From an uncultured Clostridia bacterium (GTDB lineage: Bacteria > Bacillota > Clostridia > Christensenellales > Borkfalkiaceae), in NCBI GenBank assembly GCA_947624005.1, contig CANQHV010000001.1:1-64000 (forward strand): DNA of 64,000 nt, read 5' to 3'. Every line of letters starts with the position of its first letter. Within the stretch, counting starts at the first letter, position 1. This document shows positions 1 through 64,000 of this stretch, piece after piece. A program made the translations under genes and the position numbers. Below the pieces are notes generated by a model. It worked only from the letters and a program-made list of their open reading frames with translations. It was not told the origin of the DNA and ran no database searches.

Positions 1-106
1 TTTTATCTTACCAAAAACCTGTTGATTTATTTAACTTTTTTATCTCTAAATGTTGCACTTAGTTTGACAATTCAATTATAACGCGCGGCGTTTGCACTTG
101 CAGCCG

Positions 107-151
107 AATAAAAATCCGCCCGCCCGCGGCACACGCCGCGGGCGGGCGGAT
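107..151 (-). terminator. Rho-independent terminator of plsY1
   Basis: A 17-bp perfect inverted repeat (114-130 pairs with 135-151, loop ACAC) of nearly pure G+C is followed, read on the minus strand, by TTTTTA. It lies 40 bp past the plsY-like stop codon. Confidence 0.85.
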
Positions 152-190
152 AAATTTATCGTGGGATATTGCGTGGACAGTCGCCCGCCG

Positions 191-856
191 TTATATGTTG
201 GGGAGTTTTTCGGAAACTTCTCCGTCGCCGCCCGCGCGGGCGGTATCGCGCAATCTGTTATCCGCCAACCCGTTTTCCGAGAACAGAAATTTGATTATGG
301 GCAGGGAGGCAGTCATAGCGCAACCTATGGCAATATATATAAGCCCCGTAATGCACAGAACCGTACAGGATATAACCGCAAACAGCGCGTAAACCGCAAC
401 GCTCCGCTTCGCCGCGTTTTTTATTTTCAATACCGTGGACAAAAGTATATATAAGCCCGCAAGCGTAGTAAACGGCACGGCGGTGACGGGCAGAAGCCCT
501 ATCGTAACGCCGAACGATACCGATATGCATTTTCCGCCGCGGAAACGGTTGAAAATACCCGTCGCGTGCCCGAGAACGGGGGCGAACATAACAAAAGCAA
601 ACGTTATGTCGCGTGGGCTTAACAAAAGGCTCGCGATAAAAACGGGCAAAAAACCCTTTAAAATATCGAGAAAAAGGCACAGCGCGCCTATTTTTTTGCC
701 GCAGTGCTTAAACGCGTTGAACGCGCCGGGGTTGCCGTCCACGCTGATTGCGCAGACGTCCTTCCCCGTCCTCAGCTTTGGGATTGATTGCGAAAACATT
801 ACGCCGCCGAGCAGGAACCCGCCGACCGTTAAAAGAATGCGATACGGAATTTCCAT
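191..856 (-). CDS. plsY: PlsY-like glycerol-3-phosphate acyltransferase, copy 1
   Basis: PlsY enzymes are small polytopic membrane proteins that move an acyl group from acyl-phosphate to glycerol-3-phosphate, the first step of phospholipid synthesis. The 221-residue product has the family landmarks: an N-terminal membrane segment ending in SIPKLRTGKD, then GNPGAFNAF, LDILKGFLPV, and GHATGIFNRFRGGK. The start at 856 (MEIPYR) is chosen over an ATG at 880 because GGGAGA lies 4-5 nt before it and the result matches copy 2 at 8604-9272 (MEVLYW, 222 residues). Some usual PlsY residues are replaced (SVDGNPG rather than GSGNIG), so this may be a divergent clade. A five-repeat activator-like site lies upstream. 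Confidence 0.82.
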   Translation of the reverse strand: MEIPYRILLTVGGFLLGGVMFSQSIPKLRTGKDVCAISVDGNPGAFNAFKHCGKKIGALCLFLDILKGFLPVFIASLLLSPRDITFAFVMFAPVLGHATGIFNRFRGGKCISVSFGVTIGLLPVTAVPFTTLAGLYILLSTVLKIKNAAKRSVAVYALFAVISCTVLCITGLIYIAIGCAMTASLPIIKFLFSENGLADNRLRDTARAGGDGEVSEKLPNI

Positions 857-924
857 TATTTCTCCCGTCATATTTTTCAACGTTTATTCTTTTTTATACG
901 GGATTATATCGCATATATGTCCGA

Positions 925-993
925 AAAATATTAATTTTACGTTAAATCTCGGTTAAATCTCGGTTAAATTAAGGTTAAAAACAGGTTAAACCG
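925..993 (-). promoter_or_regulatory. Five 11-bp direct repeats and -10 box upstream of plsY1
   Basis: On the plus strand GTTAAANNNNG occurs five times in register at 941, 952, 963, 974 and 985, exactly 11 bp apart. Read towards plsY1 this is TTTAAC every helical turn, as in PhoP/PhoB-type boxes bound by OmpR-family regulators. The nearest repeat ends 8 nt before a TATTTT -10 (925-930), and there is no good -35, as expected of an activated promoter. A second TATAAT at 903-908 is an alternative -10. Confidence 0.65.
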
Positions 994-1068
994 TCCGCCG
1001 AACGTTAGGCGGGCTTTATTGCATACGGGCAAGCCGCGGTTTATGCGGATTTTCTTGCGCAAAAATTC

Positions 1069-1095
1069 AAGCCCCGAGGTAAATCGGGGCTTTTA
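1069..1095 (-). terminator. Short terminator after the XRE gene
   Basis: Arms 1070-1077 and 1084-1091 (AGCCCCGA/TCGGGGCT) form an 8-bp stem close to the stop codon of the XRE gene. The minus-strand T run (TTGAATTTTTG) is interrupted. Confidence 0.6.
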
Positions 1096-1104
1096 ATTGC
1101 GGTT

Positions 1105-1440
1105 TCAGTCCTTGCCGAGCGCGTCGATAACGGCGTTTACCGCTTTTTTGTCGCGGTACGAAAGCTTTCGGTATTTTTCGACAAGACGCATCTCGCTTTT
1201 GTCGGGAGCGTACGACTGACCGTCCGAAAAAAATTCGGATAAAGTTATTCCGAACGCGTTGCAGATAGCATACAACGTCGTAATCGAGGGCAGCGTTCCC
1301 CGCGAGTGCATATTGAACAACGTCGATTGGGTTATGCCCGCTTCTTCGCACAATTTATAGTTCGTCCAACCGCGTTCTTTGCGCAGATTATCGATTTTTT
1401 CAACGAGTTCGTAAATTTCCACCTTGCACTTCCTGTACAT
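1105..1440 (-). CDS. XRE-family helix-turn-helix regulator
   Basis: The 111-residue protein carries a Cro/CI-type HTH at about residues 12-68: LRKERGWTNYKLCEEAGI then TQSTLFNM, ending with ITLSEFFS. The C-terminal tail (residues 75-111) is charged and helical and resembles the short tails of many clostridial XRE repressors. It is divergent from the zinc-ribbon membrane protein at 1544, with 103 bp between the two starts. That gap holds three direct repeats overlapping the other gene's promoter, so it probably represses the large gene and perhaps itself. The ligand or signal cannot be seen. Confidence 0.85.
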   Translation of the reverse strand: MYRKCKVEIYELVEKIDNLRKERGWTNYKLCEEAGITQSTLFNMHSRGTLPSITTLYAICNAFGITLSEFFSDGQSYAPDKSEMRLVEKYRKLSYRDKKAVNAVIDALGKD

Positions 1441-1445
1441 ATTTT

Positions 1446-1498
1446 ACTACACAAAAGTTTAATATATACTACCCAAATGAGTTGACATATACTTCACA
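1446..1498. promoter_or_regulatory. Putative XRE operator, three direct repeats
   Basis: ACTACACA (1446), ACTACCCA (1468) and ACTTCACA (1491) are spaced 22 and 23 bp apart, about two helical turns. The third lies between the -35 and -10 of the promoter at 1482-1511. Assignment to the neighbouring XRE protein is inferred from position. Confidence 0.5.
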
Positions 1499-1511
1499 TA
1501 TGTTTTATAAT
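1482..1511 (+). promoter_or_regulatory. Sigma-A promoter of the zinc-ribbon protein
   Basis: A perfect TTGACA (1482-1487), an 18-bp spacer and a perfect TATAAT (1506-1511) give a short leader before the GAGGTG ribosome site at 1531. Confidence 0.8.
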
Positions 1512-1543
1512 AATTTCAATATTTACAAACGAGGTGAAATTTT

Positions 1544-4500
1544 ATGAACAAGTGTCCCAAGTGCGGGACGGAATTCGAGGGTAAATTCTGTCCCGAGTGC
1601 GGCGCCGAGTGGCAGGACAAGCACGTCTGCCCGAAGTGCGGCGCCGAATTGAAAGCAGGCGCGAAGTTTTGTCCCGAGTGCGGTTTTTCGCTGTCTGCAC
1701 AGACCGACGAAGCGCCCGCGCCCGTCGGGGAAGTCGCGCCCGCGGCAGACGAAACCGCGGTTTCGTCGGCGGCGACCGTCGCCGCTCACAGCGGTTCGGG
1801 CGGCGCGCAGAAAAAGCTGTTTTCCGTATTTAGGTTTTTGCCTGCGCTGTTGCTTTTAGGCTTTTCGGCGCTGTGTTTCCTGTTTTTCACGGCGGACGTC
1901 GGCAAGGCGTCGGTTGCGATGGGTATGAACTCGGGTACGGGTTCGGTTTATAAGGTGATTGCCGACGGCAGCGGCAAAATAAAGACCACGCTTATTTCGC
2001 TTGTGCTGTTTGCCGCAATAACCGTGATTTTTGCCGTAATATATACTGTGTTTACCTTTAAAGCCGATTTCAAATCCAAAACGGCGAAAATCGGCGGCAA
2101 GACCTTTTTATTGACCGATATATTATGCTGCGTCGGGTTTGCGCTGTATTTCATTGTGTTTCTTACCGCCTGCATAGCCTGCGGTCAGATAAGCGAAAAA
2201 AATGCTTTCGTCAAGGTAAGCCCGAGCGCGGGAATTATACTCGTAGTGGTGTTTGCGCTTATATTCGCGCTTGTTTCCGTAGGCTGTACGGTTACGCGAT
2301 TCCTGTTGGCAAAGCGCAACCCCGTATTGAAAGAAGAAGAGGCGCTCGCTCTTTCAAAAGCGGCGGCGGACGCCGCAGAAAAACGTGCGGCGGCAGCCGT
2401 GGCGACGGTTCAACCCGCCGCGGCAGTAGCGGCTTCGCCCGCGCCCGAAGCGGCGACAGCGGTAAAAACGCTTCCCGTGCCCGAACAGATGCGCACTTTA
2501 AGGCGTGTCAAAAGCATAGTGCGCCGCCTTTCGCTGTGCAAGTTTATGCTGTTTATGTTTGTGTTCCCGCTGTTTATTTTAATCGCGCCCATTATAAGTT
2601 TTACGGTAAAATACGGCGATTGGGAGCCTAATAAACTCGAATCCGAAAGACATACCCTGACGGCGTACACGATAGTATACGCGATACTTTCCTGCTTAAT
2701 GGTTGCGGGCGCGGCGGTATATACCGTATTCGCGTTCTCCATCCTGTATTTTTCGTCGCAAATAGCGGCGATAGCGGTTACTTGCGTAATATGGGCGTTT
2801 GTGCTTGCCTTTGCGCTTACTTTCCTTCTGTGCCTTGCGACGTATCCCGTTCTCGGTAATCTCGAAAAGACTTTCTACGGCAAGAAAAAGCCGTCCGTAG
2901 TTCTCGAAACTCCCGTTGCGGACATAAGGGCTATGTACGTAACGCGCGAGCAAGTGGCGCACGGCATAGTGGCGGGCAGAAAGCCCGGCGCCGACATAGT
3001 ACACATTCTTCACCCTATACTGTGGGTGATTTTGGTCGGCGTTGTGGCTCTTTCGTGCATTTTCGGCACAATCGATATGATTTTCAAATCTACGAAATAC
3101 GTCGAAAAAATCCGCCTCGGCACGTGGTCGGACGGCGACATGACCGAGTATGTAACCAAAAGCGAAGTAAGTTATCAATATCTCGGTCATCCCGATAACG
3201 CAGTCGACCGTTACAGCTATTACTACGATTTGCCTTATTTCGAATATTACGGCAAAAACGTAAAAGATATTATCACCCGCGAGAAAAAGCTGTTAAATAG
3301 GCTTGAAACCGCTACCGATTTCAATCAGTCGGACGATATCTACGAAGAATTGGAAAAGCTCGAAACCGAGCTTGCGAAAATCAAGGAATACAAATATATA
3401 TGCGTGCGTTGGGGCGAGAATGAAAGCGACGGCGTAGCCGAAGTCGTACTCGATACCGCAAAGTCGAACGGTCAATACGATTACGGCGGCAATTTCGACG
3501 AAGAAGATTTCGAAAATCTGTTTACCGAAAAATACAAAGTCGAAAAGGTGGAACTTTCCCGCAACACAGTGTCGATGTTCGACGCATACGGCACGCTTTC
3601 GGCGAAAGTTTGGTTTACAAACGGCAGTTATCACAACAGCTACATTTCGCCCCGTATGACGCCCAACGCCACGGGAACAAGATATACGCTCAATTGGACG
3701 GATACGTATTTCGGCGTCGAACTTTCCGCAGAAGTAACCGTAACCGATTCGACTACGGGAACTTATCAGAATGTAAACTATACTCTTGCTTCGGTCGCGG
3801 ACGGCGTTTCCCTCAACCTCGGGTTCAACAGCAATTCAAGCGGCACGCTTTACGACAGCGGCAGCGTGCGCGTCGGAGAATCGAACAACGGATACTACTA
3901 CGGCGACGAGGTAACGTATACCGACGTAAACGCGCCCTGGTATAACTATATGGGCAGTATAACGTCGCTTACCGTAACGGGCAATTGCACTAACGTAAGA
4001 AGCGGATTTTTCTCGCACTACCCGAAACTTAAAACGATAAGCCTGCCCGATTCGGTAAAGAATATCGAAAAGGGCGCCCTTAAAGGCACCGCGTATTACA
4101 ATACGCCGAGCAATTGGGACGACGGCGCGCTGTATATAGGCGATATACTGTTCGAAGTGCGCAATTCGCATACAGGTTATGCCGTAAAAGAAGGAACGCG
4201 AATAATCGCCGAAAGCGCTTTCGAAAACAACACTTTGCTTAAAGCGGTGGCTTTCCCCGCGTCGCTTGAATATGTCGGCGGGTATCAGTTTTCAACCAAT
4301 TCGTCTTCGTACGGCGATTCCGATTTAAGAGTACTTGTGGCACAGTCGCAAGCCGACACAAATAAATGGGATACGAGTTGGCGCTCGGGCGGATACAGAA
4401 GCGTAAGAGTAACTTACGACGCGCAGAAAACTACGTTTACATTTACGGACTATAAGAGTACCGTCAAAACCGAAGAGGGCTATTTCCTTACCGAATTGCC

Positions 4501-4984
4501 CGAGCCTACAAAGTCGGGTTCGTATTTCGTGGGCTGGTATACCGAGGATAACGGCGGAGGTTCGAAGATTACCCTTACCGACGGCATATATATTCCCACG
4601 GGTACCTCGAAGACTGTGACGCTGTACGCAAAATGGGTTACCGAGCCTTACGAAATAACAAACGACGTAAGCTATCCGTGGACGGTTTCGGACGGGCTGT
4701 ATACTTCCCAGAACAGAAGTTATATAACGTCAACGCTTACGCTTACCGCATATGACAAAATTACGGTAAACTTCTCGTATAATATTTCCGGTTCGGGCGG
4801 CACTTTGAAAATATACAGAAATTCGACGCAAAACAGCGCGATTTATACCAAGTCGTCGAGCGGAACAGACAGTTCGGGTACCGTAACTTTGCAGGCGGGC
4901 GAAACGTTGCTGTTCGTTTATAACAGAACAAGCGGCACGGGTTCGGCTACCGTAAAAAATATTCATGTACAGATAACACAATAA
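1544..4984 (+). CDS. Zinc-ribbon, multi-pass membrane protein with external InlB-type repeat
   Basis: This 1146-residue protein of unknown function joins three parts. Two N-terminal zinc ribbons (Cys 4, 7, 16, 19 and 29, 32, 43, 46) should lie in the cytoplasm. About eight hydrophobic segments fall between residues 90 and 525. A large exported C-terminal part follows, with a BspA-like leucine-rich stretch near 815-930 (LKTISLPDSVKNIEKGALKG), an InlB B-repeat near 960-1035 (YFVGWYTEDNGG to VTLYAKW) and a final beta-rich region. The start is set by GAGGTGAAATTTT before ATG. InlB repeats are common in adhesins of gut Firmicutes. The gene is monocistronic, with its own promoter, operator and terminator, and faces an XRE regulator. 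Confidence 0.75.
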   Translation: MNKCPKCGTEFEGKFCPECGAEWQDKHVCPKCGAELKAGAKFCPECGFSLSAQTDEAPAPVGEVAPAADETAVSSAATVAAHSGSGGAQKKLFSVFRFLPALLLLGFSALCFLFFTADVGKASVAMGMNSGTGSVYKVIADGSGKIKTTLISLVLFAAITVIFAVIYTVFTFKADFKSKTAKIGGKTFLLTDILCCVGFALYFIVFLTACIACGQISEKNAFVKVSPSAGIILVVVFALIFALVSVGCTVTRFLLAKRNPVLKEEEALALSKAAADAAEKRAAAAVATVQPAAAVAASPAPEAATAVKTLPVPEQMRTLRRVKSIVRRLSLCKFMLFMFVFPLFILIAPIISFTVKYGDWEPNKLESERHTLTAYTIVYAILSCLMVAGAAVYTVFAFSILYFSSQIAAIAVTCVIWAFVLAFALTFLLCLATYPVLGNLEKTFYGKKKPSVVLETPVADIRAMYVTREQVAHGIVAGRKPGADIVHILHPILWVILVGVVALSCIFGTIDMIFKSTKYVEKIRLGTWSDGDMTEYVTKSEVSYQYLGHPDNAVDRYSYYYDLPYFEYYGKNVKDIITREKKLLNRLETATDFNQSDDIYEELEKLETELAKIKEYKYICVRWGENESDGVAEVVLDTAKSNGQYDYGGNFDEEDFENLFTEKYKVEKVELSRNTVSMFDAYGTLSAKVWFTNGSYHNSYISPRMTPNATGTRYTLNWTDTYFGVELSAEVTVTDSTTGTYQNVNYTLASVADGVSLNLGFNSNSSGTLYDSGSVRVGESNNGYYYGDEVTYTDVNAPWYNYMGSITSLTVTGNCTNVRSGFFSHYPKLKTISLPDSVKNIEKGALKGTAYYNTPSNWDDGALYIGDILFEVRNSHTGYAVKEGTRIIAESAFENNTLLKAVAFPASLEYVGGYQFSTNSSSYGDSDLRVLVAQSQADTNKWDTSWRSGGYRSVRVTYDAQKTTFTFTDYKSTVKTEEGYFLTELPEPTKSGSYFVGWYTEDNGGGSKITLTDGIYIPTGTSKTVTLYAKWVTEPYEITNDVSYPWTVSDGLYTSQNRSYITSTLTLTAYDKITVNFSYNISGSGGTLKIYRNSTQNSAIYTKSSSGTDSSGTVTLQAGETLLFVYNRTSGTGSATVKNIHVQITQ

Positions 4985-5003
4985 GCTTATTCATCTCCTT
5001 AAT

Positions 5004-5047
5004 GTCCGCGTTTACGGCTCTTGCGGGTCGTTTACGCGGACTTTTTT
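5004..5047 (+). terminator. Terminator after the zinc-ribbon protein
   Basis: GTCCGCGT (5004) pairs with ACGCGGAC ending near 5041, followed by six T residues. Confidence 0.75.
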
Positions 5048-5130
5048 AATCTTTTACAGGCGTTAGAAAATATCAAAATTTTTAAATTGCTTAACAAAAA
5101 ACGATAATGCCGTCTATTTTTGTCAAACCC

Positions 5131-5159
5131 TTGCAAAAGGCTTCGTTTTTTAGTATAAT
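5131..5159 (+). promoter_or_regulatory. Promoter of the aminotransferase
   Basis: TTGCAA (5131-5136), 17-bp spacer, TATAAT (5154-5159), 39 bp before the start codon. Confidence 0.75.
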
Positions 5160-5197
5160 TTACAAAGGAAGATACTTTCGGAAAGGAGAGGCATAAA

Positions 5198-6400
5198 ATG
5201 ATTAAGGTTTCCGACAGGGTAGGCGCGATTGCGCCCTCGATGACGCTTGCGATTTCGGCAAAAGCCAACGAGCTTAAAGCCGCGGGCGAACGGGTTATCA
5301 ATTTCGGCGTGGGCGAACCCGATTTCGATACCCCCGCGCACATACGTCAGGCGGCGAAAGACGCACTCGATAAGGGCTATACGCGCTACGTTGCGGCGGC
5401 GGGACTTCCCGCGCTTAAAAAAGCCGTATGCAAAAAGCTTGAAGACGACAACGGGCTTGATTACAACCCCTCGCAGATTATAATTTCAAACGGCGCGAAG
5501 CACTCCATTTTCAACGCGGTTTTCGCCACGGTAAATCCGGGGGACGAGGTTATAATTCCCGCGCCTTATTGGCTTACTTACCCCGAAGTCGTAAAAAGCT
5601 GCGGCGGCGTTCCCGTGTACGTCTATGCTTCGAAAGAGGCGGAGTATAAGGTTACGGCGGCGCAGATAGAAAAAGCGGTAACCGCAAAGACTAAAATGCT
5701 TATTCTCAATTCGCCTTCAAACCCCACGGGCGCGGTTTATACCGAAAGCGAAATACGCGACATTGCCGCCGTATGCGAAAAGCACCAGATTCTGGTCCTC
5801 TCCGACGAAATCTACGAAAAGCTTATATATTGCGGGCTTAAACATTTTTCGATTGCGGCGGTTTCGCCCGCGATGAAAGAACTCACGATTGTTATAAACG
5901 GCGTTTCAAAGTCGTACGCAATGACGGGTTGGAGGCTCGGGTATCTCGCCTGCGCCGAAAATATCGCCAAAGCCATAGCGTCTTTTCAAAGTCATTCGAC
6001 TTCGAACGTAAACACTATGACGCAGTACGCCACGCTTGCCGCGCTCGGTGGCGACGATTCCGAAATGAAGAAGATGGTCGCGGCTTTCGGCGCGCGCCGC
6101 GACAGAATGATAGAAATTCTGGACGGTTACAAACCGCTCGGGCTTGATTACGTAAAGCCTTACGGCGCGTTTTACGTAATGCTTATAGTCGATAAATTTT
6201 TCGGCGCGAAATGCCGCGGACAGGTTCTGAAAGGCAGTATGGACGTAGCCGACGCGCTTTTGACTTACAAAAAAGTCGCGGCGACCCCGGGCGTATGCTT
6301 CGGCGAAGATTCGGCTATAAGACTTTCGTACGCGCTTTCGATGGACGATATGACCGAAGGTCTTGAAAAAATCGCGGAATTCTTCAAAGAATTGAATTAG
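5198..6400 (+). CDS. aspC: Aspartate/aromatic aminotransferase, class I, PLP-dependent
   Basis: The 400-residue product fits the AspC/AspB-like fold-type I aminotransferases, which move the amino group of aspartate or aromatic amino acids to 2-oxoglutarate. Visible marks are GVGEPDFDTP (substrate region), NSPSNPTGAVY, LSDEIYEKL and the PLP-lysine segment NGVSKSYAMTGWRLGY with Lys238 as the Schiff-base residue. Length is typical (about 390-400). The start follows GGAAAGGAGAGG. It has its own promoter and precedes a P-loop gene and threonine synthase, which would suit a role in aspartate-family synthesis. Exact substrate choice cannot be read from the sequence. Confidence 0.88.
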   Translation: MIKVSDRVGAIAPSMTLAISAKANELKAAGERVINFGVGEPDFDTPAHIRQAAKDALDKGYTRYVAAAGLPALKKAVCKKLEDDNGLDYNPSQIIISNGAKHSIFNAVFATVNPGDEVIIPAPYWLTYPEVVKSCGGVPVYVYASKEAEYKVTAAQIEKAVTAKTKMLILNSPSNPTGAVYTESEIRDIAAVCEKHQILVLSDEIYEKLIYCGLKHFSIAAVSPAMKELTIVINGVSKSYAMTGWRLGYLACAENIAKAIASFQSHSTSNVNTMTQYATLAALGGDDSEMKKMVAAFGARRDRMIEILDGYKPLGLDYVKPYGAFYVMLIVDKFFGAKCRGQVLKGSMDVADALLTYKKVAATPGVCFGEDSAIRLSYALSMDDMTEGLEKIAEFFKELN

Positions 6401-6425
6401 TTTCAAAAAAAATGCTTAAAGGGTC

Positions 6426-6454
6426 TTGAAAAAATCGACGTTTACTGTTAAAAT
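6426..6454 (+). promoter_or_regulatory. Promoter of the P-loop protein
   Basis: TTGAAA (6426-6431), 17 bp, TAAAAT (6449-6454), followed by a short leader and GGAGGT. Confidence 0.7.
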
Positions 6455-6486
6455 ATATTTGAGAGCGCAAAAGCTCTGCGGAGGTA

Positions 6487-6897
6487 ATGATGATTAAGAT
6501 AATTTACGGACCCAAAGGCACAGGCAAAACCAAAAAACTTATCACGACGGCTAACGCGAACGCAGTCGACGCGAAAGGTTTAAGCGTATTCATAACCGAT
6601 ACCAAGCGTTATATGTACGACGTGGACAGAAGCATACGCTTTATCGACGTCGCGGACTATTCGGTGGCGGGCGAAGACGCGTTGTGCGGGTTTATAAAGG
6701 GGGTTGCGGCGTGCAACTCCGACCACGAGTACATATATGTAGACGGCATAGCGAGAATTGCAGGAAAGCCCCTTTCCGAGCTGGCGGCGATTTTCTATAT
6801 GCTTGACAAAGTAGCTAACGAAAACGATATAACCATAACCATTACTTGCAGTTGCGAGGAAAAGGATTTACCCGATTTCGTTAAAAAATACGTTTAA
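6487..6897 (+). CDS. Small P-loop ATP-binding protein of unknown role
   Basis: The 136-residue protein opens with IIYGPKGTGKTKKL, a Walker A motif (GPKGTGKT, residues 8-15), so it should bind a nucleotide. A hydrophobic strand EYIYVDGIARI (about residues 76-86) could supply the Walker B aspartate, and the C terminus ends in ITITCSCEEKDLP. It is much shorter than a full AAA+ or kinase protein. Two adjacent ATG codons (6487, 6490) follow GGAGGTA; either may be used. It has its own promoter and terminator, so the neighbours give little help. Similar small proteins occur in clostridial genomes as hypotheticals. Confidence 0.7.
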   Translation: MMIKIIYGPKGTGKTKKLITTANANAVDAKGLSVFITDTKRYMYDVDRSIRFIDVADYSVAGEDALCGFIKGVAACNSDHEYIYVDGIARIAGKPLSELAAIFYMLDKVANENDITITITCSCEEKDLPDFVKKYV

Positions 6898-6912
6898 GCG
6901 CGGAAAATTTCG

Positions 6913-6939
6913 GACGGCGCCTGAAAGCGCCGTCTTTTT
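6913..6939 (+). terminator. Terminator after the P-loop gene
   Basis: GACGGCGC (6913-6920) and GCGCCGTC (6927-6934) form a perfect stem followed by TTTTT. Confidence 0.85.
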
Positions 6940-6953
6940 ATGGGAGCAGTATA

Positions 6954-8435
6954 ATGAAATTCATAAGCACGCGAGGGGGAGAAAAAGTAACGGGCGCACA
7001 GGCTATCGTGCGCGGGCTTTCGACGGGCGGCGGTCTTTTCGTACCCGAAAAATTCCCGCAGGTTTCGGCGGGGGAAATGCGGGAAATGCTTGAAATGAGC
7101 TACCCCGAACGCGCCGCAAAAATTTTATACAAATACCTCGACGACTACGACGAAAAAGAACTGCTTTCGGCGTGCGAAGAGGCGTACGCCAAATTCGACG
7201 GCGACCCCGCGCCCCTCGTCCGTATAGACGACGGGGTGTATATACTCGAACTCTGGCACGGACCCACCTGTGCGTTCAAAGATATGGCGCTTACGCTTTT
7301 GCCCTATCTTCTCCGCAAAGGGTGCGATATATGCGGCATTAAAGAGGATATTTTAATACTCGTCGCGACTTCGGGCGACACGGGTAAAGCCGCGCTCGAA
7401 GGTTTCAAGGACGCAAGGGGCATAAAGATTATGGTCTTTTACCCCTCCGACGGCGTTTCGAAAATGCAGAAGTTGCAGATGTGCACGCAAGAGGGTGGCA
7501 ACGTAAACGTCGTCGCCGTGCGCGGCAATTTCGACGACTGTCAGTCTGCGGTAAAGGAAATTTTCGCAAGCGCGGAGTGCGCGGAAAAACTTTTGGAACA
7601 CAACGTCAGACTTTCAAGCGCGAACTCGATAAATTTCGGCAGGCTCGCGCCTCAGATAGCTTATTATTTTTCAGCCTATCTCGACCTTGTAACGTCCGAA
7701 CAGATAAATATGGGCGACGAAATAGATTTCACCGTTCCCACGGGTAATTTCGGCAATATACTCGCCGCATACTACGCAAAACAGATGGGTCTGCCCGTAA
7801 GGCGGCTTCACTGCGCGTCGAATATGAACAACATTTTAACCGACTTTCTTTTGACGGGCGACTACGATATGCACCGCGAATTTTACAAAACCACTTCGCC
7901 CTCGATGGATATACTGATTTCCTCGAATCTCGAACGCCTTATTTTCGAAACGAGCGGCAGGGATTGCAAGCTCACCGAAAAGAGAATGAAACAGCTCAAA
8001 GAGGAAAAGGCGTACAGCATAACGCCCGAAGAGCGCGCCGCAATCGCCCGTACTTTCGACGGCGGTTTTGCGGACGAGGACGAGTGCGTCGAGGCGATTT
8101 ACGACGTGTTTATCGACACGGGTTATACTATGGACACCCATACGGGTTGCGCTATGAAAGTAGCCGTGGATTGGTTCGAAAAGAACAAGAACGACGAAAC
8201 GAAGATGGTCGTCGTATCGACGGCTAACCCCTATAAATTCCCGCAGGACGTTCTGTACGCGGTTACGGGAAACGACGTAAAGGACAGCTTCAAGGGCATA
8301 AAACGACTGCACGCCGCGACCGCGATGGAAGTTCCGAAAAGCCTTTTGACTTTGCGCGAAAAACCCGTGCGTTTTACAACCGTCGCGGACAGCAAATGTC
8401 TGTTCGACGAAGTGCTTAAATTCGTAAACAGGTAA
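6954..8435 (+). CDS. thrC: Threonine synthase
   Basis: Threonine synthase converts O-phosphohomoserine to threonine with PLP. The 493-residue length and the start MKFISTRGGEKVTGAQAIV are typical of the long (type 2) form. HGPTCAFKDMAL places the PLP lysine at Lys109, and ATSGDTGKAALEGF and VPTGNFGNILAAYYA are the phosphate-binding loops. GGGAG lies 7-8 nt before the ATG. The gene starts just after a terminator and ends at one, so it is probably a single-gene unit. A promoter is not obvious in the 56 bp before it, so read-through from the upstream gene may contribute. Confidence 0.95.
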   Translation: MKFISTRGGEKVTGAQAIVRGLSTGGGLFVPEKFPQVSAGEMREMLEMSYPERAAKILYKYLDDYDEKELLSACEEAYAKFDGDPAPLVRIDDGVYILELWHGPTCAFKDMALTLLPYLLRKGCDICGIKEDILILVATSGDTGKAALEGFKDARGIKIMVFYPSDGVSKMQKLQMCTQEGGNVNVVAVRGNFDDCQSAVKEIFASAECAEKLLEHNVRLSSANSINFGRLAPQIAYYFSAYLDLVTSEQINMGDEIDFTVPTGNFGNILAAYYAKQMGLPVRRLHCASNMNNILTDFLLTGDYDMHREFYKTTSPSMDILISSNLERLIFETSGRDCKLTEKRMKQLKEEKAYSITPEERAAIARTFDGGFADEDECVEAIYDVFIDTGYTMDTHTGCAMKVAVDWFEKNKNDETKMVVVSTANPYKFPQDVLYAVTGNDVKDSFKGIKRLHAATAMEVPKSLLTLREKPVRFTTVADSKCLFDEVLKFVNR

Positions 8436-8446
8436 TATACTTTGAT

Positions 8447-8483
8447 AAAACCCGCCCGCCGACACTGTCGGCGGGCGGGTTTT
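8447..8483 (+). terminator. Terminator of thrC
   Basis: A 17-bp stem with GC-rich core (8447-8463 and 8467-8483, loop of 3) flanked by A and T runs. It can act in both directions. Confidence 0.85.
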
Positions 8484-8493
8484 ATACATTATA

Positions 8494-8531
8494 AAAAACG
8501 ACGGAAATTTTTAAAAATTTCCGTCGTTTTT
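8494..8531 (-). terminator. Terminator of plsY2, bidirectional
   Basis: Arms 8494-8510 and 8515-8531 are perfect complements with a four-base TTAA loop, and both flanks are A/T runs. It lies between the convergent thrC and plsY2 genes. Confidence 0.8.
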
Positions 8532-8566
8532 CAAACGCTTTAAAATATATCGGGAAAGCGCGATAA
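8526..8566. repeat. 41-bp dispersed repeat, copy A
   Basis: These 41 bases are identical to 11404-11444. Copy B spans the last codons and the stop of comEC; this copy lies in the non-coding tail after plsY2. Identity stops sharply at both ends. Confidence 0.8.
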
Positions 8567-8603
8567 GGCGACAGCGGAAAATTTTTCCGCTGTGCACTTT
8601 ATG

Positions 8604-9272
8604 TTACGGTTGCGATTGCCCGATAATATCTTTTTCGCCGTCGTCGTTTTCGTCAGCAGTTATTATGAATTTGTTATCGACCAACCCGTTTTTCGAGAAC
8701 AGGAATTTTACTATCGGTAGCAAGGCGACCAATCCGCAACCTATTGCGACGAACGGTAGGTTTACGTGCCCGAGAACCGTGCAGGCGATAAGCATAAACA
8801 GCGCATATGTCACAATGCTGCGTTTTGCCGTGTTTTTGATTCTGACGACCGTGGACAACAGAATATACAAGCCCGCAAGCGTTACAAGGGGAACCCACGT
8901 GACAGTCAAAAGCCCCGACAATACGCCGAAAGAAGTCGCAATGCATTTTCCGCCGCGGAAACTATTGAAAAGTCCTACTGCGTGTCCGAGCGCGGGAGCG
9001 AACATCACCAGAGAAAAAGCAACGTTATCGGCTTTAAGGAAAAAGCTCGCAAGGGAAACGGGCAGAAAACCTTTCAGAACGTCGGGTAAAAGGCAAAGCA
9101 CGCCGATTTTCTTTCCGCAATATTTGAACGCGTTAAATGTTCCGGGATTGTTATCAACGCTGATTTTACATATGTCTTTTCCCGTCAGAAGTTTGGGAAT
9201 CAATTCCGAAAACATAATGCTGCCGAGTAGAAATCCGCCGAGGACGAGTAATATCCAATACAAAACTTCCAT
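8604..9272 (-). CDS. plsY: PlsY-like glycerol-3-phosphate acyltransferase, copy 2
   Basis: The 222-residue protein is a clear paralogue of the product at 191-856, sharing LRTGKD/LLTGKD, ISVDNNPGTFNAFKYCGKK, LPDVLKGFLPVSLA and GHAVGLFNSFRGGKCIATSFG. It should be a polytopic membrane acyltransferase. The start MEVLYWILL needs no change. It lies 13 bp after a 56-residue membrane protein gene, with which it should be co-transcribed, downstream of a two-component system. Having two PlsY copies under related promoters is unusual; one may serve a special condition or a different acceptor. Confidence 0.85.
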   Translation of the reverse strand: MEVLYWILLVLGGFLLGSIMFSELIPKLLTGKDICKISVDNNPGTFNAFKYCGKKIGVLCLLPDVLKGFLPVSLASFFLKADNVAFSLVMFAPALGHAVGLFNSFRGGKCIATSFGVLSGLLTVTWVPLVTLAGLYILLSTVVRIKNTAKRSIVTYALFMLIACTVLGHVNLPFVAIGCGLVALLPIVKFLFSKNGLVDNKFIITADENDDGEKDIIGQSQP

Positions 9273-9285
9273 TTTCCGTTTCTCC

Positions 9286-9456
9286 TTATTCGGGGATATA
9301 TTCCGTTACGACTGCGGCAGGCTCGCTGCCCGTCCATTCCCGAATATCCCAAGAACCTGTTACGGCGCGACCTATAAAAAGCGTTACGGCAAATATGATT
9401 GCGGTGATAACTACCGCCCAGATTGTTCCGAATATAAACCTTAAAAGACCTTTCAT
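9286..9456 (-). CDS. 56-residue single-pass membrane protein
   Basis: No family recognised. The start at 9456 (MKGLLRF) is chosen because GGAGGT sits 7 nt upstream; an in-frame ATG at 9540 would overlap the promoter. A hydrophobic helix spans about residues 8-33 (FGTIWAVVITAIIFAVTLFI), followed by a short polar tail rich in W and E. It lies just before plsY2, so it may be a partner or small regulator of that enzyme or of the adjacent sensor kinase, whose own sensing part is in the membrane. That link is inferred from position only. Confidence 0.7.
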   Translation of the reverse strand: MKGLLRFIFGTIWAVVITAIIFAVTLFIGRAVTGSWDIREWTGSEPAAVVTEYIPE

Positions 9457-9531
9457 TTTATGTACCTCCGAAAAAATTTTATTATCGGGCGCCGAGGCGA
9501 CTTTGTCCGCCCCGAAGCTTTTTACGGTAAA

Positions 9532-9574
9532 AAAATACACCCGCTGTGTTAAGCGAGTGTTAATCCGATATTTA
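9532..9574 (-). promoter_or_regulatory. OmpR-type box and -10 before the small protein-plsY2 pair
   Basis: GTGTTAA at 9546 and 9557 (TTAACAC read toward the genes), with a weaker ATATTTA at 9568, are spaced 11 bp apart. Exactly 8 nt after the last TTAACAC comes TATTTT (9532-9537). The same spacing occurs at 11341-11372 and 925-993. Confidence 0.65.
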
Positions 9575-9593
9575 AATTGTATTATTTTCGCGG

Positions 9594-10652
9594 TTAACTT
9601 TTCGGCACGGTCACAATAAACTTCGACCCTTTTTGCGGAACGCTTTCCACGGAAATTTCACCTTTGATAAGATTCATTATCTCCTTTACAAGCGCAAGTC
9701 CCAAACCGTTGCCTTGGGTAGAGCGCGAAGCGTCGGCTTGATAAAATTTATCGAAGATGTGTTTTATGTCGTGTTCGTTCATTCCGCAGCCGTTATCTTC
9801 AACCGTGACGGTAATTCGGTTGTTATCTTCTTTCGCCGATATGTTTACCGTTCCTCCGTCGGGCGTAAACTTCAACGCGTTTGAAAGCAGATTGTTCCAG
9901 ACTATTTCCGTTAAGCCCTCGTCGGAGCAAATAACGGTTTCTTCCGAAAAGTCCGTGTTGATTTCTATATTTTTCGCCTCCCAGATTTGCTCGAAGCCGA
10001 CGATACAGCGGCATAACTGCTCGCTTAAATTATAATCTTTTTTGTCGACGGCGATTTTCTGATTTTCAAGGCGCGAGAGCTGTAAGATATTCATTACAAG
10101 CGAAGAAAGCTTTTTAGTCGCCTCGTTAATCTTCGCCGCATATTCTTTGCGTTCGGCTTCGTCCAATCCGTCGCTTTGCAGAATTGCCGACAGGTTCTGA
10201 ATGGCAGCAAGGGGGGTTTTCAATTCGTGCGATACGTTTGAAACAAAGTCTTTTTTCAGTATCTCCGTGCTTGCAAGCTCGGAAACCATTATGTTGAAAT
10301 CGTCAAACAAAAGCTCGAATTCGTCTTTCTTGCCGTCCTTGCACCGAGGCGGTATTTTGACGGAAAAATCACCGTCGGCGACTTTTTTCGCCGCCTCGGA
10401 TAAAATTTTCACGGGCTTCAACACCGTATTTTTGTATAAGAGAGCGGTCAACCCGACCAGCACCCCGCTCGCAACGGCGACAAACGTTACAAGCGCAAGG
10501 GTCATATAGACCCCGTTTTTTACGCCGTCGCGAGGAATCGTATAGAAGATTGCGGCATAAGAACCGCAAATCGAAAATACAATCAGAAACAAGATACAAA
10601 AAAACTTAACTTGCGTATGTTTTACCGTAACGCGCTCGTCTTTCTTCTTCAT
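9594..10652 (-). CDS. Sensor histidine kinase, intramembrane-sensing type
   Basis: The 352-residue kinase has two membrane helices (about 16-38 and 47-73) joined by only some 8 external residues, then a HAMP-like linker (74-125). A HisKA domain follows, with the phospho-acceptor His142 in SNVSHELKTPLAA. The HATPase part shows NLLSNALKFTPDGG (N box), VEDNGCGMNE (G1) and GNGLGLALV (G2). With no extracellular domain it should sense something in the membrane or through a partner. It overlaps the response regulator by 4 bp (ATGA) and forms one operon with it. No strong terminator separates it from the small protein-plsY2 genes, so read-through is possible. Confidence 0.92.
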   Translation of the reverse strand: MKKKDERVTVKHTQVKFFCILFLIVFSICGSYAAIFYTIPRDGVKNGVYMTLALVTFVAVASGVLVGLTALLYKNTVLKPVKILSEAAKKVADGDFSVKIPPRCKDGKKDEFELLFDDFNIMVSELASTEILKKDFVSNVSHELKTPLAAIQNLSAILQSDGLDEAERKEYAAKINEATKKLSSLVMNILQLSRLENQKIAVDKKDYNLSEQLCRCIVGFEQIWEAKNIEINTDFSEETVICSDEGLTEIVWNNLLSNALKFTPDGGTVNISAKEDNNRITVTVEDNGCGMNEHDIKHIFDKFYQADASRSTQGNGLGLALVKEIMNLIKGEISVESVPQKGSKFIVTVPKS

Positions 10653-11320
10653 ACGGTCACCGCCTTATACCCGAGCCCGCGTACAGTGACTATTCTGAAC
10701 CCCGTGCACCTCTCTAATTTCTGCCGCAGGTTTGTAATATGTACGTCCACGGAGCGAAGCCCGCTTTCGCTTTCATACCCGCTGAACTCGTCTAAAAGCT
10801 GCCCCCGCGTAAATGTTTTATTCGGGTATGACAGCAGTTTATAGATTATCCGAAACTCGCGCAAGGTCATAATTACGGGCTCTCCGTCGATATACGCCGT
10901 TACCGCGTCTTCGTCAAGCGTAAGATTTCCGACGGTAAGTTTTTTGCTTGCCGCAATATGCGCGCGGCGAAGAAGAGCGGATATCCGCAAAATCAATTCG
11001 TCAAAATCAATAGGTTTTACCAGATAATCGTCTATCCCGATTTTATAGCCCTTTTCTTTTGCCGTAAAGTCGTCGCGGGCGGTCATAAACAGAATGGGGA
11101 TATTTTTATCCGTTTCGCGGACGTTGCGGGCAAACTCGAATCCGTCCATTTTCGGCATCATAATATCCGAAATGATAAGGTCGTAATGTTCCTCCGACAT
11201 AAGGTCTATTGCGCTTAACCCGTCAAAACAACTTTTCACCGAATATCCGTGAACGGTCAAATGCTTGCAAACGGACATATTCAATGTTTCGTCGTCTTCT
11301 ACAACCAGAATTTTTATCAT
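10649..11320 (-). CDS. OmpR/PhoB-family response regulator
   Basis: The 223-residue regulator has a receiver domain (residues 1-120) with acidic residues DD9-10, phospho-acceptor Asp52 in LIISDIMMPKMDGFEF and the Lys of DDYLVKPIDF. A winged-helix DNA-binding domain follows (about 130-223), with TLREFRIIYKLL and RSVDVHITNLRQKLE. GGAGGAAC precedes the ATG. Its own promoter carries two TGTTAA repeats 11 bp apart, the pattern bound by this family, which suggests self-regulation. It is probably the regulator acting on both plsY promoters in this window. Confidence 0.93.
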   Translation of the reverse strand: MIKILVVEDDETLNMSVCKHLTVHGYSVKSCFDGLSAIDLMSEEHYDLIISDIMMPKMDGFEFARNVRETDKNIPILFMTARDDFTAKEKGYKIGIDDYLVKPIDFDELILRISALLRRAHIAASKKLTVGNLTLDEDAVTAYIDGEPVIMTLREFRIIYKLLSYPNKTFTRGQLLDEFSGYESESGLRSVDVHITNLRQKLERCTGFRIVTVRGLGYKAVTV

Positions 11321-11340
11321 ATGTTCCTCCGAATGCGTAT

Positions 11341-11372
11341 ATTGTACACGGTCTGTGTTAAGGGAATGTTAA
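11341..11372 (-). promoter_or_regulatory. OmpR-type box and -10 of the two-component operon
   Basis: TGTTAA at 11356 and 11367 are 11 bp apart. The proximal GTGTTAA (11355-11361) is 8 nt from the -10 TACAAT (plus-strand ATTGTA, 11341-11346). The local sequence TTAACACAG-N3-GTGTA is shared with the plsY2 promoter. Confidence 0.7.
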
Positions 11373-11403
11373 ATCGCGCCTGCGGAAATGAAAAAATCAA
11401 ACT

Positions 11404-11444
11404 GTTTTTCAAACGCTTTAAAATATATCGGGAAAGCGCGATAA
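11404..11444. repeat. 41-bp dispersed repeat, copy B (end of comEC)
   Basis: Identical to 8526-8566. Here it encodes the last residues of ComEC (SRFPDIF) and runs 14 bp past the stop. Confidence 0.8.
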
Positions 11445-13484
11445 TGCGTACAACTGACGTAAATATACAAACCTCGCATCGCCGAAGTATAAGCTGTCGT
11501 TTTCACGGGCGGAAAATAGGACGGTGCGTATTGTCGTAATCTGCGGCGCCTCGACGGCGGTAAACAAAACGTCGCACACCGTATTCGGCGCGCCGCCGTC
11601 CGCGCACACCGTGAAAATGCGTTCGCCCGCGCGCACGGTAACGCAACCCGCCGAGGTAAAATCAAACGAAAATCCGCATTCCGTAAATTTGTCGGCGTAG
11701 TGCAAATTTATGTCGCTGAAAGGTTTTATGGGCAAACTTTGTTCGAATATATACACGTTTTTGCAGTACACGCCCGAATTTTTTACGGTTGCGGCAACGT
11801 TTTCGCCGCCCACAATCACCACAGCCCGAAGCCGACTGCAATAGTTCGAATACAGCGCCTCGCGCACCGCCGACGGGCTTGCGCCCTGCGTCACGACGGC
11901 GACCGCGCCGCTTTTCGATTTGAATATTACAACGCCGCCGCCGTTGCTCCCTGCCGCCGTCACGGAGTAGCCCGAAAATCCCGCGAAAGTACGCGCTACG
12001 CAGTAAAGGGCGATAAGCCCCGCGACCGCCGCGACCGCGCACAGTCGGGTTTTGCGTTTCAGGTTTATCTTGTCGGACAGAAGTATAAGTCCGACGAAAT
12101 ACAGCGGCGTGAAAAGCCCCGACCCGAACCCCGTAATAAGCGCGTTTTCGAAGCCGCACGCAAGTACGAACGAAAGCAGGGCTTCGAGTGGAAGAGCGGA
12201 AATTTTGACGAGTATTCCCGCCGCGGGTATGACCGTGGAAACGCATACGCAGGCAAATATCCCCCCGAATATTATCGAAATAACGGGTATTACTATTATG
12301 TTAAGGGCGACGCCCGCGCCGCTTAAATAGCCGAATCCCGAAAGCATTACGGGAGCCGTACCCGCCGTGGCGGACAGCGACGCGCCTACCGACGACGAAA
12401 TTTTGCGCGGCACTTTTTTAAGCGCGCGCACTATGCGCCCCGATAAAAGGGCTATTGAAAACACCGCGCTTACCGACAGTCGGAAGCCTATCGTGAAAAG
12501 GCTCAACGGCGAGAACAATACGATTATGAACACGGCGACGGCAAGCGAATTAAGCATATCGTACTTCCGCTTTGCCAAAGTCGCCGCCGCGCCGACGGCG
12601 CACATTATAAGTGCGCGCACCGAGGACAGCGTAAAGCCGCATACGCCCGAATAGAATGCCGAAAACAACAGCGCGACGACCGACGACGGTCCCTTACCCG
12701 CGCGCAGTTTGACCAAAAGCGCATACAGCGCGCCGTAAACAAGACCTATATGCAGACCCGAAACCGCGAATATATGCGCAATTCCGCCGTATCTGAACGC
12801 GGTAAGCGAGCCGTCGTCAACGCCGTTGGTATCGCCCGTCAGCATCGCGTAACAGATAGCCGCGGTATTTTCGCCGAGGTTGTCGTAAAGCGTTTCGCGC
12901 ACGCGGTCGCGTATGCTTCCGAACAGCGAAAAACCGCTCCGCGCCGAAATTTCGTCTAAGGGAGTACAACCGTATTTAATATTTTCCGCCGCGCGGTAAT
13001 TGAGTTTTCCGAACGGGAACGCGTCGTACTGTTCGAGTTTGGCGGAAAATTCCACTTTGTAGCCCGTTTTCAGATTTTCGGGCGCGTCCGCAAAATAAAC
13101 TTTGCCGTGAAGCTTTTTGCCGTCGGCTTTCACGTTTTTCAGAATAACATAGCCGCCGTAATCTGTCGCGCCCGTGTTTTCGACCTCGCCCGAAACGGCG
13201 TAAACGCCGCCCGACGTGATTTCTGCGCGCGAATAGCTTTTAAGCGTTGTAAACGAAAGCGCGGCGCCGACCGAAAAAACAGCCGCGACGGTTATGATAA
13301 TCACAGCCGCTTTTACCTTTGCGGAAATTGCCGCCGCCAAAGAAAAAACCGCAGTCGCGGGAACGACTGCGATAAGCCAAAGCGCGTTAATATTGTAAAA
13401 AGCGGCAATATACCCTGCAAAAACTCCCGCGCAGAGCGCGGCGGCAAAAAATACGGGGTATCTTAAATTAATCCGCTTTTTCAT
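11418..13484 (-). CDS. comEC: ComEC/Rec2 DNA-uptake channel protein
   Basis: ComEC forms the inner-membrane channel for single-stranded DNA during natural transformation. The 688-residue product has an N-terminal membrane pair plus a soluble part (about residues 1-200), and the competence domain with GGIAHIFAVSGLHIGLVYGAL and many membrane helices (about 210-510). The C-terminal region is where a metallo-beta-lactamase-like nuclease normally sits. That tail has no HxHxDH metal motif, so it is degenerate or replaced. The start at 13484 (MKKRINLRYP) is taken over upstream codons because a TTTACA-17-TATAAT promoter ends 6 nt before it. The gene is divergent from spoVT. Confidence 0.88.
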   Translation of the reverse strand: MKKRINLRYPVFFAAALCAGVFAGYIAAFYNINALWLIAVVPATAVFSLAAAISAKVKAAVIIITVAAVFSVGAALSFTTLKSYSRAEITSGGVYAVSGEVENTGATDYGGYVILKNVKADGKKLHGKVYFADAPENLKTGYKVEFSAKLEQYDAFPFGKLNYRAAENIKYGCTPLDEISARSGFSLFGSIRDRVRETLYDNLGENTAAICYAMLTGDTNGVDDGSLTAFRYGGIAHIFAVSGLHIGLVYGALYALLVKLRAGKGPSSVVALLFSAFYSGVCGFTLSSVRALIMCAVGAAATLAKRKYDMLNSLAVAVFIIVLFSPLSLFTIGFRLSVSAVFSIALLSGRIVRALKKVPRKISSSVGASLSATAGTAPVMLSGFGYLSGAGVALNIIVIPVISIIFGGIFACVCVSTVIPAAGILVKISALPLEALLSFVLACGFENALITGFGSGLFTPLYFVGLILLSDKINLKRKTRLCAVAAVAGLIALYCVARTFAGFSGYSVTAAGSNGGGVVIFKSKSGAVAVVTQGASPSAVREALYSNYCSRLRAVVIVGGENVAATVKNSGVYCKNVYIFEQSLPIKPFSDINLHYADKFTECGFSFDFTSAGCVTVRAGERIFTVCADGGAPNTVCDVLFTAVEAPQITTIRTVLFSARENDSLYFGDARFVYLRQLYALSRFPDIF

Positions 13485-13490
13485 ATTTAG

Positions 13491-13519
13491 ATTATAGCGG
13501 TTTTGCGCGCGTTTGTAAA
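13491..13519 (-). promoter_or_regulatory. Promoter giving a leaderless comEC transcript
   Basis: On the minus strand TTTACA (13514-13519), a 17-bp spacer and TATAAT (13491-13496) end 6 nt before the ATG. Transcription should begin at or next to the start codon, and no ribosome site is seen. Confidence 0.7.
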
Positions 13520-13617
13520 TTGTTTTGAATAAAAAATATGCCCGCGCGCATTTTTTCCGCCGTGAATAAGTTTTTCGCCGTTTCACATACTCCTTTTGTA
13601 ACTTTAAAGGAGAAAAT

Positions 13618-14160
13618 ATGAAGGCAACGGGAATTGTTAGAAGAATAGACGAGCTGGGAAGAGTGGTTATACCGAAGGAAATACGCTCGACTTTGAGACT
13701 CCGTTCGGGCGACCCGCTCGAAATTTTTACGGACAGGGACGAGCTTATGCTTAAAAAGTACTCGCCGATAGCTTCGCTGGACAAGTTTTCCGAGGGCGCG
13801 GCGAAAAGCCTGTCGGACCTTTCGGGTCATCTTGCGGTGATTTGCGACACGGACGGCGTACTGCACGCTTCGGGCAAGGGTCAGCGCGAAATTTCGGGCA
13901 AGAGCATTTCCAAAGAAATGGAAAAAATTTTAAAGGAGCGCAAAAGCTACGTTGCGAACCTCGCGGAGGGCGGCGACGTCGTGCCTATCGTCGCCGACGG
14001 CGAAAAACCGACGGCGCAGGTGATAGTGCCCATAATTTCTGCGGGCGACTGTCTTGGCGCGGTCGCGCTTGTTTCGACCGAACAGGGGGCTAAAATCGAG
14101 TCTTCGGCTTGCAAGCTCTGCCAACTTTCCGCCACGATTTTAGCCAATCAATTCGAATGA
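13618..14160 (+). CDS. spoVT: Stage V sporulation protein T, AbrB-type regulator
   Basis: SpoVT adjusts forespore gene expression late in sporulation. The 180-residue protein starts with the swapped-hairpin AbrB DNA-binding domain (MKATGIVRRIDELGRVVIPK to LEIFTDRDELMLKKY, residues 1-50), followed by a GAF-like domain (about 55-178) containing HLAVICDTDGVLHASGKG and LGAVALVSTEQG. Length is as in Bacillus (178). AAAGGAGAAAAT precedes the ATG. It overlaps the next gene by 4 bp (ATGA). Its presence marks a sporulating lineage. Confidence 0.95.
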   Translation: MKATGIVRRIDELGRVVIPKEIRSTLRLRSGDPLEIFTDRDELMLKKYSPIASLDKFSEGAAKSLSDLSGHLAVICDTDGVLHASGKGQREISGKSISKEMEKILKERKSYVANLAEGGDVVPIVADGEKPTAQVIVPIISAGDCLGAVALVSTEQGAKIESSACKLCQLSATILANQFE

Positions 14161-15512
14161 AAAAGCAGTCCTTTATAAAGGGCGCCGTTATAATTTCCGC
14201 GGGAGGGTTTATCTCGAAAATCCTCGGCGCGGTTTACCGCATACCGCTCACCGAGTTTCTGGGCGGACGGGGAATGGGGATATACCAGATGGTATACCCC
14301 CTGTATTGCATACTTTTGACGGTGTCCGCCTCGGGCATACCAACGGGCATTGCGCGGCTTGTGTCGGCGGGCGGAAACAACGGCGTCGAGCGCGAAGCTT
14401 TCCGCTTTTACGGCGCGGTCGGCGTCATCGGCTCGCTTATTATGTTCGTCCTTTCCGAACCTCTCGCCGCGCTTCAAGGCGAAGAGGCGGTGGCGCTATG
14501 CTGTAAAATGCTGTGCCCTTCGGTGTTCTTCGTCTCGGTGCTGTCCGTCGCGCGCGGGTACTTTCAAGGCAGGGGCAATATGTATCCCACTGCGGTCAGC
14601 GAGGTGTCGGAACAGCTTATAAAGGTCGCCGTCGGTTGCCTTTTTGCGTATATATTCCGCGAAAATCTCGCCTTTGCCGTAGCAAGCACCCTCGCCGCCG
14701 TCACGATAAGCGAGGTGATTTCGTGCGCGGGGGTAGCGGCGTGGTATGTCCGCCACCGTCCGCGTTCGCCCCTTTATAAAGAAAAGCGGGTTCCGCTTTC
14801 GAGGGTATTGAGTTATACCGTGCCCTTAATGTTCACCGCGATAGCAATGCCGCTCGGACAGCTTGCCGAATCGGTCGTCGCCGTGCGCCTGCTTTCCTCG
14901 GCGGACGCGACCGCGCTTTACGGCGTGTATTCGGGTTGCGCGGTTACCATAATAAATCTTCCCGCCTCGGTGACTTACGGCTTTGCCGCCTCGGCGGTCC
15001 CCGGCATTTCCCCGCTTGCGCAAAGGGGCGAAATGCGCGCCGCCCGCGACAAGGCGTTCAGAGCGTTGGGAATAACCTTGCTTGTATCGGCACCCCTCGC
15101 CGTAATTCTCGCGCTCGGCGCGGAATTTGCGGTAAACATACTTTTCGGCTCGCTGTCGCCCGCCGAAAAGCGGCTTTTATGCGACCTTGTAAGAATAATG
15201 GCAGTATCGTCGGTTACGATATCGCTCGGTCAGACCTCGTCCGCGTGTCTGACGGCGCTCGGCAAGCCCGTAAAAAGCGCGCTTACGCAGTGGCTTTCGT
15301 CCGCGGTCCGCGTCGGGCTGTGCGCCGCGCTTATAGGTTTTACTTCCCTTTCGATAACGGGCGCGGCAATTGCCGCAAATTGCGCGTATTTTGTTGCGGC
15401 TTTTCTCAATTTCTGTTATATTATAAGGGAAGGAGGCGGACATGAAAATAACTTTGATAGGGCTGGGCGTTTCGGAAGGCGACCTGACGCTGAAAGCGAA
15501 AACCGCGCTTGA
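14157..15512 (+). CDS. spoVB: SpoVB/MurJ-type polysaccharide flippase (MOP superfamily)
   Basis: The 451-residue protein is a multi-pass transporter of the SpoVB family, which flips lipid-linked cell-wall or spore-cortex precursors. It starts MKKQSFIKGAVIISAGGFIS, with a hydrophobic helix about every 30-35 residues and the typical GAVYRIPLTEFLGGRGMGIYQ after the first. The start at 14157 overlaps the spoVT stop (ATGA), so the two genes are coupled. Its last 71 bp overlap the next gene (15442), an unusually long same-strand overlap. Order spoVT, spoVB-like (yabM), yabN matches Bacillus. Confidence 0.9.
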   Translation: MKKQSFIKGAVIISAGGFISKILGAVYRIPLTEFLGGRGMGIYQMVYPLYCILLTVSASGIPTGIARLVSAGGNNGVEREAFRFYGAVGVIGSLIMFVLSEPLAALQGEEAVALCCKMLCPSVFFVSVLSVARGYFQGRGNMYPTAVSEVSEQLIKVAVGCLFAYIFRENLAFAVASTLAAVTISEVISCAGVAAWYVRHRPRSPLYKEKRVPLSRVLSYTVPLMFTAIAMPLGQLAESVVAVRLLSSADATALYGVYSGCAVTIINLPASVTYGFAASAVPGISPLAQRGEMRAARDKAFRALGITLLVSAPLAVILALGAEFAVNILFGSLSPAEKRLLCDLVRIMAVSSVTISLGQTSSACLTALGKPVKSALTQWLSSAVRVGLCAALIGFTSLSITGAAIAANCAYFVAAFLNFCYIIREGGGHENNFDRAGRFGRRPDAESENRA

Positions 15513-16854
15513 CGGCGCGGACAGAATACTTGTGCGCACTGCCCAAACAAGTTCGTTTAAAAGTCTTGATGGGTATGTCTGCGAGCCGCTCGACGCGCTG
15601 TTTACAAGCAGCCGTTCGTTCGACGCGCTTAACAGAAAACTCGCCCGCGCGGTAATTTCCGCCGCGAAAGAGGGCAACGTGTGCTACTGCGTTGACGGCG
15701 CGGTAAGCGAGGACGAGGCGTGTAAATTAATTATGAAATCGAAGAAGTGCGAAGTAATCGAGGGCGTTTCCAAAACTTCGCACGCCGCCGCGCTCGCAAA
15801 CCTGAAAAGCGGTAGCGTTTGCGGCGTTTCGGCATATTCCGCCGAAACGCTTAAAAGCTGTTCCGCCGCCGTAATTTACGATATAGATTGCGACTTTGCG
15901 GCGTCCAAAGCGAAATGCGTTCTGACAGAGCTTTTCGGCGAAGAAACCGAATGCACGTTTATACGCGGCGAAAAAGCCGAAAAAATAAAAGTATACGAAA
16001 TAGACCGCCGCAAAACGTACGATTATTCGTGCGCCGTCGCGGTGGAAGAGGGCGAATTTCTGGACAAGGCGCGTTACGATTACGCGGACCTTTTACATAT
16101 GCTGCGCATTCTCCGCGCGCCGAACGGTTGCCCGTGGGATAGGGCGCAGACCAACGAAAGCATAAAGGGCAATATGATAGAAGAGGCGTACGAGCTTGTG
16201 GACGCCGTCGAACGCGCCGACGACGACGGGATAGAAGAGGAAACGGGCGACGTGCTTATGCAAGCCGCTTTCCACTCGGTTTTAAAACAGGAGCAGGGCG
16301 TTTTTACGTCGGGCGACGCGCTTACCCGCGTGGTAAAAAAGCTGATATTCAGACATTCTCATATATTCGGCAAGGACAGGGCTTCCTCCGAAACCGAGGC
16401 TTTGGGCGTATGGGAAAAGAACAAGGCGAAAGAAAAATCGCAGACGACCTACGGCGAAACTGTAGCCGCCGTTCCGAAAAACCTGCCGTCGGCAATGCGC
16501 GCGCAGAAAGTACAAAAACGCGCCGCAAAAAGCGGAATGGACTTCATTTCGCCCATTTCCGCCGCCGAAAAACTTTACGAAGAGGTAGCCGAACTGCTCG
16601 ACGAACTTATAGACGGCGACAAAGAGCGGGTCTTTGACGAGGCGGGCGACGTGCTGTTTTCGGCGGTAAACGTAGTACGGCTTTCGGGCGTTGACTCGGA
16701 AGAGGCTTTGCGCGCGGCTGTAAACAAATTTTCCGCGCGTTTTATCGAGTGCGAGCGGCAGATTATCGCCGACGGCAAGAAGATGGACGATATGCTTGAC
16801 GACGAGCTCGACTGGTATTGGTTGAGGGCGAAAAATGCGCTTGAAAAGCATTGA
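15442..16854 (+). CDS. mazG: YabN-type fusion of tetrapyrrole methylase-like domain and MazG pyrophosphohydrolase
   Basis: The 470-residue protein has an N-terminal SAM-dependent methylase-like domain (MKITLIGLGVSEGDLTLKAK, residues 1-205) and two MazG repeats that hydrolyse NTPs to NMP and pyrophosphate. The first repeat shows NGCPWDRAQTNESIKGNMIE, then EETGDVLMQ; the second has KLYEEVAELLDEL and EAGDVLFSAVN. GGAGGCGGAC lies before the ATG, inside the preceding gene. The methylase half has no usual tetrapyrrole context here, as in Bacillus YabN, and its substrate is unknown. It overlaps dus by 20 bp. Confidence 0.92.
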   Translation: MKITLIGLGVSEGDLTLKAKTALDGADRILVRTAQTSSFKSLDGYVCEPLDALFTSSRSFDALNRKLARAVISAAKEGNVCYCVDGAVSEDEACKLIMKSKKCEVIEGVSKTSHAAALANLKSGSVCGVSAYSAETLKSCSAAVIYDIDCDFAASKAKCVLTELFGEETECTFIRGEKAEKIKVYEIDRRKTYDYSCAVAVEEGEFLDKARYDYADLLHMLRILRAPNGCPWDRAQTNESIKGNMIEEAYELVDAVERADDDGIEEETGDVLMQAAFHSVLKQEQGVFTSGDALTRVVKKLIFRHSHIFGKDRASSETEALGVWEKNKAKEKSQTTYGETVAAVPKNLPSAMRAQKVQKRAAKSGMDFISPISAAEKLYEEVAELLDELIDGDKERVFDEAGDVLFSAVNVVRLSGVDSEEALRAAVNKFSARFIECERQIIADGKKMDDMLDDELDWYWLRAKNALEKH

Positions 16855-17776
16855 TATAGGCGGGCTCCGCACAAAAAACAACGTGTTTTTGGCGCCGCTT
16901 GCGGGCTATACGAACGCAGTTTTCAGAAAGATGTGCTACGACCTCGGCGCGGGGCTTACGTTTACCGAAATGGTAAGCGCGCGGGGGCTTTGCCACGACA
17001 ATGAAAAAACGCGCTCTCTGCTTGCGGTAGCCGACGGCTACGCGGGCATAAAGGCGTGCCAGATTTTCGGGAACGACCCGCAATATATGCGCCGAGCCGC
17101 GGAAAGCGGCGACCTTGCGCCCTTCGACCTTATAGATATAAATATGGGCTGTCCCGTGCCCAAAATCTACAAAAACGGCGAGGGTTGCGCGCTTATGGGC
17201 GATATTCCGCTTGCGGTCAGAATTATTTCCGAGTGCAAAAAAAGCGGTAAAAAAATTTCGGTAAAATTCCGCACGGGCATTTCCGAAAAACATAAATTCG
17301 CCGCGGAATTTGCGAAAGCCTGCGAGGACGCTGGCGCGGATATGGTGTGCGTACACGGCAGAACGCGCGAAAAAGTCTATTCGGGCGAAGTTGATTTCGC
17401 ACAGATAGAAAGCGTAAAAAAGGCGCTTGAAATCCCAGTAATCGCCAACGGCGGGATATTCTGCGCGGCGGACGCGGAAAAGCTTATGGACAATACGGGC
17501 GCGGACGGAGTTGCGGTGGCGCGCGGCGCGATGTACAATCCGTGGATATTCGCCGAAATCACGGGCGCGCCCGTACCCGACAAAAAGGCGTGGGTGGCTT
17601 CGCAGATTGCCGCAACCCGCGCGCTTTACGGCGAAAGGTTCGCGCTGGTGTATATGCGCAAGATGGTTTCGTTTTATATCCGCGGGGTCAAAGGCGCGTC
17701 GGCTTTAAAGGTTAGACTGCTGTCCTTAAACAGTTGCGACGGTATTCTGCCTTTGCTCGACGAAGTGGATTTTTAA
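16835..17776 (+). CDS. dusB: tRNA-dihydrouridine synthase, DusB type
   Basis: This FMN enzyme reduces uridine to dihydrouridine in tRNA. Marks in the 313-residue protein are LAPLAGYTNAVFRKMC (FMN site), DINMGCPVPKIYKNGEGCAL with the catalytic Cys of the GCP motif, VCVHGRTREKVYSG, and IPVIANGGI followed by DGVAVARGAMYNPWIF (phosphate binding). Length is slightly short for the family (about 320-330). It is the last gene of the spoVT operon and overlaps mazG by 20 bp; no clear terminator follows before the DnaA-box region. Confidence 0.93.
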   Translation: MRLKSIDIGGLRTKNNVFLAPLAGYTNAVFRKMCYDLGAGLTFTEMVSARGLCHDNEKTRSLLAVADGYAGIKACQIFGNDPQYMRRAAESGDLAPFDLIDINMGCPVPKIYKNGEGCALMGDIPLAVRIISECKKSGKKISVKFRTGISEKHKFAAEFAKACEDAGADMVCVHGRTREKVYSGEVDFAQIESVKKALEIPVIANGGIFCAADAEKLMDNTGADGVAVARGAMYNPWIFAEITGAPVPDKKAWVASQIAATRALYGERFALVYMRKMVSFYIRGVKGASALKVRLLSLNSCDGILPLLDEVDF

Positions 17777-17804
17777 GCCCCGAACGCGCTTAAAATTCCG
17801 ATTT

Positions 17805-18011
17805 TGTGGATAACTTTTGCCCGACTTTTGTCGTATAAAGTAAAAAAAGGGCATATATCTGCATAATTACAAAACGTTGTGGACAAATTGTGGAAAATTT
17901 TTTTAAGCTTTGACTATTCACCGCGCTTTCCACTTGTTTTTGTGGACAACTTTTTGTGGATAACCCGACTTTAAACGTGTGTTTGCGGGCAAAAAAGGGG
18001 AGTTATCCACA
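17805..18011. other. DnaA-box cluster, candidate origin or DnaA-binding locus
   Basis: Six matches to the DnaA box lie within 207 bp. Perfect TTATCCACA occurs at 17805-17813 (minus), 17955-17963 (minus) and 18003-18011 (plus). TTTTCCACA is at 17889-17897 (minus), and near matches TTGTCCACA are at 17878-17886 and 17941-17949 (minus). An A/T-rich tract (17894-17912) lies between them. The 314-bp gap holds no gene. No dnaA or dnaN is seen in the window, and gene strand does not switch cleanly here, so origin status is open. Confidence 0.6.
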
Positions 18012-18090
18012 AAGTCGCGGCATATAATAGTATTTTGCCTTGCGAGAAGCGTTCGGCGCGGCGTAAGCGGGCGGAATAAAGGGGGTAAAA

Positions 18091-18558
18091 GTGCGCAAAT
18101 ACCAAAGACAAATCGAAGACGAGGAAAAAGTGTACGCGCTTCTCGATTGCTGTCAGACTGTACGGCTCGGGCTTTCGGACGAGCCGTATCCTTACGTCGT
18201 GCCGCTTTCGTTCGGCTGGGAAAAGCGGGAAGACGGGGCGTTTATATATTTCCATTGTGCAGCGGAGGGCAAAAAGGTAGACCTTATAAAAAAATGCCCC
18301 CGTGTATGCGTCGAAGCGGACGTTTTAAGGGGGTACAGAAAGACCGAGCACGGCGTTACTGCGGACTATAAAAGCGTAATCGCTTTCGGCGTTGCCGAAA
18401 GGGTAAACGGCGCCGAGGCGGCGCACGGGCTCGACCTTTTGCTGAAACACTGCAACATTACGGGCTATTCGCCCGAAACCTGCGTACTTGCGGGGCAGGT
18501 TGCGGTGTATAAAATTACGTTAAACGGAATAACGGGCAAACAAAGATTTCCCGATTGA
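18091..18558 (+). CDS. Pyridoxamine 5'-phosphate oxidase-like flavoprotein (NimA-like)
   Basis: The 155-residue protein belongs to the small split-barrel FMN-binding family that includes NimA-type nitroimidazole reductases. Typical features are an N-terminal RQIEDEEKVYALLDCCQTVR, then DEPYPYVVPLSFGWE, and IYFHCAAEGKKVDLIKK, the usual H-x-A-x-x-GKK flavin segment. The gene starts with GTG at 18091 after AAAGGGGGT. A TATAAT at 18023-18028 could be its -10, in which case the DnaA box at 18003-18011 overlaps its -35 region. Substrate unknown. Confidence 0.85.
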   Translation: MRKYQRQIEDEEKVYALLDCCQTVRLGLSDEPYPYVVPLSFGWEKREDGAFIYFHCAAEGKKVDLIKKCPRVCVEADVLRGYRKTEHGVTADYKSVIAFGVAERVNGAEAAHGLDLLLKHCNITGYSPETCVLAGQVAVYKITLNGITGKQRFPD

Positions 18559-18562
18559 CTTT

Positions 18563-18590
18563 CCGCCGCGGCTTTTTGCCGCGGCGGTTT
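18563..18590. terminator. Bidirectional terminator between convergent genes
   Basis: A 10-bp perfect GC stem (18563-18572 with 18578-18587, loop TTTTT) followed by TTT. It lies between the NimA-like gene and the converging transporter genes. Confidence 0.7.
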
Positions 18591-18593
18591 ACG

Positions 18594-19169
18594 TTAAAAC
18601 GGGTAATAAAACAGCGCGCCCGCAAAGCCCGAAAATATTACGATAAGAACGGGCGAAAGGCTTTTTTTGCGCAATAAGTAAGACGTCAGACAGACCGCGG
18701 AAATCACGACGAGGAGTATAAGCGCTTTCGGGTCGAAAGAAAAGCCGTCGCCAAGGCTTTCGAAGCCGAAAACCGCGCTTGAAAACAAAATTGCCGCCGT
18801 CGAAATCACAAGCCCCGCCACGGCGGGGCGGATTGCGTTCAGCGTGGCGCGCACGCCCGCGTATTTTAGGACGTTGTTTATAAGCGCGGCGATTACAAGT
18901 ATTATCGCAAACGACGGCAAAACCACGCCGAGCGTAGCCGTCAGCGCGCCCAAAAAGCCGCCCTGCGACGAGCCTATGAAAGTAGCCATATTTACCGCGA
19001 CGGGACCGGGAGTCGATTCCGCCACGGCGATAAAATTCATAAGCTCGCTTTCGGTAAGCCAGCCTGCGGCAAGCGTTTCTTCGCGTATAAGCGAAATCAT
19101 ACAGTACCCGCCGCCGAAAGAAACTGCGCCGATTTTCATAAAAGTCAGAAAAAGTTTAAGATATATCAT
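18594..19169 (-). CDS. chrA: Chromate-type transporter subunit, half 2
   Basis: The 191-residue membrane protein is one of a pair of half-size CHR-family proteins. Full-length ChrA is about 400 residues; many Firmicutes encode two half-length partners of about 190. Marks are FGGGYCMISLI and VAESTPGPVAVNMATFIG with several helices. It overlaps its partner (19156) by 14 bp, so translation is coupled. CHR proteins export chromate in some bacteria, but the physiological substrate in anaerobes is uncertain. A divergent LysR gene probably controls the pair. Confidence 0.88.
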   Translation of the reverse strand: MIYLKLFLTFMKIGAVSFGGGYCMISLIREETLAAGWLTESELMNFIAVAESTPGPVAVNMATFIGSSQGGFLGALTATLGVVLPSFAIILVIAALINNVLKYAGVRATLNAIRPAVAGLVISTAAILFSSAVFGFESLGDGFSFDPKALILLVVISAVCLTSYLLRKKSLSPVLIVIFSGFAGALFYYPF

Positions 19170-19743
19170 CGCTTTTGTCCTTTTTTCTGTCTTTCAGCCT
19201 TTTTATAAGGTATACCGTCAGCCCGACCGCGCCGCTTATCAGAATATAAAATACCGACGAAAAGTTCACCGATAAAACGGAAAATGCAATCATACACGCG
19301 ACGGTGGCGGCGAAAATCACGATATTGAAAACGGTCTTGGGCAATTTTATAAACATCTTCACGCCCGCCGACAGTATAAGGAATATCACCCCCGTTCTGA
19401 TGCCTTTGAACGCCGCCGCAACCCAGCCTATGTTCAGAAACGCGTTGAAAAACAGCGATATAAGGTAGATTACGGTAAACGACGGAATACAGACGGCGAC
19501 GGTACACAAAACCGAACCCGAAACGCCGCCCGTCTTATAGCCTATGTACGTCGCCGAATTTATCGCAAGCGGTCCGGGCGTGGACTCCGCCAGCGCGACC
19601 ATATCCGAAAATTCGTCCGCGGAAAGCCATTTGCGTTTGGCGACGAACTCGTTTTCGAAAAACGAAATCATCGCGTACCCGCCGCCGAACGCGAACAGCC
19701 CGATTTTAAGCATTATAAAAAACAGCGTTACATATTTTTTCAT
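19156..19743 (-). CDS. chrA: Chromate-type transporter subunit, half 1
   Basis: This 195-residue half-size CHR transporter is first in the two-gene unit. It shows the same signatures as its partner: FAFGGGYAMISFFENEF and ALAESTPGPLAINSATYIG. The start at 19743 (MKKYVTLFF) follows GTGAGGAA; an in-frame ATG further upstream would add a charged non-membrane stretch and is rejected. Both halves probably form a heterodimer in the membrane. The gene is divergent from a LysR regulator at 19883, with 139 bp between starts. Confidence 0.88.
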   Translation of the reverse strand: MKKYVTLFFIMLKIGLFAFGGGYAMISFFENEFVAKRKWLSADEFSDMVALAESTPGPLAINSATYIGYKTGGVSGSVLCTVAVCIPSFTVIYLISLFFNAFLNIGWVAAAFKGIRTGVIFLILSAGVKMFIKLPKTVFNIVIFAATVACMIAFSVLSVNFSSVFYILISGAVGLTVYLIKRLKDRKKDKSDDIS

Positions 19744-19822
19744 TTCCTCACCCGCTTTTTGCTCTCCCCGCCGCCCAAAAGGCGAGGCGGGCAATTTTTT
19801 TTGCCGACGGTCATTATATCAC

Positions 19823-19872
19823 TTGACCTTTAATAAGTAAAATAGTATTATTTTATACAAATAATAAGTAAA
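19823..19872. promoter_or_regulatory. LysR promoter with palindrome and repeated TAATAAGTAAAA
   Basis: TTGACC (19823-19828), 17 bp, TATTAT (19846-19851) form a plus-strand promoter. A perfect 7-bp inverted repeat TAAAATA-GTAT-TATTTTA (19838-19855) covers the -10, and TAATAAGTAAAA is repeated at 19831 and about 30 bp further on. This fits self-control and control of the divergent transporter pair by the LysR protein. Confidence 0.55.
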
Positions 19873-19882
19873 AGGTTATAGT

Positions 19883-20770
19883 ATGACGATACGGCACTTA
19901 AAGACGTTTATAGCGGTATACGAAAGCGGCGGCATAACTCGGGCGGCGCAGGCGTTGCACGTCGCGCAGCCCGCCGTCAGCCAGACGGTTGCGGAGATAG
20001 AGAAGTATTACGGCGTGACCCTGTTCGACAGGGTAAACAACCGCCTGATTTTAACCGACGGCGGCGCGAAACTGCTTGCGAAAGCGCGCGAGGCGGTGGC
20101 GTCGTTCGACGATTTCGAGGCTCTCGCAAAAACCGAAAAGTCGGGCACGGCGGTAAAAATCGGCTCGTCCCTTACGATAGGCAGGCGTTTTTTGCCCGAA
20201 ATGTTACAAAAAATAGCGGCGGAGGGAGCGCGTCCGACCGTCGTAATAGACAATACGGCGAAAGTGGAGGAACTGCTTGTTTCGGGCAGTCTTGATTTCG
20301 CTTTTACCGAGGGCGCGCCGTCGTCGCGCGAGCTTCTGGCGCGCCCCGTATACCGCGACGAACTGCTTGCGGTATGCGCGCCGTCTTATTCCGCGCCCGA
20401 AAGCGTAACTATAGAGGAACTTTCGCGCTTTCCGATACTTGCGCGCGAAAGCGGAAGCGCCTCCCGCGAAACGCTTGCGGCGGCTTTTGCGAATTCGGGT
20501 CTTGCCTTAACGCCGCTTGTCGAGTCGGCAAGCAATACCGCGCTTGTTTCCTGCGCCGAGGCGGCGCTCGGCGTCGCGGTGCTTCCGCAGGCGCTCGTTT
20601 CAGAATACATTGCGGCGGGTCGGTTAAAGCGCATAAAAATCGCGGGTTTCGGCTTTTCGCGCGACTATTTTTCGGTTTGCCGCAAAAATAAGCGTTTCAG
20701 CCCGCTCCAACAGCGCGTTTTCGCATTGTGCGAATCGGTGTTTAAAACTGAAACACATAATACAGATTAA
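19883..20770 (+). CDS. LysR-family transcriptional regulator
   Basis: The 295-residue protein has a standard LysR winged helix (residues 1-60: MTIRHLKTFIAVYESGGITR, AAQALHVAQPAVSQTVAEIE, NNRLILTDGG) and a substrate-binding domain (about 90-290) of the LysR_substrate fold, with VKIGSSLTIGRRFLPEML and AEAALGVAVLPQAL. It is divergent from the chromate-type transporter genes, and the shared gap contains a palindrome, so it most likely controls them in response to an unknown small anion. Confidence 0.92.
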   Translation: MTIRHLKTFIAVYESGGITRAAQALHVAQPAVSQTVAEIEKYYGVTLFDRVNNRLILTDGGAKLLAKAREAVASFDDFEALAKTEKSGTAVKIGSSLTIGRRFLPEMLQKIAAEGARPTVVIDNTAKVEELLVSGSLDFAFTEGAPSSRELLARPVYRDELLAVCAPSYSAPESVTIEELSRFPILARESGSASRETLAAAFANSGLALTPLVESASNTALVSCAEAALGVAVLPQALVSEYIAAGRLKRIKIAGFGFSRDYFSVCRKNKRFSPLQQRVFALCESVFKTETHNTD

Positions 20771-20786
20771 CATTCGTTAAGTCAAA

Positions 20787-20815
20787 TTGACAGTTGAACA
20801 GTTTTATGCTACAAT
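20787..20815 (+). promoter_or_regulatory. Promoter of abiH
   Basis: TTGACA (20787-20792), 17 bp, TACAAT (20810-20815). Transcription should start near 20822, which excludes any start codon before that point and supports ATG 20844. Confidence 0.8.
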
Positions 20816-20843
20816 ATTAAAAGTTTATTTTGGCGGTTTACTA

Positions 20844-22097
20844 ATGAATACGCAACTTCTAATTTTAGGTAATGGATTTGATTTACAATGTAATTTGAAG
20901 TCAAGTTATGAAGATTTTTTCAAAAATGCTTTAATTGATACTCATGGAGAGTCCTTTGGACTTGAACAATTAAGAGACGGCGTTTCAGGATTCTGGGAAA
21001 TATTATTATACCATTATTATTTGACCAATAAATCTGCAAATTTAATGTGGTATGATATAGAATCTATTATTAAAAAAACTTTGTTTAAAATTTTTGACAA
21101 AGATAATTTAGGTTTTACATTTTGGTCAAAAGCATTATCAAGAGCGAAAAAAATACCTAATAATCTAATATTAAACCGTTTTTTTGGGTCAATTGAAAAT
21201 TATTTATATGTGTACTTGGAAATTTTCTTTCGAAATAATTTAGATTTAAACCAAACATATCCTGAAAGCGAAACAATTGATTTAATTATAAAAAAGCTTT
21301 TTAATGAGTTACATAATTTCGAAAAACGCTTCTGTAAATATCTCAAAGAAATTTTAGTTGATTCGAACAATCAGGAACAAATCAACGAAAAGTATATAAT
21401 TGACGCTTTTAATTTGCTCAATAAATTGACGCGCTTTTCGGAGGTTGATTTTAAGCACCTTGACGACATTATAACTCAAGAATATAGAGAAGTTAAAGAA
21501 GTTGTAAGTGAAAGGCAAACTATAACAAGAATAAAAAATGTAAATGTGTTAAAAGGTTTTTCTAAACTTAAATTTGTCAATATTTTAAGCTTTAACTATA
21601 CAAATATTTTTGATATTTTAAGTGTTAGCGCTCCATGTACATATAGCAATGTTCACGGTAAATTATGTGGCGAAAAATGCCAAGAAAGTTGTAATTTAAC
21701 CAATATAATTTTCGGAATAGACGATAAAGCAATTCAATCAAACGGAGAAAATATTGATTTAAGATTATTCAGTAAAACATATAGAAAAATGTTAAGCTCA
21801 AGCGTTCCTATAAGTATTTTACCGCCGAATAATATTCCTTTACAAATAAAATTTTACGGGCACTCTTTGAGTGAGGCAGATTATTCATATTTTCAAAGCA
21901 TTTTCGATTATTATAATCTTTACAGCAATAATAACGTTAGTTTGTTATTTTATTATTCGGAGGGTCATGAGCAAACAGACGCTATTTATAATCTGATAAA
22001 TGAATATGGCAAAACTCTTTCAAATAAAGAACAAGGTAAAAATTTATTACATAAATTACTTTTGGAAAACAGGCTTAATATAAATAAAATTTCATAA
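20844..22097 (+). CDS. abiH: AbiH-family phage defence protein
   Basis: AbiH proteins cause abortive infection; the mechanism is poorly known. The 417-residue product starts with the family hallmark NTQLLILGNGFDLQCNLKSS, then YEDFF. The later ILSFNYTNIFDIL, NVHGKLCGE, IIFGIDD and KFYGHSLSEADY are also typical. It reads as a nucleotide-binding-type core rather than a membrane protein. Start 20844 is fixed by the promoter at 20787-20815; a TTG at 20787 lies in the -35 itself. The gene is markedly AT-rich with AAA/TTA-biased codons, unlike the genes to its left. It converges on the DUF262-HNH gene and is part of a defence island ending at tRNA-Arg. Confidence 0.88.
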   Translation: MNTQLLILGNGFDLQCNLKSSYEDFFKNALIDTHGESFGLEQLRDGVSGFWEILLYHYYLTNKSANLMWYDIESIIKKTLFKIFDKDNLGFTFWSKALSRAKKIPNNLILNRFFGSIENYLYVYLEIFFRNNLDLNQTYPESETIDLIIKKLFNELHNFEKRFCKYLKEILVDSNNQEQINEKYIIDAFNLLNKLTRFSEVDFKHLDDIITQEYREVKEVVSERQTITRIKNVNVLKGFSKLKFVNILSFNYTNIFDILSVSAPCTYSNVHGKLCGEKCQESCNLTNIIFGIDDKAIQSNGENIDLRLFSKTYRKMLSSSVPISILPPNNIPLQIKFYGHSLSEADYSYFQSIFDYYNLYSNNNVSLLFYYSEGHEQTDAIYNLINEYGKTLSNKEQGKNLLHKLLLENRLNINKIS

Positions 22098-22098
22098 T

Positions 22099-22130
22099 AA
22101 AAAAATTACCGCAAACGTGGTAATTTTTTT
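22099..22130. terminator. Bidirectional terminator between abiH and the HNH gene
   Basis: A short stem (TTACCGC with GTGGTAA, loop AAAC) flanked by A and T runs on both sides. Confidence 0.75.
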
Positions 22131-23238
22131 ATTTATCGGACTTACGTCTGTTGTGTTCCTTGCAGAGCATTTGACAGTTGTCTATATTGGTTTTACCGCC
22201 CTCGCTCCACGGCGTTATGTGGTCGGCTTCCATTTCGTCTATTTCGTAATGAGTTTTTTCTCTGTGTTCAGCCGCGCAAAGAGGGCATATCCCGCCTTGC
22301 CGTTCGTAAACTTTGCGTTTTTCGTTATCGGTAAAGGCGCGTATATTTAAGTACTTTTCATTGCCGCTCAATAAATATTCGTATATGCCCGAACGTTTTG
22401 TTATATCGTCGTCCTGCATAAGAGAGGATATTTTTTGCTCCAATTCCTGCGGGTCGTAAATCTTGTCGCTGTACTTATTGTACATTAACCCCCATTCAAG
22501 CCCTTTCATTTCCTTGCGGTATTTTGGGAAAATATTTGTTACCCAATTTATAACTTGTTGGAAGTACTGCCATAACGGGGTGGCGTGCGTATCGTGTTGG
22601 TGCTCGCCCATATAGTCGCGGATAGACTTATTTTCTTTTGCGCAAATCCACTTTAAAGCCGTTTCCAGATAATCCTGTCGGTTGACTTCACCCGTAATGT
22701 ACTTGTTCGCCAGATGATAGGCGACGCACCCGTTTTTACTGAAATATTTTTTTGCGCTCGTCAACCATTCGCCCGTGTAAAAAGCGTTTTTCAATTCTTG
22801 CGGTTTCAGTTCTACGCCCGCGATATTTATAACTTCAAACCAGTCCAACTTTTCTTTTGTCGGTCCTTTACAGATATAAATCATCAGCTTGTAATCGAGT
22901 ATTTGATTTTGCTCTTCTTTTGTTAAATTATGAAAAGCGCGGCTGTCTACCGAAAAATCTCCGTTGACATATTGACAAATGCTCAATGTGCGTTGTTGTC
23001 CGTCCAAAAGCTCATATTCGCAGTTTTCGGTTTCAGACCAATACATTACGTTGAGGGGGAAGCCTCTTGTAACAGTTTCTATCACGGCGTTACGCTGTTT
23101 TTCTTTATAGACAAATTCGCGCTGGAACGCAGGGCGGATATTCAATTTGCCACCATAGCCCACAACGCCCTCTTCGGCACTGTCTTTATATCCGTTTACG
23201 ACTTCGCGTACCGTAATTTCTTTCAATTCAATCTGCAT
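22129..23238 (-). CDS. DUF262 (GmrSD/ParB-like) protein with C-terminal HNH nuclease
   Basis: The 369-residue protein has an N-terminal DUF262 domain with YELLDGQQRTLSICQYVNG (DGQQR at 79-83), the nucleotide-binding signature shared with GmrS, BrxU and SspE. A C-terminal HNH domain follows: CPLCAAEH, then EADHITPWSEGG, NIDNCQMLCKEHNRRK. Both Cys pairs and the H of DHITP are kept, so it should be an active nuclease. It starts inside the end of the methyltransferase gene (11-bp overlap), after AAGGAG. This coupling suggests it is the cutting partner of the methylase, or a modification-dependent nuclease. Which of these holds is not known. Confidence 0.88.
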   Translation of the reverse strand: MQIELKEITVREVVNGYKDSAEEGVVGYGGKLNIRPAFQREFVYKEKQRNAVIETVTRGFPLNVMYWSETENCEYELLDGQQRTLSICQYVNGDFSVDSRAFHNLTKEEQNQILDYKLMIYICKGPTKEKLDWFEVINIAGVELKPQELKNAFYTGEWLTSAKKYFSKNGCVAYHLANKYITGEVNRQDYLETALKWICAKENKSIRDYMGEHQHDTHATPLWQYFQQVINWVTNIFPKYRKEMKGLEWGLMYNKYSDKIYDPQELEQKISSLMQDDDITKRSGIYEYLLSGNEKYLNIRAFTDNEKRKVYERQGGICPLCAAEHREKTHYEIDEMEADHITPWSEGGKTNIDNCQMLCKEHNRRKSDK

Positions 23239-24271
23239 TTGTTTTTCTCCTTATGATTATTCGCGCATACCTCGGTTTGCCGTTTATCGCAACTCTGCCG
23301 CCGACTAAAAATTCTTTTGGCACGGTGTATCTATCCAACCCTAAAATTTCAAATTGATTCGGGTTGTACTTATCGAGAAAAGTTATAGGAACGCCCATTA
23401 ACCCGTCATAATCGCATGGTATATCCGTGACCTTTGAAACTTCGATAGCCTCGTAATTATCGTATTGAGGATATTCTTCGGGCGTGTATTTTTTGTAAAA
23501 TTGCATTTCCTCGTGGCGTTTAACTGTATCGAGATTGGTAAACCAACATATATTACCGAATTTCGCGTATTTAACACCGTTGGAAATGTAAGTATTGTTC
23601 TGTTCAAAATCAAACGGTACTTGAAAGGTTTGCCCGCCCGAATGATGCCCTAACCACATTACGTTATCTTTGAGTAAAGGGAAAATTTCTTTGTATGTAA
23701 TAGCATTTTGATTGCCTATAATTAAAAATTTCTTATTATATTTTACAAGTTGCGCAACGTACTCACGGAAGAGCGAAAAGGGGGGATTGGTAACTACAAT
23801 ATCCGCTTCCTGCAATAATTTAACGCATTCCTTGGAACGGAAATCACCGTCGCCTTTTAAAAGTGATAGCGTGTTTTTATCGTTATGCAATAATAATTTT
23901 ACGTCGGTCAAATCAACCGCACCGTCGTTATTGTAGTCCTCTACGCTTGAAATCTCGATTTTGTATGCACGACGAAAATTATTCGAATAAGTCTTACCGC
24001 TTTCTTCTGCGAATATTGAAAGTTGCGTAAAAGCTACGGGCGAGCTGTCATAGCAGGTTGCAATGAGTTTTTTCAAACCGAGGTAATTGAAATTCATTGC
24101 AAAATATTTGAAAAAATTGCTTTCGTATGGGTCGTCGCAATTACAAAAAACAATCTTGCCACTAAAATGCTCTTTATAGTGCTTTAATTCATTTTCAATG
24201 TCCGCAAGCTGCGTATAAAATTCGTCTTGCTTTGCCTTATTGGCTTTTCTTAAACTTGAATTGCCCGCCAT
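23228..24271 (-). CDS. EcoRI-type adenine-N6 DNA methyltransferase
   Basis: The protein resembles the M.EcoRI family. The key motif is VVTNPPFSLFREYVAQL with catalytic NPPF (about residues 162-165), followed by KKFLIIGNQNAITYKEIFP. The N terminus (KQDEFYTQLADIENELKHY) and VFCNCDDPYESNFFKYF are also typical. A loop DYNNDGAVDLTD (near 112-123) looks like a calcium loop but lies in a family-specific insert. ATG 24271 is preferred; TTG 24280 would add three residues. It precedes the DUF262-HNH gene with 11-bp overlap and is divergent from an XRE controller. GC is lower than in the housekeeping genes. Confidence 0.88.
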   Translation of the reverse strand: MAGNSSLRKANKAKQDEFYTQLADIENELKHYKEHFSGKIVFCNCDDPYESNFFKYFAMNFNYLGLKKLIATCYDSSPVAFTQLSIFAEESGKTYSNNFRRAYKIEISSVEDYNNDGAVDLTDVKLLLHNDKNTLSLLKGDGDFRSKECVKLLQEADIVVTNPPFSLFREYVAQLVKYNKKFLIIGNQNAITYKEIFPLLKDNVMWLGHHSGGQTFQVPFDFEQNNTYISNGVKYAKFGNICWFTNLDTVKRHEEMQFYKKYTPEEYPQYDNYEAIEVSKVTDIPCDYDGLMGVPITFLDKYNPNQFEILGLDRYTVPKEFLVGGRVAINGKPRYARIIIRRKTNAD

Positions 24272-24320
24272 TGTGTCCAAACCTTGCTGTATAAATTATA
24301 GTGATACAATAATAGCACAA

Positions 24321-24396
24321 TAGTTTGAAATAGTCAACACGATAGTTTAGAGAAAAAAACCGTTAATTGCCTAAACTATAACTATAGTTTTAGTTT
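24321..24396. promoter_or_regulatory. Operator region between methyltransferase and XRE controller
   Basis: TAGTTT half-sites recur at 24321, 24343 and 24391, and a palindrome AAACTATA/TATAGTTT (24373-24389) lies just before the XRE gene. TATAAT on the minus strand (24295-24300) is the likely -10 for the methyltransferase. The layout resembles control regions of restriction-modification C proteins. Confidence 0.6.
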
Positions 24397-24406
24397 GGGA
24401 GATATA

Positions 24407-24700
24407 ATGGATAAAACCGAAGTTGCGAACAGAATAAAAACTTTAAGGGAAGCGCGCAAGTTAACACAAAACGCTTTGGCATATCAGGCAGGCGTTTCGC
24501 CAACGTATATCTATCAGCTTGAAAAGGGCGAAAAAAGCCCGACAGTTGAATATCTCGACCATATTTGTTGGGGGTTGGGTATAACGCTTGAAGAATTTTT
24601 CTGCACAAAGAAGAAATCGGACAACGAAACGGGAGATAAGCTTTCAAATCTTACGGCAGAGCAGAAAAAACTTTTGAACGATTTTTTAAACAGCTTATAA
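24407..24700 (+). CDS. XRE-type controller protein of the defence locus
   Basis: The 97-residue protein has an HTH at residues 7-62 (IKTLREARKLTQNALAYQAG, then VSPTYIYQLEKGEKSPTVEY) and a short helical tail (LTAEQKKLLNDFLNSL). The size and tail resemble C proteins that time nuclease expression in restriction-modification systems. Start 24407 has GGGAG 6-7 nt upstream; an in-frame TTG at 24395 would lie within the operator. It is divergent from the methyltransferase-nuclease pair, with repeated TAGTTT sites between. Confidence 0.85.
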   Translation: MDKTEVANRIKTLREARKLTQNALAYQAGVSPTYIYQLEKGEKSPTVEYLDHICWGLGITLEEFFCTKKKSDNETGDKLSNLTAEQKKLLNDFLNSL

Positions 24701-24756
24701 TACTTGTATCAAGACTAATATCCGCCGTTTTGCTAACTCACGTAAAGGAACAAATT

Positions 24757-24787
24757 AAAAAGGCAAGCCGTTTTGGCTTGCCTTTTT
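24757..24787 (+). terminator. Terminator after the XRE controller
   Basis: A run of A, then AGGCAAGCC pairing with GGCTTGCCT around GTTTT, then TTTT. Confidence 0.85.
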
Positions 24788-24793
24788 GCAAAT

Positions 24794-24837
24794 AAAAAAA
24801 CCGCGACCTTAACCGACAATTCGGTTAAGGTCGCGGT
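24794..24837 (-). terminator. Terminator of tRNA-Arg
   Basis: A perfect 16-bp stem (24801-24816 with 24821-24836, loop of 4), followed on the minus strand by seven T. It abuts the tRNA 3' end. Confidence 0.85.
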
Positions 24838-24914
24838 TGGTGCGCCATAAGGAATTCGAATCCCTAGCCTTTGGTTCCGTAGACCAACGCTCTATCCAGT
24901 TGAGCTAATGGCGC
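24838..24914 (-). tRNA. tRNA-Arg (anticodon ACG), CCA encoded
   Basis: On the minus strand the acceptor arms GCGCCAT/ATGGCGC pair fully. The D arm is normal, the anticodon loop is CTACGGA giving ACG, the T loop is TTCGAAT, and the discriminator A is followed by CCA. It marks the right edge of the defence island, a common place for integration, but no copy of its 3' end is seen on the left edge. Confidence 0.95.
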
Positions 24915-25226
24915 ATATTTTTATTGCGTTTGTCCTCGGCGCGCATCTCGCGGCGCGAAGTCCGTCGCCTTACGGCGCAAAGCACGCCGTTCGATAAAGA
25001 AACCCCGTCGCTGTGCAATTCAAAGCCCGTCGGCTTGCGGCGCAAGCGGTTATCCTAGGGCGCGGCGCGTCTTTCAAACAGCTTTTTTATTATAGAGTAA
25101 AGCTTTTTATTTGTCAAACGATTTTCGAAGTTCGTAAAATTAATTTTAAAGTCGCGCGCAATTACTTGCCATATTTACGATTTTATATTAAAATAGACAG
25201 GTAAACAATTTATTTGGAGGAATTTT
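24915..25226. other. Gene-free 312-bp gap before ppdK
   Basis: Contains only GC-rich sequence of no recognised kind (24930-25070), then an AT-rich stretch with the ppdK promoter and GGAGG ribosome site. No RNA gene was recognised. Confidence 0.5.
25166..25194 (+). promoter_or_regulatory. Promoter of ppdK
   Basis: TTGCCA (25166-25171), 17 bp, TAAAAT (25189-25194), 33 bp before the start codon. Confidence 0.7.
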
Positions 25227-27923
25227 ATGGCAAAGAAGTATTGCTACCTCTTCACTGAGGGCGACGCAAGTATGAGGGCGTTGCTCGGCGGCAAGGGCGC
25301 GAATCTGGCGGAAATGACGAAAATCGGTCTGCCCGTACCCCAAGGCTTCACTATTTCCACCGAAGCCTGCACTCAGTATTACGAAGACGGCAGAAAAATA
25401 AACGACGGCATACAGCAGGAAATCCTTACCTATATCGACAAAATGGAAAAGGTATGCGGTAAAAAATTCGGCGACAAGGTAAATCCCCTTCTCGTTTCGG
25501 TGCGTTCGGGCGCGCGCGCGTCAATGCCCGGTATGATGGACACCATTCTCAACCTCGGTCTTAACGAAAGCGTTGTCGAAACGATAGCCGCAAAGTCCGG
25601 CAATCCCCGTTGGGCGTGGGACTGTTACAGAAGATTTATTCAGATGTTCTCCGACGTCGTTATGGAAGTCGGCAAAAAATATTTCGAAAAGCTCATCGAC
25701 AAGATGAAAGAAGAAAAGGGCGTTAAGTTCGACGTCGAACTCGACGCAGACGATTTGAAAAAGCTTGCGAACCAATTCAAAGCCGAATATAAAAATCAAC
25801 TCGGCAAGGACTTCCCCGACGACCCCAAGGAACAGCTTTTCGAGGCGGTCAAGGCGGTTTTCCGTTCGTGGGACAACCCCCGCGCGAACATATACAGAAT
25901 GGACCACGACATACCTTACAGCTGGGGTACCGCGGTAAACGTTCAGATGATGGCGTTCGGCAATATGGGCGAAACCTCGGGCACGGGCGTTGCGTTCACG
26001 CGTAACCCCGCGACGGGCGAAAAGGGTCTTATGGGCGAATTCCTCGTCAACGCGCAGGGCGAAGACGTGGTTGCGGGCGTGCGTACGCCCCGCCCCATAC
26101 AGGAAATGGCAGACGTGCCCGGTCTTGCGGACGCTTACGTTCAGTTCCAGGGAGTATGCAAAACGCTTGAAGAACATTACCGCGATATGCAGGATATGGA
26201 GTTTACGATAGAAGACGGCAAGCTTTATATGTTGCAGACGAGAAACGGCAAGCGCACCGCTCAGGCGGCTATTAAGATTGCGTGCGACCTTATCGACGAG
26301 GGAATGATTTCCGAAAAAGACGCGCTTATGCAGATAGACGCGAAGTCGCTCGATATGCTTTTGCACCCCACTTTCGACGCAAAGGCGCTTGCGGAAGCGG
26401 ACAAGAAAAACGTTATAGGCAAGGGCATAGCGGCGTCCCCCGGCGCGGCGGCGGGTTCCGTGGTGTTTACCGCGGAGGACGCCGTAAAAGAGGGCAAAAA
26501 CGGCAAAAAAGTCGTGCTTGTACGCCTTGAAACTTCGCCCGAAGATATCGAGGGTATGAAGTACTCGCAGGGTATTTTAACAGTCCGCGGCGGTCAGACG
26601 TCGCACGCGGCGGTCGTCGCACGCGGTATGGGTACCTGCTGCGTTTCGGGCTGCGGCGAAATAAAGATGGACGAGGAGAACAAGACGTTCACCCTCGGAG
26701 GCAAAGTTTATAAAGAGGGCGACTGCATTTCCCTCGACGGTTCGACGGGTAAAATTTACGACGGGCTTATCCCCACGGTGCCCGCGGACCCCAATTCGGG
26801 TTACTTCGGCAGAATTATGACCCTCGCCGACAAATACAAGGCTTTGGGCGTTCGCACCAACGCCGACACTCCCGCCGACGCAAGACAGGCGGCGGCTTTC
26901 GGAGCGCAGGGCATAGGTCTTTGCCGCACCGAGCATATGTTCTTCGACCCAGCGAGAATAGGCGCTTTCCGCGAAATGATTTGCGCGGATACCAAGGAAG
27001 AAAGGGAAAAGGCTCTCGATAAAATCGAGCCTATGCAGCAGCAGGATTTCGAGGGCTTGATGGAAGCGCTCGAAGGACAGCCCGTAACCATACGTTTCCT
27101 CGACCCGCCCCTTCACGAGTTCGTGCCTTCCGACGAAGAGGATATAAAGGCGCTTGCAGACGCGCAGGGCAAGACGGTCGCGCAGATTAAGCAGATAATT
27201 TCCGACTTGCACGAATTTAACCCCATGATGGGTCACCGCGGCTGCCGTCTTACCGTAACCTACCCCGAAATCGCGGTTATGCAGACCAAGGCGGTTATAA
27301 AAGCGGCGATAAACGTGCAGAAAAAGCACCCCGCGTGGAAAATAGTTCCCGAAATAATGATTCCCCTCGTAGGCGAGGTAAAAGAGCTTGCGTTTGTCAA
27401 AAAGCAGGTAGTCGAAACCGCCGACGCGGTTATAAAAGAAAGCGGCATACAGCTTAAATACGAAGTCGGCACGATGATAGAAATTCCCCGCGCGGCTTTA
27501 ACCGCCGACGAGATTGCAAAGCAAGCCGAGTTCTTCTGCTTCGGCACCAACGATTTGACGCAGATGACGTTCGGTTTCTCGCGCGACGACGCGGGCAAAT
27601 TCCTCAAAGCCTACTACGACAACAAGATTTACGAAAGCGACCCGTTCAGCCGCCTCGATACCGACGGCGTGGGCAAGCTTATGGAGATGGCTGTAAAGCT
27701 TGGCAAGGGCGAAAGACACGATTTGCACTGCGGAATATGCGGCGAACACGGCGGCGACCCCTCGTCTATCGAGTTCTGCCACAATATCGGTCTTGATTAC
27801 GTTTCCTGCTCGCCTTACCGCGTGCCCATAGCGCGTCTTGCGGCGGCGCAGGCAAACATCAAAAATCCCAGAGATATTATCGAGAACATAAAGACCAAAA
27901 TCGGTAAAATCTTCAAAAAATAA
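25227..27923 (+). CDS. ppdK: Pyruvate, phosphate dikinase
   Basis: PPDK interconverts pyruvate + ATP + Pi and PEP + AMP + PPi, often used by anaerobes in glycolysis or gluconeogenesis. The 898-residue protein has the full set: the ATP-grasp domain from the N terminus (LLGGKGANLAEM, VSVRSGARASMPGMMDTILN), the swivelling domain with catalytic His460 in GGQTSHAAVVARGMG, and the PEP-binding barrel ending in LHCGICGEHGGDPSSIEFC, with the catalytic Cys of CGICGEHGG. Start follows GGAGGAA. The last 75 coding bases and 18 bases beyond are duplicated at 28297-28389. Confidence 0.97.
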   Translation: MAKKYCYLFTEGDASMRALLGGKGANLAEMTKIGLPVPQGFTISTEACTQYYEDGRKINDGIQQEILTYIDKMEKVCGKKFGDKVNPLLVSVRSGARASMPGMMDTILNLGLNESVVETIAAKSGNPRWAWDCYRRFIQMFSDVVMEVGKKYFEKLIDKMKEEKGVKFDVELDADDLKKLANQFKAEYKNQLGKDFPDDPKEQLFEAVKAVFRSWDNPRANIYRMDHDIPYSWGTAVNVQMMAFGNMGETSGTGVAFTRNPATGEKGLMGEFLVNAQGEDVVAGVRTPRPIQEMADVPGLADAYVQFQGVCKTLEEHYRDMQDMEFTIEDGKLYMLQTRNGKRTAQAAIKIACDLIDEGMISEKDALMQIDAKSLDMLLHPTFDAKALAEADKKNVIGKGIAASPGAAAGSVVFTAEDAVKEGKNGKKVVLVRLETSPEDIEGMKYSQGILTVRGGQTSHAAVVARGMGTCCVSGCGEIKMDEENKTFTLGGKVYKEGDCISLDGSTGKIYDGLIPTVPADPNSGYFGRIMTLADKYKALGVRTNADTPADARQAAAFGAQGIGLCRTEHMFFDPARIGAFREMICADTKEEREKALDKIEPMQQQDFEGLMEALEGQPVTIRFLDPPLHEFVPSDEEDIKALADAQGKTVAQIKQIISDLHEFNPMMGHRGCRLTVTYPEIAVMQTKAVIKAAINVQKKHPAWKIVPEIMIPLVGEVKELAFVKKQVVETADAVIKESGIQLKYEVGTMIEIPRAALTADEIAKQAEFFCFGTNDLTQMTFGFSRDDAGKFLKAYYDNKIYESDPFSRLDTDGVGKLMEMAVKLGKGERHDLHCGICGEHGGDPSSIEFCHNIGLDYVSCSPYRVPIARLAAAQANIKNPRDIIENIKTKIGKIFKK

Positions 27924-27942
27924 GTTTGCGTTTGAAAAAAGT
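27850..27942 (+). repeat. 93-bp direct repeat, copy 1 (3' end of ppdK)
   Basis: Identical to 28297-28389 over all 93 bases. Covers the last 24 codons and stop of ppdK plus 18 bp. The two copies bound a 354-bp AT-rich segment. Confidence 0.95.
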
Positions 27943-28030
27943 GCTAAACTATAATAGAGGCAATGGTGATTATAAAGCCATTTTGCAATATCATTAACAG
28001 TTTCATAAGAGGAAATTAAAGAGGTATACT

Positions 28031-28222
28031 ATGGAATACAAATTATTAAATTACAAAACATATTCTTATGGTGAGGTTAATATTTCTTATGGGCAAACTG
28101 CTTTTCGGCAGACTAATCCAGCTATAGATGCAGATTTAACAAGCTATGCGCAAGATGGTTGGCGTGTTGTTCAAATGTCTAATAGTCAAGCGGGATATCT
28201 TTTTATTTTGCTTGCAAGATAG
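28031..28222 (+). CDS. 63-residue DUF4177-like small protein
   Basis: The product (MEYKLLNYKTYSYGEVNISY start, LTSYAQDGWRVVQM core, LFILLAR end) has the layout of DUF4177 proteins: an MEYK opening strand, a helix with GxxGW-like DGWRVV, and a closing strand ending in LxR. Function of that family is unknown. GAGG lies 8 nt before the ATG. A TATAAT at 27950-27955 may be its -10. The gene is AT-rich and sits inside the segment bounded by 93-bp repeats, so it is probably cargo of the insertion. Confidence 0.65.
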   Translation: MEYKLLNYKTYSYGEVNISYGQTAFRQTNPAIDADLTSYAQDGWRVVQMSNSQAGYLFILLAR

Positions 28223-28296
28223 AAATAAGTATAATTTAGAAAAAAAATCTATTGTTGAATTGGCTATATCTCCCATTGTAAGTAGTTTAGTTGTAT

Positions 28297-28389
28297 AGGC
28301 AAACATCAAAAATCCCAGAGATATTATCGAGAACATAAAGACCAAAATCGGTAAAATCTTCAAAAAATAAGTTTGCGTTTGAAAAAAGT
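28297..28389 (+). repeat. 93-bp direct repeat, copy 2
   Basis: An exact copy of 27850-27942, carrying a promoterless ppdK tail. It ends at the base before the -35 of the MATE gene promoter. Confidence 0.95.
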
Positions 28390-28418
28390 TTGCAATTATT
28401 CGGGTAAAATTATATAAT
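28390..28418 (+). promoter_or_regulatory. Promoter of the MATE transporter
   Basis: TTGCAA (28390-28395), 17 bp, TATAAT (28413-28418). The start point should fall inside the palindrome that follows. Confidence 0.75.
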
Positions 28419-28454
28419 ATATGGCGCGCGGTGCATTTGCACCGCGCGCCATAT
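28419..28454 (+). other. 36-nt GC-rich palindrome at the 5' end of the MATE mRNA
   Basis: A 17-bp perfect stem with a two-base TT loop directly follows the -10. No T run follows, so it is not a standard terminator. It would form a hairpin at or near the 5' end of the transcript. Confidence 0.7.
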
Positions 28455-28517
28455 GGCTTTACGCGGCGGTAAAGCGTTTTAATACGACTTTGCGCTTTTT
28501 AACTATCGGGTGCGGCT

Positions 28518-29888
28518 ATGAGAGAAAAGGTCAAAAATTTAACGGCGGGCAACGTGTGGAAAATACTTTTAATGTATTCTCTGCCTCTTTTCGGGAGCGC
28601 TATGATACAGCAGATGTATTCGCTTGCGGACCTGCTTATCGTAGGCAATTTCGCCGCCGACGGACAGGCGGCTCTGACCTCGATAGGCGAAGCCACCACG
28701 ATAGTAAACATTCTGCTCGCCTTTGCGTTCGGCGCGAATGGCGGCTGTGCGGTTATAGTCGCAAAGCACTTCGGCGCGCGCGACAACGCGGGAGTGCGCG
28801 AGAGCGTAAATACCGCCTTAATCGCCTTTTCGGTTTTATGCGCGGTCGTAATGACGGTGGGGCTGTCCTGCGCGAGGCTGTTTTTAAAGGCTATGAGCGT
28901 GCAGGAAGCGTTTGTCCACGACAGCCTGCTGTATCTTAATATATACACGGGTTCGTTGCCGTTCGTCTTCCTGTACAACCTCTGCTGCGGCATATCCTCG
29001 GCTTTGGGCGATTCGAAAACGCCGTTTATATTCCTCGTGTTTTCGTCGGTTTTAAACGTCGGGCTTGACTTCGCGCTTATTTGCGGCGCGAATATGGACG
29101 TCGCGGGCGCGGCGTGGGCTACGTTTATTTCGCAGGCGCTTGCGTGCGTGCTTACGGCGATAGTCATTTTCCGCAAGCTTTTGACCCTTCCCTGCGACCG
29201 CCGCGCGAAGAAATTCGACGCGTCCATATTAAAAGACCTTATATTCACGTCCATTCCCATTATAATGCAACAGGCTTTTGTTTCGGTCGGGAATATGTTC
29301 GTACTCAAACGTATAAATTCCCTCGACGATTACGGCAACGCGGCGGCGGGTTTTACCGCGGCGTTCAAGCTTATTTCGATGGCGAATATGGGAGTGGCTT
29401 CGATGACTAACGGGCTGGCTAATTTCGCTTCGCAGAACAAGGCGGCGGGGGAATATTCGAGGATAAAGCTCGGGTTTTTTGCCGTCCTTGTATACGCCTG
29501 CGCGACAAGCGTGATTTTCGGCGTTATATTCATAACGGCGGCAAAGCCGCTTACTGAAATATTCATCGACAACCCCTCGCCCGAGGCTGTGCGCGACTCG
29601 GTAAAATTTCTGACAATCGTATCGTGTTTTCTGCCCGTCGTATGCACTAAAATCGTCGCCGACGGCGCGGTCCGCGGTTGCGGCGGAAACTTCGGCTTTG
29701 CCGTCAGCACCTTTACCGATTTGCTTTTGAGGATAATTTTCGTCTACATACTTACGGACGCGGGCATGGGGTTCAACGGCGTTTGCTGGGCGTGGGCGAT
29801 AGGTTGGTCGATAAGTTGCGGCGTAGCCGTGATTTTCTACCTCAATATAAAATGTCTTAAAAAGCCCAAAATAAACAAACAGTCGTAA
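28518..29888 (+). CDS. MATE-family multidrug/organic cation exporter
   Basis: The 456-residue protein has twelve hydrophobic helices in two halves, with the usual MATE opening WKILLMYSLPLFGSAMIQQM then YSLADLLIVGNF. The second half shows IIMQQAFVSVGNMF and VCWAWAIGWSISCG. MATE proteins export cationic drugs or metabolites with Na+ or H+. There is no strong ribosome site before the ATG (only GGGTGCGG), which is notable given the long leader with a hairpin. Substrate cannot be told. Confidence 0.92.
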   Translation: MREKVKNLTAGNVWKILLMYSLPLFGSAMIQQMYSLADLLIVGNFAADGQAALTSIGEATTIVNILLAFAFGANGGCAVIVAKHFGARDNAGVRESVNTALIAFSVLCAVVMTVGLSCARLFLKAMSVQEAFVHDSLLYLNIYTGSLPFVFLYNLCCGISSALGDSKTPFIFLVFSSVLNVGLDFALICGANMDVAGAAWATFISQALACVLTAIVIFRKLLTLPCDRRAKKFDASILKDLIFTSIPIIMQQAFVSVGNMFVLKRINSLDDYGNAAAGFTAAFKLISMANMGVASMTNGLANFASQNKAAGEYSRIKLGFFAVLVYACATSVIFGVIFITAAKPLTEIFIDNPSPEAVRDSVKFLTIVSCFLPVVCTKIVADGAVRGCGGNFGFAVSTFTDLLLRIIFVYILTDAGMGFNGVCWAWAIGWSISCGVAVIFYLNIKCLKKPKINKQS

Positions 29889-29944
29889 AGTTAAAAAAAA
29901 CGCTTGCTTTTTGAAATTTCATATGATAGAATAGATAAAAATAA

Positions 29945-30189
29945 ATAAAACGCGACGAAGCGGAATAGTAGCGCCCGCGCCCGGGTTCAGAGATTTGCCG
30001 TCAGGTGAAAGGCAAACGATGGGGAAGCGCGAACTCGCCGCAGAGCGGCTTCGGGGAATAAAGTAGTCGAAGACGGATGCCCGCCGTATAAAGGGGAAAA
30101 ATGTGTAAGCATTTTAAGGCAACGAAAGTTGTAAAGAAGAGTGGTACCACGCGGCACGGCGTCTCTTTCAGACGTCCGTGCCGTTTTTT
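29945..30189 (+). promoter_or_regulatory. Leucine T-box riboswitch
   Basis: All main T-box parts are visible: a stem I base (CGAAGC with GCTTCG), the specifier loop with AGTA on one side and GAA-CTC on the other (CTC at 30034-30036, a leucine codon), the T-box AAGAGTGGTACCACGCGG (30137-30154) whose TGGT pairs with uncharged tRNA, and a terminator (30152-30183) followed by six T. It precedes leuA, so uncharged tRNA-Leu should allow transcription of isopropylmalate synthase. Confidence 0.95.
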
Positions 30190-30199
30190 CGAGGTATTT

Positions 30200-31876
30200 A
30201 TGAAAAATTACAAAAAGTACACAAGACAGTATTTTATGCCCGCACAGCGTTGTATGGATTGGGCGGAGCGCGATTTTATCGACCGCGCGCCCGTCTGGTG
30301 TTCGGTTGACCTGCGCGACGGCAACCAAAGCCTTATCGAACCGATGAGCGAAGAAGTAAAAGTGGAATTTTTCAAGTTGCTTGTCGAAATAGGTTTCAAG
30401 GAAATAGAAGTGGGGTTTCCCGCGGCGTCCGAAACGGAATATTCGTTCCTGCGCACGCTTATCGAGAACAACCTTATTCCCGACGACGTTACCATACAGG
30501 TGCTTACGCAGGCGCGCGAGCATATAATAAAGCGCACTTTCGAGGCGGTGCGCGGCGCGAAAAACGTCATAATACACGTCTATAATTCGACCTCGCTCGC
30601 CCAGCGCGAACAGGTGTTCAGAAAGGATAAACAGGCGATTAAAAAGATTGCCGTAGACGGCGCGGAACTTTTAAAACAGCTTACGATTGAAGCGGGCGCA
30701 AACTACCGCTTCGAATATTCGCCCGAATCGTTTACGGGTACCGAACCCGAGTACGCTCTCGAAGTGGTGAACGCCGTTCTGGACGTATGGAAGCCCACGC
30801 CCGACCGTAAAGCGGTAATAAATCTGCCCGCGACGGTGGAAAACGCCATTCCGCACGTCTACGCCCAACAGGTGGAGTATATCCATAAAAATATGAAGTA
30901 CCGCGACAGCACGGTAATATCGTTACACCCCCATAACGACAGAGGGTGCGGCGTTGCGGCGGCGGAAATGGGCTTGCTTGCGGGCGCGGACAGAATAGAG
31001 GGCACGCTTTTCGGCAACGGCGAAAGGACGGGCAACGTCGATATAGTCACCCTTGCGATGAATATGTTTTCGCAGGGCGTAGACCCCCAACTGAATTTCG
31101 AAAATATGCCGTATATATGCTCGTTTTACAAGAATTTTACGGGTATGCCCATAAATCCCCGTCAGCCTTACGCGGGCGAGCTTGTGTTCGCGGCGTTTTC
31201 GGGTTCGCATCAGGACGCCATAGCAAAGGGTATGGAATGGCGCAAGGAAAAAAATCTCGATAAATGGACCGTTCCCTATCTTCCCATCGACCCCGCCGAC
31301 GTGGGCAGGGAGTACGATTCGGACGTAATCAGAATAAATTCGCAGTCTGGCAAGGGCGGCGTAGGCTATGTGCTTAAATCGGTTTACGGCATAAATATGC
31401 CGAGGAAAATGAAAGAAGAGATGGGCTATGCGGCAAAATCCGTTTCCGACAGACAGCATAAAGAGCTTCACCACGAAGAGCTGTATAAAATTTTCGAGGA
31501 CGAATTTGTCCGCAACCGCCCGCGTTTCGATATAACCGAGTGCCATTTCAGACAGGTAAACGGCATTGAAGCCATTGTGACGCTGTTCGAAAACGGCAGG
31601 GAAACGGTAGTGAAATCAAACGGCAACGGCAGGCTCGACGCAGTGTCGAACGCCGTTAAAAGCTATTTCGGCATAGAATATACGCTTACGGGCTACGAAC
31701 AGCACGCGCTTACCGACACCTCGCGCTCGAAGGCGATTTCTTACGTCGGCGCCGAGGCGGACGGCGTGATATATTGGGGCGCGGGCATAGACGACGATAT
31801 TATAAAGTCGAGTTACAAAGCCCTTGTTTCCGCCGTCAACAACCTGCTTACAAAGACGCATAATTCTTTTGCTTGA
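30200..31876 (+). CDS. leuA: 2-isopropylmalate synthase, long (type 2) form
   Basis: LeuA condenses acetyl-CoA with 2-oxoisovalerate, the first step of leucine synthesis. The 558-residue product has WCSVDLRDGNQSLIEP (metal-binding Asp and Arg), VEIGFKEIEVGFP, HVYNSTS, SLHPHNDRGCG (metal-binding His pair) and GNGERTGNVD, and a C-terminal regulatory region (about 430-558) for leucine feedback. Start 30200 follows GAGGTATTT and lies after the T-box terminator; upstream in-frame ATG codons lie within the leader RNA. It is separate from the ilv-leu operon at 40.8-48.3 kb, which lacks leuA. Confidence 0.95.
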   Translation: MKNYKKYTRQYFMPAQRCMDWAERDFIDRAPVWCSVDLRDGNQSLIEPMSEEVKVEFFKLLVEIGFKEIEVGFPAASETEYSFLRTLIENNLIPDDVTIQVLTQAREHIIKRTFEAVRGAKNVIIHVYNSTSLAQREQVFRKDKQAIKKIAVDGAELLKQLTIEAGANYRFEYSPESFTGTEPEYALEVVNAVLDVWKPTPDRKAVINLPATVENAIPHVYAQQVEYIHKNMKYRDSTVISLHPHNDRGCGVAAAEMGLLAGADRIEGTLFGNGERTGNVDIVTLAMNMFSQGVDPQLNFENMPYICSFYKNFTGMPINPRQPYAGELVFAAFSGSHQDAIAKGMEWRKEKNLDKWTVPYLPIDPADVGREYDSDVIRINSQSGKGGVGYVLKSVYGINMPRKMKEEMGYAAKSVSDRQHKELHHEELYKIFEDEFVRNRPRFDITECHFRQVNGIEAIVTLFENGRETVVKSNGNGRLDAVSNAVKSYFGIEYTLTGYEQHALTDTSRSKAISYVGAEADGVIYWGAGIDDDIIKSSYKALVSAVNNLLTKTHNSFA

Positions 31877-31921
31877 CGAAGAAAGGCAAAGGGTATATAC
31901 TTACGTCGAAAGGAGATAATT

Positions 31922-32812
31922 ATGCATCCTCAACCGCTGTTTAAAATTTTCGGAACAGGCGTATATCTGTACGGCATATGTATGGCTGTGGGCATAATAG
32001 CCTGTTTCGTATTTTTATACGTCGCGATGCTTAAAATGGGGTTCAACGAAGATTCTCGCGACAAAATACTTATAATAGGCGTTGTCGGCACGGGCTTAGG
32101 CATATTTTCGGCTATGCTCTTCCAATCGGTATACAACTATATAAGCGACCCGTCCGAGGGGTTCAGCCTCGGCGGAATGACCTTTATAGGCGGACTTATA
32201 GGGGGAGTTGTCAGCTTTCTTGCGGTGTGGAACCTCTATATCTTCGTAATCGCGTCCCGCACAAAAATAAAGGTCTTGCAAAACAATATGAACGCGACCC
32301 TTTGCGACGCGTTGCCCATTATCCCCATAGGCATATGCATAGCGCACGCGTTCGGCAGGCTCGGCTGCTTTTTCGGCGGTTGCTGTTACGGCAAGCAAAC
32401 GGACGCGTGGTACGGGCTTTACTGCGCGGGCGATTACGATATATATACCGATACTTATTTCAAAGGACCCAAAGTAATACCCACCCAGCTTTTCGAAATG
32501 CTGTTTCTGTTCGCGCTTGCGGCGGTTATGGCGGCTCTGTATTTTTCGAAAGTCAGATTCAAATATAACTTCGGGCTGTACGCGATTGCCTACGGCATAT
32601 GGCGGTTTCTTATCGAGTTTGTCCGCGGCGACGACAGAGGTCAGTTTTTAGGTACGGCGCTTTCGCCGTCGCAGATATGGTCTATAGTTATGGTCCTTCT
32701 CGGCGTGGGATATTTCTTCCTGCAAAGGTACGTCTTGTCGCGCTTTATGCACGACTTATCGGCTCCAAACGAACACTCTTCCGAAAGCGCAAAAGACGGC
32801 GCGGAGCAATAA
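31922..32812 (+). CDS. lgt: Prolipoprotein diacylglyceryl transferase
   Basis: Lgt moves diacylglycerol from phosphatidylglycerol onto the lipobox cysteine of prolipoproteins. The 296-residue membrane protein has the signature HAFGRLGCFFGGCCYGK (about residues 142-158), with a shortened central loop, and the C-terminal YGIWRFLIEFVRGDDRG. Clean start after AAAGGAGATAATT. Its substrates in this window include the lipoproteins at 39626 and 50047. A terminator follows. Confidence 0.95.
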   Translation: MHPQPLFKIFGTGVYLYGICMAVGIIACFVFLYVAMLKMGFNEDSRDKILIIGVVGTGLGIFSAMLFQSVYNYISDPSEGFSLGGMTFIGGLIGGVVSFLAVWNLYIFVIASRTKIKVLQNNMNATLCDALPIIPIGICIAHAFGRLGCFFGGCCYGKQTDAWYGLYCAGDYDIYTDTYFKGPKVIPTQLFEMLFLFALAAVMAALYFSKVRFKYNFGLYAIAYGIWRFLIEFVRGDDRGQFLGTALSPSQIWSIVMVLLGVGYFFLQRYVLSRFMHDLSAPNEHSSESAKDGAEQ

Positions 32813-32824
32813 CCGTATAAATTT

Positions 32825-32858
32825 AAGGCCGCCCGCGGCAAACGCCGCGGGCGGCCTT
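32825..32858 (+). terminator. Terminator of lgt
   Basis: A 15-16 bp almost pure GC stem (AAGGCCGCCCGCGGC with GCCGCGGGCGGCCTT, loop AAAC). The T run is short. Confidence 0.65.
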
Positions 32859-32885
32859 GTGTACGCCCTTACGCGGCGGCGTATA

Positions 32886-32920
32886 CAAAAAAATAAAACG
32901 CCGCCCGCTGCGCGGGCGGC
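32886..32920 (-). terminator. Terminator of the phosphatase operon
   Basis: A GC stem at 32900-32920 (loop of 2-3) followed on the minus strand by TTTTATTTTTTT. Confidence 0.8.
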
Positions 32921-32957
32921 TTAATATTAAAAAGTCGCAATATACTTTGATATTTTC

Positions 32958-34022
32958 CTATAAATCGAAAGCAATAGCCGTAACGTCGTCGTCGTGGTTG
33001 GGGCACCACGCGCGCAGGTTGTCCTCGAGATTTTTTATAAACTCTTCGCCCGTGCGCGAGGTTGACAGCGTTTTAATAGCGCCGTCCGAGCCGAAAAATT
33101 CTCCGCGTGAGTTCTGACATTCGGTAACGCCGTCGGTTAAAAGCACCAAAATATCGCCCTTTTTATAGGGTATGGTATCTTCGAAGTACGAGGGGTTGTC
33201 GAACCAATTCGAAACGGGCGGCGAATTAAGCACTATTCGGGTTATACCGCTGTCGGTTTTCAGAAGTATGGGGACGTTGTGACCCGCAGTGGAGTAGGTT
33301 ATCGAATCTTCGTCTATTCTTACCGCCGCGACGGTGACGTAACTGCGTTCGTCGAGATTAAGCTCGCGGAATTTCGCGGCGAGTTTTGAAATCGCCGCCG
33401 CGGGCGAAGGCTCTTTTTTGTCGTAAGCCGCCTTGACGAACGCCGAAAGCATACCCGCCGAAATTCCCTTGCCCGAAACGTCGGCTATCATTCCCATCGC
33501 GCCGCCCGAAACTTCGTACACGTCGGGCAGGTCGCCGCCTATTTCGCGGCAGGGCACGTACATATACGAATATCTCTTTCCGCCCGCCCATTTTCCCGCG
33601 GGCAGAAGTTTTTGCTGAATGTTTTTCGCAGTCTGCAATTCCTTTGCGATTTCGAGTTCGAGGCTGTCGTCGATTGTCGCCATACACAGCCCGCCGCCTA
33701 TGGGCGTAAGCGAAAGCGAATACCAGACTTCGCGCATACCGTCGCCCGTGTTCACGCGCTGGAAAATGCGGCGCGAAAGCGGTCTGCCCGTTTCAAGGCA
33801 GTCCTCGAACGCGGCGTAAAGGCGGCAACCCACCTTTTGCTGACAGCCCGAGCAGGCGCCCATTTCGCAACAGGTAACCTGCCCTATCTCGCCGCGGTCT
33901 TTCGGGTAGGGGAACAGCTTTCTGAATGCGGCGTTTGAAAATACCGCTTTTAAGTTTTTGTCTGCGACAACGACCGCGCTTGGCACGCCGTCGATTATCT
34001 GCCGATAATATTTTTCTATCAT
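32958..34022 (-). CDS. PAS-PP2C (SpoIIE/RsbU-type) phosphatase with Cys cluster
   Basis: The 354-residue cytoplasmic protein has a PAS domain (about 1-120: IIDGVPSAVVVADKNLKAVF) and a SpoIIE-type PP2C phosphatase (about 140-354: KNIQQKLLPAGKW, GGDLPDVYEV, DVSGKGISAG, LTDGVTE, DDVTAIAFDL). Such enzymes usually dephosphorylate anti-sigma antagonists. The usual GGDFYD is GGDLPD here, still keeping the metal-binding Asp. Five cysteines in CCEMGACSGCQQKVGC (about 50-66) within the PAS domain could hold an iron-sulfur cluster. The lipid kinase gene lies immediately upstream in the same transcript. No partner anti-sigma gene is nearby. Confidence 0.87.
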   Translation of the reverse strand: MIEKYYRQIIDGVPSAVVVADKNLKAVFSNAAFRKLFPYPKDRGEIGQVTCCEMGACSGCQQKVGCRLYAAFEDCLETGRPLSRRIFQRVNTGDGMREVWYSLSLTPIGGGLCMATIDDSLELEIAKELQTAKNIQQKLLPAGKWAGGKRYSYMYVPCREIGGDLPDVYEVSGGAMGMIADVSGKGISAGMLSAFVKAAYDKKEPSPAAAISKLAAKFRELNLDERSYVTVAAVRIDEDSITYSTAGHNVPILLKTDSGITRIVLNSPPVSNWFDNPSYFEDTIPYKKGDILVLLTDGVTECQNSRGEFFGSDGAIKTLSTSRTGEEFIKNLEDNLRAWCPNHDDDVTAIAFDL

Positions 34023-34895
34023 TTACGGTAAATAAAAATTCAATTGCCCCGCTACTATGCGGGCTTTAAAGGGGATATCGTCGTACAATTCGCCCTCGGC
34101 TTGAAGCGTATAGCTTCCGTTTTGCCTTATTTCGCATTCTTGCGCCGTCATATAGCGGGCGCCCTTTATTTTGTCGGGTCTGCCGCGCATAAGCTTCAAA
34201 AACGCGCCCGCCATCTTTGCCCGCGACAGAAAATCCACGCATATAACGTTCATTTTTCCGTCTGAAATATCGGCGGAGGGGAACAGCTTTATGCCGCCGC
34301 CTATCTGCCGTCCGTTGCCCGCCGCGGCGATAAAGCCGTATGACGAAAACTCGCGCCCGTCGCAGATTACGGTATATTCCCGCCCCTTAAAGGTCTTCAA
34401 CGCTTTTAACAGCGCGAAAAAGTATTTGCTTTTGCCCCGCCTTTTTCCGCCGTAGGCGTACCTCAACACTTCCACGTCCAGACCCGTGCCGACGGCGTTT
34501 ATCGACCGCAAGCCGTTTTCCAGCTCGATGAAATCTATTTTCCGCGGCTTTCCGTAAGCTATTATTTCCGCCGCTTTCGTCGGGTCGCGCGGAATGTGCG
34601 CGCACGAGGCGAAGTCGTTGCCCGTGCCGAGGGTGATAAGCCCGAGGGCGCACTTTCCGAAGTCCCTGAAACCGTTCAGAATTTCGTGCAGCGTGCCGTC
34701 GCCGCCCATCGCGACAATCGTGTGTTCGCCGCCGTCGGAAGTTATGCTTTCGGCAAGTTCTTTCGCGTGTCCGGGGCGGGTGGTTTTCAGAATTTCGTAT
34801 TCTTTATCGGCGCGGACGAAAACCTCTTTTACTTTATCAAGCTTTTTTACGTTTTTCCCGCGCAGGTGCGCGTCGTTTACGATTACGTAATACAT
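34023..34895 (-). CDS. Diacylglycerol/lipid kinase of the DagK-YegS-BmrU family
   Basis: These enzymes phosphorylate diacylglycerol or related lipids. The 290-residue product has IVAMGGDGTLHEILNGF (nucleotide loop), LITLGTGNDFASCAHIPRD and FIAAAGNGRQIGGGIKLFP. Start 34895 (MYYVIVNDAH) is chosen because the -10 box TATAAT ends 9 nt before it, leaving a 5' leader of only a few bases and no ribosome site. The gene runs straight into the PAS-PP2C gene, with the stop and next start touching. It is divergent from cca, and the two promoters share a -35. Confidence 0.88.
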   Translation of the reverse strand: MYYVIVNDAHLRGKNVKKLDKVKEVFVRADKEYEILKTTRPGHAKELAESITSDGGEHTIVAMGGDGTLHEILNGFRDFGKCALGLITLGTGNDFASCAHIPRDPTKAAEIIAYGKPRKIDFIELENGLRSINAVGTGLDVEVLRYAYGGKRRGKSKYFFALLKALKTFKGREYTVICDGREFSSYGFIAAAGNGRQIGGGIKLFPSADISDGKMNVICVDFLSRAKMAGAFLKLMRGRPDKIKGARYMTAQECEIRQNGSYTLQAEGELYDDIPFKARIVAGQLNFYLP

Positions 34896-34904
34896 TGCGC
34901 ATTT

Positions 34905-34956
34905 ATTATATACCAAAACGAATTATATTGCAAATAATTTAAAAACTTGGTATAAT
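34905..34956. promoter_or_regulatory. Divergent promoter pair sharing one palindromic -35
   Basis: TTGCAA at 34928-34933 is its own reverse complement. On the plus strand it is 17 bp from TATAAT (34951-34956) for cca. On the minus strand it is 17 bp from TATAAT (plus ATTATA, 34905-34910) for the lipid kinase. Only one polymerase should bind at a time. Confidence 0.75.
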
Positions 34957-34979
34957 GTATTTGTTCGACGAGTTGCAAA

Positions 34980-36341
34980 ATGCGTAATCTTTTTTCCGAA
35001 AAACTTATAAATCTCGCAAAAAGTTGCCCGTACCCCCTGTATGCGGTGGGCGGCGCGGTCCGCGACAGCCTTGCGGGCGCGCCCTTTTCGGGCGATACCG
35101 ATATCTGCGCGCCCTGCGGAGAGGACGACTTCGTTTCGCGCGTCCTTAAAGCGGGGTTTAAAGTAGACGCCGTTTACAAGACCACGGGAACGGTTAAAAT
35201 TTCCGCCGACGGCAAAAGCTTCGAGTTCGCGCGTTTCAGAACGGACGAATACGAGCGGGGCGGGCATACGCCCAAAAGCGTTAAGTTCACCGACGACATT
35301 ATGCTCGACGCCCGCCGCCGCGATTTCAGATGCAACGCCGTATATTACGATATCGCGCGCGACGAACTGTGCGACCCGCTGGGCGGCGTAGAGGATATAC
35401 GCCGCAAAGTGCTTTCGTGCGTAGTGCCCGCGGATAAGGTTTTTTCCGAGGACGGACTGCGCCTTATGCGCCTTGCGCGGCAGGCGGCGCAGACGGGCTT
35501 TTCCCCCGACGGAGAGGCTGTCGCGGGAGCGCGCAAAAACAGAATGTTAATACGCGACGTCGCCTGCGAGCGTATAAACGCCGAACTCGGGCTTATACTC
35601 GGTTCGGACGGGCGGAGCGGCGATAAAACTTCGCCGTACAAGGGGCTTAAAATACTCGATATAACGCGGGTATTGGACGTGATTATACCCGAACTTTGCG
35701 AGGGTAGGGGGATTTCGCAACGCGCCGACTTCCATAAATACGACGTTTTGGAACATTCTCTGCGCGCCGTGCTGTACGCTCCCGCGGACGTGCGCCTCGC
35801 CGCGCTTTTACACGACGTGGGCAAGCCTTACGCCTATCGCGCCGCGGGCAATTTTTACCGTCACGAGGAATACGGCGGTCAGCTTGCCGAAAATATCCTT
35901 GCAAGGCTTAAATTCCCCAAAAAAACGCAGGCGGAGTGCGCGCGGCTTATACTTCTTCATATGTACGATACGCGCCTTGACGCGCGCGAGGGCAAAATCC
36001 GCCGCTTCATCGTGGAAAACTACGATATTTTCGATAAGATTCTCGAACTCAAACAGGCTGATTTTTCGGCGTGCAAAGACGACTTGCAAACCGCCCCATG
36101 CGTGGTAAAGTGGCGACATATATTGCAGAAAATGCGCTCCGAAGGCGCGCCTTGCACCCTTTCCGAACTCAAAATTTCGGGCGCGGAAATAATTGCGGCG
36201 GGCGTTTTGCCGAAAAACTGTTCCGAGGTTCTTAAAAAACTGCTTTTCGAGGCGGCTTTGAACCCCGCCGTCAACAACCGCGCGAAACTTCTTGCGCGGG
36301 CGGTTAAAATTAATTGCGATTTACTCAATTTGCAAGGTTAA
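34980..36341 (+). CDS. cca: CCA tRNA nucleotidyltransferase with HD domain
   Basis: This enzyme adds or repairs the 3' CCA of tRNA. The 453-residue protein has the class II head YPLYAVGGAVRDSLAG, GDTDICAP (metal-binding DxD), FARFRTDEYERGG and RRRDFRCNAVYYD, and an HD domain (about 255-370) with LAALLHDVGKPYA. HD-containing bacterial CCA enzymes may also act as phosphatases. No strong ribosome site is seen. The tRNA genes in this window already encode CCA, so its role here is repair or completion of others. Confidence 0.92.
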   Translation: MRNLFSEKLINLAKSCPYPLYAVGGAVRDSLAGAPFSGDTDICAPCGEDDFVSRVLKAGFKVDAVYKTTGTVKISADGKSFEFARFRTDEYERGGHTPKSVKFTDDIMLDARRRDFRCNAVYYDIARDELCDPLGGVEDIRRKVLSCVVPADKVFSEDGLRLMRLARQAAQTGFSPDGEAVAGARKNRMLIRDVACERINAELGLILGSDGRSGDKTSPYKGLKILDITRVLDVIIPELCEGRGISQRADFHKYDVLEHSLRAVLYAPADVRLAALLHDVGKPYAYRAAGNFYRHEEYGGQLAENILARLKFPKKTQAECARLILLHMYDTRLDAREGKIRRFIVENYDIFDKILELKQADFSACKDDLQTAPCVVKWRHILQKMRSEGAPCTLSELKISGAEIIAAGVLPKNCSEVLKKLLFEAALNPAVNNRAKLLARAVKINCDLLNLQG

Positions 36342-36346
36342 AATTA

Positions 36347-36375
36347 TTGCTAAACACAAAGAATTATAATATAAT
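36347..36375 (+). promoter_or_regulatory. Promoter of the membrane-anchored protein
   Basis: TTGCTA (36347-36352), 17 bp, TATAAT (36370-36375), with a second overlapping TATAAT at 36365. Confidence 0.65.
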
Positions 36376-36402
36376 ATAGTCGCGCAGATACGGAGGTAAT
36401 CT

Positions 36403-37950
36403 ATGGAACAACAGCAAACGCACGCAAGAAGAGGGTTTTCCTTTCTTTCGATGCTGCTCGGAATACTGCTCGGCATAATAATCGCCGTCGGCGCAGTTAT
36501 CGGCGTCGCTTTTTACGTTTCAAAGATGAAAGTAGACAAACTTATTCCCTCGAACGGCGATAAACAGATTATAAATACCGACGTAGACGCGGGCGGCGTT
36601 CAGACTGTCGGCGACCTTATAAAGCGCGTGGTAAACCTCGCGGACGGCTTTTCGGAAAGACCTTTCAGCGAACTTGCCGTCACTTTTCCCGTCGTCAACG
36701 ACATTATAGACGAGGTGGGCGGAAATTTAAGCGAGTTTTTCTCGGGAGTTACCCACGAAGAGTTCGCGGCGCAGTCGATAAGCACCGTTGCGGATTATCT
36801 GACGGGGCTTAAAGACCGCGTGGATTTGGCGGGGCTTATGAACTGCCGTCCCGACTCGAGCCCCATAATAAAATATCTCGCTTTCCGCGTGACGGGTATG
36901 AGCGCCGAAGCGCCCTATACGGCGGTTTTCACCGACGGCGAGGGGGTAAAGCACGAAGTCGTACCCGTTCTGGACGAAGAGGGCAATATAGTTTCGGTGC
37001 ATTACGCGGACGACGAAAGCGTACAGCTCGAAGCGCTTACCATAAGCAACCTCAACGAGCGCATAGACGGCATTATGGAAGACGTGCCGATAGGCGACAT
37101 AGTGGGCGATACTTCGTCGAACAGAATTTTAAAAGCCATTGCGCCGTCAACCATAAAATCGCTTGAAAGCGACCTTAACACCCTTACCGTACAGTGGCTG
37201 TTCGCCGACGAAGTATACGGAATGACCGCCGACGGCGAAGACGCGCTTACCGTTCCCGCCGAAGTTTACAAAGCCGTGGACGCAGATTCGGCGACTATTA
37301 CAAAGGCAGAAACGTTCGAACCCCGCGCGCTGTACTACGTAAAGGGCGTTGACGAAACTTATTCGCTTGCAAACGGCAACGGCAAGCTTACAAACGCGAA
37401 GTTCAGCGAGGAGGGCGCGGAATACTATACCTACGGCTTCGAAACGGACGAAGATGGCAATAAGACGTATCTTATAGGCTACGACCCCTCGTTCGCGTAC
37501 TATACCTTAAACGACGACGGCGGGTACGACGCGGTAAATTCTACCGCCGAAACGCGCTCGGACCGCGGCAGACTTGAAAAGACCGCTTTGCAATCGGGCG
37601 ACTATTTCACCTTCGGCGCGCCCGCGTCGCTTTGGAAGATAATTGTTATGAATAAACCCGAAAACGCCGACCCCGAAGCGGCAAGGGTAGACACGCTTTT
37701 CGAACTTGCCGAAACGGGCTCGCTTGTAACAAGGGTACAGAAGAATATGGAAGCGAGCACAATGCGCGAACTGTCCGACGCTGAAATAATAACCTATACC
37801 AATAACGACATTTTGGAAGAAGAAGTTATGATGAACGATGATCACCACACTATGAAAAAATACGGCGAGTGTACGCTTAAAGAGATAATAGAATCTTTCA
37901 ATATGGTTGTCAATAAGGACGGTATATGGGATCTGCTCCGCGGCTTATAG
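36403..37950 (+). CDS. Membrane-anchored extracellular protein of unknown function
   Basis: No family recognised. The 515-residue protein starts with a short cytoplasmic part (MEQQQTHARRG), one hydrophobic helix at about 14-39, then an acidic, non-repetitive outer part. Two internal segments look alike in size and both end in ISNLNERIDGIMEDVPIGDI-like or EIIESFNMVVNKDGIWDLL-like helices. Tyrosine, acidic and glycine residues dominate the middle (GVDETYSLANGNGKL, YGFETDEDGNKTYLIGYDP). CGGAGGTAATCT precedes the ATG. It has its own promoter. Its style resembles the anchored protein at 48702. Confidence 0.7.
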   Translation: MEQQQTHARRGFSFLSMLLGILLGIIIAVGAVIGVAFYVSKMKVDKLIPSNGDKQIINTDVDAGGVQTVGDLIKRVVNLADGFSERPFSELAVTFPVVNDIIDEVGGNLSEFFSGVTHEEFAAQSISTVADYLTGLKDRVDLAGLMNCRPDSSPIIKYLAFRVTGMSAEAPYTAVFTDGEGVKHEVVPVLDEEGNIVSVHYADDESVQLEALTISNLNERIDGIMEDVPIGDIVGDTSSNRILKAIAPSTIKSLESDLNTLTVQWLFADEVYGMTADGEDALTVPAEVYKAVDADSATITKAETFEPRALYYVKGVDETYSLANGNGKLTNAKFSEEGAEYYTYGFETDEDGNKTYLIGYDPSFAYYTLNDDGGYDAVNSTAETRSDRGRLEKTALQSGDYFTFGAPASLWKIIVMNKPENADPEAARVDTLFELAETGSLVTRVQKNMEASTMRELSDAEIITYTNNDILEEEVMMNDDHHTMKKYGECTLKEIIESFNMVVNKDGIWDLLRGL

Positions 37951-37992
37951 CGGCGCAAGACGTATACGGGCGGTTTTTAAGGTTAAAATAAG

Positions 37993-38021
37993 TTGACAAG
38001 CCCGTCGATTTATTGTAATAT
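37993..38021 (+). promoter_or_regulatory. Promoter of rpsF-ssb-rpsR
   Basis: TTGACA (37993-37998), 17 bp, TAATAT (38016-38021), giving a leader of about 85 nt before rpsF. Confidence 0.75.
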
Positions 38022-38040
38022 TTAAAAGCGGAAAAAATCC

Positions 38041-38090
38041 GCGGGCGGAAATTCCGCCTTTTACCTTGCATACCGCAGGTGGTATGCCGA
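38041..38090 (+). promoter_or_regulatory. Possible S6:S18 autoregulatory leader of rpsF
   Basis: Two hairpins lie in the leader: GGCGGAA/TTCCGCC (about 38044-38058) and GCATACC/GGTATGC (38068-38074 with 38081-38087), with CCG at the loop edge. Many bacteria control rpsF through a hairpin with a conserved CCG bound by the S6:S18 pair. The match here is by position and the CCG only. Confidence 0.4.
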
Positions 38091-38111
38091 TTAAGTCCGG
38101 GAGGTGAAATT

Positions 38112-38390
38112 ATGAAAACTTACGAAATGCTTTACGTTTTGGACGCGTCCTTGTCCGACGAGGCGAAAGACGCTTTCGAAACAAAGTTTACGGATATCAT
38201 TTCCGCAAACGGTAAAGTAACTTCCGTCGAAAAGTGGGGCGTAAAAAAGCTTGCTTATCCCATCAATTATAAGCAGGACGGCTATTACGTTCTCATTGCG
38301 TTCGAGGCGGAACCCCAGGCGGTTAAAGAACTTGACCGTATCGCGGGGCTGTCGTCGGAAGTTTTAAGAAGATTGATAACCAAGAAATAA
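38112..38390 (+). CDS. rpsF: Ribosomal protein bS6
   Basis: The 92-residue protein binds 16S rRNA with bS18 in the small subunit platform. MKTYEMLYVLDASLSDEA, VEKWGVKKLAYPINYKQDGYY and the C-terminal VLRRLITKK are standard. The start at 38112 follows GGGAGGTGAAATT; an in-frame TTG/ATG-like codon upstream would cover the leader and is rejected. First gene of the rpsF-ssb-rpsR operon found across Firmicutes. Confidence 0.95.
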   Translation: MKTYEMLYVLDASLSDEAKDAFETKFTDIISANGKVTSVEKWGVKKLAYPINYKQDGYYVLIAFEAEPQAVKELDRIAGLSSEVLRRLITKK

Positions 38391-38405
38391 GCCAAGGAAA
38401 AGAAT

Positions 38406-38843
38406 ATGAACCAGGTATTTTTGATAGGGAATTTAACGCGCGACCCCGAACTCACCGAAACGAGCGGCGGGGTGGCAATATGCCGTTTTTCGATAGCCGT
38501 AAACAGAAATTACAGCGGAGCGGACGGCGAACGCAAAACCGACTTTTTCAACTGCGTAGCGTGGCGCGGACTCGGCGAACGGGTCGCACGCTATGTGAAA
38601 AAGGGGAATAAGGTAGCCGTTACGGGTTCGATTGAAACCAGAAATTACGAAGACAGCACGGGCGCGCGCCGCACGGCGGTCGATATCGTGTGCGACAACG
38701 TCGAATTTCTTACGCCCAAGAATCAGGGCGACGGCTCGGGATACGTTCCCGACGAACCCGCCGAACAACGTCCCGCGGGCGGCAATCAGCGCCGTCAGCC
38801 CGCGCTTCAACCTTTCGACGACGACAGCGACATTCCCTTCTGA
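38406..38843 (+). CDS. ssb: Single-stranded DNA-binding protein
   Basis: The 145-residue SSB has one OB fold (MNQVFLIGNLTRDPELTETS, FSIAVNRNYSG, DFFNCVAWRGLGERVARYVK, GNKVAVTGSIETRNYED), a disordered Gln/Arg-rich linker and the acidic tip DDDSDIPF, which docks repair and replication proteins. The position between rpsF and rpsR is the classic Firmicute arrangement. Ribosome site AAGGAAAAGAAT. Confidence 0.97.
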   Translation: MNQVFLIGNLTRDPELTETSGGVAICRFSIAVNRNYSGADGERKTDFFNCVAWRGLGERVARYVKKGNKVAVTGSIETRNYEDSTGARRTAVDIVCDNVEFLTPKNQGDGSGYVPDEPAEQRPAGGNQRRQPALQPFDDDSDIPF

Positions 38844-38863
38844 CGACTATAAGGAGATAATTT

Positions 38864-39112
38864 ATGGAAGACGTAAAAACTGCCAAAAAGGTATATAAAA
38901 GAACGCCCCGCAAAAAGGTGTGCATGTTCTGCCAGGAAAAAGTGGAGGTTATCGACTACAAAGACGTCGCTCGTCTTAAAAAGTTCGTAACCGAAAGCGG
39001 GAAAATGCTTCCCCGTCGTATGAGCGGCACCTGTGCAAAGCATCAGCGCGAGCTTTCGAAAGCGATAAAGCGCGCGCGCGTCGCTTCGTTACTGCCTTTC
39101 AAGGGCGAATAA
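38864..39112 (+). CDS. rpsR: Ribosomal protein bS18, zinc-type
   Basis: The 82-residue protein pairs with bS6 in the small subunit. The central [20 protein letters not shown] and [18 protein letters not shown] are conserved. Cysteines in KVCMFC (about 19-22) and GTCAKH form the zinc-binding set of the C+ form, so this version probably needs zinc. AAGGAG precedes the ATG. Last gene of its operon; a terminator follows. Confidence 0.97.
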
Positions 39113-39127
39113 ACCGAAAAAATATTC

Positions 39128-39160
39128 AAGCCCGCGTGCTTACGGCACGCGGGCTTTTTT
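39128..39160 (+). terminator. Terminator of the rpsF operon
   Basis: AAGCCCGCGTGC (39128-39139) pairs with GCACGCGGGCTT (39145-39156), followed by a T run. Confidence 0.9.
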
Positions 39161-39214
39161 CTGTATAGAATATCAAATATATGCCGACTTTCGGTATTTG
39201 GGCTATAAATATAT

Positions 39215-39250
39215 GCGGCGGGCGCAATCTGCGCCCGCCGCCGTAAGTTT
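39215..39250. repeat. 36-bp hairpin repeat, left copy
   Basis: Identical to 40709-40744. It contains a GGCGGGCGCA/TGCGCCCGCC stem. With the right copy it brackets the XRE/lipoprotein cassette. Confidence 0.8.
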
Positions 39251-39313
39251 TTGTATCAGAAAGTAAAGATGCACTCAAAAAGTGATTAATAGAGAAAAAT
39301 TAAATGTTTAATT

Positions 39314-39526
39314 TTATTTTTCCAAACCCAACAAATAATCTGCCGAAATGTCCAAAAATTTGCACATTAGATACAGCGTGTCAATACTTGGCACACTTTT
39401 TCCCGATTTATAGTCCGATATGCATTGTTTTGAAATGTTCGCCGCCTTTGCAAGCTCTGTCTGTTTTATATACGAAAAGTTTAAAACTTCATTGAATCTT
39501 TCTTTGAATTTAGTGACTTTTTCCAT
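39314..39526 (-). CDS. Small XRE-family repressor
   Basis: The 70-residue protein is nearly all HTH: FKERFNEVLNFSYIKQTELA, KAANISKQCISDYKSGKSVP, YLMCKFLDISADYLLGLEK. The start at 39526 is preferred; an ATG at 39544 is upstream, but a TATAAT lies only 7 nt before 39526, which suggests a leaderless transcript. It is divergent from a lipoprotein gene (39626). A 19-bp palindrome sits in that gene's promoter spacer and is a good operator for this protein. Confidence 0.85.
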   Translation of the reverse strand: MEKVTKFKERFNEVLNFSYIKQTELAKAANISKQCISDYKSGKSVPSIDTLYLMCKFLDISADYLLGLEK

Positions 39527-39559
39527 ATAAAAAATTATATGCAATTAGTACGCTGATAC

Positions 39560-39589
39560 TTGACAAGTACGCTAATAACGTACTAAAAT
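39560..39589 (+). promoter_or_regulatory. Lipoprotein promoter with operator in the spacer
   Basis: TTGACA (39560-39565), 18 bp, TAAAAT (39584-39589). The spacer is a perfect inverted repeat AGTACG-N7-CGTACT (39566-39584). A further AGTACGCT half-site is at 39547. A repressor bound there would block polymerase directly. Confidence 0.75.
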
Positions 39590-39625
39590 TAAGTAGATAA
39601 CAATCTACATAAGGGAAATTTGTAT

Positions 39626-40585
39626 ATGAAAAAGTTAAAAAGATTTTTTTTGATTTTTGCGATTTTAGCAGTTGTTTTGTCTGTTTTTGCGGTGGGGTGT
39701 CGGCAAGGTGATGCGAAACAAGCCGATGACGGATATACGCAGGTCGCACAAGAAGAGGCGATTGAAGTTTTAATTGATTATACAAAACAATTTATCGCTT
39801 CCGATAATTCGAAAGTTTCAATTGACAACGGCACGTCTTTAAATGGCAATTTTAAAAGCGAAATTGGTGAGGACGGACAGTATAAAAAGATATATCAAAT
39901 TCAATCAAAACAAAAAATCGAATATGAATTTTTGCGTGGTGAAAAGTCGTCTATAAATATTACAGATTTTAACAATTTTATTGCAAAGGATAATTTGGGG
40001 GCGCAGATAACTTCGGATTTTGGTGCCGGCGGGATTTTGGTCGTGGATAACGAAGTCTATGAATTGCAGTACTTCGACGACGATTTTTATCCTGTTAATA
40101 AAGAAATATCGGCAGACGGAAGCAGTCAGAATACGCGTCCGACGCTGACGGTAGAGTACTATGAAGATTTTTATAAAAATCAAGCGGCAATATATCTTTG
40201 TGAGTGTGCGTGCATAGCCTCGATTGCAATATACGGCAATGTGCAAAAAGCAAGCGAACTCATAGAAAGCAATCTGTCCGAAAGTTTGGATAATGCAATT
40301 TTAGATCGCATTATTCGAGACACATATTTTACAAATTCATTAAATATTATATTTTCTATATGGGGAGAAGGAGAGGCGGATATACAATCCCAATGGGAAA
40401 TAAACAGTATAAAAACTTTGGGCAGTAAGCTTACAATGCAAATTACGTGCAGTCCCCAAGAGGTTGACGATAACCCCGTAATGGACGGAGAAGTACTTAT
40501 GAACTATAATTTTGATTATGCCGCAGGACTGGATGAAAGTCACTTTGCGGGGCTTTTAAACAAGACCGCACCACAAAAAGAATGA
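39626..40585 (+). CDS. Lipoprotein of unknown function
   Basis: The 319-residue protein has a lipoprotein signal (KKLKRFFLIFAILAVVLSVF, lipobox FAVG-C near residue 23) and a secreted part that shows no known domain. It includes SIWGEGEADIQSQWEINS and a repeated acidic, Asn-rich style. The ATG at 39626 follows AAGGGA; a TTG at 39620 is less likely. AT-rich codons differ from the neighbours. It is regulated by the divergent XRE protein and bracketed by 36-bp hairpin repeats, so the pair looks acquired as a unit. Confidence 0.75.
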   Translation: MKKLKRFFLIFAILAVVLSVFAVGCRQGDAKQADDGYTQVAQEEAIEVLIDYTKQFIASDNSKVSIDNGTSLNGNFKSEIGEDGQYKKIYQIQSKQKIEYEFLRGEKSSINITDFNNFIAKDNLGAQITSDFGAGGILVVDNEVYELQYFDDDFYPVNKEISADGSSQNTRPTLTVEYYEDFYKNQAAIYLCECACIASIAIYGNVQKASELIESNLSESLDNAILDRIIRDTYFTNSLNIIFSIWGEGEADIQSQWEINSIKTLGSKLTMQITCSPQEVDDNPVMDGEVLMNYNFDYAAGLDESHFAGLLNKTAPQKE

Positions 40586-40645
40586 TATATTTTATGAAAT
40601 TGTTTTTAGCCTTTGGGGAGGGCGGCTTATTATGCATTTAAAATC

Positions 40646-40680
40646 AAGCGTTGGCGCGAAGTTTCGCGCCAGCGCTTTTA
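40646..40680 (+). terminator. Terminator after the lipoprotein
   Basis: Arms AAGCG-TGGCGCGAA and TTCGCGCCAGCGCTT (one bulge) followed by TTTTAAA. Confidence 0.7.
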
Positions 40681-40708
40681 AATTTACTGATTTATACTTC
40701 TTACGGCG

Positions 40709-40744
40709 GCGGCGGGCGCAATCTGCGCCCGCCGCCGTAAGTTT
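40709..40744. repeat. 36-bp hairpin repeat, right copy
   Basis: Identical to 39215-39250; here the stem extends further on the left (TTACGGCGGC). It may also end the minus-strand yggS operon. Confidence 0.8.
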
Positions 40745-40801
40745 ATGTATTTTTGTTTGAGGGTTCGCGCCTTGCGCAAATGCGCCTGAACCAAGCGAAA
40801 A

Positions 40802-41473
40802 CTATTTCGCGTAATTTCTCGCGCCGAAAATCGCCGTGCCTATGCGGACCATATTCGAGCCGCTTTCCACGCACAGCTTCCAATCGCCGCTCATACCCAT
40901 CGAAAGCGTGTCGAAATCTTCCGAATTTTTCTTCGCCTCGTCGAAAAGCGCGCGCATTCGAAGCGCAAGCGTTCTTAAAAGGTTTTGGTCGTCCGAAAAG
41001 GGGAGCATAGCCATAAATCCGCGGATTTTAAGCCCGCCGAGCGCGGAAACGTCTTTCAAGGCTTGCAACGCGTCGTCGGGAGCAAAACCGCCTTTCGTTT
41101 GCTCGTTGCCGATATTAATCTGCAACAGAATTTCGCTGGAAATTCCCGCGTTCAGACTTCTTTTTGACAGTTCTTCGGCAAGTTGCAATCTGTCAACCGA
41201 GTGGTATAAGGCAACCTTGCCTATAAGATACTTGACCTTGTTTGTCTGCAAATGCCCGATAAAGTGGCGGGCGGGGTTGCCGACAATAAGGTCGTACTTT
41301 TCCTTAAATTCCTGCACGTGGTTGTCGCCTATATCGGTAATTCCCGCCGCAATCGCGCGGTTAATGTCCTCCGCGGTCTGCATTTTGACCGCCGCGACTA
41401 TTCTTACGCGCTCGCCCTGCGGGTTGTATTCGGGCGCCTCCGAAAGCAGTTTTTTTACGTTTTCTTCTATCAT
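40802..41473 (-). CDS. yggS: YggS-family PLP homeostasis protein
   Basis: YggS/YlmE/PROSC proteins are alanine-racemase-like PLP-binding proteins that balance PLP pools and affect Val/Ile metabolism. The 223-residue protein has [19 protein letters not shown] (PLP Lys in the AVK position), [26 protein letters not shown]-like [29 protein letters not shown] and LSMGMSGDW. It starts within the leuB stop (ATGA overlap), so it is the last gene of the ilv-leu operon, which suits its known link to branched-chain amino acid metabolism. Confidence 0.93.
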
Positions 41474-42546
41474 ATTACGTCAGCTATCAAATCGGACATT
41501 ACGCTGCCCGAAACTTTAATCATTCCCTCTTCCATAATGTCGGCGGTGCGAATGTTTTTATCGAGGACTTTCTGTATCGCGCTTTCTATTGCGTCGTATT
41601 CGCGCGTGAGGTTGAAGCTGTCCCTCAACATCATAGCCGCGGCGAGAATAGTCGCTATGGGGTTTGCGATATCCTTGCCCGCGATATCGGGTGCGGAGCC
41701 GTGAATGGGCTCGTACAGCCCGCGCGCGGTATCGCCGAGGGAAGAGGAGGCGAGCATACCTATCGAACCCGTGACCTGCGCCGCTTCGTCCGAGAGTATG
41801 TCGCCGAAGATGTTACTTGTTACAACAACGTCGAACTGCGCGGGGTTTTTGACTATCTGCATAGCCATATTGTCTACGAGCACGTCCGTAACTTCGACTT
41901 CGGGGAAGTTTTTCGCCGCATATTCGTGGACGGTTTTACGCCACAGCCTCGACGTTTCCAAAACGTTTGCTTTGTCTACCGAAACGAGTTTTTTCGAACG
42001 TTTCATCGCAAGTTCGCACGCTATGCGGGTTATGCGCTCGATTTCGGGCACCGAATATTTTTCGGTATCCAAGGCATATTCCGCGCCGTTTTTGTCTGTG
42101 CCGCGCTCTCTGTCGCCGAAATAAATTCCGCCGATAAGTTCGCGCACAATGATTATTTCAACGCCGTCTTTTACGAGTTCGTATTTAAGCGGCGAAGCTT
42201 TCGCAAGGCTTTTCCAAAGTTTTGCGGGGCGTATGTTCGAATACAGCCCCATAGCCTTTCTAATCCCCAAAAGTCCCTTTTCGGGGCGTTTGTCGCCGGG
42301 GAGATTGTCCCATTTATAGCCTCCCACCGCGCCCAAAAGCACGCTGTCGGAGGCAAGGCACGCATTTACCGTTTCTTCGGGGAGCGGACTGCCCGTCGCG
42401 TCTATCGCGCAACCGCCTATAAGAAGATGTCTGAAATTGAACGTATGCCCGAATTTTTCGCCGACGCGCTTTAAAACCTTTATCGCGCCGTTGCAGATTT
42501 CGGGTCCGATTCCGTCGCCGTCAAGCACGGCAATATTATAAGTCAT
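41470..42546 (-). CDS. leuB: 3-isopropylmalate dehydrogenase
   Basis: LeuB oxidises 3-isopropylmalate with NAD to the precursor of leucine. The 358-residue enzyme has [52 protein letters not shown] (substrate loop), [35 protein letters not shown] and [20 protein letters not shown]. Ribosome site GAGGTGG. It follows leuD after a 42-bp gap and overlaps yggS. Confidence 0.97.
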
Positions 42547-42588
42547 TGGTCCACCTCAACAAAAAATATCAATATATATGCTCACTTT

Positions 42589-43074
42589 TTACTTTTTTGA
42601 CAGATGACGGAGAAGTCCGCCGTCGGAAATTATCGCCTGAATAAATTCGGGGAAAGCTTCCGCCGTGAACGTTTTGCCCGTCGTTTCGTCCTTTATTACG
42701 CCCGTCGAAAGCTCGCACGAAACTTCGTCGCCCGCCGAAATTGCCTTGACCGCTTCGGGACATTCCAGAATGGGCAGACCTATATTTATCGAGTTCCTGT
42801 AAAATATTCTCGCGAACGAGTTCGCTATGACAAGCGAAACGCCGCTTGCCTTTATTGCTATGGGCGCGTGTTCGCGCGAAGAGCCGCAACCGAAGTTGTC
42901 GCCCGCGACTATTATATCGCCTTTTTTGACGTTTTTTACGAAGTCCGCGTCGATATCTTCCATACAGTGCGAGGCAAGTTCTTCCTCGCTCGTCGTGTTA
43001 AGGTATCTTGCGGGTATGATAACGTCGGTATCGACGTCGTTGCCGTATTTGAAAACTCTTCCTTTTACTAACAT
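42589..43074 (-). CDS. leuD: 3-isopropylmalate dehydratase, small subunit
   Basis: With LeuC it isomerises 2- to 3-isopropylmalate. The 161-residue, archaeal-type short LeuD has [20 protein letters not shown] and [20 protein letters not shown], the swivel-domain active-site loop. The start overlaps the leuC stop (TAATG), so translation is coupled. Length matches the short LeuD/HacB-like group, matching the LeuC size here. Confidence 0.96.
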
Positions 43075-44333
43075 TATAAGTCCTCCGGAGAAGAAAGTCT
43101 GCCCGTCACCGCGCTTGCCGCCGCGACGTAGGGCGAGGCGAGGTAAACCTCGCTTGAAACGTGACCCATTCTGCCGACGAAGTTGCGGTTTGTGGTAGAT
43201 ACCGCCCTTTCGTTTTCGGCGAGAATGCCCATATATCCGCCCAAACAGGGTCCGCAGGTGGGGGTGGAAACTATCGCGCCCGCGTTTATGAAGATATCGA
43301 CAAGCCCTTCGTGTACGGCTTGCAGATAAATTTCGTTGGTGGCGGGAATTATAATCGCGCGCACGTTTTTTGCGACCTTTCTGCCCTTTAAAATTTCAGC
43401 CGCGATTCTCAGGTCGGAAATGTGTCCGTTTGTGCAGCTGCCTATAACCACCTGATTTATTTTTATATCGCCCCAAGCCTCTTCGGTTTTGGCGTTTTCG
43501 GGCAGGTGGGGGAACGCGACGGTGGGTTTCAACGCCGACAGGTCGATATCGTAAACCGCGTCGTATTCGGCGTCGTCGTCGGCGGAAAAAATCCGCGCTT
43601 CGCGCTTGAAACGCCCTTTCATATATTCGAGCGTAACTCCGTCTACGGGGAAAATGCCGTTTTTCGCGCCCGCCTCGATAGCCATATTGCAAATGGTGAA
43701 TCTGTCGTCGATTGAAAGGTTCGCAACGCCGTCGCCCGTAAATTCCATACTTTTGTAAAGCGCGCCGTCAACGCCGATAAGTCCGATGATATGTAAAATC
43801 ACGTCCTTGCCGCAGGTGTATTTCGCGGGCTTGCCGTGCAATACGAATTTGATGGCGGAGGGCACTTTGAACCACGCCTCGCCGCTCATCATACCCGCGC
43901 ACATATCCGTCGAGCCAACGCCCGTCGAAAACGCGCCCAAAGCCCCGTAAGTGCAGGTATGGCTGTCCGCGCCTATGACAAGGTCGCCCGCGCCCACAAG
44001 CCCCTGTTCGGGCAAAAGGGCGTGCTCTATGCCCATTTTACCGACGTCGAAGAAGTTTTCTATATTCTGTTCGGCGGCAAATTCGCGGCAGATTTTGCAC
44101 TGCTGCGCGCTTTTTATGTCTTTATTGGGCGCGAAGTGGTCCATAACAAGCGCGATTTTCGCGCTGTCCGAAACGTTTTTTACGCCCGTCTTTCCGAATT
44201 CTTTTATGGCTACGGGACCCGTGATATCGTTGGCAAGCGCCAAGTCGATTTTCGCGTTTATAAGCTGTCCCGCTTTAACCTCTTTCATTCCCGCGTGCGC
44301 GGCGAGAATTTTCTGCGACATAGTCATTCCCAT
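43074..44333 (-). CDS. leuC: 3-isopropylmalate dehydratase, large subunit
   Basis: The 419-residue aconitase-like subunit belongs to the shorter (about 420) LeuC type. It has [60 protein letters not shown] and [20 protein letters not shown]. The cysteines in GSCTNG, and CGPC near 355, ligate the 4Fe-4S cluster ([15 protein letters not shown]). GAGGG lies 8 nt before the first of three closely spaced ATG codons. Between ilvD and leuD in the operon. Confidence 0.97.
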
Positions 44334-44346
44334 AGTTAAGCCCTCT

Positions 44347-46017
44347 TTAAATTTTCTTGAAAACCGCCCCGTGCGAAGCCGAGGAAACCATAGCCCTGTA
44401 ACGTTTCAGATAGCCCGAAACCTGCTTTTCGACGGGCTTGAAATTCTTGCGGCGTTTTTGTTCTTCCTCCGCGGATATGCGCAGGTTAATCTCGCAGGCG
44501 GGAATGTCGATATCAATAATATCGCCGTCTTTGACAAGACCGATAAGTCCGCCCTCTGCGGCTTCGGGGCAGACGTGACCTATCGCCGCGCCCCTCGTCG
44601 CGCCCGAAAATCTTCCGTCGGTGATAAGCGCGACGTCCGCGCCCAGTCCCGCGCCTACAATGGCGGAGGTGGGGGTAAGCATTTCGCGCATTCCGGGACC
44701 GCCTTTGGGACCTTCGTAGCGTATAACCACCACGTCGCCCTTGACTATTTTGCCCGACGAAATCGCCGTCATAGCCTCTTCTTCGCTGTCAAAGCACCTT
44801 GCGGGTCCCGAATGTCTGTACATTTTGGGGTCTACCGCCGATTTTTTGACTACCGCGCCCTCGGGCGCAAGATTGCCTTTTAGTATCGTAAGCCCGCCTT
44901 GCTTCGAATAGGGGTTCGAAACGGGGCGGATAATCTCTTCGTCGTAATTTTTTGCGTTTTTAATTACTTCTTTAAGCTTAACGCCGCTCGCGGTCATAAC
45001 TTCGCCGTCCAAAAGATTTGCGTCGTAAAGTTCTTTCATTACCGCGGAAATGCCGCCCGCCTCGTTAAGTTCTTCGATATAGTGTTCGCCCGCGGGCGCA
45101 AGACGGCAAAGATTGGGAGTTTTTTCCGAAATTCCGTTCATCGTATCGACCGAAATCGTATCGACTTCCGCCTCGCTCGCCACGGCCAAAAGGTGCAGGA
45201 CGGTATTGGTGGACGCGCCTATCGCCATATCCACCGTTTCGGCGTTTTTAAACGCCGCCGCCGTCATAATATCGCGCGGCTTTATGTCGCGCCGCAGAAG
45301 TTCCATAACTTTCACGCCCGCGTTCTTCGCAAGCGCAAGTCTTTGCGAATAGACCATAGGTATCGTGCCGTTGCCGGGGAGCGCCATACCGAGCGCTTCG
45401 CAAAGGCAGTTCAGGCTGTTTGCCGTAAACATACCCGAACACGAACCGCAGGTGGGGCAAGCGTTACATTCGAAGTTTTTAAGTTCGTCCGCGTCGATTA
45501 TCCCCGCGTTGTACGCGCCGACTTCCTCGAACATAGTCGAAAGCGAGGTCTTTTTTCCGCGCACTCTTCCAGCAAGCATAGGTCCGCCCGAAACGAATAT
45601 CGAGGGTATGTTCACCCTCGCCGCCGCCATAAGCATACCAGGGATAATTTTGTCGCAGTTGCCTATAAACACCGCCGCCTGAAAGCCGTGTGCGCGCAAA
45701 AGCGTTTCCGCGCTGTCGGCTATAAGTTCGCGGGAGGGGAGGGAGTACTTCATTCCCGCGTGCCCCATCGCTATGCCGTCGCAAACGCCTATCGAGGGTA
45801 CCGTGACGGGCTTTCCGCCCGCGGAAATCACGCCCTCGGAACAGGCTTTCGCTATATCGTTCAGATGCATATGCCCGGGGATTATGTCGCTTTGCGCGCA
45901 TATAATCCCGACGAGAGGTCTGGCTATCTCGTCGTCCGTCCAACCGAGCGCGCGGAGAAGCGACCTCTGCGAACTCATATCGGCGCCTGTCGAAAAAATG
46001 TTGCCGTTTGTATCCAT
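44347..46017 (-). CDS. ilvD: Dihydroxy-acid dehydratase
   Basis: IlvD makes 2-oxo acids for Val, Ile and Leu synthesis and carries an iron-sulfur cluster. The 556-residue protein has [55 protein letters not shown] (cluster Cys), [18 protein letters not shown] and [17 protein letters not shown]. Start 46017 (MDTNGN) is set by GAGGTTGATT before it; a TTG at 46029 would lie in that site. It follows ilvN after 120 bp with no visible promoter. Confidence 0.96.
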
Positions 46018-46136
46018 AATCAACCTCAAAGTCGTAATTTTATTCTGAATTTTTCCGCGTTTTCGGCGGGGTTCAGGCCTTTCCGATTGCCCCGCCTAAT
46101 TTTGCTTTCGGAGGGCGTTTTTATCGGAGTATATGC

Positions 46137-46667
46137 TCATATTTCCTCGTCGCCGTAGCAATCGCGGTCTTTTAAAGTGTGCTTGCCGCGCGCGAGAACG
46201 GTTACGCCCGTGCGCTGCATTTCGAGTATTCCGTAGGGTTCGAGAACCCGCACGAAGGCGTCGAGTTTTTCGGGGTCGCCCGTGATTTCGAGTATCATCG
46301 TGTCGATTGAAAGGTCTACGACTTTCGCCTTGTAAATGTCCTTTATCTCGACAATCTGGTTGCGTATTTCGGGCGCGGCGGAAACCTTTACAAGCATAAG
46401 GTCGCGGTAAACGCAGTCGAGTTCGTTGGCGCAACCTATCTTTTTGACGTCTTCGAGTTTGTCCATCTGACGTATCATCTGGTACAGCATATATTCGTCG
46501 CCTACGAGTATTATCGTCATACGCGAAATATTGGGGTCTTCGGTGGCGCATACGCAAAGGCTGTCGATATTATAGCCGCGGCGGGCGAAAAGCCCCGAAA
46601 TCCGCGTAAGAACGCCGCTCTTGTTCGATACGAGCGCGCCTATCGTATATTTCTTGAATTCCGCCAT
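46137..46667 (-). CDS. ilvN: Acetolactate synthase, small regulatory subunit
   Basis: The 176-residue subunit has an N-terminal ACT domain (KKYTIGALVSNKSGVLTRIS, GLFARRGYNIDSLCV) that binds valine for feedback control, and a C-terminal IlvH-type domain (LMLVKVSAAPEIRNQIVEI, ILEITGDPEKLDAFV). Its start codon touches the ilvB stop, so the two subunits are made together. Length is normal (160-180). Confidence 0.96.
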   Translation of the reverse strand: MAEFKKYTIGALVSNKSGVLTRISGLFARRGYNIDSLCVCATEDPNISRMTIILVGDEYMLYQMIRQMDKLEDVKKIGCANELDCVYRDLMLVKVSAAPEIRNQIVEIKDIYKAKVVDLSIDTMILEITGDPEKLDAFVRVLEPYGILEMQRTGVTVLARGKHTLKDRDCYGDEEI

Positions 46668-48338
46668 TTAATTTTCCTCCATTTTTTCGAGTTGGGTATC
46701 GTAAGTCATACCCGGTTTTATCATGGGCAAAACGTTTTCGTCGCATGATATGCGGCAGTCAACGAGTACGGGAGCCGCGTTTTGCGTCGCATAGGCGAAC
46801 GCCTCTTTAAGGACGGGTTCGACCTTTTCGGCGCTGTCAATCATAAGACCTTTCGCGCCCACGCTTTCGGCGTACGCCACGTAGTTTATCTTGCGGTTTA
46901 AGTTTGTCTGCGAGAAGCGGCGGGAGTAGAAAATTTTCTGCCACTGTCTGACCATACCCAAAACGCCGTTGTCCATAAGCAAAATCACAAGCGGCACGCC
47001 CTGCGAAACGGCGGTCATAAGTTCGTTCATATTCATTCCGAAACAGCCGTCGCCCGTAACGAGGACGGAAAGTCTGCCGCTGCCGAACGCCGCGCCTATC
47101 GCCGCGCCCATACCGTAGCCCATTGTACCCAGCCCGCCCGACGAACAGAACGAACGGGGGGCGTTTACCGCATAGTACTGCGCCGCCCACATCTGGTGCT
47201 GACCGACGTCTGTTACAAGCGTCGAGTTTTCGGGCGCGAGGCGGGAAGCCGTCGAAATTATCTTATATGCGAGTATCGAGGTATCCTTTTTCTCTTCGCC
47301 TATCTTGCGGTAAGAGTTGATTTCCAAAAACCACGTCTTTCTTTCGGCGGGTTTAACAAGGGGTATAAGCGTTTTAAGCGTTTCGTTCAAATCCGCCATA
47401 ACGTGAAGGGTGGAGGTTACGTTTTTGTTTATTTCGGCGTTGTCAATGTCGATATGAATAACCGTCTTGTCTTTCGCGAACTTATCTCTGTTTAAAGCCA
47501 CTCTGTCCGAAAAGCGGGTGCCGAGGGCTATAACCGTATCGGCGGCTATAAGCGTGCGCGCCGCGGCGAGAGTTCCGTGCATACCTATCATTCCGAGGCA
47601 TAACTTATCGTCTTCGGGTATACAGCCCTTGCCCATAAGCGTATAGGCGACGGGGCAGTCGATTTTTTTTGCGAACTCGTGCAAAAGCGCGCTCGATTCG
47701 GAGGATATAATGCCGCCGCCCGCCATAATAATCGGCTTTTTCGAGGCGGATATTGCCTCGACAACCTTTGTAAGTTCGGCGGGTTCCACTTTGCGGTGTA
47801 CCGTTTTGACGGGCTTTGCGGGTTCGTATTCGCATTGCTCGGTCTGCACGTTTTTGAGTATGTCTATAAGCACGGGACCCTTTCTGCCCGACGACGCGAT
47901 TTTAAACGCTTCGCGCACGGTCGCCGCAAGCTCGCGGACGTCTTTTACTATGTAATTGTGCTTTGTGACGGGTATGGTTATGCCGCAGATATCCACTTCC
48001 TGAAAGCTGTCGCGGCCGAGCATCGCCGCTCCGACGTTGCCCGTAATCGCGACCATAGGCACGCTGTCCATATAGGCGGTTGCAATGCCCGTTACAAGGT
48101 TGGTGGCTCCGGGACCCGAGGTCGCGAAACACACGCCCACTTTTCCCGTAACCCGCGCATAGCCGTCTGCGGCGTGCGCCGCGCCCTGCTCGTGGGCGGT
48201 AAGAACGTGGTTGATTTTGCCGTTTCTGTAAAGCGCGTCGTAAATGTCAAGCACCGTTCCGCCGGGGTAACCGAACACGGTATCCACGCCCTGCTCCAAA
48301 AGGCAGTTGATTAAAATTTCAGCTCCGTTTAACTTCAT
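46668..48338 (-). CDS. ilvB: Acetolactate synthase, large catalytic subunit
   Basis: This ThDP enzyme condenses pyruvate to acetolactate or with 2-oxobutyrate. The 556-residue protein has GVDTVFGYPGGTVLDIYDAL (catalytic Glu follows in LTAHEQGAAHAADGYAR), CFATSGPGATNLVTGIATAY, and the ThDP motif GDGCFGMNMNEL to ILLMDNGVLGMVRQWQ. Start 48338 follows AAGGAGTACGCT; an upstream ATG (48383) would lie in the promoter. It opens the operon ilvB-ilvN-ilvD-leuC-leuD-leuB-yggS. No ilvC is in the window. Confidence 0.96.
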   Translation of the reverse strand: MKLNGAEILINCLLEQGVDTVFGYPGGTVLDIYDALYRNGKINHVLTAHEQGAAHAADGYARVTGKVGVCFATSGPGATNLVTGIATAYMDSVPMVAITGNVGAAMLGRDSFQEVDICGITIPVTKHNYIVKDVRELAATVREAFKIASSGRKGPVLIDILKNVQTEQCEYEPAKPVKTVHRKVEPAELTKVVEAISASKKPIIMAGGGIISSESSALLHEFAKKIDCPVAYTLMGKGCIPEDDKLCLGMIGMHGTLAAARTLIAADTVIALGTRFSDRVALNRDKFAKDKTVIHIDIDNAEINKNVTSTLHVMADLNETLKTLIPLVKPAERKTWFLEINSYRKIGEEKKDTSILAYKIISTASRLAPENSTLVTDVGQHQMWAAQYYAVNAPRSFCSSGGLGTMGYGMGAAIGAAFGSGRLSVLVTGDGCFGMNMNELMTAVSQGVPLVILLMDNGVLGMVRQWQKIFYSRRFSQTNLNRKINYVAYAESVGAKGLMIDSAEKVEPVLKEAFAYATQNAAPVLVDCRISCDENVLPMIKPGMTYDTQLEKMEEN

Positions 48339-48386
48339 AGCGTACTCCTTCCGCATACGCGGAATTATAAAATCAAGTTTCATTCT

Positions 48387-48415
48387 ATTGTAAAATAAAT
48401 AAGCTTTATTGTCAA
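48387..48415 (-). promoter_or_regulatory. Promoter of the ilv-leu operon
   Basis: On the minus strand TTGACA (48410-48415), 17 bp, TACAAT (48387-48392). The leader to ilvB is only about 40 nt, too short for a T-box, in contrast to leuA. Confidence 0.8.
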
Positions 48416-48445
48416 CTCAATTGCGCGGAAATCGTCATTTTTTGC

Positions 48446-48465
48446 GGTATGACTATTGTCATATC
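48446..48465. promoter_or_regulatory. Palindrome with TTGTCATA half-sites
   Basis: TATGAC-TATT-GTCATA (48448-48463) is a perfect inverted repeat between the divergent ilvB and 48702 genes. The half-site TTGTCATA recurs at 48607 and 48629 around the plus-strand promoter. A shared repressor or activator is inferred. Confidence 0.45.
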
Positions 48466-48598
48466 AAACTATTACAAATTTTTTGCGCGCAAAAATTGTT
48501 AAACTACAATTACGCAACATTTTGTCGTGTAATTTTAAAAATTTCATAAAAAAGTTGTAATTTTCCTCAAAAAAATATCATAACCCCCCGTTACAAGG

Positions 48599-48636
48599 TT
48601 GACAATTTGTCATAAGAGGGGTATACTCTTGTCATA
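48599..48636 (+). promoter_or_regulatory. Promoter of the giant lipoprotein operon with flanking operator half-sites
   Basis: TTGACA (48599-48604), 17 bp, TATACT (48622-48627). TTGTCATA occurs at 48607-48614 and 48629-48636, 22 bp apart on either side of the -10. TGACA-ATT-TGTCA is also palindromic across the -35. Confidence 0.65.
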
Positions 48637-48701
48637 ATTTTCATATATATAATATGGTTTGCGGAGTTCCGCGGCCGTAAAAACACGGAGAAAATTAAAG
48701 G

Positions 48702-50033
48702 ATGACAAAGCGTAAAAAACAAAAAATGCTTTCGATAGACGAAGGAATGCAGGTAGCGGCAGACGCGGGCGTGCATCCCGAAAAAGACGGGGAGTTGAAC
48801 CTTGCGAAAAAGGCGGGGCTTAAAAGCATAAAAAAGCGTAAAACCCCCGTAACGGCGGAGGGTGAAAAACCCACTACCGTAAAGGTTCTGCCCGTAGTCA
48901 AAAAACACAGACTTTTAAAGGGCATTGCGATTTCGGTCGCGGCGGTGGTATTGCTTCTTTCGGTATTCGCCGTCGGCGGCGCGCTCAGAAAGAAGAGCAA
49001 TCTCGGATTGTTTTCGGACCTCGGGCTCGAAACCGCGAAAAGCGAAATTCCCGCGGACAAGACGCCCGAAGATTATATGAAAGATTCGGACGCGCTTTAC
49101 AACGTGGCGTTTATGCATCAGCGTTTCGACGAGCAGACCGAATGGTCGTGTTACTATCACGGCGTGGTAAAAACCAATACGCCCATAGACCAGGACGTCC
49201 AGACGTGGAAGCACTTCAAAGACGGCAGGCTTATTTCCTGCGACCTGACGACAAGCAAAAAATCGTTTATGGGAATCAGCGTGGAAAACGCCCGTCAGTT
49301 CTGCGTGGCGGACGGCAGGGTAATCGCCCGCGAATATTGGGGCAAGGCTTCAAGCTATAACGGTCAGAAAACGCCCTGGGACGCAAATTCGACCCTTATA
49401 TTCGATTTACCCGTCGAGGCGGAAAGGGACGCGGCGGGCAATATCGTTCCCGACGAAAGCCGCACCCCCACCGAGTCGGACAAAGCCCCCGTATACGACT
49501 TCAAAACCTGGCGCGGACTTCCTCCCACCGAGTTTTCGGTTTATCTGATAAACGGCAACACACTGCTTAAAGCGACCGACGTCGAAAAGACCGAAGACGG
49601 CTTGTACAAGCAGACGTATACTTTGAATCCCGTCACTTACGACAGCACCAACCCGGAGTTCGACGATATGCAGAAAAATTCCGCGGCTTATTATTATAAG
49701 TATCAGATGGTGCGCACGGGCGGACTTTCCGACTTCCCCGAATACAACGCAATCGAAATAACCTATTACTTCGACAGCGAATGGCGGGTAATCAAAACAG
49801 AATCGTCCGAAAAGTACAGGGCGGAGGTTGCCGAAATTCTTAAAACCACCTGCGACACGACGGGCAGCTACACCGTATACAGCTACGGTACCGATAAAGT
49901 AACCGACGTAGACGGCACGGTACAGGATTGTTCCAGCGACGCCTACGAAACATATTTCAAACCCATTCTCGATACGCATATCGCGACGGCTACGTCCCTT
50001 CTCGGTTGCGGGCTTTCGGTAAAGTTGAATTAA
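48702..50033 (+). CDS. Membrane-anchored extracellular protein of unknown function
   Basis: The 443-residue protein has a long, basic cytoplasmic start (about 1-70, rich in K and R), one helix at about 73-94 (LLKGIAISVAAVVLLLSVFA) and an outer part of about 345 residues with no recognised domain. The outer part is acidic, contains YYYKYQMVRTGGLSDFPEYN and ends LDTHIATATSLLGCGLSVKL. It is followed 13 bp later by the giant lipoprotein gene and shares its promoter, so the two products probably act together at the cell surface. The overall design resembles the protein at 36403. Confidence 0.7.
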   Translation: MTKRKKQKMLSIDEGMQVAADAGVHPEKDGELNLAKKAGLKSIKKRKTPVTAEGEKPTTVKVLPVVKKHRLLKGIAISVAAVVLLLSVFAVGGALRKKSNLGLFSDLGLETAKSEIPADKTPEDYMKDSDALYNVAFMHQRFDEQTEWSCYYHGVVKTNTPIDQDVQTWKHFKDGRLISCDLTTSKKSFMGISVENARQFCVADGRVIAREYWGKASSYNGQKTPWDANSTLIFDLPVEAERDAAGNIVPDESRTPTESDKAPVYDFKTWRGLPPTEFSVYLINGNTLLKATDVEKTEDGLYKQTYTLNPVTYDSTNPEFDDMQKNSAAYYYKYQMVRTGGLSDFPEYNAIEITYYFDSEWRVIKTESSEKYRAEVAEILKTTCDTTGSYTVYSYGTDKVTDVDGTVQDCSSDAYETYFKPILDTHIATATSLLGCGLSVKLN

Positions 50034-50046
50034 AGGAGTAAAAACT

Positions 50047-53000
50047 TTGAAACATATAAAAAAGATTTTTCTGATTTTGACAATAACGCTTGTCGCGGCT
50101 TTGGCGGCGCTCGGTTTTACCGCCTGCAAAAACAAAAGCGACGGTTCGGGAAGATACGCGGTAACTTTCGACCTCAACTACGAGGGCGCGCCCGCGCTCG
50201 ACCCGATATTATCGGGCGAGGACGGCACGATTAATACGCCCGCTTCTTCGGTTCTGGTCCGTCCTTCTGACGAAACGTATTCGTATTCGTTCGGCGGCTG
50301 GTATTTCGACGCGGCGTGCGCAGAACTTTGCAACACCGTCGAAACCAAAGTAACGTCCGATATAACGCTGTACGCGGGCTGGACGCAAACTTCCGCTTCG
50401 GCAGACCCCGCCGACCCCGCGGACCCCGCCGAAAAAACGCTCGACGCGTTCACAAGCCTTTCAGAGGGTTTCTCGTCGGCGATAGGGCAGGAAGAATATT
50501 TCAATTTGGACCTTAAAATCGGCGACGACGTAATCGCGGGCGCGCTTGCGTTCGACATTGCGCCCGCAGATACGCGCGACAATATAACTTTCAATTGTCT
50601 GCGCGCCGAAATAGGCAATATCTATATAGAATACGGCGCGGGCGCGAACGTCCGCGAGAAAAACGCCTTTTATCTCGATTACGGCGAAAATAAATACCGC
50701 CTTGTCAGCGACGCTTTAAGCAATTTAAGCGGTTTGGGCGTCAACCTCGGCGCGTTTGATTTTTCGACGCTTATAGGCAGCGGCGTTTATACCGTCAACC
50801 CCGAAAAGACGGGCGCGACCCTTACGGGCAAGGTGCTCGGAATGGACGCGACTTTCGACTTCGCTATCGACGCCGATACAAACATAACGTTCAAATCTCT
50901 CGCATTCGGAACCAAGCTCGCGGGGGAAAATTTCGGCTTTACCGTAACGCCTGCAAGCGGCGCTGTGGCAATGCACGATAAAATCACCAAAAAATCCGCT
51001 TACGACAGTATAGGCAATTCGTTGCTCAATCTTCTCGGCGTAATCGACATTATATCCGCGCCCGCAATCGACGTTGCGGTAGACGTGGAAACCGCCGACA
51101 ACACTCTTTCCGCAAGCGGTAATGTTTCGATAGGGCTTCCTACCAACGGCCGCGCTCTTACGGCGGCGGCTAACCTCAACCTTACCGTCGCTTCCAAGGA
51201 CGCGCAGGTTAAAAAAGTTCTCGACCTTACATACGACGGCGGCGACGGCGCTTCGGGCACTGCATACGTTTCGTTAAGCGACAGCACCGACGGAAATATA
51301 GCAGACGAAACCCCCACGTCAAACACTCTCGGCTCCGCGAAAATCAAAGCGAATATTTCGCAGGCGATTGATTACGTAAAAACCCTTATAAACACCATTA
51401 AGGGCGAAAACAAGGACGAAAGCAATGACCAAACGTCAGACGTTCCTCCCGCAGACGGAGAAAATGACGACAGCGGCATAAATCTCGCGGGGCTTATAAA
51501 GTCCGCCATAAACGACGAAGATTTCGCAAATAACATAAAACTTAAACTCGGCAGTGAAATCAGCCTCACGATTGACAATTTAACCCCCGTTTTGTCCGCG
51601 CTCGGGCTTGACATAGGCGAATTCGGCTCTCTCAAAGTCCGGTTGAAGGACGACGGCAAAATAGAAGTAACCACGGGCAGAAACGCCGAGGGCAATATAA
51701 CCGCGGGCAGCGGTTTGGGCTTAACCCTTACCGCCTGCGCAGGCACTGCGGCTCCCGTAATTCCTCAGAACGAAGACGCGCTTGCATACGACGACCTTAA
51801 CAATATACTCGCAAAAGTAAACGATATCGTTACTGCGGGCGCGGTTTCGGTAAACGGCGATTTCCACTTTGATAACGCCAAAACGGACGTAAAACTTTCC
51901 GTTCCCCGTATCGACGTCGGTTGGAAAGGCGGCGTTAAAGTCAACGCGCAGGTAGCGCTTGACGTAAACGGCGGCAAACACAACCTTTACGTTCAGTTAA
52001 GCGATAAATTCTATCTCGTCTACGGCGGCGCGGGCATAACCCTCGATATTGAAAACAAAGAGGGCGGCACCCCCGATTTAGACAAACTCGATAAAGCCGC
52101 GGCAGACCTTTACAACCGCGTCAGAACTCATATTATGGGCGAGGGAATGGGAATAAAGGAAGAAAATCTTCCCATACCCGAGTTAAGCGGCGATAAACTT
52201 ACCGACGCTTTAAAGAAAATCGACTTCCTCGAAGTTATAAAAAGCATCCCCGATATTATAGATATGCTGAAAGGCATATTGGATTCGGGCGAACAGGTAG
52301 CGAGCAATGCTATCGCCTTAACTTCCGACGGTGAAGAGGGCGAGGACGGCACAAATTCGACAATAGAAACTGTTCTCAAAATTTTAAGCAAAGTACAGAT
52401 TCTTGAACCCGATACAGTCGCGGACGGCAAGGGCGTTATCAAACTCGCTTACGACGGCCTTACTATTCAGCTTAACGACGAAACGGAAGCCGCAAACGGT
52501 ATGCTCGGTATTTCTGTCGGGTACACCGACGGTAAAATAACAATCGACGGCACCTCTCTGCACGTCAAGGCGTTCGAAAACGCCGAGGCGTTCGACGCGC
52601 ACTTCAAAGAGTACGACCTGTCGAAGCTTGCGCTTGCCGACGGCACTTTATTCCCCTATGTCACGGCGGACGACTTGTGCGAAATGCTCGACTATGTCGG
52701 CGCAACCCTCGAAATTTTAATTCAGAAACAATTCGAACTTACGCTTGAAGGTTCGCTTGTCGCGCCTGCGCTTACGACCGCTACTCAACCCGCGGCGGAG
52801 GGCGCGCAAGACGGCGCGCAAGACGGCGCGACCGAAGACAAAGCATTGTACGATATAACGGGCAAGGTGCAGTACGAAAGGGGTGAAAAATATCCCGTTG
52901 AAATTGCTTTCGGCGATAACACCGTACAGAAATTCGTGCTTTCGCCCGATATGAAAGCCCACGTCGAATTTACATTGGCAAACCGCGACGAAAACGGTTC

Positions 53001-56000
53001 GAGCTTCTATCTCGACGCGTACTTTATGGACTACGACAATAATACGGGAGAAGCAGACCATATCCTCGACATATACCTTACAATCTCGACTTATCACCCC
53101 GAATATAAAATCAACGAAACTACTTACTCCAAAGAGGACGGTTTCAATCCTGTCAAACTCCACGCTCCCGTAAGCGAATTAATGACGGTGATAAGCGCGG
53201 CGGCAACCGTATTGAATGTCGATATCGACGTAGTTGAAAATCTGCTTATCAAAACTTGGCTGCCGTCGCTCGACCAGCAAGCGCAATTGCAGGCTTTGGG
53301 CAACGGTTTGCTCGGCGGAAGCGGCTTGCTCGACACCGTCAACGGTGCGGTCGGCAAAGTAAACGGCGTTTTGGCAAAAATTTCCGAAGTTGTAACCGCT
53401 TTGAAGAACTATAAAAACGACTCTGACGTCGCAAACTCCGACAACGGTATTCAGACCGTTGACCTCGAACTTCCCGATGGCAACGGCGACCTCGGCGGCG
53501 ACGAAGAGCAGAACGACCTGTTCAAGCCCGAACTTAACGGATATATCAAAGGTATAAGCATAGAAGACATTACCGCGCCCGCCGAAGAAAGCGGTGCTCC
53601 TTCCGAAGACGTTACAACTTCGGTGATAGGCAAAAAGTATACCCTTACGCTCGATTCAAACCTTATCTACGGTCAGGGCGATATCGGGGATATCACTTTC
53701 GTTGCGGAAAAAGAAAACTATACTTACCCCGAAGACGTGGCAACCGAAACCGCGCCCGAGGCGGCAACTTCGGACGAAAGCTCCGAACCTACGGTAAAAA
53801 CGTACAGCCGCCTTACGCACGTCAGCCTTAAAAACGTCTACTACGACAAGATGTCTAAAAAGCTCGACCTCGACGTCGGCATAAAATACGGCGTTACAGT
53901 CGCTACACCCGCCGCAGATTCCGACAACGCTTACTTGAATATTGCGGGTATCTCTGACGTTCTTAAAGCCCTTGCGAATACCGCTACGCATAAGGAACAA
54001 GACGTATACAACGTCAACGACCATTTCTATATAAGCGGCGTGTTAAATTTAACAGTTGCTGTTGGAAGTTTTGAGGCAAAGGAAGTCAATGTTCAAGTTC
54101 GTGGTCTTGATATTGCCATAGACGAAAACGGCGAACTCAGCGTTCACGCTCGCTTGTTTATACCCGGTACCGCAGTTGCTATCGCTTTGATAAACGGCAA
54201 TACTACGCTTGATTTGGTTATCGAACACGGTATGGTCTATATGAAGCGCGTTCAGACTAACTATTATGAAGGTTTAAGTTTCAAAACATATAGCACGCCT
54301 GTTGTTATTTACCGTGTAATGACACTTGAAAATTTCACTGCGACCCTTATGGACCAGTTGAACTTTATGTTCAATTTTGCAAGCACAATATCAGAAAATC
54401 TTGTCGATAAGATTTCGGCTCCCTCGACCGATAACGGAGATAATCAGCAGACCGAAACCGTTGCTCGCAGCGCCGATTTGGGCGAAACGATAAACAAATA
54501 TCTTGCAAGTTTAACCTATAATAGCGGATACAGCTCTGCAAAAGAAGCATTATCCGTAGGTATTCACGGCGACGCGCTTATTAGCGGTTTGCAGGATATC
54601 ATAGTTAATCTCTTCCTTACTGGCGGCGACGACGACGTGATAGAAAAACTTACTCTTTCCACCAAGTTAAGCGTTAAAGTGGTAGTTACACTTAACATAG
54701 ATATTAACGCAACCTTGACTTTCGATAACCCTCACGGCGATTTCGTCAGTGAAAGGACTTTGGGGTCGGAAAAAATAAATCCCGAAAATGTATATCAAGA
54801 CATTTTGGAAAATTCGCCTGCGAATATACTTAAAGACCTTTGGGAAAATGGTATGCCGAGCCAAGCAATGGTAAACGAGTATTACAATACCCAAAGCGGT
54901 AAGCAAGTCTGGACCGACGACGGAAGCGGAAATTGCCTTTTCGTGGGTAAGTACGCGCAAATCGGTTACGAAGCGCAGCTTGGTACTGTTCATTTCGTAT
55001 ATGAGGACCCCGACGACAGCAGTCGGACAATCGAGCTTGCGACAAAGTATTTCTTGTATACTAAAACAGGTGACCACGGGTTCTCCGTAAATAAAGAAGA
55101 TATATTATCAATTAGACCCTCGATCGACTCGGTAACAACTAAAAAGGGTCACGAGCTTGTATGGGACGACTTCAATGTGAACAATTTCTCGGGTGAGGAA
55201 CTTACCGTTAAAGCGTCGTATCATCCTTTGGGATATACAATGTATCTGTACAGCGAGTACGACCTTGGCAACGGCTTGTATACCGTAAACGACGACGGCA
55301 CCAAATACGGTTTTGTCCGCGAAATCAAGTATTATTACGGTGACACATTGCCTCTTTCGCTTGATACGATAGTTCAAGGTAACAAAATAAGCGGATTCCA
55401 TTACTTTAACGCCGCGGGCGACGAAGTAAAAATTACCGCCGAAAATATTTCCGAAACCGTTGTAGACCGCGGCATAAATAAGATTTATATAGATTGGGTA
55501 CGCGTACCTTTCAATATAACTTACCGCGCTTACAACAGGACGACGGACGATTACGACACGGTTGGAACGCTTTCGGCTTATTGGGGCGATACGGTCGAAC
55601 TCGACGTAGACGCTTTGAAAGCGGCAGGCATTACCGCGCCCGTAATTCCCGGCTACGAATTTGTCGAGTGGAGCGGTAGCACGACGGTAAACGGCGATAT
55701 GGTTATAACCGCTGTTTACTCACCGTTGACGTTTAACGTCACCGCAGTTTCCGAATACGAAGTTGAGGGCGACCCCGAATTTATATATCAGTCCGAGGGC
55801 GAAAATGTCGGCAAGTGGGTAAAAGTATTCACCTATACCAACGGAAATCTCGGTGAAACCGCCCAAGTCCGTATACTCGCAACCGGCGAAGAATACAGCG
55901 ACGGAAACGGTAAAACCTGGATACTCGACCATTTCGTAAACGAAAAAGGTGAAGTCATAACGCAGATAACTTTCCTGTCGGAAGATTATAAACTTACGGC

Positions 56001-57489
56001 GGTATGGGAAGAAGTCGAAGCTCAAATAACTTTCGAATACGATATTGGCAACGGCGTAAATACGTTCAGTAAAAACTATTCCGAAGACGATATAGTTGCC
56101 GAAGATCTTCCCGAAGTACCCGAAAAAGAGGGTTATAACGGCGAATGGAGAATTAAGGACGATGCGGACGGCGGTTCCTTGGCGGGTCGCACCGCAGGTT
56201 CGCTCGCGGGAGACACGATTTTCGCTTATTACACCCCCAAGCAGTACGATATAACAGTTATTTCGACTGTGGACGACGGCTTGTTCGAAAGCAAGGGTTG
56301 GACCAAGACTGACGATAATTATTGGAAACACACATTTAAAGCCGCTTACGACGATACGTGTGTGCTTGAAAATAAACTTGCGGAAGTTTTGGGCGAAAAC
56401 GTTGATATCAACGGCTACGACCTCGGCGGTTTCTACACCGCAAACCGCGGTAGCGAAAGCGCAATAAAAATTACAGAGTTCACCGTTAAGGGTGCCGCAA
56501 CGTACTATATTTGGTGGAACAGCAACGCGGTAAACTACACTTTACACAGTACGCAGGCGTTGTCGTTCACAACGCAGGTTCCCGCTACCGAACACGGTGA
56601 GGATGGTGCAGAAACACCATATACTCCTGTAAAGAAAGGCGACGATTATATCTTCGGCGACACTGCCGAAACGGGTATCTTTAACGATACAACGGGTTAC
56701 GATTTGCCGACTTATGTCATTCCCGATGAAAGCAAAATGGCAAATACCGTTTACGGCGATGCCCAAAATCCTTTCCCCGACAGTATCGGCAAAGATCAAT
56801 TAACCGACCAGTTTATGGGTTGGTGGTACGAAGATACCGACGGTTGGAAGATTATTACAGACCTTTCCGAAATTTCAGATTTCGCCACTGCCAAGGGCGG
56901 CAATAAAAACTTTGACGTTTACGCGCTTTGGGTTACCGTACACGTTTCCGGTGTTACCACAGACAACGGAGAAACATTTATAAATGAGCGTCAAGTAGAA
57001 GGTTCTTGGGTGAAAACTTATTATTATATACTTCGTGGTTATGCAAGCTATAAGTTTGTGGGTCCCGAAGATATAGTAAGCTCGGTTTCCGTATCCGAAA
57101 ACAATTTCGAATATCTGTTCAATATAAGCGATGACGCGAATTTCAGTAATCCGACAAGTAATCACTTCGGAGGAACAAAAACGGGAAGTCTGACGGGTTC
57201 GGACGGCTATTTCCAGTCTGGTATATTGAGCACGGGTGACAGGCAAAAGCTTGATAAAAAGACAAAGTGGAATTTTACCGCTCAAAAGGCTGTGTTCGGT
57301 GCGGAAATAGGCGGTGTTAACTATACGTTTACTTTAAACGGAACGACAGACAAAACGTATAATACCGTAACGGCGGGTTCGGCTGGACATGATTACAGCG
57401 TGTGGGCGCCCATATGCGATAAGAACAGTACCGAAAAGGGTGCGCTCGGTAACACTTGTTGGTACGCTCACGTCGGCGGTGCATATTGA
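50047..57489 (+). CDS. Giant InlB-repeat surface lipoprotein (2480 residues)
   Basis: The gene starts with TTG at 50047, 8 nt after AAAGGAG. A lipoprotein signal (MKHIKKIFLILTITLVAALA) ends at a lipobox cysteine (Cys27, GFTAC). An InlB B-repeat follows (about 38-113, FGGWYFD to LYAGW), then a very long beta-rich body (about 120-1810) with repeated Asn/Asp/Thr-rich strands and acidic linkers with alternating Glu and Ala/Pro. Three or more further InlB/Flg_new-type units lie at about 1820-2320 (VIPGYEFVEWSG, LTAVWEE, VPEKEGYNGEWR, MGWWYEDTDGW). Such proteins are usually adhesins or outer polymers of gut Firmicutes; the body was not recognised. Lgt at 31922 would lipidate it. Confidence 0.82.
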   Translation: MKHIKKIFLILTITLVAALAALGFTACKNKSDGSGRYAVTFDLNYEGAPALDPILSGEDGTINTPASSVLVRPSDETYSYSFGGWYFDAACAELCNTVETKVTSDITLYAGWTQTSASADPADPADPAEKTLDAFTSLSEGFSSAIGQEEYFNLDLKIGDDVIAGALAFDIAPADTRDNITFNCLRAEIGNIYIEYGAGANVREKNAFYLDYGENKYRLVSDALSNLSGLGVNLGAFDFSTLIGSGVYTVNPEKTGATLTGKVLGMDATFDFAIDADTNITFKSLAFGTKLAGENFGFTVTPASGAVAMHDKITKKSAYDSIGNSLLNLLGVIDIISAPAIDVAVDVETADNTLSASGNVSIGLPTNGRALTAAANLNLTVASKDAQVKKVLDLTYDGGDGASGTAYVSLSDSTDGNIADETPTSNTLGSAKIKANISQAIDYVKTLINTIKGENKDESNDQTSDVPPADGENDDSGINLAGLIKSAINDEDFANNIKLKLGSEISLTIDNLTPVLSALGLDIGEFGSLKVRLKDDGKIEVTTGRNAEGNITAGSGLGLTLTACAGTAAPVIPQNEDALAYDDLNNILAKVNDIVTAGAVSVNGDFHFDNAKTDVKLSVPRIDVGWKGGVKVNAQVALDVNGGKHNLYVQLSDKFYLVYGGAGITLDIENKEGGTPDLDKLDKAAADLYNRVRTHIMGEGMGIKEENLPIPELSGDKLTDALKKIDFLEVIKSIPDIIDMLKGILDSGEQVASNAIALTSDGEEGEDGTNSTIETVLKILSKVQILEPDTVADGKGVIKLAYDGLTIQLNDETEAANGMLGISVGYTDGKITIDGTSLHVKAFENAEAFDAHFKEYDLSKLALADGTLFPYVTADDLCEMLDYVGATLEILIQKQFELTLEGSLVAPALTTATQPAAEGAQDGAQDGATEDKALYDITGKVQYERGEKYPVEIAFGDNTVQKFVLSPDMKAHVEFTLANRDENGSSFYLDAYFMDYDNNTGEADHILDIYLTISTYHPEYKINETTYSKEDGFNPVKLHAPVSELMTVISAAATVLNVDIDVVENLLIKTWLPSLDQQAQLQALGNGLLGGSGLLDTVNGAVGKVNGVLAKISEVVTALKNYKNDSDVANSDNGIQTVDLELPDGNGDLGGDEEQNDLFKPELNGYIKGISIEDITAPAEESGAPSEDVTTSVIGKKYTLTLDSNLIYGQGDIGDITFVAEKENYTYPEDVATETAPEAATSDESSEPTVKTYSRLTHVSLKNVYYDKMSKKLDLDVGIKYGVTVATPAADSDNAYLNIAGISDVLKALANTATHKEQDVYNVNDHFYISGVLNLTVAVGSFEAKEVNVQVRGLDIAIDENGELSVHARLFIPGTAVAIALINGNTTLDLVIEHGMVYMKRVQTNYYEGLSFKTYSTPVVIYRVMTLENFTATLMDQLNFMFNFASTISENLVDKISAPSTDNGDNQQTETVARSADLGETINKYLASLTYNSGYSSAKEALSVGIHGDALISGLQDIIVNLFLTGGDDDVIEKLTLSTKLSVKVVVTLNIDINATLTFDNPHGDFVSERTLGSEKINPENVYQDILENSPANILKDLWENGMPSQAMVNEYYNTQSGKQVWTDDGSGNCLFVGKYAQIGYEAQLGTVHFVYEDPDDSSRTIELATKYFLYTKTGDHGFSVNKEDILSIRPSIDSVTTKKGHELVWDDFNVNNFSGEELTVKASYHPLGYTMYLYSEYDLGNGLYTVNDDGTKYGFVREIKYYYGDTLPLSLDTIVQGNKISGFHYFNAAGDEVKITAENISETVVDRGINKIYIDWVRVPFNITYRAYNRTTDDYDTVGTLSAYWGDTVELDVDALKAAGITAPVIPGYEFVEWSGSTTVNGDMVITAVYSPLTFNVTAVSEYEVEGDPEFIYQSEGENVGKWVKVFTYTNGNLGETAQVRILATGEEYSDGNGKTWILDHFVNEKGEVITQITFLSEDYKLTAVWEEVEAQITFEYDIGNGVNTFSKNYSEDDIVAEDLPEVPEKEGYNGEWRIKDDADGGSLAGRTAGSLAGDTIFAYYTPKQYDITVISTVDDGLFESKGWTKTDDNYWKHTFKAAYDDTCVLENKLAEVLGENVDINGYDLGGFYTANRGSESAIKITEFTVKGAATYYIWWNSNAVNYTLHSTQALSFTTQVPATEHGEDGAETPYTPVKKGDDYIFGDTAETGIFNDTTGYDLPTYVIPDESKMANTVYGDAQNPFPDSIGKDQLTDQFMGWWYEDTDGWKIITDLSEISDFATAKGGNKNFDVYALWVTVHVSGVTTDNGETFINERQVEGSWVKTYYYILRGYASYKFVGPEDIVSSVSVSENNFEYLFNISDDANFSNPTSNHFGGTKTGSLTGSDGYFQSGILSTGDRQKLDKKTKWNFTAQKAVFGAEIGGVNYTFTLNGTTDKTYNTVTAGSAGHDYSVWAPICDKNSTEKGALGNTCWYAHVGGAY

Positions 57490-57518
57490 TTAATCAATAA
57501 TACTACAACTTAAAAAAA

Positions 57519-57544
57519 GCGGGCGGAGCGAAAGTTCCGCCCGC
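57519..57544 (+). terminator. First of three tandem hairpins after the giant lipoprotein
   Basis: GCGGGCGGA (57519-57527) pairs with TCCGCCCGC (57536-57544), followed by GGGCATTTTAT; A run before it. Confidence 0.65.
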
Positions 57545-57545
57545 G

Positions 57546-57589
57546 GGCATTTTATACAATTGCGTGCAAACGCAATTGTATAAAATGCC
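57546..57589. repeat. 20-bp perfect palindrome with GCAA loop
   Basis: 57546-57565 and 57570-57589 are exact complements; the stem is AT-rich. Second of three hairpins in a row. Confidence 0.8.
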
Positions 57590-57593
57590 AAAT

Positions 57594-57623
57594 AAGCCCG
57601 CGACTAAACGTCGCGGGCTTATT
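57594..57623 (+). terminator. Third tandem hairpin, terminator-like
   Basis: AAGCCCGCGAC (57594-57604) pairs with GTCGCGGGCTT (57610-57620). It can also end the minus-strand four-helix gene. Confidence 0.7.
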
Positions 57624-57653
57624 TAATCGGTTATATTCTTCCCACCGCACATA

Positions 57654-58010
57654 TTATTCGTTTTTACCCTTTAAGGTTTTACAAGAAGAAATCAGCATTT
57701 TTCTTATAATTCCGCATTCGTTGTTCAGCTTTTTATATTCTGTTTCCTCTAAATAACCTGTTTCAAATAACAGTTCAAGCCAATATTCACTTTCAAAACA
57801 TTCTTTTAAAGCTATTTCGAGTTTTGAAATAAAATCATTTGTGCTGTGCCCGTATTGAGCTTCGTGAATATTTGCTCCGATACTTGTTCCCGAACGCAAA
57901 AGTTGGTTTGTTAATACATTTTCCTTTGTGGTCGCGTTTATTGATTTTGTTACAAAAACAATTTTTTTAGCAAATTCTTTTGCTTTTTCTCTTAAAATAC
58001 TTTCACTCAT
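57654..58010 (-). CDS. Four-helix-bundle protein (23S rRNA intervening-sequence family)
   Basis: The 118-residue protein fits the S23/IVP four-helix bundle family: LREKAKEFAKKIVFVTKSI, QLLRSGTSIGANIHEAQYGH, FISKLEIALKECFESEYWL, LLFETGYLEETEYKKLNNEC. Members occur within 23S rRNA insertions, as lone chromosomal genes, and as Avd accessory proteins of diversity-generating retroelements. No reverse transcriptase is in the window. The gene is AT-rich and lies directly beside the mini-hairpin array at 58048-58330, so the two may move together. Confidence 0.9.
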   Translation of the reverse strand: MSESILREKAKEFAKKIVFVTKSINATTKENVLTNQLLRSGTSIGANIHEAQYGHSTNDFISKLEIALKECFESEYWLELLFETGYLEETEYKKLNNECGIIRKMLISSCKTLKGKNE

Positions 58011-58047
58011 ATAATTATTATATCACCCTATGGGGCGGGAAGTAAAG

Positions 58048-58330
58048 TTATATTTCCGCGGGGCGGAAGTTATATTTCGGCAAAGCCGAAGTTATATTGT
58101 TTGCGTTGCAAACAGTTATATTTTCGCAAAGCGAAAGTTATATTTCCGCAAGCGGAAGTGAGATTTTCGCAAGCGAAAGTTTTTAACTTTGCCGTAGGCA
58201 AAATAAAACTGCGATAGCAATAAAACTGCGAAGCAATATCACTTTGCCGCAAGGCAAAATATAACTGCGTAAGCAATATAACTGCGCCAGCAATATCACT
58301 TTGCCGTAGGCAAAATATAACTGCGCCAGC
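58048..58330. repeat. Array of about 14 mini-hairpins joined by AT spacers
   Basis: Short palindromes with 3-6 bp arms and 2-4 base loops follow one another every 16-24 bp. Examples are TTCCGC-GGGG-CGGAA (58054), TTCGGC-AAA-GCCGAA (58076), GTTTGC-GTT-GCAAAC (58099), TTTCGC-AAA-GCGAAA (58122) and TTTGCC-GTA-GGCAAA (58188). Spacers are mostly AGTTATATT, AATATAACT or AATATCACT. Arms differ between units but stay self-complementary, so structure rather than sequence is kept. The array fills the gap between the four-helix gene and luxS, starting 8 nt after the luxS stop. It codes for nothing plausible. Confidence 0.85.
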
Positions 58331-58337
58331 CCGCATA

Positions 58338-58802
58338 TTATTCGGGGTACGTAAAACGTGAATATTTAAGTTCTTCAAGGTATTTGCGGGCGTACAGCTT
58401 TGCAAGCGGCAGATTCTGGTACAGATAATTTCCGCATTCTTCGGGTTTCGCCCCGGGTATTTCGCCATCGAAACAAATAATAAAGTTGCATACGTCCGTA
58501 ACAAGCGGCAGAACGTCGTGCGGAGTTACGTCGCCGAAAACCGTCAGATAAAACCCCGTTCGGCAACCCATAGGTCCGAAGTAGATTATATCGTCCTTTT
58601 TTTCGCCGTTTCTTAATCTCGTCGCGCCGAGGTGTTCGATTGTATGCATTGCGGAACCGTCCATAGGCGGTTCGCGGTTGGGAGCTGTAAATCTCAAATC
58701 GAAAGTGGTGGCGACAACGCCGTTTTTTTTGTCCTTGCGCGACAGATACAGCCCGGGGAGTAAATTTAAATGATTGACCTTAAAACTTGCTATTTTGTCC
58801 AT
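58338..58802 (-). CDS. luxS: S-ribosylhomocysteine lyase
   Basis: LuxS splits S-ribosylhomocysteine to homocysteine and the AI-2 precursor. The 154-residue enzyme has the iron/zinc ligands in MHTIEHLGATRLRN (two His) and KPEECGNYL (Cys), plus GPMGCRTGFYLTVFGDV with the catalytic Cys. Length is typical. It follows the HAD gene by 5 bp in one transcript. The hairpin array begins just after its stop. Confidence 0.96.
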   Translation of the reverse strand: MDKIASFKVNHLNLLPGLYLSRKDKKNGVVATTFDLRFTAPNREPPMDGSAMHTIEHLGATRLRNGEKKDDIIYFGPMGCRTGFYLTVFGDVTPHDVLPLVTDVCNFIICFDGEIPGAKPEECGNYLYQNLPLAKLYARKYLEELKYSRFTYPE

Positions 58803-58807
58803 ATATA

Positions 58808-59461
58808 TTACCGTTTTAACAAATCGAGTATATCTTTCGGCTGTGCGAAAATGGGGTTTGCGCCCGCCGCCGAAAGCTCTTCAAGCGTGCCGTAGCCGTA
58901 CAAAACTCCCGCGCAGTCCAAGCCGTTTTCCGCCGCGCCCGCGACGTCGTGAAGTCTGTCGCCTATCATAAGCGCAGTGCTTTTATCGGCGATATGCATA
59001 TTTTCGAGGACGTAGGCGATAACCTCCGATTTTTTACTGCGCGCGTCGTCCAACTCCGACCCGCCGACGAACTCGAAGTACTTTAAAAGTCCGAATTTTT
59101 CAAGCAGTAATTTTGCGAATTGTTCGGGTTTCGAGGTCGCCACCGCAAGCCTTTTTCCCGCGGCGTAAAGCCGTTCTATAACCTCGCTTACGCCGTCGTA
59201 AAGTCTGTTTTCGAACAGCCCGCGTTCGCGGTGGTGTCTGCGGTAAACCTTAACGGCTTCCGCCGCCTTTTCTGGCGGGAATCCGCAAATCGTCTTAAAC
59301 GATTCCGACAAAGGCGGTCCGATAAACGCGCGGAATTTTTCTGTCGGCGGCAGTTTTTCGCCGAGTTCGCGCATTGCCGATTTCAACGACGACACAACGC
59401 CCTCGTACGGGTCCGAAATCGTGCCGTCAAGGTCGAATAAAATTGCGGAGTAAGTCTTCAT
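58808..59461 (-). CDS. HAD-family phosphatase (phosphoglycolate phosphatase-like)
   Basis: The 217-residue protein has the HAD motifs in order: AILFDLDGTISDP (nucleophile Asp), RLAVATSKPEQFA (motif II), the Lys region GGSELDDARSKKSEV, and ALMIGDRLHDVAGAAENGLD (motif IV), with a helical cap at about 20-80. It is of the Gph/PGMB type; the exact substrate is unknown. Start 59461 follows GGTGA and lies after the promoter at 59480-59508; an upstream TTG/ATG extension would cross the promoter. It is co-transcribed with luxS. Confidence 0.9.
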   Translation of the reverse strand: MKTYSAILFDLDGTISDPYEGVVSSLKSAMRELGEKLPPTEKFRAFIGPPLSESFKTICGFPPEKAAEAVKVYRRHHRERGLFENRLYDGVSEVIERLYAAGKRLAVATSKPEQFAKLLLEKFGLLKYFEFVGGSELDDARSKKSEVIAYVLENMHIADKSTALMIGDRLHDVAGAAENGLDCAGVLYGYGTLEELSAAGANPIFAQPKDILDLLKR

Positions 59462-59479
59462 AAGTTCACCGTCCGTATA

Positions 59480-59508
59480 AGTATAACATAAATTTTCGCA
59501 TTGCGCAA
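59480..59508 (-). promoter_or_regulatory. Promoter of the HAD-luxS operon
   Basis: On the minus strand TTGCGC (59503-59508), 17 bp, TATACT (59480-59485). Confidence 0.65.
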
Positions 59509-59523
59509 TACTCAAAAGCGCGC

Positions 59524-59562
59524 AAAACCGCCCGAAAACAGCCCGAAATCGGGCGGTTTTTA
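59524..59562. terminator. Hairpin between divergent units
   Basis: AAAACCGCCCGA pairs with TCGGGCGGTTTT around a 13-base loop, followed by TTAA. It lies upstream of both flanking genes, so it may insulate them or end an unseen transcript. Confidence 0.5.
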
Positions 59563-59570
59563 ATAATCTC

Positions 59571-59599
59571 TTGACAACGCGGCGGCGGAATAATATAAT
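59571..59599 (+). promoter_or_regulatory. Promoter of rarA
   Basis: TTGACA (59571-59576), 17 bp, TATAAT (59594-59599): fully consensus. The leader is about 100 nt. Confidence 0.85.
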
Positions 59600-59643
59600 T
59601 TTATAAAGAATTGCGGAATTTTTAAATTATGTCAAAATTAATA

Positions 59644-59677
59644 GCGGGCGCGCGCACGTTTGCGTGCGCGCGCCCGC
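59644..59677 (+). other. GC-rich hairpin in the rarA leader
   Basis: GCGGGCGCGCGCAC pairs with GTGCGCGCGCCCGC around GTTTGC, between promoter and ribosome site, with no T run after it. Confidence 0.65.
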
Positions 59678-59706
59678 GTACTTATAAAAATTCAAAGGAC
59701 TGAAAA

Positions 59707-61035
59707 ATGGCAACGTTTGAACAGCGCACGTTATTCGAAAACGACGAACTTCAACCTCTTGCGGCGCGGCTCCGCCCGCAGTCGCTTGACGAGTTTGCGG
59801 GGCAAAAACACCTTTTGGGCGAGGGCAAAGTTCTGCGGCGGCTTATAGAAAGCGACAAGGTCGGGTCTATGATATTCTGGGGTCCGCCCGGGGTCGGCAA
59901 AACCACGCTCGCAAGGATAATCGCCAATATGACCAAGGCGAATTTTATCGACTTTTCGGCGGTTACAAGCGGCGTAAAAGAAATAAAGCAGGTTATGGAG
60001 CAGGCGGAAAAAAGCCGCGCGTTCGGCGAAAAGACTATACTTTTCGTGGACGAAATTCACAGGTTCAACAAGGCGCAACAAGACGCGTTTTTGCCGTTTG
60101 TCGAAAAGGGCAGTATAATTCTGATAGGCGCGACCACCGAAAATCCGTCGTTCGAAGTCAACGGCGCGCTTTTGTCGCGCTGTAAAGTGTTTGTGCTTAA
60201 ACAGCTTTCGTCCGACGACCTTTGCGGGCTTTTACGCCGCGCTGTGCAGGATAAGCGCGGTTTCGGCGACAGAAATGTCGAAATTTCCGACGAGCTTATT
60301 GCCGTCGTCGCGAACTTTGCCGACGGCGACGCCCGCCGCGCGCTTTCCACCCTCGAAATGGCGGTTTTAAACGGTGAGGCGGACGGCGATAAGATTGTAG
60401 TCACCGCCGAGGATGTCGAGCAGTGTACCTCGAAAAAATCGCTTTTGTACGACAAGACGGGCGAGGAACATTATAACCTTATATCGGCGTTGCATAAGTC
60501 TATGCGCAACTCCGACCCCGACGCCGCTGTGTATTGGCTTGCGCGTATGCTCGAAGCGGGCGAGGACCCGCTGTATATCGCGCGCAGAGTAGCGCGGTTT
60601 GCGAGCGAGGACATAGGGCTTGCCGACCCGCGCGCGCTCGAAGTGGGGGTGGCGGCGTATCAGGCGTGCCATTTTATAGGAATGCCAGAATGCAGCGTAC
60701 ACCTTACGCAAGCGGTCGTTTATATGTCGCTTGCGCCCAAGTCAAATGCGCTTTACACCGCGTACGAGGCGGCAAAGCGCGACGCTTTGAATACGCTTGC
60801 CGAGCCTGTGCCGCTTGTCATACGCAACGCGCCGACAAAACTTATGAAAGAACTTGATTACGGCAAGGGTTATAAGTACGCGCACGACTTCGAGGACAAG
60901 CTTACGGATATGCAGTGCCTGCCCGACTCGCTTGCGGGCAAAGAGTACTACCGCCCCACGACCGAGGGCGTCGAGGCGAAGTTCAAAACCCGCCTCGAAG
61001 ATATCAAATCGTTCAAAAAAAGCCAAAAGAAATAA
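59707..61035 (+). CDS. rarA: Replication-associated recombination protein A (AAA+ ATPase)
   Basis: RarA/MgsA/WRNIP1 acts at stalled replication forks. The 442-residue protein has Walker A GPPGVGKTTLARIIA, Walker B ILFVDEIHRFNKAQQDAFLP, sensor IILIGATTENPSFEVNGALL with SRCK (arginine finger region), and the C-terminal tetramer domain with YWLARMLEAGEDPLYIARR. Start follows AAAGGACTG. Alone in its transcript, with a consensus promoter and a terminator. Confidence 0.96.
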   Translation: MATFEQRTLFENDELQPLAARLRPQSLDEFAGQKHLLGEGKVLRRLIESDKVGSMIFWGPPGVGKTTLARIIANMTKANFIDFSAVTSGVKEIKQVMEQAEKSRAFGEKTILFVDEIHRFNKAQQDAFLPFVEKGSIILIGATTENPSFEVNGALLSRCKVFVLKQLSSDDLCGLLRRAVQDKRGFGDRNVEISDELIAVVANFADGDARRALSTLEMAVLNGEADGDKIVVTAEDVEQCTSKKSLLYDKTGEEHYNLISALHKSMRNSDPDAAVYWLARMLEAGEDPLYIARRVARFASEDIGLADPRALEVGVAAYQACHFIGMPECSVHLTQAVVYMSLAPKSNALYTAYEAAKRDALNTLAEPVPLVIRNAPTKLMKELDYGKGYKYAHDFEDKLTDMQCLPDSLAGKEYYRPTTEGVEAKFKTRLEDIKSFKKSQKK

Positions 61036-61096
61036 ATCAAAATGCGCGCCATAATGTGCGATACAAGTGATTGAACAGCATAAATTTTTCGCTTTC

Positions 61097-61133
61097 AAAG
61101 CCCCTCCGCAACCGTCGCGGAGGGGCTTTTTTA
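61097..61133 (+). terminator. Terminator of rarA
   Basis: AAAGCCCCTCCGC pairs with GCGGAGGGGCTTT (loop of 7), followed by a T run. Confidence 0.9.
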
Positions 61134-61196
61134 ATAATTGCGCGAAAAAAATAAACATTATGTCGGAAAAATTTTTCACTCAAACTTAAAATCGGT

Positions 61197-61224
61197 TTGA
61201 TTTTAACACATTTTATTGTATAAT
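61197..61224 (+). promoter_or_regulatory. Sigma-A-type promoter of the ECF sigma gene
   Basis: TTGATT (61197-61202), 16 bp, TATAAT (61219-61224). The sigma factor itself thus seems made from a housekeeping promoter. Confidence 0.65.
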
Positions 61225-61271
61225 TTACTTAAAGTTCAACACCCGACTAAATTTCAGAGAACAGAAGATTA

Positions 61272-61766
61272 ATGAGTCCGACAAAATTCAACGCACTGTA
61301 CCGCGAACTTAATAATAAGCATTCGTTCAACCAGTTATACAAGGAGTACTATCCCCGAATAATGGCGCACCTTAAACACCGCTTCGGGAATCTGATATCC
61401 GCGGAAGACGTCGCGCAGGACTTGTTTTTTAAACTTCTGAAATCAAATCGTCGGGATTATGTAGAGCACCCTTACTCTTGGATTATGAAAGTCGCCGACA
61501 ATATCGCCATAGACCAGATACGAAGTTCCCACATTGAATCGCCTTTGACCGATTCTTTCCTCGAACCGTTTGACGTGCAACTTGTAGACGACGGCGAAGT
61601 AATAAAATATTTTGAGTTTTTGGACGAAACCACTCAAAGAATTTTGTATATGTACTTTTGGGAGGGTTACAGTTTAAAAGAAATTGCCGCCGTACTTAAT
61701 ATCAAATACGGCAATGTAAGGGCAAAAGTCAGCCGAGCGTATAAAAAATTTAAAGAAAAAATGTAA
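61272..61766 (+). CDS. ECF-type sigma-70 factor
   Basis: The 164-residue protein has sigma region 2 (FNQLYKEYYPRIMAHLKHRF, then SAEDVAQDLFFKLL and HPYSWIMKVADNIAIDQIR) and region 4 (LDETTQRILYMYFWEGYSLK, EIAAVLNIKYGNVRAKVSR). There is no region 1 or 3, as in ECF factors. Its stop codon lies inside a TGTAAC-N16-CGTC promoter for the next gene, the pattern recognised by several Bacillus ECF factors, so it probably drives the two genes behind it. No classical anti-sigma is seen, but the membrane protein at 62671 could serve. Confidence 0.9.
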   Translation: MSPTKFNALYRELNNKHSFNQLYKEYYPRIMAHLKHRFGNLISAEDVAQDLFFKLLKSNRRDYVEHPYSWIMKVADNIAIDQIRSSHIESPLTDSFLEPFDVQLVDDGEVIKYFEFLDETTQRILYMYFWEGYSLKEIAAVLNIKYGNVRAKVSRAYKKFKEKM

Positions 61767-61787
61767 CATTTTTAAAATTTTTACGTC
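61762..61787 (+). promoter_or_regulatory. ECF-type promoter before the papain-like gene
   Basis: TGTAAC (61762-61767), exactly 16 bp, CGTC (61784-61787). This matches the TGWAAC-N16-CGTC pattern of SigM/SigW/SigX-like factors. The -35 overlaps the stop codon of the ECF sigma gene. The start point would fall near 61794, about 30 nt before the ATG. Confidence 0.7.
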
Positions 61788-61823
61788 CTATATTGTAACA
61801 AACATTTAAAGGAGTTTTTATTT

Positions 61824-62663
61824 ATGTTATTGCATTTAGGTTCTTTTATGATAAGCGCCGTTGCGCTTTTCGGCTCGGTTTTTGCACCCGCGGAAACGGT
61901 CGCGCAGAGTTACGACCGTTCGGACGAAATTTATTACTACGAAACCATTTACGATAACGAAGACGTGCCTATGCCGACCGCCGCAGATGCATTCAATATC
62001 TATTATACAACCAAAGAAAACCCTTCATATCATTATCTGGCGGCACGGTGTCCCGAATATACTTACGCTCCCGCCGTGGGCTGCTGCGCTTCGATTGCCG
62101 CAGGCAATCTTATAGGTTATTACGACAGATTCGACGAAAATCTGATTCCCGACCATAAATCCGGTACTGCCATAAGAGAAACTTATTTATACACAATCCA
62201 AGACGCGGGAGTAAAAGCGGTTATCGATAAACTGTACGAATATATAACGGGCGACGGCTACGGCGCAACCGAAGAACAGTTTAAAGACGGAGTTACAAGG
62301 TTTTGCAACGAAAAGGGCAAAAATATAAGCTTCACCTCTTGTATGCGCAACGGTTCGTTCAGCTACGAAACGGCGAAAAGCTATCTCGACGCCAACATAC
62401 CCGTAGTAATGTTTTCAAGCGGCTATAACGTCTGTACGATATATTCTTACGACCACGAAGACGAAGTTGATTACGTCTATTCAAGCGCAAACCATATTAT
62501 GGTAGGCTTCGGGTATGACGAATACGTATACACCACTTCGAACGGTACCGAAAAATACGAATATATTTCGGTGTCGTCGGGTCTTGATTCAAAGCCGAGC
62601 GGACTTTACAATATAAATATGCAGACGAAAATAAATAACGTATTGGCAATAAATATTTATTAA
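61824..62663 (+). CDS. Secreted papain/C39-like protein
   Basis: The 279-residue protein has a hydrophobic N terminus (GSFMISAVALFGSVFAPA, probable signal, unusually without basic residues). The core is like the C39/papain-type fold: YAPAVGCCASIAAGNLIGYY, with Cys87 or Cys88 as nucleophile, and later SSANHIMVGFGYDE with His224 as the base. It could be a protease, a peptidoglycan hydrolase or an inactive relative. AAAGGAG lies 9 nt before ATG. It follows the ECF promoter and precedes a membrane protein by 7 bp, so the three genes form one unit. Confidence 0.72.
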   Translation: MLLHLGSFMISAVALFGSVFAPAETVAQSYDRSDEIYYYETIYDNEDVPMPTAADAFNIYYTTKENPSYHYLAARCPEYTYAPAVGCCASIAAGNLIGYYDRFDENLIPDHKSGTAIRETYLYTIQDAGVKAVIDKLYEYITGDGYGATEEQFKDGVTRFCNEKGKNISFTSCMRNGSFSYETAKSYLDANIPVVMFSSGYNVCTIYSYDHEDEVDYVYSSANHIMVGFGYDEYVYTTSNGTEKYEYISVSSGLDSKPSGLYNINMQTKINNVLAINIY

Positions 62664-62670
62664 AAGACAT

Positions 62671-63363
62671 ATGAACGCAAAAAAATTTTTAAAACAACAC
62701 GCCGAAGCTTACCGAAAAAAGCTTCTCGAAGAAAGCAATACGGAAATTTACGAATGTTATTTCGAAAACAGCGAAGATACGGCAGTCAACGAACACTGGC
62801 TGGTACGCTACCGCAAATGGATTATAGCGGCGGCGTGCGTGCTTATAGCCGCAATAATTGCCACTATGTGCGTATTGCTTTTATATCGCCCGAAAAAAGA
62901 CCCCGTAATCTACCTTGAACAAAATCAGGTAAAAAGCAATTCCACTATCGAAGAAATGAGCGGCGATATGAAGGAGTTTTCTTTCGATATTGATAATACC
63001 TTATATTCGGTAGACGTGGAAAAAACGAGTGATAGTTTAAGTAATGATGTCTTATGTTATGAAGTATCCGTTAATAGTCTTGATACGCTTGTAAAGCTTA
63101 ACTTTGTTGCTGTATGTAATATAAATTATGTTTATGACAATATTAAATTAACGGATAACTATATCGCTACGGAATTACACGATTATTCTGTTTTATATAA
63201 ACAGGAACCAGACGTTGATACCAAACTCGGATTACCGTTATTGGAAGGTTCCGCAGAGTTGAAAAAAGGTTCGGAAGTTATATATATAACAATGTATTCC
63301 GAATATATACTCGACGACGGGAACGGGTCGTTCCTTGAAACGATAGAAAAAATGTTTATCTGA
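62671..63363 (+). CDS. Single-pass membrane protein, possible anti-sigma partner
   Basis: Not a recognised family. The 230-residue protein has about 48 cytoplasmic residues (AEAYRKKLLEESNTEIYECY, helical and charged), one helix at about 50-72 (IIAAACVLIAAIIATMCVLL) and an outer part of about 155 residues, largely beta, ending IEKMFI. Size and layout fit a transmembrane anti-sigma factor, and it follows an ECF sigma gene and a papain-like gene, but no zinc-binding HxxxCxxC is present. No clear ribosome site lies in the 7-bp gap. The second half of the gene has AT-rich codons. Confidence 0.65.
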   Translation: MNAKKFLKQHAEAYRKKLLEESNTEIYECYFENSEDTAVNEHWLVRYRKWIIAAACVLIAAIIATMCVLLLYRPKKDPVIYLEQNQVKSNSTIEEMSGDMKEFSFDIDNTLYSVDVEKTSDSLSNDVLCYEVSVNSLDTLVKLNFVAVCNINYVYDNIKLTDNYIATELHDYSVLYKQEPDVDTKLGLPLLEGSAELKKGSEVIYITMYSEYILDDGNGSFLETIEKMFI

Positions 63364-63372
63364 ATTTATTTA

Positions 63373-63417
63373 TAAGACCTGCGGCGGGGAGTATCCCGCC
63401 GCAGGTCTTATATTTCG
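63373..63417 (+). terminator. Terminator of the ECF operon
   Basis: A 16-bp perfect GC stem (63373-63388 with 63395-63410), followed by TATTTCGATTTTTTT. Confidence 0.7.
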
Positions 63418-63502
63418 ATTTTTTTACCGTGCAATCAGCCGTCAAACGAAATGCAAAATACCGCGCGAACTTATGGATTCTCTCGGGTAAAAATCACAAA
63501 AT

Positions 63503-63528
63503 AAAAGCACGGAAAAAACCGTGCTTTT
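63503..63528 (-). terminator. Terminator of the tRNA cluster
   Basis: AAAAGCACGG and CCGTGCTTTT (loop AAAAAA) just past the tRNA-Glu 3' end on the minus strand. Confidence 0.8.
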
Positions 63529-63532
63529 ATTT

Positions 63533-63607
63533 TGGTGACCCCTACGGGACTCGAACCCATGATACCACCGTGAAAGGGTGATGTCTTAACCACTTGACCA
63601 AGGGGCC
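63533..63607 (-). tRNA. tRNA-Glu (anticodon TTC), CCA encoded
   Basis: The acceptor GGCCCCT/AGGGGTC contains one G-T pair, the anticodon loop is CTTTCAC with TTC, the T loop is TTCGAGT, and the discriminator A is followed by CCA. Last of three tRNAs on the minus strand. Confidence 0.95.
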
Positions 63608-63642
63608 TTGCGCTGCGCATGGCGCAACTGTTAAATTGTTTG

Positions 63643-63720
63643 TGGTAGCGACGGGTGGATTCGAACCGCCGACCTGCCGGGTATGAACCGGCCGCTATAG
63701 ACCGACTAAGCTACGTCGCC
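63643..63720 (-). tRNA. tRNA-Met, elongator-like (anticodon CAT), CCA encoded
   Basis: The anticodon stem GCCGG/CCGGC holds loop TTCATAC, as in clostridial elongator tRNA-Met, and the 3' end is ACCA. The fold has a G-T acceptor pair, a T-T mismatch in the D stem and a C-A mismatch in the T stem (GGCGG/CCACC). An Ile-2 (lysidine) identity cannot be fully excluded. Confidence 0.85.
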
Positions 63721-63743
63721 TTATTGCCCGCAAAGCGGGCGCT

Positions 63744-63821
<78 letters not shown>

Positions 63822-63838
63822 ATATATCAAGCTGTATT

Positions 63839-63867
63839 ATTCTATTATAAAAACGCCTTTTTGTCAA
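63839..63867 (-). promoter_or_regulatory. Promoter of the fMet-Met-Glu tRNA cluster
   Basis: On the minus strand TTGACA (63862-63867), 17 bp, TAGAAT (63839-63844). Confidence 0.7.
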
Positions 63868-63943
63868 CTGTTTTTGCGCCTTAAAAAATATTTTATTTAA
63901 CTTCCGCGCACCGTTCGCGCGCGCAAATTTTTCACCGATTGTC

Positions 63944-63972
63944 TTGATAAAATCCGCGCGCCGTGTTATAAT
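63944..63972 (+). promoter_or_regulatory. Promoter of the gene running off the window, leaderless
   Basis: TTGATA (63944-63949), 17 bp, TATAAT (63967-63972), then 6 nt to the ATG at 63979, so the transcript probably starts at the start codon. Confidence 0.7.
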
Positions 63973-63978
63973 CGTATT

Positions 63979-64000
63979 ATGAACGTGGACCTGTCGCAGT
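63979..64000 (+). CDS. Start of a gene cut by the window end
   Basis: Only seven codons are visible (MNVDLSQ). The call rests on the consensus promoter directly before the ATG. Product unknown. Confidence 0.5.

Follow-up and report, generated by a model that had tools for sequence, protein, structure and literature searches.

A shared operator-like box precedes a two-component regulator and PlsY-like genes in an uncultured Clostridia bacterium

Introduction

According to the excerpts cited here, HexRK of Clostridioides difficile is a two-component system whose small regulon centres on a glycolipid operon, hexS-hexD-hexF, which includes a monogalactosyldiacylglycerol-synthase-like enzyme (PMC10128005). 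The locus described below is likewise clostridial; the genes that carry its DNA box are a regulator gene, a 56-aa ORF and PlsY-like genes. The extracytoplasmic domain of HexK spans about 120 residues, whereas the kinase studied here has almost no such domain; the excerpt names no PlsY-like target of HexRK, and HexR is set beside our regulator by description only (PMC10128005). LiaFSR/SapRS of Enterococcus faecalis likewise sense the envelope and control glycolipid and lipoteichoic-acid (LTA) remodelling; they differ in forming a network with a broad daptomycin-response regulon, which acts on LTA partly via MadEFG (PMC13123819, in the part cited). DesKR of Bacillus subtilis also pairs a kinase that lacks an extracellular sensor domain with control of a lipid enzyme, although DesK has multiple TM segments, unlike our kinase, and its target is a fatty-acid desaturase (PMC8144471, in the part cited). 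The excerpts of these three papers describe no box arrangement of the kind reported here, and that of PMC11898633 makes no mention of PlsY. Among the titles and opening lines of abstracts listed from open-licence papers, we found no two-component system that acts on plsY or on a PlsY-like/glycosyltransferase pair.

In the PhoP and PmrA regulons, OmpR/PhoB-type regulators use tandem half-sites arranged as 11-bp direct repeats. The sites reported here share this half-site period with those regulons but differ in that their exact code is confined to three promoters, and the pst locus of the genome has another regulator. We analysed a stretch of 64,000 nucleotides (the window), part of contig 1 of an uncultured Clostridia genome of 1.22 Mb that is 77% complete. 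Through this locus, a concrete DNA code is linked with a dedicated sensor and with genes of membrane-lipid type in Clostridia that have been little studied.

Results

An OmpR/PhoB-type two-component system lies between direct repeats

The regulator and kinase genes are adjacent, with ORFs that overlap by 4 bases, and their receiver, Trans_reg_C, HisKA and HATPase_c domains all score over the Pfam cut-offs, as is characteristic of an OmpR/PhoB-type two-component system (Table 1). In intramembrane-sensing kinases, the extracytoplasmic loop between the two TM segments is very short. By hydropathy, the window kinase has this layout, with hydrophobic segments at residues 12-40 and 46-74, a very short connection and thus almost no outer loop, in agreement with the original prediction of a membrane-sensing kinase. 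Two TM segments are present in 48 of 52 kinases of relatives, and in the other four a late ORF start had been chosen.

Table 1. Positions of the two-component genes, the PlsY-like genes and the associated sites in the window.
Feature	Position	Strand	Remarks
Response regulator, 223 aa	10649..11320	-	receiver and Trans_reg_C domain
Histidine kinase, 352 aa	9594..10652	-	two TM segments with very short loop, HAMP, HisKA, HATPase_c
56-aa ORF	9286..9456	-	one hydrophobic segment
PlsY-like 2 (plsY2), 222 aa	8604..9272	-	has a GGKC motif, and Asp where PlsY has Ser35
PlsY-like 1 (plsY1)	191..856	-	64% identical to PlsY-like 2; upstream TTG at 880 also open
Regulator promoter, TTAACA-N5-TTAACA-N9-TACAAT	11341..11372	-	reads TTAACATTCCCTTAACACAGACCGTGTACAAT on the minus strand
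Second operator-like copy, before the 56-aa/plsY2 unit, TTAACA-N5-TTAACA-N9-TATTTT	9532..9563	-	reads TTAACACTCGCTTAACACAGCGGGTGTATTTT; overlaps the hairpin
Terminator-like hairpin, then T-run	9537..9560	-	stem of 9 pairs; the 45-nt stretch folds at -13.2 kcal/mol
plsY1 upstream array, five TTAAC with 11-bp period, then TATTTT	925..989	-	tandem repeat
Direct repeat, 45 bp	8526..8570		left flank of the plsY2-regulator block
Direct repeat, 45 bp	11404..11448		right flank, 98% identical to the left; contains the end of a comEC-like ORF

No relative of the 56-aa protein was detected among the fetched loci (best other match, E 0.016). The flanking direct repeats make the plsY2-kinase-regulator block look like a cassette insertion; its G+C content of 45.5%, against 48.6% for the window, is not extreme, with 25 of 123 windows lower.

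Three promoters share one box

The original prediction proposed a promoter code common to the two-component system, the 56-aa/plsY2 unit and plsY1, and that code is now supported by a genome-wide scan. In both the regulator promoter and the copy before the 56-aa/plsY2 unit, the half-sites start at an interval of 11 bp, TTAACAC is followed after 8 nt by a -10-like hexamer, and TTAACACAG-N3-GTGTA is present; 28 nt of the latter site are 82% identical to the former. The plsY1 promoter has the same spacing of 8 nt, to TATTTT, behind its longer array. The full pattern, TTAAC-N6-TTAA-N11-TANNNT, matched three times in the window against a shuffle mean of 0.04 (0 of 100 shuffles reached 3) and three times in the whole genome, each time at one of these genes, against one match for the backwards control. 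The bare pair TTAAC-N6-TTAAC is weaker, with nine exact matches in the genome (six of them at the three promoters) and three for its backwards control, and two half-sites with one mismatch occur at chance level in the window (12 vs 10.5). We set aside the exact matches at C1:163702, between genes that by eye are metK-like and radical-SAM-like, and at C2:79648 (L008:1501-1516, TTAACAAAACCTTAAC), upstream of a different winged-helix regulator, both of which lack the -10 spacing, as well as that at C6:414, inside an integrase-like ORF; we treated all of these as chance or unrelated occurrences.

Counted from the end of each TTAACA, the distance to the -10 is 9 nt for the downstream half-site and 20 nt for the upstream one; neither corresponds to the normal -35 distance. 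This geometry is familiar from activator sites of OmpR/PhoB-type regulators. A sigma-70 scan called no promoter at the box sites, as expected if an activator is needed there.

The half-site also resembles the TTAACA-type Pho box, which would suit a phosphate-starvation system of the PhoPR type, with Pho boxes controlling lipid replacement. The best NCBIfam match of the kinase is indeed PnpS, at 211.7 bits against a cut-off of 400, and in the relative G298 a triple TTTACA at 11-bp spacing (L155:1500-1543) stands before a gene that by eye resembles a Na/phosphate symporter. We nevertheless regard this explanation as very improbable and rejected a PhoPR phosphate regulon: the system shows no linkage to pst, the pst locus on contig 2 has, by eye, its own regulator and kinase after pstB, and the exact TTAAC-N6-TTAAC pattern is not matched there.

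The copy before the 56-aa/plsY2 unit also folds

The operator-like copy between the kinase gene and the 56-aa ORF coincides with a hairpin that is unusually stable for its composition (z -4.35; 1 of 200 shuffles as stable). Its 9-pair stem and T-run could mean that this element acts above all in intrinsic termination of the regulator-kinase operon and that its operator likeness is partly coincidence. plsY2 would then use another promoter, for which a sigma-70-like match (9/12) at 9509-9481, between this site and the 56-aa ORF, is a candidate, and the operators would comprise the autoregulatory site and perhaps the plsY1 array. This is unlikely in our view, since the regulator site, to which the element is so similar, does not itself fold (z 0.19), and the boxes at the same place in the relatives G061 and G028 form no strong hairpin (z -1.14 and 0.86). 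The element may serve as both terminator and promoter.

The box recurs in relatives before changing membrane genes

The repeats were found again in relatives, as the original prediction requires. In G061 (L013, a Clostridia contig), genes for the regulator, the kinase, a GT4 glycosyltransferase and a PlsY-like protein stand in a row, with one box before the regulator and another before the GT4 gene. G028, whose regulator is 71% identical, has a box before the regulator and one before the GT2 gene that follows the kinase. In G054, TTAAC-N6-TTAAC precedes a GT4-PlsY pair that shares no contig with the regulators of that genome; this site has a different -10 and is therefore missed by the full pattern. 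When regulator upstream regions were scored for TTWACA-N5-TTWACA-N9 plus a -10, 31 of 41, the window's included, beat 95% of their own shuffles and 10 had no significant box; we also inspected a more distant set of 17 regulator loci (L033-L049, with identities of about 39-47%), which is left out of this scoring.

We then counted boxes across 53 neighbourhoods with all ORFs re-annotated, accepting at least 11 of 12 half-site letters and requiring 100 bp upstream. A box was present upstream of 28 of 52 regulators, 20 of 39 copies of the small membrane protein sTM1, both GT2 genes (2/2) and the GT4 gene (1/1); none preceded the kinase (0/52), the membrane protein M219 (0/26) or the cardiolipin-synthase-like gene (0/6). 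Control genes, at least 150 aa and unmatched to references, carried a box in 6 of 345 cases, a comparison for which Fisher values are too strong because the genomes are related rather than independent. The predicted autoregulation is likely. In the survey of gene content, 4 of the 53 loci (L013, L158, L166 and L173) showed no regulator owing to ORF choice.

The box is a poor finder of the system. The original prediction had proposed to scan related genomes with it for plsY-like genes beside such a system. Over 61 relatives the full pattern gave 38 matches against 46 for the backwards control, no excess, and we dropped it for this use. A few of the 38 precede regulators of this family (in G000, the window genome, and in G028, G002 and G030). 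A stricter TTWACA version gave nine matches in 8 of 40 genomes, against two for its backwards control. None of the extra pattern matches inspected in G020, G029 and G298 lies before a recognised lipid gene, and the box is absent at several PlsY-like loci (L014, G020 and G058).

A frequent arrangement in relatives is regulator, kinase, M219 and small membrane proteins. The sTM1 protein (e.g. L092:33-389) is about 120 aa and often has its own box copy near the two-component system. The sTM1 search gave no match in the window genome, at its 77% completeness, or in G028, and we infer that in these two genomes the second box now serves other membrane genes.

Since sTM1, which has no match over the curated Pfam or NCBIfam cut-offs, is the commonest second boxed gene, the system might mainly govern small membrane proteins for envelope stress, as in a Lia- or Psp-like shield, with incidental links to lipid genes. 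It fits such a role that, of the neighbourhoods examined, those of the window and G061 are the only ones with PlsY-like genes close to the regulator. We consider it quite unlikely all the same: the two genomes lacking an sTM1 match have the second box before PlsY-like or GT2 genes, and a cardiolipin-synthase-like gene occurs in six neighbourhoods.

The PlsY-like proteins form a divergent clade, next to glycosyltransferases outside the window

Both PlsY-like proteins of the window match PF02660, with 94.2 and 80.9 bits against the TIGR00023 cut-off of 137.2, and are thus below it; the PlsY-like sequence is homologous to PlsY of PDB 5xj5 (E 1.6e-14). In the part of the structural study cited here, Ser35, Arg45, Lys104 and Asn180 of PlsY clamp the phosphate of glycerol-3-phosphate; alanine changes lower activity by more than 92%, and the change of Arg45 to Lys does so by over 90% (PMC5700162). 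Compared with the aaPlsY fragment, which does not include Asn180, all 19 members of the clade keep the His92 and Lys104 positions and all 19 have Asp in place of Ser35; Arg45 is retained in 2, and Gly105 has become Cys or Ala in 18. The clade thus shares the acyl-phosphate-site residues with PlsY but differs in the acceptor pocket, and its glycerol-3-phosphate clamp is altered; this combination suggests an acceptor other than glycerol-3-phosphate. The HRxN of the genome's canonical PlsY is, by eye, absent from both window copies.

The original prediction also placed two PlsY paralogues under a lipid-synthesis control circuit. The code does adjoin membrane- or lipid-type genes in relatives, but the paralogues are not ordinary, given the change of Ser35 to Asp throughout the clade. 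They resemble proteins of a glycolipid pathway and are unlikely to be standard glycerol-3-phosphate acyltransferases. A glycosyltransferase adjoins the PlsY-like gene at all 17 clade loci outside the window: three are GT4 and 14 are of the MGDG-synthase type, one of these on the downstream side. Five of these glycosyltransferases were scanned; the two of MGDG type had diglucosyl-diacylglycerol synthases as best match and the three GT4 had IagA/BgsA, in each case far below cut-off. Neither window copy has a glycosyltransferase neighbour, and the GT4 relative in the window genome, encoded on another contig, has no box. The distribution of the clade is patchy: members with E 1e-25 or better occur in 16 of 396 genomes from the order. 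The two named records found with the PlsY-like query are both Clostridia.

The pairs with an MGDG-synthase-type gene are at L106-L117, L014 and L018, and those scanned for a box had none. A third, canonical plsY of the genome lies at C2:32552. It follows a gene that by eye is der-like; the 180 bp read upstream of it contain no box, no exact match of the pattern falls there, and control of this gene by the box was rejected.

Discussion

On our best reading, the locus encodes a two-component system that senses the envelope, regulates itself and has exchangeable membrane or glycolipid outputs; its logic comes closest to that of HexRK-HexSDF. An intramembrane-sensing-type kinase and an OmpR/PhoB-type regulator would detect a change in the membrane or envelope, and the phosphorylated regulator would bind two TTAACA half-sites 11 bp apart, which would replace the -35 element, 9 nt upstream of the -10. 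Bound regulator would activate its own operon in a positive feedback and, in the window genome, the 56-aa/plsY2 unit and plsY1. The PlsY-like proteins could then act as divergent acyltransferases of the acyl-phosphate type in glycolipid rather than ordinary phospholipid synthesis, and the circuit would thereby shift membrane lipid composition. We lean towards this account, in which one intramembrane-sensing-type system activates its own operon, the 56-aa/plsY2 unit and plsY1 through a shared box and the PlsY-like proteins are glycolipid acyltransferases; our confidence is limited by the hairpin, which casts doubt on one of the three sites.

A bolder and more tentative extension, which we hold as a possibility short of an even chance, is that this Clostridia order contains an undescribed family of envelope-sensing two-component systems with one operator both at their own gene and at an interchangeable output, which may be a small membrane protein, a GT2 or a glycosyltransferase paired with a PlsY-like protein. 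The PlsY-like protein would then be a new acyl-phosphate-dependent acyltransferase that acylates a glycolipid or its precursor instead of glycerol-3-phosphate. The same code before different membrane genes would exemplify a regulator that keeps its operator while exchanging its targets. The PlsY-like clade, next to glycolipid-type glycosyltransferases at 17 of 17 outside loci and with its clamp altered, leads to a claim that can be tested, namely that glycolipid synthesis in bacteria includes a new acyltransferase step.

Two of the cardiolipin-synthase-like genes scored 274.5 and 275.5 bits, close to the cut-off of 290 but below it; such a gene lies in a run with the two-component system at L083, L084, L085, L086, L159 and L191.
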